This document shows, in pieces, positions 1 through 35,096 of a DNA stretch of 35,096 bases. This stretch comes from Anaerolineae bacterium. GTDB taxonomy: Bacteria > Chloroflexota > Anaerolineae > SpSt-600. The notes below the pieces were generated by a model, which was not told the DNA's origin, ran no database searches, and worked only from the letters and a program-made list of their open reading frames with translations. A program made the position numbers and the translations under genes. Location of the stretch: NCBI GenBank assembly GCA_025062375.1, contig JANXAG010000014.1, positions 12,501 to 47,596 on the forward strand, in the 5' to 3' direction. Every line of letters starts with the position of its first letter. Positions within the stretch are counted from its first letter, which is position 1.

Positions 1-246
1 CCATATCTGGCCAAGAAGGCTCTGCTGCGCCCACTGGGCCAGCATCACCCAGACCCAGAAGTGGCCGAAATAGAAAGAGAAATTCTAGAAAGGGTTAACA
101 AGCTGGGCATTGGCCCTCAAGGCTTCGGGGGAAGGATTACCGCTTTAGCCGTCCATGCTGAAGTGGCCCCCTGCCACATCGCCAGTTTACCAGTGGCCGT
201 TAATATTCAGTGCCACAGCGCACGCCACAAGGAAGCTGTAATTTGA
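1..246 (+). CDS. Fumarate hydratase class I, alpha subunit (C-terminal part)
   Basis: This reading frame is open from the first base of the window, so the gene begins upstream and only the last 81 residues are seen. The visible part carries the stretch GIGPQGFGGRITALAVHAE and a following PCHIASLPVAVN segment, both typical of the end of the iron-sulfur class I fumarase/L(+)-tartrate dehydratase alpha chain. It would form, with the beta subunit encoded 9 bases downstream, the oxygen-sensitive 4Fe-4S enzyme that interconverts fumarate and malate in the cytoplasm. The split alpha/beta form is usual in anaerobes and thermophiles, whereas E. coli FumA fuses the two halves. Tartrate dehydratase is the alternative and cannot be excluded without the N-terminal part. 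Confidence 0.88.
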   Translation, partial: PYLAKKALLRPLGQHHPDPEVAEIEREILERVNKLGIGPQGFGGRITALAVHAEVAPCHIASLPVAVNIQCHSARHKEAVI

Positions 247-255
247 GGAGGAGCC

Positions 256-801
256 ATGAAAATCCATACCCCCCTTACAGATGAAGTGATTGAAAAACTG
301 AGGGCAGGCGATAAAGCAGAATTAACCGGAATAATTTACGTAGCAAGGGATACCGCCCATAAACGTCTTGTAGAAACCCTTTCCAGAGGAGAGCCCCTGC
401 CCTTTGACCCTAAAGGCCAGGTTATTTACTACATGGGACCATCTCCAGCTCCACCGGGAAAGCCAATAGGTTCTGCAGGCCCTACCACCTCCGGCCGGAT
501 GGATCCCTATACTATCCCGTTACTGGAAGCCGGGATAAAGGGAATGATTGGCAAAGGAGAACGCTCCCCTCAAGTTAAAGAGGCCCTTAAAAAATTTAAA
601 GCTGTATACTTTGCAACTTTGGGGGGAGCAGCCGCCCTGCTCGCTAAACGAATAAAAGAAGCGCAGGTCATAGCCTACGAAGACCTGGGAGCCGAGGCAG
701 TCCTGCGCATATACGTTGAAGATTTCCCTGTGATTGTAGTAAACGACATTTATGGGGGAGACGCTTACGAAACAGGAAGAGCAGCGTACAGGTTAGTCTG
801 A
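256..801 (+). CDS. Fumarate hydratase class I, beta subunit
   Basis: A 181-residue protein, the normal length for the separate beta (C-terminal) subunit of class I fumarase. Residues 72-85 read GSAGPTTSGRMDPY, the conserved substrate-binding loop of the family, and a glycine/alanine-rich LGGAAALLAKRI segment follows near residue 122. It pairs with the alpha subunit immediately upstream, and a GAGGAG Shine-Dalgarno sequence lies 4 bases before the ATG. The pair hydrates fumarate to malate in the TCA cycle or its reductive version. A tartrate dehydratase beta subunit is the alternative reading; the split arrangement fits either. Confidence 0.9.
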   Translation: MKIHTPLTDEVIEKLRAGDKAELTGIIYVARDTAHKRLVETLSRGEPLPFDPKGQVIYYMGPSPAPPGKPIGSAGPTTSGRMDPYTIPLLEAGIKGMIGKGERSPQVKEALKKFKAVYFATLGGAAALLAKRIKEAQVIAYEDLGAEAVLRIYVEDFPVIVVNDIYGGDAYETGRAAYRLV

Positions 802-802
802 A

Positions 803-1282
803 ATGCCTTCTCAAAAAGTTCATGACTTGAGCTGCCTGGCGGCGGCGAGTATCATTGCCTCAGCCGGATTAGTTTTCTGGAAAGTGCCTCTCTTCGCCGT
901 TTCAGTTGGAACGGCTATGGGGACTCTGATTCATCCAGATTGGGATTACGCTGAAGCCAGAGGTGTTATAGCGGAGCTCGGGCCGTTCAGGTATTTCGTT
1001 AAACCCTATGGCCTTTTCGTCCCTCACCGCCACTGGTTCTCGCACCTCCCGATGGTGGGAACTCTCGGCCGAGTTCTATACATAATGTTGCCATTCTTTA
1101 TCCTGGATTTCTCTCTTCTCTCGGGGAATCCGACCCTCGATATCCTGCGCAACCGTTATTTCTGGTTCGGCCTTTTAGGGCTGTCCCTGGCCGACACCAT
1201 CCATTTTGCCTTGGACATGGCTCAAACCGGTTTCAAGCGTTTCCTCCGCCAGCTCATAAGTGGTGTCAAGGAGAACGTCTGA
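803..1282 (+). CDS. DUF2227-like putative metal-binding membrane protein
   Basis: A 159-residue protein starting one base after the fumarase beta stop. It has at least three hydrophobic segments (about residues 10-32, 88-105 and 118-132) and a set of histidines in a recognisable pattern: H7, HPDWD at 44-48, HRHWFSH at 75-81 and H132. This combination resembles the DUF2227 family of predicted metal-binding membrane proteins and is distantly reminiscent of YdjM/LexA-regulated hydrolase-like proteins. No enzymatic role is established. The stop codon overlaps the start of the next gene by one base (TGATG), so the two are probably translated together. Family assignment is by recollection of the histidine pattern. 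Confidence 0.6.
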   Translation: MPSQKVHDLSCLAAASIIASAGLVFWKVPLFAVSVGTAMGTLIHPDWDYAEARGVIAELGPFRYFVKPYGLFVPHRHWFSHLPMVGTLGRVLYIMLPFFILDFSLLSGNPTLDILRNRYFWFGLLGLSLADTIHFALDMAQTGFKRFLRQLISGVKENV

Positions 1283-1920
1283 TGGAGATAACCTGGCTGG
1301 GCCATTCGTGCTTCCGGATAAAGGAAAAGGGCGTGGTGATAGTTACCGACCCTTACGACGAAGCCATAGGTTTGACTTTACCCGCCATCAAATCTGACAT
1401 TGTTACTGTTAGCCACTATCACCCTGGCCATGGAAACTGGAAAAAGGTCAAAGGGAACCCCAAACTCCTGGATAGTCCGGGAGAATATGAGATAAAAGGA
1501 GTTTTCATTACTGGCATCCGAACCTATCATGATGCTCGCCAAGGTAAAGAGCGCGGTAAAAACATCGCTTTCCTCTTTGAATTCGAGGACATAAGTGTCT
1601 GCCACCTGGGAGATATAGGCCACATACCTGATAAAGAGCAGCTGGAAGCCTTAAACCACGTGGACATCCTTTTAGTTCCCGTGGGAGGGGTATCCACGGT
1701 GGGGCCAGCCCAGGCTGTGGAAATCGTCCGATTGCTGGAGCCTTCCATAGTAATACCCATGCACTATCATGTGAGAGGGCTGGCCTTCAGACTTAATTCG
1801 GTGGAAAGGTTCTTCAAAGAGCTGGGGCTTTCCGTGCCTAAACCTATGGATGTCCTTAAGGTTACAAGCCAGAGCCTGCCATCGGAAACCCAGTTTTACC
1901 TTCTGGAAAGAAGGGAATGA
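1282..1920 (+). CDS. MBL-fold metallohydrolase (UlaG-like)
   Basis: A 212-residue protein with the single-domain metallo-beta-lactamase fold. It starts with TWLGHSCFRI and has the metal-binding loop SHYHPGHGN at 44-52, in which the usual HxHxDH becomes HxHxGH, so the aspartate ligand is replaced by glycine. Further conserved blocks are HLGDIGH near 108, PVGGVSTVGP near 132 and MHYHV near 155. This places it with COG2220, the UlaG-like Zn-dependent hydrolases, in a subgroup with an altered third ligand. The substrate is unknown. It is translationally coupled to the preceding DUF2227-like gene and followed 4 bases later by a TPR lipoprotein gene. Confidence 0.82.
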   Translation: MEITWLGHSCFRIKEKGVVIVTDPYDEAIGLTLPAIKSDIVTVSHYHPGHGNWKKVKGNPKLLDSPGEYEIKGVFITGIRTYHDARQGKERGKNIAFLFEFEDISVCHLGDIGHIPDKEQLEALNHVDILLVPVGGVSTVGPAQAVEIVRLLEPSIVIPMHYHVRGLAFRLNSVERFFKELGLSVPKPMDVLKVTSQSLPSETQFYLLERRE

Positions 1921-1924
1921 ACGC

Positions 1925-2554
1925 ATGAGGAAGCTTGCTCTTTTGGCCTCCATCCTTATAATCCTGACCGGATGCACCTCATCTCCATCCGATCCAGCGA
2001 AACTGATGGAAGAAGGGAAAGCTAAGATGGAGGCCGGCGATTTTAGGGGAGCGGCCGAAACCTTTGAAAAGGCAATAAAAGCCGGAGCTACCGGCCCCGA
2101 GGTTCACTTTTTCCTGGGAAACGCCCGTTTTCAGCTGGGAGAAATCGACGCAGCCATAGAAGCCTACACTAAGGCTTTATCCCTTGAGCCAAAACACACA
2201 GGGGCTTTGAGCAACATCGGAACTGCTTACTATACAAAGGGCAACTTTGATGAAGCTATTCGTTATTACCTCAGAGGCCTTGAAGTGAACCCCAATGATG
2301 CCGAACTCCATTACCTTCTGGGGGCAGCCTACATTCAGAAAGGTTTACTGGATGACGCTCTCAGAGAAATGGAGGAAGCGCTCAGGCTCAAACCATCCCT
2401 CCCCGAACCCTATTTTGGCCTTGGCGTAATTTACAAACTACGGGGAGAAAAGGAGAAAGCTGTAGAAGCTTTTGAAAAATTCTTGAGAACCGGTCCACCG
2501 CAAGATCCTAAAGCTGTAGAAGAAGCCAAGAAGATGCTGGAAGAACTGCGATAG
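1925..2554 (+). CDS. TPR-repeat lipoprotein
   Basis: A 209-residue secreted protein. The N terminus MRKLALLASILIILTGC is a lipoprotein signal peptide with a lipobox ending at C17, followed by a serine/proline-rich spacer. The rest is made of about five tetratricopeptide units of 34 residues with the A-x3-Y/F-x-KALSL-P pattern (for example AIEAYTKALSLEP and AIRYYLRGLEVNP). The ATG at 1925 was preferred to an in-frame upstream GTG at 1850 because the signal peptide begins exactly there and a GAAGGGA ribosome site precedes it. TPR lipoproteins act as scaffolds at the membrane surface; the partner is not evident from the neighbours. Confidence 0.85.
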   Translation: MRKLALLASILIILTGCTSSPSDPAKLMEEGKAKMEAGDFRGAAETFEKAIKAGATGPEVHFFLGNARFQLGEIDAAIEAYTKALSLEPKHTGALSNIGTAYYTKGNFDEAIRYYLRGLEVNPNDAELHYLLGAAYIQKGLLDDALREMEEALRLKPSLPEPYFGLGVIYKLRGEKEKAVEAFEKFLRTGPPQDPKAVEEAKKMLEELR

Positions 2555-2564
2555 GAGGGTAAAG

Positions 2565-3989
2565 ATGCCCGCGAAGGAAATAATCCCCAGGGTCGAAATG
2601 CCCCGACAGGATCCCAAAATCCGAAGGCGCAATTTCGACGAAGTAGCCTTGGGTTATGACTACGAGATGGCCCTCAGGGAGGCTTCCCGATGCCTCCAGT
2701 GCAAAAAGCCGAAATGCGTGGAAGGGTGCCCTGTTAACATTGACATACCTGGCTTCATTTACCACCTTCGGGAAGGGAATTTGGAAGAGTCCATCCGTGT
2801 TCTCAAGGATAAAAACAACCTCCCGGCCATCTGTGGAAGAGTTTGCCCTCAGGAAACCCAGTGTGAGGAGGTTTGTGTTCTGAGCAAGAAATATCAGCCC
2901 GTAGCCATAGGACGGCTGGAACGCTTCGTGGCGGATTGGGATATAAAGCGCGGTTTCCGCGTCCCTGAAATCCCTAAACCCACAGGAAAGCGCATAGCAG
3001 TAGTGGGTTCAGGCCCAGCGGGTCTCACGTGTGCTGCAGATCTGGCCAGGCTTGGCCACAAGGTGACTATCTTTGAGTCCCTCCACGCGCCCGGCGGAGT
3101 GCTTATGTATGGAATACCTCAGTTCCGCTTGCCAAAAGAGATTGTCAACGTTGAAGTGGACTACGTAAAGGCTCTGGGGGTGGAAATTGAGCTCAACTGC
3201 GTGGTGGGCAAAACCTTAACTTTGGATGAAATTTTCAAGGAGGGCTACGATGCCATATTCTTAGGCACCGGAGCCGGTCTTCCTCTCTTTATGGGGATTC
3301 CTGGGGAAAACTACAACGGGGTCTTCTCTGCCAACGAATTCCTCACCAGGGTTAACCTTATGAGGGCTTACCGCTTCCCGGAGTATGATACCCCCATCAT
3401 GGTGGGTAAAAGGGTGGCGGTAGTAGGAGCAGGGAACGTGGCTATGGATGCTTCCCGCTCGGCCCTGCGCCTTGGAGCTGAAGAGGTTATCATCGTTTAC
3501 AGGCGGTCCCGGGAGGAAATGCCCGCCAGGGCAGAGGAAATAGAGAATGCTGAAGCTGAAGGGATAGAATTCATGCTCCTCACCAATCCGGTAGAAATCC
3601 TGGCCGACAGCAACGGCTGGGTAAGGGGAATGCGTTGCATCCGGATGGAGCTCGGAGAACCCGATGAATCAGGCCGGCGTCGCCCAATACCCATCCCTGG
3701 TTCCGAGTTTGAGATAGAGGTGGATATGGTAATAATGGCCCTGGGCACCAGACCTAACCCTCTGGTTTTCACTGATGCTGATAGACTTCAGCGAACTAAA
3801 CACGGCACAGTTGTAGCTGACCCTGTCACAGGCAAAACCACAATGCCCAGGGTATGGGCTGGAGGAGACGTAGTCACGGGGGCGGCCACGGTCATAAGTG
3901 CAATGGGGGCTGCGAAACGGGCTGCTGTTGATATTCACTATTACCTTATCAACAATGAAACCGGATGGCCTCAGATAAAAGGAGGGTAA
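2565..3989 (+). CDS. gltA: Glutamate synthase small-subunit / NfnB-type NAD(P)H oxidoreductase
   Basis: A 474-residue flavoprotein. The N-terminal domain has two cysteine clusters (C43, C46, C51, C55 and C90, C94, C100, C104) that bind 4Fe-4S clusters. Then come an FAD-binding GSGPAGL motif at 148-154, a second dinucleotide site GAGNVAMDASR near 284, and the C-terminal WAGGDVVTGAATVISAMGAA block that closes on FAD. This matches the homotetrameric GltA group (about 450 residues) and the closely related large subunit of the electron-bifurcating NfnAB transhydrogenase. Neither a glutamate synthase large subunit nor an NfnA partner lies nearby, so the exact reaction cannot be decided. The ribosome site AGGAGG is 5 bases upstream of the ATG. 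Confidence 0.82.
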   Translation: MPAKEIIPRVEMPRQDPKIRRRNFDEVALGYDYEMALREASRCLQCKKPKCVEGCPVNIDIPGFIYHLREGNLEESIRVLKDKNNLPAICGRVCPQETQCEEVCVLSKKYQPVAIGRLERFVADWDIKRGFRVPEIPKPTGKRIAVVGSGPAGLTCAADLARLGHKVTIFESLHAPGGVLMYGIPQFRLPKEIVNVEVDYVKALGVEIELNCVVGKTLTLDEIFKEGYDAIFLGTGAGLPLFMGIPGENYNGVFSANEFLTRVNLMRAYRFPEYDTPIMVGKRVAVVGAGNVAMDASRSALRLGAEEVIIVYRRSREEMPARAEEIENAEAEGIEFMLLTNPVEILADSNGWVRGMRCIRMELGEPDESGRRRPIPIPGSEFEIEVDMVIMALGTRPNPLVFTDADRLQRTKHGTVVADPVTGKTTMPRVWAGGDVVTGAATVISAMGAAKRAAVDIHYYLINNETGWPQIKGG

Positions 3990-4054
3990 TAGTTATACCT
4001 TAACCCGAAAGACTTCCTGGAATTCTGTAGAAAGCCCTCATTCTTAGGTTTTCT

Positions 4055-4099
4055 GGGGGCACATTCCCCAGGCCCCTTGCCAGGGGGCTCTGTCCCTGG
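4055..4099. repeat. Dispersed GC-rich palindromic repeat, copy 1
   Basis: A 45-base stretch of C and G runs that closely matches the sequence at 35050-35096, differing at a few positions. It contains nested palindromes, including a CCAGGG...CCCTGG pair. It lies about 65 bases downstream of the gltA stop. The placement of both copies directly after gene ends suggests a mobile palindromic element or a terminator-like role. Bases 3990-4054 upstream hold nothing recognisable. Confidence 0.7.
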
Positions 4100-4106
4100 A
4101 CCCCCC

Positions 4107-4452
4107 GATTTTTTCCCACCCTCGTGGCCTCCGGGTTCGCCATGGTTAGGGTCCCACTCGTGGGCGGGATGCAGGGGTTGGCTGATCGCTCCCTTTTTAA
4201 GGTTTTGGGGGACGCCCCCAAAACCCCGGGATGGGGGCTCCGCCCCCCTCCACTCTCTGATTTTCCCCACCCTCGTGGGCTTTGGGTTTGCCACGGCTCC
4301 GGGTCCCACTCGTGGGTGGGATGCAAAGGGTGGCTGATCGCTCCCTTTTTAAGGTTTTTGGGGGACACCCCCAAACCCCCGGAATGGGGGCTCCGCCCCC
4401 CACCCTCATGGGCAGGTTGCAAGTGGTTAATCGCTCCTTGCTCTAAAATTTT
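4107..4452. repeat. Tandem array of ~152-bp GC-rich units with hairpins
   Basis: Two nearly complete units and a decayed third. Unit 1 covers about 4107-4258, unit 2 about 4259-4401, and the remnant runs to about 4452. CTGATCGCTCCCTTTTTAAGG starts at 4182 in unit 1 and recurs 152 bases later. Each unit holds CCCACTCGTGGG, a GGGGGACGCCCCC-type hairpin flanked by T and A runs (TTTTGGGGG/CCCCCAAAA in unit 1), and GGGGGCTCCGCCCCC. Frames that stay open here are repetitive, proline/glycine-rich and disagree between units, so the array is not coding. It separates the gltA end from the feoAB promoter. Confidence 0.8.
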
Positions 4453-4473
4453 CAAACGGCCTCTAACCCAGGG

Positions 4474-4502
4474 TTGATTTTTAGGTCCATTTGTGTTATA
4501 AT
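4474..4502 (+). promoter_or_regulatory. Sigma70-type promoter of feoAB
   Basis: TTGATT at 4474-4479 and a perfect TATAAT at 4497-4502 are separated by 17 bases, with a TG extension at 4494-4495. It is the only good promoter-like element between the repeat array and feoA. Confidence 0.72.
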
Positions 4503-4521
4503 GAAAATGCAAATCATTCTC
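4503..4521 (+). promoter_or_regulatory. Fur-box-like operator of feoAB
   Basis: The 19 bases GAAAATGCAAATCATTCTC match the E. coli-type Fur consensus GATAATGATAATCATTATC at 15 of 19 positions by direct comparison. The site starts at the base after the -10 hexamer and covers the expected transcription start, where a bound ferric-uptake repressor would block initiation. Control of ferrous iron import by Fur is common, so position and gene function agree. Confidence 0.68.
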
Positions 4522-4536
4522 AAATGGAGGAAAGCA

Positions 4537-4806
4537 ATGGAAACCGCAGCGCCTCCCAAGCCCCTGAATGAAGTGGTAGACGGAAGAAAGGCCATAGTGA
4601 AGGAAATAAGGGGAGGGAGGAATATCGTGACTAGGATGGTCACCCTGGGGGTGATCCCTGGCACCGAAATAGAAATGGTCAGAAATCCAAAACACGGGCC
4701 TTTAATCATTAAAGTTAAAGGCTCTTACATCGCTCTGGGACAGGTAGAAGCAGCCAAAATACTGGTTCAGGAAGAAGAAAATGCAGGAATGCCACGATTT
4801 TCTTGA
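4537..4806 (+). CDS. feoA: Ferrous iron transport protein A (FeoA)
   Basis: An 89-residue SH3-like protein with the FeoA core: an IRGG-type turn, TRMVTLGVIPGTEIEMVRN, GPLIIKVKG and the closing YIALGQVEAAKILV. FeoA is a small cytoplasmic partner that modulates the FeoB iron permease. The ATG at 4537 has a GGAGGA ribosome site 4 bases upstream; starts at 4474 or 4501 would fall inside the promoter and Fur-like operator, so they were rejected. The gene overlaps feoB by 26 bases, indicating coupled translation. The first 10 residues, rich in alanine and proline, are a short extension relative to typical FeoA. Confidence 0.92.
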   Translation: METAAPPKPLNEVVDGRKAIVKEIRGGRNIVTRMVTLGVIPGTEIEMVRNPKHGPLIIKVKGSYIALGQVEAAKILVQEEENAGMPRFS

Positions 4807-6811
4807 CCTCGCCTTAAAGCCTCAAGCAGGGGAAAGGGTCCTGAAAGTAGCCCTCGCTGGACAACCCAATGTGGGTAAATCCACCGTTTTTAACATCCTT
4901 ACAGGCCTTTCCCAGCATGTGGGAAACTGGCCCGGCAAAACCGTGGAAAAAAAGAGCGGTTACTGCCGCTACGGAAAATATCTTCTCCACATCGTAGACC
5001 TCCCAGGCACCTACAGCCTCACGGCTAACTCCGTGGAGGAAAAGATTGCCAGAGATTACATCATCAAAGAAAGGCCAGATGTAGTGGTGGCACTGGTTGA
5101 TGCCGCCGTTCTGGAGCGAAACCTCTACCTTTTAGCCGAGCTCCTTCTGCTCCCGTCCCCCGTAGTTCTGGGGCTCAACATGATGGATGTGGCAGAGCAG
5201 CAGGGATATAAAATAGATGTAAGCGCTCTTCAGGCAGTTCTGGGAATCCCTGTGGTCCCCATGGTTGCTTCCAAAAACCAGGGGATAAGGGAACTTGTGG
5301 AGACAATAATCAAATTAGCGGAAGGCCTCGTTCCATACAACCCCAGACGCCCAGAAATAAAGGAACCCCATAGACCTGTTTTGGATAAGCTCAAAGGGCT
5401 CCTCAATGGCCTGATCCCGGAGCCATACCCCGTGGATTGGGTAAGCCTAAAACTCCTTGAAGGCGATGCCGAGGTCACTGAGCTTGCCAGGGAGAAGTTA
5501 AGCGGCGATAAATGGGAGGAGATAAGTGCGCTCCTTAAAGGGCATGAAGATGCCATCTTGGATATAGCCAGCGGCCGCTATGAGTGGATCAGCAGGCTCG
5601 TAAGGGTAGCCGTCGAAAGGCCGCGGATTGGACCTGTAACCCTTACCGAACGCCTCGACCGGATAGCTACTCACCCTCTGTGGGGACTTTTTACGGTGAT
5701 CCTGGCCCTCGGGATTGTCTTCTGGCTCACCTACTCCATCGGTTCTCCCATCCAAAGCTGGTTAGAAGAAAAAGTGCTGATTTCCCTGACCGAGGTGGTC
5801 TCTTCTTGGCTGGCAGCTTGGGAAGCTCCTTCCTGGATAAGGGGACTGCTTATTGACGGAATCCTGGGAGGGGTAGGGACTGTCCTATCCTTTTTCCCGA
5901 TATTGGCCGTTTTCTTCGCTGCCTTCGGTTTCCTGGAAGACATCGGTTACATAGCCCGAATAGCCTATGTACTAGACCGTTTCATGCACTGGATAGGGCT
6001 TCACGGTAAATCGTTCCTCCCCATCTTCATGGGGTTTGGATGCAATGTTCCAGCGGTGATGGGAACCAGGATAATTGAAGATCCAAAGGCTCGCCTCCTA
6101 ACCATACTCCTGGCTCCCTTTGTCCCCTGCACTGCCAGAATGGCGGTGCTGGCCTTCCTAACTCCTGTCTTTTTCAAAGAAAAAGCTTTTCTTGTTTCCT
6201 GGGGCCTTATCCTTATCAACTTGGCAGTCCTGGCTCTGGTGGGTAAAGCCCTAAATGCTCTGGTTTTCAAGGAACGCATGGCTTTTATAATGGAATTACC
6301 CTTGTATCACTGGCCCAACTTCCGCACCATTGGCCTTATAACCTGGCACAGAACTGCAGCCTTCCTCAAAAAGGCCGGAACTGTAATTCTGGCTGTTTCA
6401 GCGATAATATGGACCCTTTCCTATTTCCCAACCGGTTCCTTTGAAAACAGCTTCTTGGCCAGCTTCGGAGCTATCCTTGAGCCTCTTGGCCGTCTGGCGG
6501 GGCTGGATTCCCGGATGGTAATAGCACTCTTGACAAGCTTCATAGCTAAGGAGAACGCTGTGGCCACCCTCGGCGTTCTGTATGGAAGCGAGGGAGAGGC
6601 TCTGGCTTCCGCCCTGGAAAAAGAAGTTCCCCTCAGCGCGGGCCTTTCCTTTCTGGTGATGGAGATGCTCTTCATACCCTGCGTAGCTACGATAGCTGCT
6701 ATCCGCCAGGAGACAGGGGGCTGGCGCTGGACTTTGGCGGCGATAGGGCTTTACCTGGTTATATCCTTCCTGGCCGGGATCGCCGTTCACCAGATTCTTT
6801 CGCAATGGTGA
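4781..6811 (+). CDS. feoB: Ferrous iron transport protein B (FeoB)
   Basis: A 676-residue membrane permease. The N-terminal G domain shows GQPNVGKST (G1, from residue 27), DLPGTYSL (G3, from 73) and NMMD (G4, 133-136). After a helical guanine-dissociation-inhibitor region the protein becomes strongly hydrophobic, with two gate repeats; the first has GFGCNVPAVMGTRI and a following PCTARM segment, the second SFIAKENAVATLGVLYG and FIPCVATI. It transports Fe2+ inward, driven or gated by GTP. It is somewhat shorter than E. coli FeoB (773) but complete. The start overlaps feoA and has GGAAGAAG upstream. Fur control of the pair is inferred from the operator at 4503-4521. Confidence 0.97.
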   Translation: MQECHDFLDLALKPQAGERVLKVALAGQPNVGKSTVFNILTGLSQHVGNWPGKTVEKKSGYCRYGKYLLHIVDLPGTYSLTANSVEEKIARDYIIKERPDVVVALVDAAVLERNLYLLAELLLLPSPVVLGLNMMDVAEQQGYKIDVSALQAVLGIPVVPMVASKNQGIRELVETIIKLAEGLVPYNPRRPEIKEPHRPVLDKLKGLLNGLIPEPYPVDWVSLKLLEGDAEVTELAREKLSGDKWEEISALLKGHEDAILDIASGRYEWISRLVRVAVERPRIGPVTLTERLDRIATHPLWGLFTVILALGIVFWLTYSIGSPIQSWLEEKVLISLTEVVSSWLAAWEAPSWIRGLLIDGILGGVGTVLSFFPILAVFFAAFGFLEDIGYIARIAYVLDRFMHWIGLHGKSFLPIFMGFGCNVPAVMGTRIIEDPKARLLTILLAPFVPCTARMAVLAFLTPVFFKEKAFLVSWGLILINLAVLALVGKALNALVFKERMAFIMELPLYHWPNFRTIGLITWHRTAAFLKKAGTVILAVSAIIWTLSYFPTGSFENSFLASFGAILEPLGRLAGLDSRMVIALLTSFIAKENAVATLGVLYGSEGEALASALEKEVPLSAGLSFLVMEMLFIPCVATIAAIRQETGGWRWTLAAIGLYLVISFLAGIAVHQILSQW

Positions 6812-7554
6812 AAGGCATGATCGAAGAACTTCTTAAGCGACGGAAGCGGGATTTAAAGCTTGCAGCCCTGACCGGGGCAGGTATTTCAGCCGAAAGCGGC
6901 ATTCCCACCTTCAGGGGTGAAGAGGGCCTCTGGAAGAGGTATCGCCCTGAAGAGCTTGCTACTCCCGAAGCCTTCGCCAGGAACCCAGCCCTGGTGTGGG
7001 AGTGGTACGACTGGCGCAGACAGATTATCGCCAGAAGCAAACCGAACCCGGCCCACAGGACTCTGGCGGAAATGGAGGAGGCCTTCCCTCATTTCACCCT
7101 AATAACCCAGAACGTGGATGGCCTCCATCAGGCGGCCGGAAGCAAGAGGGTTCTGGAACTTCACGGCAATATATGGCGGGTCCGGTGCGTCAAAGAAGGT
7201 ATTGTTATGGAAAACCGGGAAGTGCCTCTCAGAGAAATCCCACCACGATGCCCGTGCGGAGCCCTCCTCAGACCGGATGTAGTGTGGTTTGGGGAAGCAT
7301 TACCATCGGATGTGCTGGAAGAAGCCTTCAGAGCTGCCGGAGAGTGCGAAATCATGCTGGTTATCGGAACTTCAGCCGTAGTGCAACCAGCAGCTTCCAT
7401 CCCCTTGGTGGCCTTCAGAAGGGGAGCCGCAATTGTGGAGATAAATCCCCAGGAAACACCCCTTTCTCCTTACGCCACAGAAACTGTAAGGGGTAAGGCG
7501 GGGGAAACTCTGCCCCTCCTTTGGGAAAAATGGAGATCCATTATCGGATTCTAA
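6805..7554 (+). CDS. cobB: Sir2-family NAD-dependent protein deacylase
   Basis: A 249-residue sirtuin. GAGISAESGIPTFRG (24-38) binds NAD, TQNVDGLH is at 101-108, and H120 in LELHG is the catalytic histidine. Y68 and R71 in the WEWYDWRR segment match the Tyr-x2-Arg pair that marks class III, SIRT5-like enzymes able to remove succinyl or malonyl groups. The zinc site looks incomplete: C128, C149 and C151 are present, but the expected second cysteine of the first pair is E131. The start overlaps the feoB stop by 7 bases. The end runs 14 bases into the oppositely oriented rsfS gene. Confidence 0.93.
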   Translation: MVKGMIEELLKRRKRDLKLAALTGAGISAESGIPTFRGEEGLWKRYRPEELATPEAFARNPALVWEWYDWRRQIIARSKPNPAHRTLAEMEEAFPHFTLITQNVDGLHQAAGSKRVLELHGNIWRVRCVKEGIVMENREVPLREIPPRCPCGALLRPDVVWFGEALPSDVLEEAFRAAGECEIMLVIGTSAVVQPAASIPLVAFRRGAAIVEINPQETPLSPYATETVRGKAGETLPLLWEKWRSIIGF

Positions 7555-7885
7555 CCACTACCGGGGCTTTCCTCCACAGCTTCTCCAGTTCGTAGTAGTC
7601 CCTCTGGGCCGGCATAAAGATGTGCAGTATCACATCTCTGTAATCCATCAGAACCCAGCCCGAGTCCGGTGTCCCTTCCACACCCAGAGGTGCTATCCCT
7701 TCGGCCTCAAGCTTTTCCCGCACTTCGCTGGCGATGGCTTCCAGTTGCTTCTCGGAGTCGCCAGTGCAGATGACAAAATAATCAGCCAGCGGGAAGATTT
7801 TTCTCAAGTCCAAGACCAATATATCGTAGGCTTTCTTGTCCATGATTAAATCCACAATGCGGTGCGCCAGTTCCAGGGAATCCAG
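7541..7885 (-). CDS. rsfS: Ribosomal silencing factor RsfS
   Basis: A protein of about 114 residues (RsfS, also called Iojap/YbeB). The run ELAHRIVDLIMDKKAYDILVL near the N terminus and YFVICTGDSEKQLEAIASEV are family hallmarks, as is SGWVLMDYRDVILHIFMP. It binds ribosomal protein uL14 and blocks subunit joining during starvation. No ATG, GTG or TTG lies in frame at the expected start. A CTG at 7885 sits 7 bases after a strong GGAGG (7893-7897) and gives the normal family N terminus, so it is chosen. A TTG at 7906, overlapping the upstream stop, is the alternative and has only a weak ribosome site. Last gene of the gyrA-side operon. Confidence 0.88.
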   Translation of the reverse strand: MDSLELAHRIVDLIMDKKAYDILVLDLRKIFPLADYFVICTGDSEKQLEAIASEVREKLEAEGIAPLGVEGTPDSGWVLMDYRDVILHIFMPAQRDYYELEKLWRKAPVVVRIR

Positions 7886-7902
7886 ATTCTCACCTCCTTT
7901 CT

Positions 7903-8616
7903 TCAAAGTTCAAAGGCCCTTCCTATCCCTCCGCTCTGAACCCCATCTCCAAACTCCTGCCTGGCGATGCGGAGGGCTTCTTTCCCGGAACAGTGACAGC
8001 CTATGAGCCTCTTTACCCCCATCTCCCTGAGCTTTTTCGCTATACGATGGACCTTGTGGGGTTTAAGCCCCATTACGTGCAATCCTCCTGCAATGATGGA
8101 GGGAGCTCTTCCGGCTATCTCCTCTGCTTTTCGAACCAGCTCCTCCAGACCGGGGTGAGCGCAGCCTACTACCATAAGAAGGCCTACAGGAGTTTCGGCT
8201 AGAAGGGCCATCTCGGGAATCCTGGAGCCCAGAGGGCCAGTGAGCCAGAGGCCATCCCCTAATTCCAGCGGCTCCTGGACTTCCTGAAGGCTCGCCAGTA
8301 CCTGCCATTGGGCTTTCAGATCTGGTGGAACCGGCGAGGGAACGTAAAGGGTAATTCCCGGATTTGCCTGAAGAAAATCCACAAATCCCCCGTAATGGTC
8401 CAGGTGAAAGTGGGAAAGCACCGCTTCTTTGATGGCTTCTGGAGGGATGTTCAAGGCCTTGAAGGCAGGAAGCGGGGAAAGTGGGCCCGCATCAAATAGA
8501 ATCCTACGCTGGTTTACCTCCAGGAGCGCCGAGAAACCCCAGCCTGGCTTTATTCCCCTATGGAGCGAGATGTTGTCAAAAAGGATTACAAGCTTCGCCA
8601 TCAGAAAGGCATTCAC
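7903..8616 (-). CDS. MBL-fold metallohydrolase, dihydropterin/RFA-P synthase-like family
   Basis: A 237-residue metallo-beta-lactamase-fold protein with a full metal site: HFHLDH at 69-74, GCAHPG with H154, GGLH with H180 and GCHCSG with H208. The layout resembles the single-domain family that includes the archaeal enzymes annotated as ribofuranosyl-aminobenzene 5'-phosphate synthase and several uncharacterised thermophile proteins. The real substrate here is unknown. The GTG start at 8616 overlaps the stop of the upstream regulator gene by 4 bases, and the end overlaps or abuts rsfS, so the gene is in the middle of a coupled minus-strand operon. An internal ATG at 8601 is a less likely start. 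Confidence 0.85.
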   Translation of the reverse strand: MNAFLMAKLVILFDNISLHRGIKPGWGFSALLEVNQRRILFDAGPLSPLPAFKALNIPPEAIKEAVLSHFHLDHYGGFVDFLQANPGITLYVPSPVPPDLKAQWQVLASLQEVQEPLELGDGLWLTGPLGSRIPEMALLAETPVGLLMVVGCAHPGLEELVRKAEEIAGRAPSIIAGGLHVMGLKPHKVHRIAKKLREMGVKRLIGCHCSGKEALRIARQEFGDGVQSGGIGRAFEL

Positions 8617-9983
8617 TTCAGGATGTAGTAAGTGCCACGTTTATCGCCCACTTTAATAAGAATGCCCTTTTCAACCAGGTCAGCCAGGTCAAGGCGGAGG
8701 GTTTCAGCAGAAACATGGGGGCACAGAAGTCTGTACTCACGGTTGGTGATACGGCCATGCTGGCGGATATAGTTTATAGCTGCCAATTGCCTCTCGTTCA
8801 TATCCAGTTCCCAGCGTGGAATGGGGGCCCTTTCCCTAACATTGTAGAGGATCACAGTAAAGGAAAAGGGTGTAGCCCTGAACTCTGGCGGAGGATGGCC
8901 AGCGTTCACCATCTCCTCAATCATCATATCAATCCCAAGCCCCAGCTCTTCTATGAAGCCCCAGTAGTAAAGGCCTGAGACTATCCTTGGGTTACGGGAA
9001 AAATGCTCCTCCACAATGTTATCCAGAGTTATATAGCCGGGAAGTCCTCCGGGGCTTGTAACTTCAAGGCGGTCATCGTACATTTTCACCTCAATGCGGC
9101 GGCCTCTGAGGCGGTAATCCCTATGAGCCACGGCGTTTACCAGGGCTTCCCTCACGGCAAAAGGAGGATACTCAGTGCGATCCTCCCGCACAAGCCCCCT
9201 GACCACTGCCTCCCTCTTCATTTCCTCCCATATGACTTCCCAGGCCCGCTCAATAACCCGGCACAGAGGTCCCCCTATTTCTTCTCTCCTTCCGTATCCG
9301 ACCATCCCTTCCGGTCTTCTGGCCTCATTCCCCACAAAGCGCACGAAGACAAGGCTACTTTGGGGCAGGAAGAATTGGGGGTTGGTTCCAAACAGGAGAA
9401 CCCCTGCCACTGTGGGCTCCCCCTGCCTGGTCAGAGCTCCTATTTCTTTCAGGATATCCTCTACCGTTCCCTGAGGGCGACGCCCACTTCTCTCTTCCCG
9501 CTTCTTCAGATATTCTTCAATGATCTCTTCGCTCAAATCCTCAAACGTTGCACCGGGGACGGGCTCCTCTTCATAGGCGCTTATGGGCTTTGTGGAAGCC
9601 AGCCTCCTTATTTCCTCCCCACTTAAAAGCTTGTTTTCCGCTCCAACTCTGAGGTAAACCCTTCCATCCTCAAGGCTGTGGAGATCAATGCTCCGGTGCA
9701 CCAGAAGAGTTAGGACAGGGCCATAGGGAGTTTCAACCCTTTCCCAATCGGCTTTAACGGGGGGCCTGCATTTCTTCTGAGCCAGGGTATAGATTTCTTC
9801 CACCTCTTCTACAGAGGACACCCCCAGAATCCGCCCCACAGGTTCCACCCCTATGTAAATCGTTCCCCCATCGGCGTTGGCGAAAGCGATGAGGGTTTCG
9901 GCCAGAGATTCAGGATCAGCCCGCGGCATGAATTCCACCAACTGCCCGGGCTTTTTATCCAGAACAAGAGCCCAATCTTCCAT
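8613..9983 (-). CDS. AlbA_2 (Schlafen-like)/HATPase_c_4 transcriptional regulator
   Basis: A 456-residue protein of the COG2865 type. Residues about 12-130 form the AlbA_2/Schlafen-like DNA-binding domain, seen in [20 protein letters not shown] and [14 protein letters not shown]. The middle has [17 protein letters not shown] and the [14 protein letters not shown] loop of the GHKL-like HATPase_c_4 domain, ending in [13 protein letters not shown]. The last 70 residues form a winged helix. Members are predicted ATP-dependent transcription regulators, though few have been tested. The ATG at 9983 follows AGGAG by 6 bases and is preferred to the TTG at 9989. The gene overlaps the end of gyrA by 29 bases. 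Confidence 0.85.
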
Positions 9984-12372
9984 AGGCAACTCCTGCTCCT
10001 TTAACGCTTTCCCCTCTGCCCAGAGCGATGATGGCTTCCGGCACAGCTGGGCGGCTCTTGGATGGAACCTCCTCCGCCTTCATCCGCCAGACTTTACCTT
10101 TTTCCGAGAATGCCAGGAATTCATCCTCAGGACAAAGGGCTAAAGCCGCAACCACCAAACCCACCTTTTCCGGCTTCCCTCCATGGGCTACAACTCCCTG
10201 ACCGTAACGGTGCTGGAAGGGGAAGAGGCTGAAAGCCACCCTCTTGGCATAACCTTTATCAGTCACTAAGAGGAGGAAACCATCGGGATGGATTTTTCCT
10301 GCACCGGTTACTCTATCGCCTTCCTTAAGTTTGATGCCTGAAACCCCAGCTGCGTCTCGGCCCATCGGGCGAACTTCAGAAGCTGGAAAGCGCAAAGCTA
10401 ACCCGCTGGCAGTGACTATGAAGAGCTCATCCTCATCCCCCGCCAGAGAAATCGCTATAGGCCTGTCACCCTTTTCCAGCTTTATTACGGTGAGGCCTGA
10501 AGAGCGCATCGGCATATCTTTGAGGTCAAGTCTTTTGACCCTCCCCTGCTCCGTGAAAATCACCAGATAACCGTCGGAAAGTTTAGAGGGTAGGGCAAGG
10601 GCTGCTGCAGGGCTTTCCCCTTCGCTCAGGGGCAAGGAGAAACGTCCTTCAACCTGATAGGGCTTGAAGCTGTAAAGTCTACCTCTATCGCCTATCACCA
10701 GGACCTGGTCAACGCTCTCAGCCTTCAGGGATAGGGCGAGGGAATCTCCATCCACAATTTCCAGAGCCAGACTCTCTTTGCCGGCTTTGGATACCCTGCA
10801 GCTTCGGAAAGGCACCCTGTGCACGAAGCCCCGGGCCGTTATGGAAATGAGGAATTCTTCCCTTGCTACCAGATCTTCCTCTGTAAGAACCTCCACCTCC
10901 CGATAAAGAACCTGGGTGCGCCTGGGATCGCCGTACTTCTGAGCAAGCTCCAGGACTTCCTGCTTTATGAGTTCCAGGATTTTGCGAGGATATTTGAGAA
11001 GCTGCTCAAGGGCTTTTATCGCTTTGGAAAGCTCTTTGTGTTCTTCCTGGAGCTTCTGCCTTTCCAGGGCTACAAGACGCCTCAGGGGCATATCCAGAAT
11101 GGCTTGAGCCTGAACCTGGGTTAGCTTAAAGCGCTCCATGAGCTTCCTGAGAGCAGTTTCGGAGGTCCGGGAACCTCGGATTATGTTAACCACCTCGTCC
11201 AGGTTAGCCAGGGCTATGAGGAGCCCTTCCAGGATGTGGGTTCTTTGGCGAGCTTTCTCCAATTCGTAGCGGGTTCGCCTGGTGATGATCTCTCGTCGGT
11301 GCTCAATGTAATGGCGAAGGAGCTCTTTGAGGGATAAAAGGACCGGTTCTCCGTTCACCAGGGCCAGCATGTTGATTCCGAAGGTCACCTGAAGTGGGGT
11401 GTATTTGAAAAGCTTGAGGAGAATGGTCCTGGGATCAGCCCCTCGCTTGAGCTCGATCACTATGCTCATTCCTTCCCGGTCGGATTCATCCCTCAGGTCG
11501 GCTATTTCTTCCAGGCGGCCGGTCCGGACAAGCTCAGCGATTCGTTCCAGGAGGGAGGATTTGTTTACCTGATACGGGATCTGGGTGACGATGATGGCGT
11601 AACGTCCGCCCTTTATTTCTTCTATTCGGGTTAGAGCTCTTACCGTAATTAAGCCTTTTCCGGTGGCGTAAGCGGCTTTGAGGCCTTCATAGCCCAGGAC
11701 AATCCCACCGGTGGGGAAATCGGGGCCCTTTATGAACCGCATGAGGTCTTCCAGGGAGATTTCGTCAAACTTGTGGTAATTGTCCACCGCGAAGGCTATG
11801 GCCTGAGCCACTTCCTGGAGGTTGTGGGGTGGTATGCTGGTGGCCATCCCCACAGCAATGCCTGAGGAACCGTTAACCAGAAGGTTAGGGAGTTTGGCCG
11901 GGAGAACTGTGGGCTCTTTCAGAGAGCCATCGAAATTATCGGTAAAATCTACGGTTTCCTTCTCTATATCAGCCAGCATTTCCACAGCGATGGGGGCAAG
12001 GCGGGCTTCGGTATACCGCATTGCGGCTGGGGGGTCACCGTCAATGGAACCGAAGTTTCCCTGCCCATCGATCAGGAGATAGCGCATGGTAAAATCCTGG
12101 GCCATTCTGGCCATGGCCTCGTATACAGCGGCATCGCCGTGGGGGTGGAATTTGCCCAGCACTTCTCCCACGATTCGGGCGCTCTTGCGGTAAGGTTTAT
12201 CGGGGCTTAGGCCCATTTCGTGCATCGTGTAAAGGATCCGGCGCTGGACAGGCTTCAGACCATCCCGGACATCGGGCAGTGCCCTGGAGACGATCACGCT
12301 CATGGCGTAATCCAGGTAAGCCCCTTTCATTTCTTCTTCAATGTCCACGGGTATAACGGTCCCGATCTCCAC
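9955..12372 (-). CDS. gyrA: DNA gyrase subunit A
   Basis: An 805-residue type IIA topoisomerase A subunit. The breakage-reunion domain has [13 protein letters not shown] (38-50) and the catalytic tyrosine Y120 in AMRYTEARL. At the quinolone pocket the serine equivalent to E. coli S83 is A81 and D87 is E85. The C-terminal beta-pinwheel spans about 495-800. The QRRGGKG GyrA box is missing at its normal first-blade place, but QHRYGQG occurs at 720-726 in a later blade, so ParC is an alternative name. The GTG start has AAGGAGG upstream and a good promoter at 12391-12419. No gyrB is in the window. Confidence 0.9.
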
Positions 12373-12390
12373 TTTCCCCTCCTTTTAAGG

Positions 12391-12419
12391 ATTATACACG
12401 AATGGGGGGCAGGCTTCAA
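12391..12419 (-). promoter_or_regulatory. Promoter of the gyrA operon
   Basis: On the minus strand TTGAAG (12419-12414) and a perfect TATAAT (12396-12391) are separated by 17 bases, and the GTG start of gyrA follows about 18 bases after the -10. Its -35 region overlaps a weak plus-strand candidate (TTCAAA at 12415-12420, 17 bases, TATAAA at 12438-12443) for the JAMM gene, so the two divergent promoters could compete. Confidence 0.72.
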
Positions 12420-12462
12420 ATTGCCGCCCATCTCTGATATAAATAAAAGCCAGGAGGCAGAC

Positions 12463-12867
12463 ATGAAACTGGTTCTAACGCGCCAGCATCTGGAAGAGAT
12501 AATAGCTCATGCTCTGGAGGAAAGCCCCAACGAGGCCTGCGGGCTCCTTGGGGGCAAAGAGGGGCGGGTGGAAAAGGTATATCCCTTGCCCAACGTGGAA
12601 AGAAGCCCTGTCCGCTACAGGGCTGAGCCCGAAGCCCAGTTCAGGGCCATGACCGAGATAGAAGAAAAGGGCTGGGAAATTGTAGGAATTTACCATTCGC
12701 ATCCCTGGGGTCCCCCTTATCCCTCGGGGGTAGACGTGGAAATGGCCTATTATCCCGAAGCCATTTACCTCATAGTATCCCTCGGTGATCCCCAGAGGCC
12801 TGTGGTTAAGGCTTTCAATTTGGCAAAGAGGCCGCCTGAGGAGGTGGAGTTAGAAATCCAGGGCTAA
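12463..12867 (+). CDS. JAMM/MPN+ metalloprotease family protein
   Basis: A 134-residue single-domain protein with the complete JAMM zinc signature: E24 in NEACGLLGG, then H78 and H80 in YHSHP, S88 and D91, with the exact HxH-x7-S-x2-D spacing. Bacterial stand-alone JAMM proteins include Mec+-type enzymes that cut sulfur-carrier (ThiS/MoaD-like) proteins. No ubiquitin-like carrier, E1 or cysteine synthase gene is nearby, so the target is open. The ATG at 12463 follows AGGAGG by 5 bases; upstream in-frame starts lie inside gyrA and were rejected. The stop overlaps the convergent methyltransferase stop by 4 bases, leaving no room for a terminator. Confidence 0.9.
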   Translation: MKLVLTRQHLEEIIAHALEESPNEACGLLGGKEGRVEKVYPLPNVERSPVRYRAEPEAQFRAMTEIEEKGWEIVGIYHSHPWGPPYPSGVDVEMAYYPEAIYLIVSLGDPQRPVVKAFNLAKRPPEEVELEIQG

Positions 12868-13598
12868 GATTTCGCCAGGTTTTTCACCATTATGCTTGGG
12901 GTAAGCTTAAGGGCGGCCATAGGCTTCTGAAGCAGGCCATCCAGGGAGGCCAGGAGACGCGCTGGCACGAGCTTTTTCAGAACCTGCAGGCGGAAGAAGG
13001 AGAGGGAGAGAGTTTCCACGGGGGTAAACCCAGCCCTTTTGAGGGCCATTTCCATCCAGGCCGGGTGGAAATCAAAGTGCATCCGGGCGAACTCCAGGGG
13101 TTCTGGGGAAAAGGGGCTGGGACACCGGCCCAACAAGTAGAGGATTATGGCTTTGAGATGCCTTTTATTGGCGTATTCCAGGATGAAGTGGCCTCCTTCC
13201 CTGGCTACCCGTCGGATCTCCGAGAGGGCAGCGTGGACATCAGCCACGTGGTGTATGACTCTCACCATCACCAGCGTGTCAAAGGTTCCATCGGGAAAGG
13301 GCAGGTTGTAGAGATCGGCCACCAGGAAGGAAAAGCGGGGGTCATGGCCGCAGCGTTCCCGGGCTTCCCTGAGCTGGGAAAGGGAACAGTCCAACAGGAC
13401 AACCCTTTCCGCTCCGGAGTAGAGGTCGGCCAGCCGACCGAAACCAGCCCCAATGTCCAAAAGAAAGGAGCTCTTCCTGGGAAGAAGGCGCCTGAGGGCG
13501 ATGCGCTCAGCTAGATCCTCATACTGCCTTTCTTTCCAGAACTCAGTGTAAGGAACGCCCTCGTAACTGCAGATGGGATGTTTCACGTGAAACATCAC
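12864..13598 (-). CDS. Class I SAM-dependent methyltransferase
   Basis: A 244-residue protein with the SAM-binding motif LLDIGAGFGRL at 46-56, a following acidic LLDCS strand, and FDTLVMVRVIHHV (motif IV region), as in UbiE/Methyltransf_11-type enzymes that act on small molecules or lipids. The substrate cannot be deduced. The C-terminal third is hydrophobic and basic, perhaps membrane-associated. It begins MFHVKH after a GTG or ATG, and these codons are the parS site at 13579-13594. The GTG start overlaps the sbcC stop by 4 bases, so it is the last gene of the sbcC unit. Confidence 0.85.
   Translation of the reverse strand: MMFHVKHPICSYEGVPYTEFWKERQYEDLAERIALRRLLPRKSSFLLDIGAGFGRLADLYSGAERVVLLDCSLSQLREARERCGHDPRFSFLVADLYNLPFPDGTFDTLVMVRVIHHVADVHAALSEIRRVAREGGHFILEYANKRHLKAIILYLLGRCPSPFSPEPLEFARMHFDFHPAWMEMALKRAGFTPVETLSLSFFRLQVLKKLVPARLLASLDGLLQKPMAALKLTPSIMVKNLAKS
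13579..13594. promoter_or_regulatory. parS chromosome-partition site
   Basis: The 16 bases TGTTTCACGTGAAACA are a perfect palindrome identical to the conserved ParB-binding parS sequence known from Bacillus and most other bacteria. The site is embedded in codons 2-7 of the methyltransferase gene, which therefore encode MFHVKH, as often happens near replication origins. It lies about 2.7 kb from dnaA. No parA or parB gene is in the window. ParB would load here and spread to organise origin segregation and condensin (SMC) loading. Confidence 0.92.
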
Positions 13599-16159
13599 CA
13601 GACCCTCACCACCCTGGCGGTGGAACCGGAGGCCCCCTTGCTTACCTCTATCCTCACGGGGAACAATTCCTTCAGCTCCTCCAGATGGGTTATCACCAGG
13701 ATTAGCTTAAAATCATCCTGAATGGAATTTATGGCTTCCACCACCCTTTCAAGCCCCTCGGAATCCTGGGTACCGAACCCTTCATCCACGAAGAGAACCG
13801 AGAGGGGGGCTCCCGACCGCCGGGCCAGAACCCTGGCCAGAGCCACCCTTATGGCCAGGTCTACCCTGAATTTCTCGCCACCGGAATAAAGCCCGTAATC
13901 CCTCGTCCCCTTTTCATCCGCTATCTTTATATCCAAGGTCTCCTTTACCTTGCCCCCCAGAGTGAACTTCTGGGTCTCAAAACGGATATCCATTCTCCCC
14001 CCTGTCATGAGGCTCACGAGCCTGTCGGCTTCTTCCTCGATCTCCGAAAGGACATTTTCAATTATCATGGCCTGGACCCCATTCTTCCCGAAGGCCTCCT
14101 CCAGCTCCTTGTAGAACCAGTTGTCTTTCTGGACCTGAGCCAGTTCCCTCTCCTTCTCCTCCTTTTCCAGCTGAAGGTCCTTTAAACGTTGGCGCCTCCC
14201 TTCAAGGCTTATAACCTCTTCCCATGCCTCATCCCTCTTTCGGAAAGCATCCTTTAACTCCCTATCCTTTTCCTCCCACTTCTGCACCACTTTCTCCCTC
14301 TCAGCCACCTCCTTCTCCAGCTCCCTGACCTTTCGATCCTCTTCCTCCTTGGCTCTCAACTTCTCCCTCAGCCTCTTTTCCCCTTCTTCAACAGACATTT
14401 CCTCCCGCTTAAGGCCCTCACGAGCCTCCTCCAGATCCTTAGCCCTCAATTCCCAGTGGCGAAGCTCCCTCTCCCTCCGGATCAGATGCTCACGCCTCTC
14501 CTCAAAAACCCTTAACTGGGAGAGGCTTTCCTTCAAAGCCTCCCTCTCAGCCTGCAACTCCGGAGCAAACTTCCCTTCCTGAAGGATTCCCTCCAGCTCC
14601 CCTATCCGAGCCTTGAGCTCCGTAAGCTCCTGGATTGCAGCCTCAACGCCCCTCTTCTTCTCCTCAAGGCGTCCTTTTTGGGCCAGCAATTCCCCTTTCG
14701 ATCGGAGGGAGCTTTGCGCTTCCACCACCCTTGCCAGAAGCTCCTCTTTCTCCTGCCCCAGTTTTACAACCCGCTCCTCTCCGGCTTTAATTAAGGCCTC
14801 CCTCTCCTCAATGCGCCTCTGAAACTCCCTCAGAAGTCCATCCCGGCGGTGAGCTGTAAGAGGCTGGCCACAGAGAGGGCAGGAAGCCTCAGCTTCGCCC
14901 AGCATTTCCAGCTGCTCCTTCAGCTTCCGCAACTCCTCTCCAGCCAGTTCCCTCTCCCTTTCCAACTTCCCCATCTCCTCCTTTATGTCCTCCACCCTTG
15001 CTTCCCAATCCCGCACCTCCCTTTCAAGGTTTTCCATCCAGGAAAGCTTTTCCTCCAACTTACTCAACTCCAGCTCATAGCCTTCCAGAGCTGAGGCTTC
15101 GTTTTCCAGCCTTCTGATCCGCTCCTTTAGGTCCCTGAGCTGAGCTTCCAATCGGCCTTTCTCTTCGCTTATCCTGGCCTCCAGTTCTCCCGCTCTATCC
15201 TTCAGAGGCCTGAGCTTGCCCAGCTCCACTTCCAGCTCTTCCATCTCGCTGCGGACTTCTTGAAGCTCCTTAAGGCCCTTACGGATTTCTTCCTCTTCCT
15301 GGAGCACCTCTTTATATTTTTCAATGCTCCTCCTGCCCTCTTCTATCTTCTTGATTATATCTTCTATCTCCCCTTCCAGCTCCCTGACCTTCCCCTGGGC
15401 CTGGTTCAACTTCTCCATGCTAAGGTCAAGCTCCCACAGCCTCCTTTCAATTTCCTCCTTTTCTTTCTGCAATTTGTTGCAAAATTCCCGGAAATCTTCG
15501 TATCTTTTTCTGGATTCTTTCAGCTTTTCCTCCAGCCCATCCTCTTTCCCTATTTCCACCTCTATTTGCTTCAACCTCCCCTTGATTTCCGCTTCCTTCA
15601 TCTCCCCCTCTTTCCGCTTTTCCTTCGCTCTCTCTGCCAGAAGCTCGTACTGTTCAAGGTTGAGAATTCGCCCCAACACCTCTTTGCGCTCAGCTGGAGA
15701 CCTGGAGGTGAATTCCCCCGCCCTGCCCTGGACCAGAAAAGCAGAGTTTACGAAGGTATCATAATCCATACAGAGGATCCTCTCCACCTTCCTCTGGGTC
15801 TCCTTCAGTCCCGCCTCCGTGATGGGCAGATATTTTCCATTTTCTTCGTCCCATTGCATCAAGAAAAGCTGCTCTTTTGGGTTCCCGTGCTTATTGTATA
15901 CCCTCTTTACCTTGTACTTAGTGTTGCCGGCAATGAACTCCAGCTCCACGCTCATACTATCAGCCCCGTGATGCACCAGATCTTGGGAACTACTGCTCCG
16001 GGAAGCTTTACCCCACAAGGCCCAGGTTATGGCATCCAGGAGGGCCGATTTCCCGCTGCCGTTTTCCCCACAAATGCAAGCTATGTTGATGCCTTGCAGG
16101 TCAAGCTCCGAACACTGATAGCTTAAAAAGTTCTCCATCTTTATCCTCAACGGAATCAT
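13595..16159 (-). CDS. sbcC: SbcC/Rad50-like SMC-family ATPase
   Basis: An 854-residue protein with ATPase lobes at both ends and long coiled coils between. Walker A is GENGSGKS at 31-38; a zinc hook CPLC (C427, C430) followed by GQPL sits in the middle; YSGGEKFRVDLAIRVAL (signature) and VLFVDEGFGTQD (Walker B, D-loop) are near the end. SbcC pairs with the SbcD/Mre11 nuclease to process hairpins and DNA ends. No sbcD is adjacent. The ATG at 16159 follows GGAGGGGG and is preferred to the TTG at 16177. A separate promoter and operator lie just upstream, so expression may be independent of dnaA. Confidence 0.92.
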   Translation of the reverse strand: MIPLRIKMENFLSYQCSELDLQGINIACICGENGSGKSALLDAITWALWGKASRSSSSQDLVHHGADSMSVELEFIAGNTKYKVKRVYNKHGNPKEQLFLMQWDEENGKYLPITEAGLKETQRKVERILCMDYDTFVNSAFLVQGRAGEFTSRSPAERKEVLGRILNLEQYELLAERAKEKRKEGEMKEAEIKGRLKQIEVEIGKEDGLEEKLKESRKRYEDFREFCNKLQKEKEEIERRLWELDLSMEKLNQAQGKVRELEGEIEDIIKKIEEGRRSIEKYKEVLQEEEEIRKGLKELQEVRSEMEELEVELGKLRPLKDRAGELEARISEEKGRLEAQLRDLKERIRRLENEASALEGYELELSKLEEKLSWMENLEREVRDWEARVEDIKEEMGKLERERELAGEELRKLKEQLEMLGEAEASCPLCGQPLTAHRRDGLLREFQRRIEEREALIKAGEERVVKLGQEKEELLARVVEAQSSLRSKGELLAQKGRLEEKKRGVEAAIQELTELKARIGELEGILQEGKFAPELQAEREALKESLSQLRVFEERREHLIRRERELRHWELRAKDLEEAREGLKREEMSVEEGEKRLREKLRAKEEEDRKVRELEKEVAEREKVVQKWEEKDRELKDAFRKRDEAWEEVISLEGRRQRLKDLQLEKEEKERELAQVQKDNWFYKELEEAFGKNGVQAMIIENVLSEIEEEADRLVSLMTGGRMDIRFETQKFTLGGKVKETLDIKIADEKGTRDYGLYSGGEKFRVDLAIRVALARVLARRSGAPLSVLFVDEGFGTQDSEGLERVVEAINSIQDDFKLILVITHLEELKELFPVRIEVSKGASGSTARVVRVW

Positions 16160-16187
16160 CTCAGCCCCCTCCCTCAATTTCCACAGT

Positions 16188-16203
16188 TTCCCAAACTTGG
16201 GAA
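16188..16203. promoter_or_regulatory. Inverted repeat at the sbcC transcription start
   Basis: TTCCCAA-AC-TTGGGAA is a perfect 7-bp-arm inverted repeat. It starts 2 bases downstream of the -10 hexamer of the sbcC promoter, so it would cover the transcription start and act as a repressor site. It does not match the E. coli CTGT-N8-ACAG or the Bacillus GAAC-N4-GTTC LexA boxes. No second copy was seen in the window. Confidence 0.55.
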
Positions 16204-16204
16204 G

Positions 16205-16233
16205 ATTTTACCTTCTGCTGCTGATTAAGTCAA
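16205..16233 (-). promoter_or_regulatory. Promoter of sbcC
   Basis: On the minus strand TTGACT (16233-16228) and TAAAAT (16210-16205) are 17 bases apart. Directly upstream, at about 16249-16234, the strand reads as an almost uninterrupted T run broken by one A, which resembles an UP element. The run also follows the dnaA stop and may help end dnaA transcripts, although no strong hairpin precedes it. Confidence 0.68.
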
Positions 16234-16289
16234 AAAAATAAAAAAAAGGTAGTAGGCCCTGGGGATTCTGTGGAAATTGTGGAATACTT

Positions 16290-17603
16290 CTAACGCTGGC
16301 GGAGGTAATCCTTGAGAAGGGAAAGCTGCTTCCCCACTTTCTCGTCCGTTTTGAGAAGGCGGGAAATCCTTTCGTACCCGTAGACCACAGTGGAATGGTC
16401 CTTACCACCCAACAGCTTAGCTATTTGGGGAAAGGAGAGGGAAAAGCAATCCCTCAAGAGATACATCGCCACCTGACGGGCAAAGGTTACATCCCGGTCA
16501 CGACGGGAGCTTCTGAGGTCCTCGGGAGAAAGATGGAAAAACTCGGCCACAGATTTTACAACTTCCTCAGGAGACAGGGTCTCTTCTCTCTCCTTCACTG
16601 TCCCGTTCAAGGCCAGAGAGACCGTCTCCAGGGTTGGTTTAGCACCCATGAAGTGGAGGTGGGCTATAACCCTATTGAGAGCACCTTCCAGTTCTCTCAC
16701 ATTGCTCTGAATCCTTGAGGCTATGAATTCTATCACTTCCTCTGGCAAATTCACCCCTCTCTGGCCGGCTTTGGCTTTGAGGATAGCGATGCGGGTCTGG
16801 AGATCCGGCGGCTGAATTTCTACCACAAGTCCCCCTTCAAACCTGGACCGCAACCTTTCTGCCAGAGGGTGGATAGTCTTGGGAGGGCGGTCGCTTGCGA
16901 TTACGATTTGTTTCTGGCTTTTGTGAAGGGCATTGAAGGTGTGGAACAGCTCTTCTTGAACGCACTCTTTACCCGCCAGGAATTGGATATCATCCATGAG
17001 GAAAAGGTCTATAGAGCGATAGCGAGCCCGGAAGTCACCGGTGCGTTTGCTACGGATGGAGGTTATGAAATCGTTGGTGAAATCTTCGGCTGAAATGTAG
17101 AGGGCTTTACGGTAGTTCCTGGAGGCATAGTGGCCTATGGCGTGAAGGAGGTGCGTTTTGCCCAGGCCAACCCCTCCGTAAATGAAAAGGGGGTTATAGG
17201 CCTGATGCTCGCATCTGGCCACAGCCAGAGCCGCGTTGTAGGCCAGCTTGTTCCCGGGCCCTACCGTGAAGTTTTCGAAGGTGTAATCGGGATGGAAGGT
17301 GTAAGATTTAGCTTTCTCCCTTAAGAGGGGGGGAATTTCCCTCAGCTTCGGCGGAGGTGGTGGCTGAACTACAAAGTTTATCTCCACAGTCCTCCCCATG
17401 ACGCTGGAAGCTGTCCTCTTTATAAGGCCCATGAGCCGGTTCTCCAGCCAGTCCTTGGCGAAAGCTGTAGGCACACCAATCACGAAGGTTCCGTCCTCAT
17501 ATCCAAGGAAAGTTGTGCCCCTGAGCCAAGTGTCAAAGGTGGCTTTGGTCATTTTGAGCTGTAACTCTCCCAGGGTGGCCTGCCATACTTCTTCCGGTTT
17601 CAC
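16290..17603 (-). CDS. dnaA: Chromosomal replication initiator protein DnaA
   Basis: A 437-residue initiator. Domain I covers about 1-75, a short proline-rich linker follows, and the AAA+ domain III has GGVGLGKTHLLHAIG (Walker A, 143-157) and LFLMDDIQFLAG (Walker B, 200-211). Domain IV carries RDRDVTFARQVAMYLLRD and the DnaA signature LGGKDHSTVVYGYERI that reads DnaA boxes. It opens the origin in its ATP form. The GTG start follows a purine-rich GGGGGGAGA. A promoter lies 40-70 bases upstream. dnaN, recF and gyrB, the usual companions, are absent here, as in some other lineages where dnaA stands apart. Confidence 0.98.
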   Translation of the reverse strand: MKPEEVWQATLGELQLKMTKATFDTWLRGTTFLGYEDGTFVIGVPTAFAKDWLENRLMGLIKRTASSVMGRTVEINFVVQPPPPPKLREIPPLLREKAKSYTFHPDYTFENFTVGPGNKLAYNAALAVARCEHQAYNPLFIYGGVGLGKTHLLHAIGHYASRNYRKALYISAEDFTNDFITSIRSKRTGDFRARYRSIDLFLMDDIQFLAGKECVQEELFHTFNALHKSQKQIVIASDRPPKTIHPLAERLRSRFEGGLVVEIQPPDLQTRIAILKAKAGQRGVNLPEEVIEFIASRIQSNVRELEGALNRVIAHLHFMGAKPTLETVSLALNGTVKEREETLSPEEVVKSVAEFFHLSPEDLRSSRRDRDVTFARQVAMYLLRDCFSLSFPQIAKLLGGKDHSTVVYGYERISRLLKTDEKVGKQLSLLKDYLRQR

Positions 17604-17643
17604 GGGATTTCTCCCCCCTGCGCTTTCGGAAAAGCAAGATAAA

Positions 17644-17672
17644 TTTTAGCCCCGAGGATCTCAGGTAGCAAC
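17644..17672 (-). promoter_or_regulatory. Promoter of dnaA
   Basis: On the minus strand TTGCTA (17672-17667) and TAAAAT (17649-17644) are 17 bases apart, about 40 bases ahead of the dnaA GTG. The -35 hexamer is part of the direct repeat TTGCTACCTG. Confidence 0.6.
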
Positions 17673-17693
17673 AGGCCTCCCACAGGTAGCAAT
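17663..17693. repeat. Direct repeat CAGGTAGCAA x2 at the dnaA promoter
   Basis: CAGGTAGCAA occurs at 17663-17672 and again at 17684-17693, with a 21-bp period, which is two helical turns and places both copies on one DNA face. One copy covers the -35 element of dnaA and the other lies just upstream, as expected for an activator or autoregulator site. Confidence 0.5.
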
Positions 17694-17860
17694 TTTATAC
17701 CATAAGCTTACCCCACTAATCCTTGGGGGATGGTGCGAATTCACTGACTAAAGGGAGGTGCCCTGGGGCGATCGATCGGGCTAAAATTTTTAATCTTCGG
17801 GCAAAGCAAAAAAGAGCGAGCGTCGGGAATTGACCAGCCAGTGAAGGAAAATGCGTTCCA

Positions 17861-17890
17861 TTGACATGGGGGAAAGCTCAGTGTTATAAT
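17861..17890 (+). promoter_or_regulatory. Promoter of the dnaJ-baeRF-clpC unit
   Basis: A perfect TTGACA at 17861-17866 and perfect TATAAT at 17885-17890 are 18 bases apart, with a TG extension at 17882-17883. This near-consensus promoter predicts strong housekeeping transcription. No CIRCE or CtsR-like heat-shock operator is recognisable beside it. Confidence 0.8.
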
Positions 17891-17910
17891 GGAATCGGAG
17901 GGGAAAGTTT

Positions 17911-18819
17911 ATGGAATTTAAGGATTACTATAAAATCCTTGGCGTGGATAAAAACGCCTCCCTGGAGGAGATAAAGAAAGCTTACAGGCGCCTGGCCCGG
18001 CAGTATCACCCGGATATGAACCCGGGCAATAAGGAAGCTGAGGCCAAGTTCAAAGAAATAAACGAGGCCTATGAGGTTCTTTCAGATCCTGAAAAGCGCC
18101 GCAAATACGATGCTATGCGAGAGAGCTGGTGGCAGTGGCAGAGGATGGGAGGATCACCCGAGTCCTACGATTGGAGCCGATGGTTCGGGCAGGGCTGGCC
18201 CGGGGAGACTTTCCGGGTGGAGTTCAGAACCCTTGAGGACTTGCTGGGGGATTTTTTCAAGACTTTCTTTGGAGATTTTGGCCTCGGAGAACGTTTCCGA
18301 ACGGCGACTCGCGAGGAAGAAGCTACTATAACTATAACTCTCGAGGAGGCCTTTACCGGAACGACCAAAATTCTGGAAATAGATGGACGCAGGGTTGAAG
18401 TTAAAATACCGCCAGGGATTAAAGATGGCTCCCGTATACGCCTGGCGGGCCTTGGAAAATACGTGTATGGCCGTGGCTATCAGGACCTTTACCTAAAGGT
18501 TAATGTACAACCTCACCCAATTTTTCGCCGGGAAGAGGATAACCTTTACTGTGAAATCCCCATAGACCTTTATACAGCCATTTTGGGCGGTGAAGTGGAA
18601 GTCCCAACCCTTTCGGGAAAAGTCCTCCTCAAAATACCGCCCGAAACCCAGGTTGGGCAGGTATTCCGCTTAAGGGGGCAAGGTATGCCCAATGTCAATA
18701 ATCCTTCGGTCAAAGGCGACCTTTTTGTAAAAGTAAAAGTTCAGCTCCCTAAAAATCTGACCTCTAAGGAGCGAGAGCTCTTCCGGGAGCTGGCAAAATT
18801 AAGGGCTGGGAGGAGATAA
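17911..18819 (+). CDS. DnaJ/CbpA-type J-domain co-chaperone (no zinc finger)
   Basis: A 302-residue class II Hsp40. The J domain (1-70) includes the HPD tripeptide at 33-35, which stimulates DnaK ATPase. A tryptophan- and glycine-rich linker to about residue 125 replaces the G/F region; [20 protein letters not shown] is unusual in its tryptophan content. Two beta-sandwich substrate-binding domains follow (for example [20 protein letters not shown]). There is no CxxCxGxG zinc finger, so it is closer to CbpA than to DnaJ. GGAGGGG precedes the ATG, and the next gene starts 2 bases after the stop. DnaK and GrpE are not in the window. Confidence 0.93.
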
Positions 18820-18821
18820 TT

Positions 18822-19895
18822 ATGCTGGAGCCCCTGCTGAATTATTCCCCTACGAAGAACCCGGTGGTTAGCCTTTACCTTAATACGGATATGACCCGGC
18901 GCCTAAAAGAGGAGGTGCTTTTAGTCCTCAAGGGCTTTCTGAAAGACATTTCAGACCGGGCAAGCCCTTACGATATAGAAAAAATCGAAAACTTTTTCAC
19001 TCTCGAATACGATTGGCAGGCCAAAGGGGTGGCTGTGTTTTCCAGCGCTGAGGATGACTTCTGGCTCAATTATTCCTTTCCCAGGCCTTTCAACGATGAA
19101 ATCCAGGTGCTCCCCGAGCCTTACATCCGCCCCCTGGTCCACCTTCTTTCCCTGCATGAGCGGTACGGCATAGCCCTGGTAAGCCGTGAGCAGGCCCGTT
19201 TCTTCAGCTTTAACATGGGGGAACTGGAAGAATTCGGTGGGATAAGCGGAACCATCCCGGGCAAGCATAAGCAGGGGGGCTGGGCTCAGGCCCGGTACCA
19301 GCGCCACATCGATGAGCATGCAGCTCAACAGCTGAAAAGCGCAGCCGAAGCCTTCGCACGCCTGTGGGAAAAAGAAAAATTTGACTATGCCATCCTGGGT
19401 GGAACAGAGGAAAACGTCAAAGCTTTCCGGGAGCTTCTCCCTCGTCCTGTTCAGGAAGCTATCGCCACAACCTTTACTGCTGATATAATGGCCTCGGTTT
19501 CGGACCTTAAGGAGGAACTTCTGGCCCTTATAGAGAATTTTGAACGCCAGCGGAATGAAGAGCTCGTTCGCTGGGCTATAACCGAGGCAGCTAAGGGCCG
19601 CAGGGCCACTTCAGGCCTTGATGATACCATTAACGCTGTAAGGGAAGGAAGAGTCAACATTTTGCTCCTGGATCCCGAGTTCAAGGCCCCGGGCAAAAAA
19701 TGTCTCAATTGCGGCTATATGACCTCGCAGCAGATAGAGATATGCCCTGTATGCTCATTCACCCTGGATGAGAGACCCGATATTTTGAACGATGCCGTAG
19801 CTGAAACCCTAAGGAAAGGGGGAAAAATCGTGCCCCTTTCCGGGAATCGCAAGCTTGCCTCGGCGGGTCACGTTGCTTCTATTTTGCGATACTGA
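18822..19895 (+). CDS. baeRF-family (eRF1/Vms1-like) protein with zinc ribbon
   Basis: A 357-residue protein resembling the bacterial archaeo-eukaryotic release factor families. The start (NPVVSLYLNTDM) and the region GKHKQGGWAQARYQRHIDEH are typical; G152-G153-W-A-Q156 may correspond to the catalytic glutamine loop of eRF1/Vms1-like peptidyl-tRNA hydrolases. A C-terminal zinc ribbon has C294, C297, C308 and C311. Such proteins are predicted to act on stalled ribosomes, but very few have been tested. It lies tightly between a J-protein and ClpC, suggesting a role in quality control. AGGAG precedes the ATG by about 7 bases. Confidence 0.75.
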   Translation: MLEPLLNYSPTKNPVVSLYLNTDMTRRLKEEVLLVLKGFLKDISDRASPYDIEKIENFFTLEYDWQAKGVAVFSSAEDDFWLNYSFPRPFNDEIQVLPEPYIRPLVHLLSLHERYGIALVSREQARFFSFNMGELEEFGGISGTIPGKHKQGGWAQARYQRHIDEHAAQQLKSAAEAFARLWEKEKFDYAILGGTEENVKAFRELLPRPVQEAIATTFTADIMASVSDLKEELLALIENFERQRNEELVRWAITEAAKGRRATSGLDDTINAVREGRVNILLLDPEFKAPGKKCLNCGYMTSQQIEICPVCSFTLDERPDILNDAVAETLRKGGKIVPLSGNRKLASAGHVASILRY

Positions 19896-19916
19896 ATTCA
19901 GGAGGTTGGAGAGATC

Positions 19917-22418
19917 ATGTATCAGCTCGATCAATTTACGGAAAAAGCTCAGGAAGCTGCAATGCGCACCCATGAAATAATTCAGCGCTTCGGCCACTCA
20001 ATGGCCGATACCGAACATATGCTTTTAGCTTTGCTGGAGCAGGCCAATGGCACCGTCCCCATGCTCCTGGAGTCTATGGGAGTTGATCCCTATGAAATGA
20101 GGAATGAACTGGAAAAAATCCTCAGGGCCCTTCCCCAGGCTCCGGCCTTCTATGCCTCTTTTTCAACAAGCCAATTCTATATGACCCCTCGCCTCAAAAA
20201 AGTGATGGATCTGGCAAAAGAAGAAGCCCGCCGCATGGGGGACCAATACGTTTCCACCGAACATATATTCCTGGCTATCGCCAGCGAGAGCGGCTCCCAT
20301 GCAGCCAGGCTTTTAGCCCGTTACCGCATCACAAAAGCCGATATATACGAAGCTATAAAAGAACTGCGCAAAGGTCAGAAGGTGCTGGATCCAGATATGG
20401 AAAGCCGATATAGAATCCTGGAGCGCTTCAGCCAAGACCTTGTCCAGATGGCTTTGGAGGGGAAACTCGACCCGGTCATAGGGCGCGAGGCGGAAATAAT
20501 GCGGGTTATACAGGTCCTTTGCCGGCGCATAAAAAACAACCCGGTCCTCATAGGAAAGGCTGGCGTAGGCAAAACCGCCATCGTGGAAGGCCTCGCCCAG
20601 AAGATAGCAGCGGGAGAGGTCCCGGAAATCCTCCAGGGAACCAGAATCCTCTCCCTGGACCTAGGAGCCATGATTGCCGGGACCAAGCTCAGGGGAGAGT
20701 TTGAGGAGCGCCTCAAAGCCGCTATTAACGAAATCAAGAACTCTCAAGGAAAGATCATCCTCTTTATAGACGAAATCCACACCATCGTGGGGACAGGGGG
20801 AGCTTTAGGGGCGATGGATGCAGCCACCATCCTCAAACCTGCTTTGGCCAGGGGAGAACTTCGCTGTATCGGGACCACAACCCCAGATGACTACCGCAAA
20901 TTTATTGAGAGAGACCCAGCTCTGGAGCGGCGTTTCGCCCCTGTTTACGTGGAGGAACCTTCCATTGAGGAAGCCATTGCAATGTTAAAAGGCCTCCGTT
21001 CCCGCTACGAAGAGCATCACAGGGTTGTTATCACCGACCAGGCCCTGGAAGCCGCCGTAAGGCTTTCCCACCGTTACGTAACTGACCGCTCCCTACCCGA
21101 TAAGGCCGTTGACCTCATCGATGAAGCGGCAGCTAAGGTGCGGATTGCTACCCTTAACCTTCCTTCAGACCTCAAAGAGATTCAGAAGAAGATAAAAGAG
21201 CTCAAAGCCCAGGAAGAAGACGCCTTCTCCTCCGGGAACTTTGAGCGGCATGCTCGGATCAAAACCGAGAGGCTTCGTCTTGAGGAAGAATTCCGGCGCA
21301 GGCACGAAGCCTGGAGAAAGGAAGCCGGAATAGATGAGGTGGTGGATCAGGAGGACATAGCTGAGGTTGTATCCACCTGGACAGGTGTCCCGGTATACAA
21401 CCTTATGGAAAGTGAGGCTCAGAAGCTTCTCCGGATGGAAGAATATCTCCATCAGCGCATAGTAGGACAGGAAGAGGCTATTGCTGCCGTCTCCGATGCT
21501 ATAAGGAGAGCTCGCTCTGGCCTTAAGGACCCACGCCGCCCCATAGCCACCTTCATTTTCCTGGGGCCATCAGGAGTTGGCAAAACCGAATTGGCCAAAG
21601 CCTTGGCCTGGTTCCTTTTTGACGATGAAGATGCTCTTGTCCGCATTGACATGAGCGAATACCAGGAACGCCACACTGTCTCGCGTCTCATTGGCGCACC
21701 TCCTGGCTATGTGGGTTACGAAGAGGGAGGCCAGCTTACCGAAGCCGTCCGCCGTCGTCCCTACAGGGTCATCCTCTTTGACGAGGTGGAAAAGGCTCAT
21801 CCTGACGTCTGGAACACCCTTCTCCAGGTTCTGGACGAAGGCCGTTTGACCGATGGTCATGGACGAACGGTGGATTTTCGCAATACAGTCATCATTATGA
21901 CTTCCAACATCGGCACAAGGCACGCTTACCGCAGTGGAACCATAGGTTTCCTGCGCTCAGAAAACCTCACCCCTGAGGAGAAGGAGTTGCGGCGGGAGAT
22001 AGAAGCTCACCTTAAGGCTACCTTCAGACCTGAATTCCTGAACCGGATTGACGAAATCATCGTCTTTCATGCCCTCACGAAAGAGCAGGTCAAACAGATC
22101 GTGGACCTTCAGCTTAAAGAGATAAACCAGAGGCTGAGGGATCAGGGGGTTAAACTGGAGCTGACGGAAAGAGCCAGAGATTGGCTTGCCGAAAAAGGCT
22201 ATGATCCCAACTTTGGAGCGAGACCCCTTCGTCGGGCCATGCAGAAACTTGTGGAGAACCCGTTAGCCAAGAAGCTCCTAAAAGGCGATTTCAAGTTCGG
22301 TGACATAATCTTAGTGGACTTTGACGAGGATAAGGAGGAGCTGACTTTTGAGCGTAAGGGCGAGCTGAGCCTGGCCTCTGCCCCCGCTGAAGCTGCTGAA
22401 ATTGAGAGGGGTAAATAA
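19917..22418 (+). CDS. clpC: ATP-dependent Clp protease ATPase subunit ClpC
   Basis: An 833-residue Hsp100 unfoldase. Two Clp_N repeats occupy about 1-150. AAA-1 has GKAGVGKT at 213-220 and [13 protein letters not shown] short middle region near 425-455 ([16 protein letters not shown]) is typical of ClpC and far shorter than ClpB's M domain. AAA-2 has [15 protein letters not shown] near 550 and [20 protein letters not shown] near residue 675 is the ClpP-docking loop, so it should feed ClpP (not in this window). GGAGG lies 10 bases before the ATG. It is probably co-transcribed with dnaJ and the baeRF gene. Confidence 0.95.
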
Positions 22419-22443
22419 GCTAAAAACGAAAAGGGAGCTGGGT

Positions 22444-24003
22444 GTGAAAGGGTTAGTAAAATGCCCTTTGTGTGATGAGTTAGTAAGAGAGAATCTGCGC
22501 CAGCATGTCCTCTCTCTTCATGGAGAAGAAGGGTTTCGGCGTGCTATTTTGCTGGAGAAAGAGAGCGGGATGTCTGATGCTGAAATTGGTCGCCGTTATG
22601 GTATTTCTTTTGGCACTCTCCAGCAGCTTGTCACTCAGCTCTATGGAGTAAACCTCAGCGTTCTTCGCCCCCCAAAGCGTATAAAACGATGGTGCCCTCC
22701 TAATTTTCGCTTAGAAACTACCACTGTATGGAGTTTCAAGCAACGGGGCGATTGGGCCACTCACGATGGCCGCTATCGTGGAAACTGGTCCCCATATATA
22801 CCACGAAATATCATTTTAAGGTATTCCCAACCAGGGGATCTCGTAATGGATTACTTTGTCGGCGGTGGGACAACTGCAGTAGAAGCAAAACTTCTTGGCC
22901 GTCGCTGTATTGCGCGAGACATAAATCCCCAAGCGATAGCTTTAACTTTGCAGAACCTTGAGTTTTCCCCTCCTCCTTCGCTTCTAAATGGGAAAACTAT
23001 TTACGAACCGATTGTGGAAGTTGGAGATGCCCGAGATCTTTCCAGCATTCCGGATGAGAGTGTGGATCTGATTTGTGCTCATCCTCCCTATGCTGGGATC
23101 ATCAAATACTCCAGTGGCGTTCCTGGGGACCTATCTGCTCTTCCACTTCCTAAGTTTTTGAAGGAAATGCAGCGGGTTGCGGAAGAGAGTCTACGAGTGC
23201 TAAAACCAGGTGGAAAATGTGCAATCTTGGTTGGCGATGCACGGAAGTCTAAACACGTTGTCCCTATCGGCTTTATGTTAATAAGGACCTTTCTGGATGT
23301 TGGCTTCAAGTTGAAAGAGCTCATCATCAAAAGGCAACATAATTGCAGAATGACAGGTTTCTGGTATGAAAGGAGCATCCATTACAATTTTCTGTTATTA
23401 GCTCATGAGTATCTTCCTGTTTTTGAGAAGCCCAGGGTTACCTTCGTTAAGGAACCGACTCCAGTTTGGGAGCAATCCTTAACCTACCGGATAATGTTGG
23501 AAAAAATTCGCCAGGTAAAGGCGGAACATTTAGAGACAACCACTGTATGGATTTTTCCAAGCGAACGCCAGGAGGAAGAAATTAAGCGCAATCTTAGCTG
23601 GAGATATGCCGGAAATAGAGAGGATTTTCTCAAAATTCAATTTAGCCCCTGTTGGGAACACGACAGCCTTCAATTACCACTTTGGAAAAACGATTTAATG
23701 CTGGTCCAAGGATTAGAAGAATGGGATGAAGGGAGCTTCGCAGGTTACAGAAAGGTGGTGAAAGAGCTTGCTCGGCAAGTCAATTGCGCTTATTTGGTCA
23801 TAGAAGCGAAGGATTTCAGGAGACATAATGGTGAACTTGTCCCGGCCGCTTTGTTATTGTGGGAAGACTTGGAACCTCAAAAATCATTGGTTCTCAAAGA
23901 GATTATAATCGTTGTACCGGAGGAGCTTACCTCTGAGTTTAATGCAGCTGACTTAAGGATTGTGCATAAATACCTCCTGGTTTACGCGAGGAAGCGACCA
24001 TGA
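22444..24003 (+). CDS. DNA methyltransferase with N-terminal zinc finger
   Basis: A 519-residue protein. A C2H2-like finger (C7, C10, H21, H26) and a helix-turn-helix-like part (43-68) lead into an amino-methyltransferase domain with motif I DYFVGGGTTAVEA (136-148), acidic D159, and catalytic motif IV AHPPY (212-216) in place of DPPY. Motif I precedes IV. Residues about 360-519 form a second, unrecognised domain that begins with LETTTVWIF, echoing LETTTVWSF at 90-98. A predicted N6-adenine or N4-cytosine modifier. GTG 22444 follows GGGAG by 6 bases; the TTG at 22402 is the alternative. Composition is visibly AT-richer than clpC, suggesting transfer. Confidence 0.82.
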   Translation: MKGLVKCPLCDELVRENLRQHVLSLHGEEGFRRAILLEKESGMSDAEIGRRYGISFGTLQQLVTQLYGVNLSVLRPPKRIKRWCPPNFRLETTTVWSFKQRGDWATHDGRYRGNWSPYIPRNIILRYSQPGDLVMDYFVGGGTTAVEAKLLGRRCIARDINPQAIALTLQNLEFSPPPSLLNGKTIYEPIVEVGDARDLSSIPDESVDLICAHPPYAGIIKYSSGVPGDLSALPLPKFLKEMQRVAEESLRVLKPGGKCAILVGDARKSKHVVPIGFMLIRTFLDVGFKLKELIIKRQHNCRMTGFWYERSIHYNFLLLAHEYLPVFEKPRVTFVKEPTPVWEQSLTYRIMLEKIRQVKAEHLETTTVWIFPSERQEEEIKRNLSWRYAGNREDFLKIQFSPCWEHDSLQLPLWKNDLMLVQGLEEWDEGSFAGYRKVVKELARQVNCAYLVIEAKDFRRHNGELVPAALLLWEDLEPQKSLVLKEIIIVVPEELTSEFNAADLRIVHKYLLVYARKRP

Positions 24004-24386
24004 ATCCGCGAAACACTTCTACAGGGAAAGTGCTGGAAGCTCTGATTCTCCCTGCATTGGAGCAGGGAGGATACAAATACAGGAAACGTGCCTTTGTGGG
24101 CACACGTTTGGGTGGAGGTAAACATTTTGTAGATGTTTTAGCAGAAGATTCGGAAGGTAAAAAGTATCTCATTTCACTGAAGTGGCAACAAGTTCCCGGT
24201 ACGGCTGAACAAAAAGTGCCTTTCGAGGTTTTGAGTTTGATTGATGCGATTCTTTCTTCGGGGGGAAAGTTCTACAAAGCATACCTGGTACTCGGTGGCC
24301 CTGGATGGCGTTTGCGAGAATTTTTCGTAAAAGGAGGGTTAAGCAAGTATTTGCGTTATGGTGAAAGATTTTATCGCCTTGGCTAA
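24000..24386 (+). CDS. PD-(D/E)XK-superfamily nuclease, probable restriction enzyme
   Basis: A 128-residue protein whose ATG overlaps the methyltransferase stop (ATGA). The core HFVDVLAEDSEGKKYLISLKWQ has D45 and a S59-x-K61 pair on consecutive strands, the geometry of PD-(D/E)XK nucleases, with serine in place of the usual acidic residue and Q63 just after. GTAEQKVPFEVL (67-78) follows, a block I associate with small predicted restriction nucleases. E13 in the first helix may be the additional metal ligand. Coupled to a DNA methyltransferase, it is most simply the cutting half of a type II restriction-modification system; a repair nuclease is the alternative. Confidence 0.72.
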   Translation: MNPRNTSTGKVLEALILPALEQGGYKYRKRAFVGTRLGGGKHFVDVLAEDSEGKKYLISLKWQQVPGTAEQKVPFEVLSLIDAILSSGGKFYKAYLVLGGPGWRLREFFVKGGLSKYLRYGERFYRLG

Positions 24387-24416
24387 CAGACAAAATTTGT
24401 GAGATAAGGAGAAGAA

Positions 24417-26456
24417 ATGGCTGTTATCTTCCCTTTCACGGCTATCGTTGGGCAGGAAAAAATGAAACTGGCCCTTATCCTCAATGCCATAAACCCCCAG
24501 ATAGGTGGGGTTCTGATAAGAGGGGAGAGGGGTACGGCTAAGTCTACTGCAGCCAGAGCCTTGGCCTATTTGCTCCCTGAAATCAAAGTTGTGGCTGATT
24601 GCCCCTTCAATTGCGATCCCGATAACTCCGAAAACATGTGTGATTTTTGCAAAGAAAGGGTAGCCAGAGGGGAAAAGCTCCCTGTTGCATGGCGGAAAAC
24701 TCGCTTTGTGGACCTGCCCGTAAGCGCTACCGAAGATAGAGTTGTGGGAACTCTGGATATTGAGGCAGCTATAAAGCGTGGAGAACGCCGCTTCCAGCCT
24801 GGGGTCTTGGCTGCTGCTAACCGCGGTCTACTTTACGTGGACGAGGTAAATCTTCTGGATGATCACGTGGTGGATCTCCTCCTTGATTCCGCCGCCATGG
24901 GAGTCAATGTGGTGGAAAGAGAGGGCATATCTTTCTCTCATCCCGCCCGCTTTATCTTAGTAGGGACCATGAACCCTGAAGAGGGGGAGCTAAGGCCCCA
25001 GCTTTTAGACCGATTTGCCCTCTGCGTGGAGATAAAGGGCATAACGGATCCCGAGTTGAGGGTGGAAATCGTTAAAAGGGCTGTGGAATTTGAAAAGGAT
25101 CCCGAAGGATTCAGGAAGAAATGGGAGCCCAGAGAGAAGCGTTTATCCCAGGAAATAGCCAGGGCGCGGGAGCTCCTGCCCCATGTCACTTACACTGAAA
25201 CCGACCTTTACACTATCGCCAGGCTTACCTCCTCCTTTCAGGTGGATGGACACCGCGCTGATATAGTAATCCTTAAGACGGCCATAGCCCACGCCGCCTT
25301 CCGGGGACGCTCCCAGATCACCGATGAAGATATACTGATCGCTGCTGAGCTGGCACTGCCCCATCGCTTGCGCAAGCATCCCTTCCAGGAAGGTGGCATT
25401 ACTTCTGAAGAGCTTGGGGCTGCCCTCAAAGAACTCTCTCAAGAATTACTCCTTCTCCGCAATGGGGGAGGCGATGAGGAATCAGAAGGGGGTAGAAAAA
25501 CCGAGCCAAAGGAAGAGCAGGGCGAAGGGGAAGGCCAGGTCCCTTCACAGCCCACAGGCCAGCTCCTGAAAGGATACAAAACCGAACCTCTTGGCTTAAA
25601 AGCTCGCTCCCCTGACAACCCCGTTCCCGTGGGCGAAACTTTCAAACCCAAGCTATTAAGCACTCCACTGGATAGAATAACCCGGAAGATAGCAGGCAAA
25701 CGCAGTTACACCATTACCACCCGTAAGCGGGGTCGGTATATCCGCAGTCTTCCTGCTGAAACTCCAACCATGGATATAGCTTTTGATGCGACCGTCCGTT
25801 ATGCTGCTCCTTATCAACTTTCTCGACCCAGAGGGGAAACGGCCATAACCCTTACCCTTTCAGATTTGAGGAAAAAAGTCAGGGTGCGCAGGGCTTCGAA
25901 CCTCGTCCTTTTCGTGGTGGATGCCAGCTGGTCCATGGCCGCTTCCGAGAGGATGAAGGCGGCTAAAGGAGCTGTGATGTCTCTCCTGCAGGATGCGTAC
26001 AGGCGTCGGGATATGGTGGGCCTTATTGTATTCCAAAAACAGGAGGCAAGGGTTGTCCTTCCTCCTACCACCAGCATTGATTTAGCTCAGCGTGCTTTAA
26101 AGGATATACCAGTTGGAGGTAAAACTCCCCTATCCAGTGGATTGTACCTTGCCCGTAAGGTTCTGAAAATAGAAAGGCTAAAGCATCCGGAACTGCGTCC
26201 GCTTCTGGTTCTGCTAACCGATGGAGCAGCCAACGTCTCCATGGGCACGATGCATCCTCATAAAGAAGCTCTTAAAATTGCTGAGGCCATTCGACGGGAT
26301 GGAGTCCATTCTGTTGTCATAAACCTGGAATTTCAAGCCTTTGACCGTGGACTTGCTCGGGAATTAGCCGATGCCCTGGGGGGGCCCTGTTACAGGCTAA
26401 AAGATTTAGGAGCCAGAGAATTATACGAGGCAGTCAAGGAAGCCCTTGGGGATTAG
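24417..26456 (+). CDS. Mg/Co-chelatase-type AAA+ and VWA fusion protein
   Basis: A 679-residue fusion of the I and D chelatase subunits. The AAA+ part has GERGTAKST (36-44), four cysteines at C62, C66, C75 and C78, and [18 protein letters not shown] (Walker B) near residue 140. An acidic, glutamate-rich linker (about 345-385) leads to a VWA domain with MIDAS motif DASWSMA from about residue 501 and [12 protein letters not shown]. Families of this layout are annotated as putative cobaltochelatase motors. The large catalytic CobN/ChlH subunit is not in the window, so the metal and tetrapyrrole, or even a non-tetrapyrrole role, remain open. AAGGAGAAG precedes the ATG. Confidence 0.88.
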
Positions 26457-27288
26457 ATTTTACGCTGATTTAGCCCTCCTGATAGTTACAGCCATATGGG
26501 GATCCACTTTTATTGTGGTAAAAGAGGCTATTTCCTGTTACCCCACCTTCTCTTTCCTTTCCCTCCGGTTTTTCCTGGCGGTCCTTTCATTTTTACCTCT
26601 GCTTCTGGGGAGCAAAAACCCCTTCAAAGCAGAAGAGTTCAAGGCTGGATTTCTAGTCGGGCTGTTCCTTTTCGCCGGTTATGCCTTCCAAACCATGGGG
26701 CTCAGGTTCACTACAGCCAGTAAAGCTGGTTTCATCACAGGTCTTTCAGTCGTAATAGTTCCAATTCTTTCTGCTTTGTTTTTGAGCCAGAGTCCCCCTG
26801 GGAGAGTATGGTTGGGCGCAGGCTTAGCAGCCCTCGGGCTTGCTTTTCTCTCCCTCAGGGGTAGTCTCATCCCTTCCTATGGCGACCTTCTGGTGCTGGT
26901 CTGTGCGGTAGCTTACGCAGCCCAGATCGTAGCTCTGGGCAAGTTTGCACCACGGATGCGGCTTTTCCCCCTGACGTTTGCTCAGCTTTTAACAGTAATG
27001 TTCATGAGCACAATTTTCGCTTTAATCTTTGAAAGGCCGATTCAAATCCCAACCTCAAAAGTAATAGGAGCTGCCCTTTTCACCGGGATTCCAGCTACTT
27101 CTCTGGCCTTTGGGGTCCAAACTTTCGCTCAGAGGTATACTTCTCCATCTCATGCTGCCCTTATTTTTTCCGCCGAGCCCGTTTTTGCCGCCTTATTTGC
27201 TTTTTTAATAGCCGGCGAGGTCCTTGGAACCAGGGAACTTTTGGGTTGTCTTCTAATCTTGGGGGCCATGCTTTTAGCTGAAATGTAG
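26446..27288 (+). CDS. EamA/DMT-family transporter
   Basis: A 280-residue membrane protein with ten predicted hydrophobic helices in two EamA halves. [15 protein letters not shown] near the start and [17 protein letters not shown] in the first half are typical of drug/metabolite exporters; the second half closes with [26 protein letters not shown]. The substrate cannot be read from sequence. The TTG start at 26446 overlaps the chelatase gene by 11 bases with AGGA 5 bases upstream; no later start keeps the first helix whole. It appears to end the clpC-side operon, since a new promoter lies downstream. Confidence 0.88.
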
Positions 27289-27335
27289 GCCCAACTTTCG
27301 TTCTTCAGCAGGTTGAGTTATTTTTCGCGTAAAGT

Positions 27336-27363
27336 TTGACCGAGGCCTTTTCCAGAGTATAAT
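27336..27363 (+). promoter_or_regulatory. Promoter of the radical SAM gene
   Basis: TTGACC at 27336-27341 and a perfect TATAAT at 27358-27363 are 16 bases apart, 37 bases ahead of the ATG. It indicates that the radical SAM gene is transcribed separately from the EamA gene. Confidence 0.7.
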
Positions 27364-27400
27364 AAGGCGAAGGGATTGCCTGTGCACGAAAGGAGGCGAA

Positions 27401-28591
27401 ATGCTTAAACTTTTCCCCAGTCCGCGGGGGGGTCTTGAAATCCCCCAGGAGTTAAGAAGGCGATATGGTTTGGAGAATGGTACTGGTTTTCTGGCCGAGG
27501 TAACGGATATAGGTATTGTGCTGCATCCTCTGGTTCCGAACATTAGAAAAATTTACGTGGAGATAACTACCAGGTGCAATCTCAATTGCCGCACCTGTGT
27601 CCGCAACTTATGGACTGATCCGACGGAGGATATGGACCCAGCTACTTTTGAACGCCTGGTAACTCAACTTAAAGATTTGCCCGAGCTTAGCGAAGTTTTC
27701 TTCGGAGGATATGGGGAGCCCCTTTCCCATCCCCAGTTCCTTGAGTTTGTAGCGGCTCTAAAAGAGCTCAAGCTCAGGGTGGGCGTAAGCACTAACGGGA
27801 CTCTCCTGGATGAAGCTATGGCTGAGGGTTTAGTGCGCCTCGGAGTGGATTCCATCATGGTCTCCATTGATGGAGTGAACCCGGAAACTTTCGCTGACAT
27901 AAGGCAGGGGGCAGAACTTAAAGCTGTGCTGGATAACATTTCCAGGCTCAATGCCGTAAAAGAGAAAATGCGCTCCCCCCTCCCACGGATAGGGATTGAA
28001 TTTGTTGCTCTCAAAAGCAACGCAGCTGAGCTTCCGCTCCTTCCAGGGCTGGCCCGTAGGCTTGGCGTTGCCAGGGTACTCGTAACCCATCTCCTTCCTC
28101 ATACTCCCGAAATGGCGGCTGAGATCCTATATGACCGAAATGAAATTCCCCCCTTTCCCTCATTTCCAGGGTGGCCTTTCAGAAGCGGGGACTGGCTCCT
28201 CTGGGGAGTGATGGAATTGCCCAGGATGAGCTGGGGGGCTGAAAGGCGTTGCCGTTTCATGGCCTCCAGTGCCCTGGTGGTAGGCTGGGATGGAAGTGTG
28301 AGCCCATGCTATGCGCTCTCTCACTCTTACCCTTACTATATCTTCGGAAGGCGTAAGGAAGTAAAACGCTATACCTTCGGGAACATAAACCAGAAGCACC
28401 TGATTGAAATATGGACTTCTGAGGATTATGTCCGCTTCCGCGCTGAGGTCAAACGCTTCCATTTCCCCTCGTGTGTGGATTGTTACCTAAGGGACACCTG
28501 TGATATAACAGCTTCCAACAACGGGTGTTGGGGCTGGTCTCCCTCCTGCGCCGATTGCCTCTGGGCTCAGGATATAATCCGTTGCCCGTAA
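27401..28591 (+). CDS. Radical SAM/SPASM protein, tungsten-cofactor maturase-like
   Basis: A 396-residue protein. The first 45 residues resemble an AbrB/SpoVT-like swapped-hairpin module (LEIPQELRRRYGLENGTGF). The radical SAM core has C59, C63 and C66 (CNLNCRTC) for the 4Fe-4S cluster, then GGYGEP at 102-107. The C-terminal part holds a cysteine-rich SPASM-type region (CRF, SPCYA, CVDC, CDI, CWGWSPSCADC). The N-terminal module plus CRTCVRN resembles the radical SAM proteins linked to tungsten aldehyde oxidoreductases, but no such oxidoreductase gene is present. It could equally modify a peptide. GGAGG lies 5 bases before the ATG. Confidence 0.75.
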   Translation: MLKLFPSPRGGLEIPQELRRRYGLENGTGFLAEVTDIGIVLHPLVPNIRKIYVEITTRCNLNCRTCVRNLWTDPTEDMDPATFERLVTQLKDLPELSEVFFGGYGEPLSHPQFLEFVAALKELKLRVGVSTNGTLLDEAMAEGLVRLGVDSIMVSIDGVNPETFADIRQGAELKAVLDNISRLNAVKEKMRSPLPRIGIEFVALKSNAAELPLLPGLARRLGVARVLVTHLLPHTPEMAAEILYDRNEIPPFPSFPGWPFRSGDWLLWGVMELPRMSWGAERRCRFMASSALVVGWDGSVSPCYALSHSYPYYIFGRRKEVKRYTFGNINQKHLIEIWTSEDYVRFRAEVKRFHFPSCVDCYLRDTCDITASNNGCWGWSPSCADCLWAQDIIRCP

Positions 28592-28686
28592 AAGGTGTGG
28601 GGATAATTTTCCCTTTAAACCAGAAACTGGGCGAAGGAGACGCTCTCTGCCCGATGATGATTTATTGGCGTAAGACCTCAAAAAAG

Positions 28687-28715
28687 TTGCTATGAACGTT
28701 AATTTCCGTTAAAAT
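28687..28715 (+). promoter_or_regulatory. Promoter of the gls24-fakA-recG-coaD unit
   Basis: TTGCTA at 28687-28692 and TAAAAT at 28710-28715 are separated by 17 bases, the same hexamer pair as at dnaA. The expected transcript starts near 28722, which supports the ATG at 28753 over a TTG at 28717. Bases 28592-28686 hold an imperfect GGGC...GCCC hairpin and nothing else recognised. Confidence 0.6.
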
Positions 28716-28752
28716 TTTGAAAGCTGAAGTTGTTTTGCAAAGAGGAAGGCTC

Positions 28753-29082
28753 ATGGAAAAGGGTGAAAGGCTTGGGAAGATAGAGATAACGCCTGAGGCT
28801 TTGATAGAGTTCATCTCCCTCACAGCCCTGGAATGTTACGGCATTGTCGGCCTGGTGAGAAAAACCCCGTGGTCTGGAAGTTACCTTCATCCGGGAGTAG
28901 AGATAAGCTGGGCTGGGCCAGAACTAATCGTTAACCTTTATGTAATCATGGAATATGGGGTTCGTATAACTGAGGTTGCCCACAACCTCAAAGAAAGGGT
29001 AAAATACGCCGTAGAGAAAAACCTGGGGATACCCGTCGCTCAGGTCAATGTGTACGTTCAAGACCTCAGAATAGACATTTAA
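28753..29082 (+). CDS. Asp23/Gls24 (YloU) family protein
   Basis: A 109-residue protein of the Asp23/Gls24 fold, with GKIEITPEALIEFISLTALE, CYGIVGL and the closing NLKERVKYAVEKNLGIPVAQVNVYV. In Bacillus the homologue yloU sits directly before yloV (fakA), exactly as here. The family is associated with cell-envelope stress and lipid metabolism, without a firm molecular role. The ATG at 28753 follows GAGGAAGG; a TTG at 28717 lies in the promoter and was rejected. fakA starts 19 bases after the stop. Confidence 0.88.
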   Translation: MEKGERLGKIEITPEALIEFISLTALECYGIVGLVRKTPWSGSYLHPGVEISWAGPELIVNLYVIMEYGVRITEVAHNLKERVKYAVEKNLGIPVAQVNVYVQDLRIDI

Positions 29083-29101
29083 CAATCGGGAGGTTCTGGA
29101 G

Positions 29102-30718
29102 GTGAACGGGGTAGAAAACCTGGCCTGGGATGGTATAACTCTTAAGAACATGTTCAAAACAGCTACTGCGTGGCTTGAGCGCCACGTTAATTTTATAAAT
29201 GCCCTTAACGTTTACCCTGTCCCTGATGGTGATACCGGAACCAATATGTTTTTAACGATGCAGGCCTGTGTGAGGGAGATCGAAGGGGTAAGGGAGAACT
29301 CCGCCTGGATGGTGGCCCAAAAAGCTGCTTATGGAGCTCTGATGGGGGCCAGAGGTAACTCTGGCGTTATTCTCTCCCAGATATGGAGGGGATTTGCCAA
29401 AGCTCTTGACAAAAAAGATGTTATAAAGGTGCAGGATTTGGCTGAAGCTTTGAGCGAAGCTTCTGCTACAGCTTACAAGGGCGTTATAAAGCCTGTGGAA
29501 GGCACTATCCTTACCGTCATAAGAGAAATAGCCGAGACCATGCAAGCCATCAAGCACCAGACGGATGACCTTAAAGTTGCTCTGGAGCATTTAGTGGAAG
29601 CAGCAAAGGCAGCGGTGGCTAAAACTCCTTCTCTCCTCCCCATTTTGAGGGAGGCAGGAGTAGTGGATGCTGGAGGGCAAGGACTGTTGGTCATAATGGA
29701 GGGTTTTTTAAAATACCTGCGAGGTGAAAAATTGGAAGAAAAAATTGTTCCTGAAAGGGCCGAAATAAGAGCTGAAGTTCTGGAAGGCGAATATGGTTAT
29801 GACGTCCAGTTCATAATAAAGGGCCAGAATCTGGACGTGGAAGAAATAAGGAGAACCCTTTCCACCATGGGCGATTCCGTCCTGGTAGTTGGGGACTCTA
29901 CCACGGTAAAGGTGCACCTCCATACCAACGAACCGGGTACTCCCCTGAATTATGGCATAAAGTGGGGTGCGTTGGTGGACATTGTAGTTGAAAACATGCA
30001 GGAACAATATCGAGAATTCATTGTGAGCCGGGAAGCCCAACCTGCTCCCCCCAGGCCCGTTAAGAGGATAGCCGTGGTAGCCGTGGTCCCCGGGAAAGGC
30101 CTGGCCGAAGTCTTCAAAAGCCTTTCCACCGATGCCATTGTTTCCGGTGGCCAGACGATGAACCCAAGTATAGAAGAAATCCTTCAAGCTCTCAATTCTC
30201 TGGAAGCTGAAGAAATTATAGTCCTTCCCAACAACCCCAACGTGATCCTTACCGCCCAGCAGGCGGCAGAGCTCTCTTCAAAGAAAGTGAAAGTTATCCC
30301 TTCTCGCTCAATCCCCCAGGGGATAAGTGCTCTCCTTTCCTTCAACCCCGAACTGACTCTTGAGGAAAATGCAGAGGCCATGGCTGAGGCCATGAAGTAC
30401 GTGCGCACTGGAGAGGTTACCACCGCTATCCGTTCTTCCCAGGTGGAAGGGATAAGGGTTTCTGAGGGGCAATTCATAGGACTTCTTGACGGTAAGCTCT
30501 CGGCGGCGGGGGAAACCCCTGAGGAAACCGTTTTTGAACTTCTGGAAAAAATGGAAGTTCAAAAAGGCGAGGTCCTTACCCTTTACTATGGTGCAGATGT
30601 CAGGGAAGAAGAGGCTTGCGCTCTGGCCAATAGAATCCGGGAGGCTTTCCCCCACCTAAACGTGGAAACCATATGGGGTGGCCAGCCTTATTACCATTAC
30701 ATCATTTCGCTGGAGTAA
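29102..30718 (+). CDS. fakA: Fatty acid kinase catalytic subunit FakA
   Basis: A 538-residue protein. The DhaL-type ATP-binding domain (about 1-205) has YPVPDGDTGTN at 38-48 and GARGNSGVILSQ at 82-93, followed by DAGGQGL. The middle and C-terminal FakA domains include GYDVQFIIKGQ, VHLHTNEPG near 265 and IVLPNNPNVILTA near 375. FakA phosphorylates fatty acids held by a DegV-type FakB to give acyl-phosphate for phospholipid synthesis, and the downstream degV gene is the likely partner. The GTG start follows GGAGG. Context with Asp23/Gls24 and recG follows the Firmicute yloU-yloV-recG order. Confidence 0.93.
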   Translation: MNGVENLAWDGITLKNMFKTATAWLERHVNFINALNVYPVPDGDTGTNMFLTMQACVREIEGVRENSAWMVAQKAAYGALMGARGNSGVILSQIWRGFAKALDKKDVIKVQDLAEALSEASATAYKGVIKPVEGTILTVIREIAETMQAIKHQTDDLKVALEHLVEAAKAAVAKTPSLLPILREAGVVDAGGQGLLVIMEGFLKYLRGEKLEEKIVPERAEIRAEVLEGEYGYDVQFIIKGQNLDVEEIRRTLSTMGDSVLVVGDSTTVKVHLHTNEPGTPLNYGIKWGALVDIVVENMQEQYREFIVSREAQPAPPRPVKRIAVVAVVPGKGLAEVFKSLSTDAIVSGGQTMNPSIEEILQALNSLEAEEIIVLPNNPNVILTAQQAAELSSKKVKVIPSRSIPQGISALLSFNPELTLEENAEAMAEAMKYVRTGEVTTAIRSSQVEGIRVSEGQFIGLLDGKLSAAGETPEETVFELLEKMEVQKGEVLTLYYGADVREEEACALANRIREAFPHLNVETIWGGQPYYHYIISLE

Positions 30719-30724
30719 AAGGGA

Positions 30725-31570
30725 ATGGTGAAGATTGTGACCGACAGCGGCGCTGTCTTTGAGGATGAAGCTGAGGTTAAAAAGCTCGGTATCACGGTAG
30801 TGCCTCTGCGCATAGAACTTAAGGACAAAATCTACAGAGAAGGTGTGGATATTGATAGCGAAGGATTGGCCCGGGAAATAGCCCGCACCAGATCCATCCC
30901 CACCTCTCTTCCTCCAACCCGTGACCATATGGAAAAGGTTTACCAGAAAATAATAAAGGAAGAGGGGGATGAAATCGTCGGCATTTACACTTCCAGCTAC
31001 ATAAACCCTGTGGCTTCAGTAGCCAGGGAAGCCAGCATCCCTTTTCTGGGGAGAGCTCGCATCACTATTATTGACTCTGAAGTTTCCTCCTACGCTTTAG
31101 GTCTTATGGTCAGGGAGGCAGCCAAGGCAGCTCAAAAGGGTCGCTCAATGGACGCCATCGTCCGGCTTGTCCGGGGCATGATACCTTATATGTATATAGC
31201 CTCCTTTTCCCAAGACCTGAAATTCCTGCGGCACAAAAAAATCATAAGCCCATCCCAGGCTATCCTGGGGACAATGATGGGGATCAAGGTTTTCCTCATA
31301 GTGGAAGACGGCAAGTTTGTCCCTCTAGAGAAGGTGCAAACCGAGGAGGAGATGGCTGAGAAGCTTGTGGAGTTCACAGCGGAGTTTGTCAATATAAAGA
31401 GGCTGGCAATGCTCAAAAACGATTTGAACGAGGTGGTCAACGCTTTTCTGGAAAAATTCTCAAGCCTTTCCTTCAAAGTGAAGCCCACAATTCTGCCCCT
31501 TAACCCTTCCATGATCTGTTACCTGGGGCCTAAAGCCATAAGCCTGATAATTCAGGAGGGAGGCTCCTAA
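30725..31570 (+). CDS. DegV-family fatty-acid-binding protein (FakB-like)
   Basis: A 281-residue DegV protein. IVTDSGAVFEDE at the start, IPTSLPPT near 58, YTSSYINPVASVA near 85 and DSEVSSYALGLMV near 118 follow the family order. DegV proteins bind one fatty acid and present it to FakA. Two ligand-loop blocks are changed: the usual LRKGGR is LRHKKI, and the HxGPG motif near the C terminus reads CYLGPK. This suggests altered lipid or head-group handling, or a diverged copy. It lies 6 bases after fakA and 1 base before recG, so co-expression with the kinase is near certain. Confidence 0.88.
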   Translation: MVKIVTDSGAVFEDEAEVKKLGITVVPLRIELKDKIYREGVDIDSEGLAREIARTRSIPTSLPPTRDHMEKVYQKIIKEEGDEIVGIYTSSYINPVASVAREASIPFLGRARITIIDSEVSSYALGLMVREAAKAAQKGRSMDAIVRLVRGMIPYMYIASFSQDLKFLRHKKIISPSQAILGTMMGIKVFLIVEDGKFVPLEKVQTEEEMAEKLVEFTAEFVNIKRLAMLKNDLNEVVNAFLEKFSSLSFKVKPTILPLNPSMICYLGPKAISLIIQEGGS

Positions 31571-31571
31571 G

Positions 31572-34004
31572 GTGAAGGGGAAACAGTTTGAAACCCTGGA
31601 AAAGATTTTAAGGCAGGAAGCCAGACTTGGATACAAAGATAAAGCAGTACTGGGAGGGTTTCGAAAATTAGCAGCAATCTGGGGTGATGCAGCCCTTAAG
31701 GAAGCCGGTACAGAGCAGGAAAGAGCCCGGATTAAAGAGATTGTATCTTTCCTTTCCCGCTATTCTTCCCTCACCTCCCCTGAAGAGAGAAAAGCTCTGT
31801 TGGAAAAGATCCATGACCTCATAACGAGCCCAATACTTCCTGCTCCTGAACCAGTTTCTACTCCAAAACCTCAGCCCAGGCCCCCGGAGGAAAAATTTGT
31901 GGAAGCTCCTTCGAAAAAAGGCCTGGGTTTGGATTCGCCGGTGATAAGGCTCAGCGGGGTTGGCCCCCGAAACGCTGAGCGTCTCAAGAAGCTGGGGGTT
32001 CGCACCATAAGGGATCTCCTTTACCTGTTCCCGAGGCGCTACGTGGATTACAGTAACATAAAGACCATAAATCGCCTACGCTACGGAGAAGAAGTCACCA
32101 TCATAGGGAACGTATGGGATGTTAGCATAAGGGAAGCTAAAAGTGGCCTTACTGTGGTCTCATGCCTTTTAGCCGATGGCACGGGAGTAATTGAGATAAG
32201 TTGGTTCAACCAGCCACACATTGCTCAGCAGCTTAAACCTGGGAAGCAGATAGTCGTGAGCGGCCGTGTGGATGAATTCATGGGCCGGCTCACTATGACC
32301 TCCCCGGAATGGGAGCTTCTGGACAAAGAACTGGTAAGCACCGGGCGCATAGTCCCTATATACCCCTTAACCAAAGGCCTCAGCCCCCGCTGGCTCCGCC
32401 GGGTCATGCTTAAAACCACAAAATACTGGGCTGAAAAGGTCCCGGACCCATTACCGGCAAGGATAAGGGAGGAAAGGAAACTTCTGGATCTGGGAGCCTC
32501 TCTGGTTCAAATCCACTTTCCCGAAAGCCAGGAACTCCTCAGGGAAGCTCGGCGGCGCCTGGCCTTTGACGAATTGCTCTTTCTGCAATTGGGGGTAATG
32601 CGGCAGAAATTCGCCTGGCAGAGCAATCCTGGCCGTGCTATAAGGGTAAACGCTGGCTTTTTGGAGCATGTAATTTCTTCCCTTCCTTTTGAGCTTACTA
32701 GTGCCCAGCGCAGAGCTCTTCGGGAAATCTTGGAAGACCTGGCCAGTGATAGGCCTATGAGCCGATTGCTTCAGGGAGAAGTTGGCTCCGGTAAGACGGT
32801 GGTGGCTTTTATAGCCATGTTGGTGGCGGTGGCTGCCGGGTATCAGGCAGCTATGATGGCTCCTACGGAGATTCTGGCTGAGCAGCATTACCACACCATA
32901 ACAACTCTCCTGGAAAATATGGCCCTTAAGCACCCGGTTACTAAGGAGCCTTTCTCCCCTAGAGTTCGCCTTCTCATTGGCAGCACGAAACCCTCTGAGA
33001 AGAAAAGCATTCAGGAAGGCCTTGCCTCCGGCGAGGTGGACATAGTGGTAGGCACCCACACCCTGATACAGGAAGGAGTTCAATTTGCCAATTTAGCCCT
33101 GGCTGTAATAGACGAGCAGCATCGTTTTGGGGTGCGTCAGAGGGCTTCTCTACGCCAGAAGGGGTTCTTCCCCCACGTTCTGGTAATGAGTGCTACTCCT
33201 ATCCCCAGGACCCTGGCCCTCACCGTGTATGGCGACTTGGATATTTCTGTGTTGGACGAAATGCCGCCTGGAAGACAGGGGGTTAAAACATACCTTTTAA
33301 CGCCTCTGGAGCGGGAAAGGGCCTACAGGTTCATCCGGAGTCAGATAGAGAAAGGCCGACAGGCTTTTATCATTTACCCAATAATAGAGGAATCTGAGAG
33401 TGTGGATGCGCCCTCAGCCGTGGCCGAATACGAGCGATTAAAGAGAGAAATTTTTCCTGACCTCAAGCTTGGCCTGCTCCATGGTCGCATGAAGAGTGAG
33501 GAAAAAGAGAAAGTAATGGAAGCTTTCCGGCAGGGCGAAATCCAGATTCTCGTCTCCACGGCCGTGGTGGAAGTGGGTGTGGATATTCCCAACGCTACGG
33601 TTATGATGGTGGAGGGAGCCCATCGGTTTGGGCTGGCCCAGCTCCACCAGTTCCGGGGCAGAGTGGGGAGGGGAAGCGAGCCGGGTTATTGTATCCTGGT
33701 AGCTGATTCTGAATCTCCTGAAGCCTTTGAACGCCTCAAGATCGTTGAAACCCTTCAGGACGGCTTCCAGTTGGCAGAAAAGGATCTGGAAATGCGAGGG
33801 CCGGGCGAGTTCCTGGGCACAAAGCAGAGCGGCCTTCCGGAGCTTAAGTTAGCTCGCCTCACTGATCTTAATATGCTGAACGAGGCCAGGGAAGTGGCCT
33901 TGGAAATATTCAAAGAGGATCCGGAGCTCTCCAAGCCCGAGTTCCGCCTCCTCAAAGAAGCTGTTGATAGGCTATGGCAGCCTGGGGTCGTGGATATAAC
34001 TTAG
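31572..34004 (+). CDS. recG: ATP-dependent DNA helicase RecG
   Basis: An 810-residue helicase that remodels stalled forks and Holliday junctions. About 115 N-terminal residues, helical and then proline-rich, precede the normal start, as in other long-form RecG proteins. A helix-hairpin-helix (LSGVGPRNAERLKKLGVRT) and the wedge/OB domain (LFPRRYVDY; YGEEVTIIGNV) follow. The motor has LLQGEVGSGKTVVAF (Walker A, near 402-409), DEQHRFG near 513, SATPIPRTL, then FRGRVGRG and the RecG C-terminal RMTD-like end. The GTG start is 1 base after the degV stop. Confidence 0.96.
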   Translation: MKGKQFETLEKILRQEARLGYKDKAVLGGFRKLAAIWGDAALKEAGTEQERARIKEIVSFLSRYSSLTSPEERKALLEKIHDLITSPILPAPEPVSTPKPQPRPPEEKFVEAPSKKGLGLDSPVIRLSGVGPRNAERLKKLGVRTIRDLLYLFPRRYVDYSNIKTINRLRYGEEVTIIGNVWDVSIREAKSGLTVVSCLLADGTGVIEISWFNQPHIAQQLKPGKQIVVSGRVDEFMGRLTMTSPEWELLDKELVSTGRIVPIYPLTKGLSPRWLRRVMLKTTKYWAEKVPDPLPARIREERKLLDLGASLVQIHFPESQELLREARRRLAFDELLFLQLGVMRQKFAWQSNPGRAIRVNAGFLEHVISSLPFELTSAQRRALREILEDLASDRPMSRLLQGEVGSGKTVVAFIAMLVAVAAGYQAAMMAPTEILAEQHYHTITTLLENMALKHPVTKEPFSPRVRLLIGSTKPSEKKSIQEGLASGEVDIVVGTHTLIQEGVQFANLALAVIDEQHRFGVRQRASLRQKGFFPHVLVMSATPIPRTLALTVYGDLDISVLDEMPPGRQGVKTYLLTPLERERAYRFIRSQIEKGRQAFIIYPIIEESESVDAPSAVAEYERLKREIFPDLKLGLLHGRMKSEEKEKVMEAFRQGEIQILVSTAVVEVGVDIPNATVMMVEGAHRFGLAQLHQFRGRVGRGSEPGYCILVADSESPEAFERLKIVETLQDGFQLAEKDLEMRGPGEFLGTKQSGLPELKLARLTDLNMLNEAREVALEIFKEDPELSKPEFRLLKEAVDRLWQPGVVDIT

Positions 34005-34031
34005 TGCCCGCATTTCCCGAAGGAGGGAAGT

Positions 34032-34547
34032 ATGACAATAGCTGTATACCCGGGGACTTTTGATCCAATCCACAACGGCCACATAGATATAGCCACCAGG
34101 GCTTCAAGGCTCTTTGATAAACTTATTGTGGCTGTTTACGAAAGGCCGGGGAAAAATGTTCTTTTCTCTGTGGAGGAGCGGGTGGAGATGGCTCGCAAGG
34201 CTTTTGAGGGCAATCCTAAGATAGATGTGGAAAGCTATAATATCCTTACGGTGGAATTTGCTCGCTCCAGAGGAGCAAAGGTCATAGTTCGCGGCCTCAG
34301 GGTTATATCCGACTTTGAACTTGAATTTCAGATGGCTCTCATCAATAAAAAATTGGCTCCTGAAATAGAATTTCTCTGTCTCATGACCAGTCAGGAGTAC
34401 GCTTTTCTGAGCTCCAGTACCGTTAAAGAAATAGCGGCTCTCGGCGGGTGCTTGGACTCGATGGTTCCTCCGCATGTGAAAGAGGCGTTGCTTTACAAAC
34501 TGAAAGAAATTCGTTCAGGGATAACTCTTGTCTCGCTTCGGGACTAA
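34032..34547 (+). CDS. coaD: Phosphopantetheine adenylyltransferase
   Basis: A 171-residue enzyme of coenzyme A synthesis that joins 4'-phosphopantetheine to AMP from ATP. YPGTFDPIHNGH (6-17) carries the HxGH nucleotidyl-transfer motif, VRGLR binds substrate, and SSSTVKEIAALGG is the second signature. Length is normal (about 160) with a short C-terminal extension. GAAGGAGGGAAG precedes the ATG. In many bacteria rsmD lies between recG and coaD; it is absent here. It may tie CoA supply to the lipid genes upstream. Confidence 0.97.
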   Translation: MTIAVYPGTFDPIHNGHIDIATRASRLFDKLIVAVYERPGKNVLFSVEERVEMARKAFEGNPKIDVESYNILTVEFARSRGAKVIVRGLRVISDFELEFQMALINKKLAPEIEFLCLMTSQEYAFLSSSTVKEIAALGGCLDSMVPPHVKEALLYKLKEIRSGITLVSLRD

Positions 34548-34557
34548 GGGGAAAGCC

Positions 34558-35001
34558 GTGGAATCGCTTTTCCTGATAGATCGTCTGGAAAGCCTGGTGC
34601 AAAAGGGGTTCAAGTTGCCCTTTACCCCTCTTGTAGTCCTGAATGAGGATGAAATCTTAGGCATTATTGACAGGCTTCGTCTTTCCCTTCCCCAGGAAAT
34701 AGAGGAAGCCAGGCACATAGTGGAAGAAAGGAACACGATCCTTGCTGGCGCTCAGGAAGAAGCTGAGAAAATCCTAAGCAGGGCCCGGGAAAGAGCCTTG
34801 GAGATCCTGAGCGAGCATGAGATTATAAAGAGGGCTGAAGCCAGAGCCAGGACCATTGAAGAAAAGGCTCTTAAAAGGGCTCAGGAACTCACCCAGAGTG
34901 CGGATCAATATGCTCTGGAAGTGCTTCAGGATCTGGAAGCAAAGCTTTTAGAGTTCCTGAAAGTAGTCCAGAACGGGATAAAAGAGCTCCGGAGCAAATG
35001 A
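34558..35001 (+). CDS. Coiled-coil protein downstream of coaD
   Basis: A 147-residue, highly charged protein. Residues about 45-145 form a continuous helix/coiled coil rich in E, A, K and R (HIVEERNTILAGAQEEAEKI and onwards), resembling ATP synthase subunit b/E-type stalks or DivIVA-like proteins by composition only. The N-terminal 35 residues have a hydrophobic FTPLVVLNEDEI stretch. There is no transmembrane segment, so a true F0 b subunit is unlikely. The GTG at 34558 follows AAGGGGAAA and is preferred to the TTG at 34528, which overlaps coaD. No function can be assigned. Confidence 0.75.
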   Translation: MESLFLIDRLESLVQKGFKLPFTPLVVLNEDEILGIIDRLRLSLPQEIEEARHIVEERNTILAGAQEEAEKILSRARERALEILSEHEIIKRAEARARTIEEKALKRAQELTQSADQYALEVLQDLEAKLLEFLKVVQNGIKELRSK

Positions 35002-35049
35002 GTTCTTGTTCCACTATAAACTTCGATAAAATTTCACATGATTGAATGC

Positions 35050-35096
35050 GGGGGCACATCCCCCAGGCCCCCTGCCAGGGGGCTTTCGCCCCCTGG
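35050..35096. repeat. Dispersed GC-rich palindromic repeat, copy 2 (cut by window end)
   Basis: These 47 bases match copy 1 at 4055-4099 at most positions. They contain CCCCCTG-C-CAGGGGG and end in a perfect hairpin at 35075-35096: CCAGGGGGC, loop TTTC, GCCCCCTGG. It lies 49 bases after the last gene, as copy 1 lies after gltA. The element may continue past the window, and any following T run for termination cannot be seen. Confidence 0.7.

Follow-up and report, generated by a model that had tools for sequence, protein, structure and literature searches.

The DpnII locus of Streptococcus pneumoniae encodes DpnM, DpnA and DpnII, which act on GATC (PMC3573125), and in this species alternative GATC cassettes occupy one locus (PMC12707154). 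Here we describe a cassette of a methyltransferase gene (M) and a nuclease gene (R) from an Anaerolineae bacterium, located in a window of 35,096 nucleotides (the whole stretch of DNA that was analysed). We propose that it is probably a horizontally acquired type II restriction-modification system of the DpnII/Dam (GATC) group, with R in place of DpnII; what is new is the combination of parts, as a variant of GATC-type systems, not the kind of system.

A gene pair inserted between clpC and a chelatase gene

M and R sit between clpC, which ends at 22418, and a magnesium-chelatase-like gene, which starts at 24417:

22444..24003, + strand, M, a 519-aa DNA methyltransferase (GTG start, TGA stop)
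24000..24386, + strand, R, a predicted 128-aa PD-(D/E)XK nuclease of the PDDEXK_11 family (ATG start, TAA stop)
22401..24407, unstranded, inserted segment absent from the clpC-chelatase junction of the same-genus genome G001 (blastn)

The two reading frames overlap by 4 bp (ATGA), and the GTG of M is preceded, at a distance of 6 bases, by an AAGGGAG-like ribosome site; the position of the pair and its overlap are as a preliminary description of this DNA had given them. Separate methyltransferase and nuclease genes are adjacent, as in type II restriction-modification, and the pair is repeated in L007, L008, L022 and L032/L033. The cassette is well supported as a restriction-modification-like gene pair, the reading first given to it, with R matching a nuclease family by profile and having recurrent methyltransferase partners.

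Aligned by blastn with G001 (L084), whose chelatase protein is 96% identical, the window matches up to position 22400 and resumes at 24408, with about 20 bp between these points in G001. The GC content is 0.454 in M and 0.447 in R against 0.528 in clpC and 0.522 in the chelatase gene, and third-position GC is 0.431 in M and 0.388 in R versus 0.582 and 0.515 in these neighbours. The G001 junction is empty, hence the pair is not conserved with clpC in all relatives; this and the lower GC, which had already been noticed against clpC and taken as a sign of horizontal acquisition, mark the cassette as a horizontally acquired insertion. Neither M (searched at E 1e-70) nor R was found in G001 or the same-family genome G002, both assemblies being only about 82-84% complete, and inspection of the segment ends revealed no target-site duplication and no visible integrase. 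The window genome (G000) comprises 2.15 Mb in 94 contigs, and its class includes Anaerolineae/Ardenticatenia records.

R is a predicted PDDEXK_11 nuclease with a frameshift near its 3' end

R matches PDDEXK_11 (PF20472) with an E-value of 1.8e-10 and 41.2 bits, passing the curated cut-off of 23.7, and also matches phrog_6124. Its AF2 model, built with 42 sequences (pLDDT 89.9), has an alpha-beta-beta-beta-alpha-beta core, and the top Foldseek matches among solved structures are mostly PD-(D/E)XK nucleases (AF1548, EndoMS/NucS and BstEII), all weak (E 2e-3 to 2e-2). R is thus predicted to have a PD-(D/E)XK fold, and the D...SxK nuclease core recognised earlier is sustained by both the profile and the model; the profile search of the small protein, proposed as a check, returned a nuclease family and not a non-nuclease one. 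The motif reads D45 ... S59-x-K61. Among the 42 sequences D45, K61, Q63, G67-T68-A69-E70 and K72 are invariant and E13 is present in 40. At the position where E-x-K motifs usually have glutamate, 41 sequences have serine and a single one has glutamate; E70 or E13 may supply the missing acid, by likeness to other S-x-K enzymes. A plasmid search with R gave no match, and a literature search on PDDEXK_11 found no paper naming the family, which does not prove that there is none.

Relatives of R have a median length of 140 aa (126-155) versus 128 aa here, and are still small. Most of them end in a conserved FVSLANQAKL-like segment directly before the stop, and a counterpart of this segment is found in the window beyond the frame of R:

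24367..24402, + strand, displaced original C-terminus of R (DFIALANRQNL, then stop) in another frame; the C-terminal HMM matches in frame 0, then in the next frame

Counted by eye, the 3' segment of R lacks about 23 bases relative to L007, which suggests a deletion in this region. From its reading frames R appears to be frameshifted upstream of the displaced C-terminus, its 128-aa size being due in part to a lesion or to a mistake in the assembly; the 128 residues given in the preliminary description stand as called, and the small size stressed there is partly a product of the frameshift. Restriction is probably weakened or lost in this genome. The cassette may be decaying altogether, with M left as an orphan methyltransferase in a regulatory or protective role and R as an inactive, dying remnant, a reading to which we give somewhat less than an even chance: the frameshift affects a segment that relatives conserve, and M occurs without any nuclease at L075 and L080, so that it may be used alone, and with disrupted partners at L079 and L082, while R keeps every catalytic residue and an intact frame to about residue 118, the 128-aa model is confident and a draft-assembly error is possible.

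M combines a methyltransferase core with a finger, a helix-turn-helix and a degenerate copy of itself

The following parts are recognised in M:

22462..22524, + strand, C2H2-like finger (CPLC...H...H), conserved in finger-bearing relatives; predicted strands then helix
22534..22632, + strand, helix-turn-helix (PF13518 HTH_28, E 5.6e-4, under the curated cut-off)
22855..22875, + strand, SAM-binding motif I (FVGGGTT; alignment A3)
23080..23091, + strand, catalytic motif IV (HPPY, residues 213-216; invariant in A3)
23524..23994, + strand, degenerate second methyltransferase copy (hhalign; start resembling motif X, then a half resembling IV-VIII; no SAM loop or PPY)

M matches N6_N4_Mtase (PF01555; E 1.6e-25, 90.8 bits, cut-off 26.7) in two pieces of swapped order, and the PADLOC profile MTase_II (PDLC03376) with an E-value of 3e-88. 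The motif order is X-I-IV, permuted relative to the Pfam model, with motif X and the SAM loop preceding HPPY. A structure model of M from 7 sequences is weak overall (pLDDT 65); Foldseek matches of the whole model are methyltransferases. We considered M as a relative of the beta-class DpnA, but the permuted motif order disfavours simple orthology, and only a correspondence of operon position is claimed. The N-terminal finger and the HPPY motif of the preliminary description are both confirmed; the finger matches Pfam zf-Di19 weakly (E 0.067), and the helix-turn-helix that follows it had not been mentioned before. Core-only relatives of M (L006 and L015) are without finger and helix-turn-helix. 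No inverted-repeat operator was found upstream of M.

An additional C-terminal domain had also been seen in M, though not what it resembles. By hhalign, the C-terminal 160 residues match the core of M itself with a probability of 95.9 and an E-value of 6e-9, followed by a second collinear match (E 1e-4), and these matches skip the SAM-binding part of the core. The self-match scores 61.7, compared with at most 24.9 in 60 column-shuffled controls and about 11-13 for unrelated alignments. In the structure model this domain has a pLDDT of mostly 75-90 and alternating strands and helices. We conclude that it is a degenerate, catalytically dead partial copy of the M core.

Partners of R and M in other genomes

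A scan of GTDB genomes yielded 42 relatives of R in other genomes, from many bacterial and archaeal phyla (L008 and the G016 match L003 are the same contig). A D12 (Dam/DpnM-like) methyltransferase adjoins R in 34 of the 42; five lie beside a finger-bearing M (L007, L008, L022, L032 and L033, the last two near-identical), one has an M-core gene downstream (L010), and in two no partner is visible beside R (L030 and L034). At 26 loci where the ends of the R and D12 genes were measured, one of them from a cyanophage, the genes mostly overlap or lie a few bases apart. The D12 partner of L014 has DpnM as its nearest solved structure (2dpm, E 5e-26), followed by Dam. In the 34 aligned D12 partners K9, L122, R124 and P134 are invariant and Y138 is present in 33; these are GATC-contacting residues of Dam, numbered by an E. 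coli Dam sequence that agrees with the available parts of the 2g1p alignment. The R tree, with three label changes and weak support, does not resolve a single origin of the M-type pairing.

In T4-like cyanophages (L005:4096-5417 and other contigs), a PDDEXK_11 gene annotated as hypothetical lies beside or near a Dam-like D12 gene; the two are possibly a phage-borne restriction-modification pair.

The nuclease might instead serve in repair or nicking, or as an accessory, working with M or with Dam marks in the manner of MutH or NucS. EndoMS/NucS is among the best structural neighbours of R, and in the cyanophages R has Dam next to it or nearby. On the other hand, R is steadily paired with methyltransferases across many phyla, is translationally coupled, is patchily distributed and swaps with DpnII, all of which are traits of restriction-modification, and we consider a repair role improbable.

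A search through 298 genomes of the class brought up close relatives of M in 12 other than the window genome, where the partner is R, a DpnII-family nuclease, a protein of about 160 aa, or none. A DpnII-family nuclease (PF04556, E 6e-35) lies beside M at L074, and M-core relatives are part of operons with D12 and DpnII at L192, L204 and L205. In Fusobacterium (L006) the M-core gene follows a DpnII-family nuclease (PF04556, E 5e-109) and an Mrr-like gene; at L015 M, D12 and R occur together, and at L198 M accompanies D12 and a distant R-like protein with a weak PF20472 match (E 7e-5) just under the cut-off.

Two other proteins recur near M. One, of about 160-185 aa, is encoded immediately after M in several genomes of this phylum (L076:5093-5584, L077:3047-3538 on the minus strand, L197:2277-2747 and L193:2859-3416), with remnants at L079 and L082; it contains an IQEKTNYP-like stretch that is invariant, matches no Pfam family, and is a candidate further nuclease or partner of M. 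The other, of about 450 aa, lies near M in two genomes (L078, oriented 5330-6679, and L195:2854-3747) and has only weak Pfam matches (DUF2400, E 0.02; TaqI REase, E 0.18).

The probable target site

The cassette is not classed as a DpnII system because R matches PF20472 only, with no match to the DpnII family (PF04556). A second methyltransferase, as in DpnII-type operons, is present, M-core homologues being part of L192, L204 and L205; a search of the window genome for a D12 methyltransferase (PF02086) found none. The target is likely to be GATC, because R and the M core each associate with Dam-like or DpnII-family proteins, an argument by association only. D12 methyltransferases with targets other than GATC exist. 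A system for another target, such as a different 4-6 bp palindrome, whose M and R lineages have drifted in specificity, seems rather unlikely to us: HPPY and the permuted order are unlike classic GATC methylases, the finger and helix-turn-helix could alter target choice and there is no M-linked signal of GATC avoidance, but the M core and, independently of it, R are each associated with Dam-like and DpnII-family proteins.

Word statistics were taken from fetched genome stretches (window genome, L099-L118; G001, G002, G003 and G011, L119-L145 and L152-L155). GATC in the window genome is mildly under expectation (observed/expected 0.66). Class members with and without M do not differ in GATC avoidance (p = 0.17), and avoidance was dropped as proof of the target on this ground. 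Nor was the gap in GATC between the window genome (0.66) and G001 of the same genus (0.07) used as evidence, CTAG and TCGA shifting the same way.

Loss of 4-bp palindromes in the fetched stretches is extreme and lineage-specific, as fractions of expectation: GATC 0.07, CTAG 0.01 and TCGA 0.02 in G001; CGCG 0.01, CATG 0.08 and GATC 0.14 in G002; TCGA 0.01 and AGCT 0.06 in G003; GTAC 0.00 and CTAG 0.03 in G011.

Proposed function and significance

Starting from what was computed (the gene pair, its families, insertion, pairing, duplication and frameshift), we infer the GATC target, cleavage, protection, the roles of the added domains and the loss of R activity as follows. M would methylate a site in host DNA, and R, a small PD-(D/E)XK nuclease acting probably as a dimer, would cut that site wherever it lacks methylation, a PDDEXK_11 enzyme having taken over the role of the DpnII nuclease. 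M may derive from the second, non-Dam methyltransferase of DpnII-type operons. Its finger and helix-turn-helix front could serve target binding or self-repression, and its dead copy could be a built-in dimer partner or a target-reading half. With the frameshift in R, restriction may be failing or ended here while methylation by M persists.

More tentatively, and with slightly more doubt than belief, we suggest that PDDEXK_11 may comprise widespread, very small GATC restriction enzymes that interchange with DpnII, and that finger-bearing M proteins may be single-chain pairs of an active and a dead half, the latter reading the target or dimerising on it. PDDEXK_11, an uncharacterised family, gains a concrete and testable role and target from this proposal. 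Nucleases and methylases would be exchanged as modules within one apparent specificity group in bacteria, archaea and phages, and M would be a DNA methyltransferase that carries its own dead twin. If true, an enzyme of about 140 residues that cuts GATC would also have practical value as a small restriction enzyme.

Comparison with known systems

The earlier judgement that the pair is unlike the well-known type II enzymes was overstated: the family of R is widespread and usually found beside Dam-like methyltransferases, and the M core occurs in DpnII-type operons. The cassette resembles the DpnII system (DpnM, DpnA and DpnII) in operon logic, the nuclease being encoded with its methyltransferase. 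It differs in that its nuclease belongs to PDDEXK_11 and not to PF04556, no D12 methyltransferase was found in the window genome, and M has the order X-I-IV, a finger and helix-turn-helix front and a putative dead copy at its end. The pairs of PDDEXK_11 and D12 genes in Ferroplasma acidarmanus (L046), Acidobacteria and cyanophages share the nuclease family and the tight gene coupling, R being mostly 50-62% identical to bacterial members and about 30-38% to those of phages and Thermoplasmata; they differ in that the D12 partner is not a finger-bearing M and their R genes mostly have a full C-terminus.

M.SsoII, M.Ecl18kI and M.EcoRII are m5C enzymes. Like M, they combine a type II methyltransferase with a fused DNA-binding domain (PMC12707154), a comparison of architecture only; M differs in having a finger and a helix-turn-helix, and the search for an operator-like inverted repeat gave none. 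For the putative dead copy, METTL3-METTL14, a pair of an active and a catalytically dead methyltransferase, offers an analogy, in which one active and one dead fold form a unit as we propose for M; in M, unlike METTL3-METTL14, a single polypeptide holds both copies, and the dead one is without the SAM-binding stretch.
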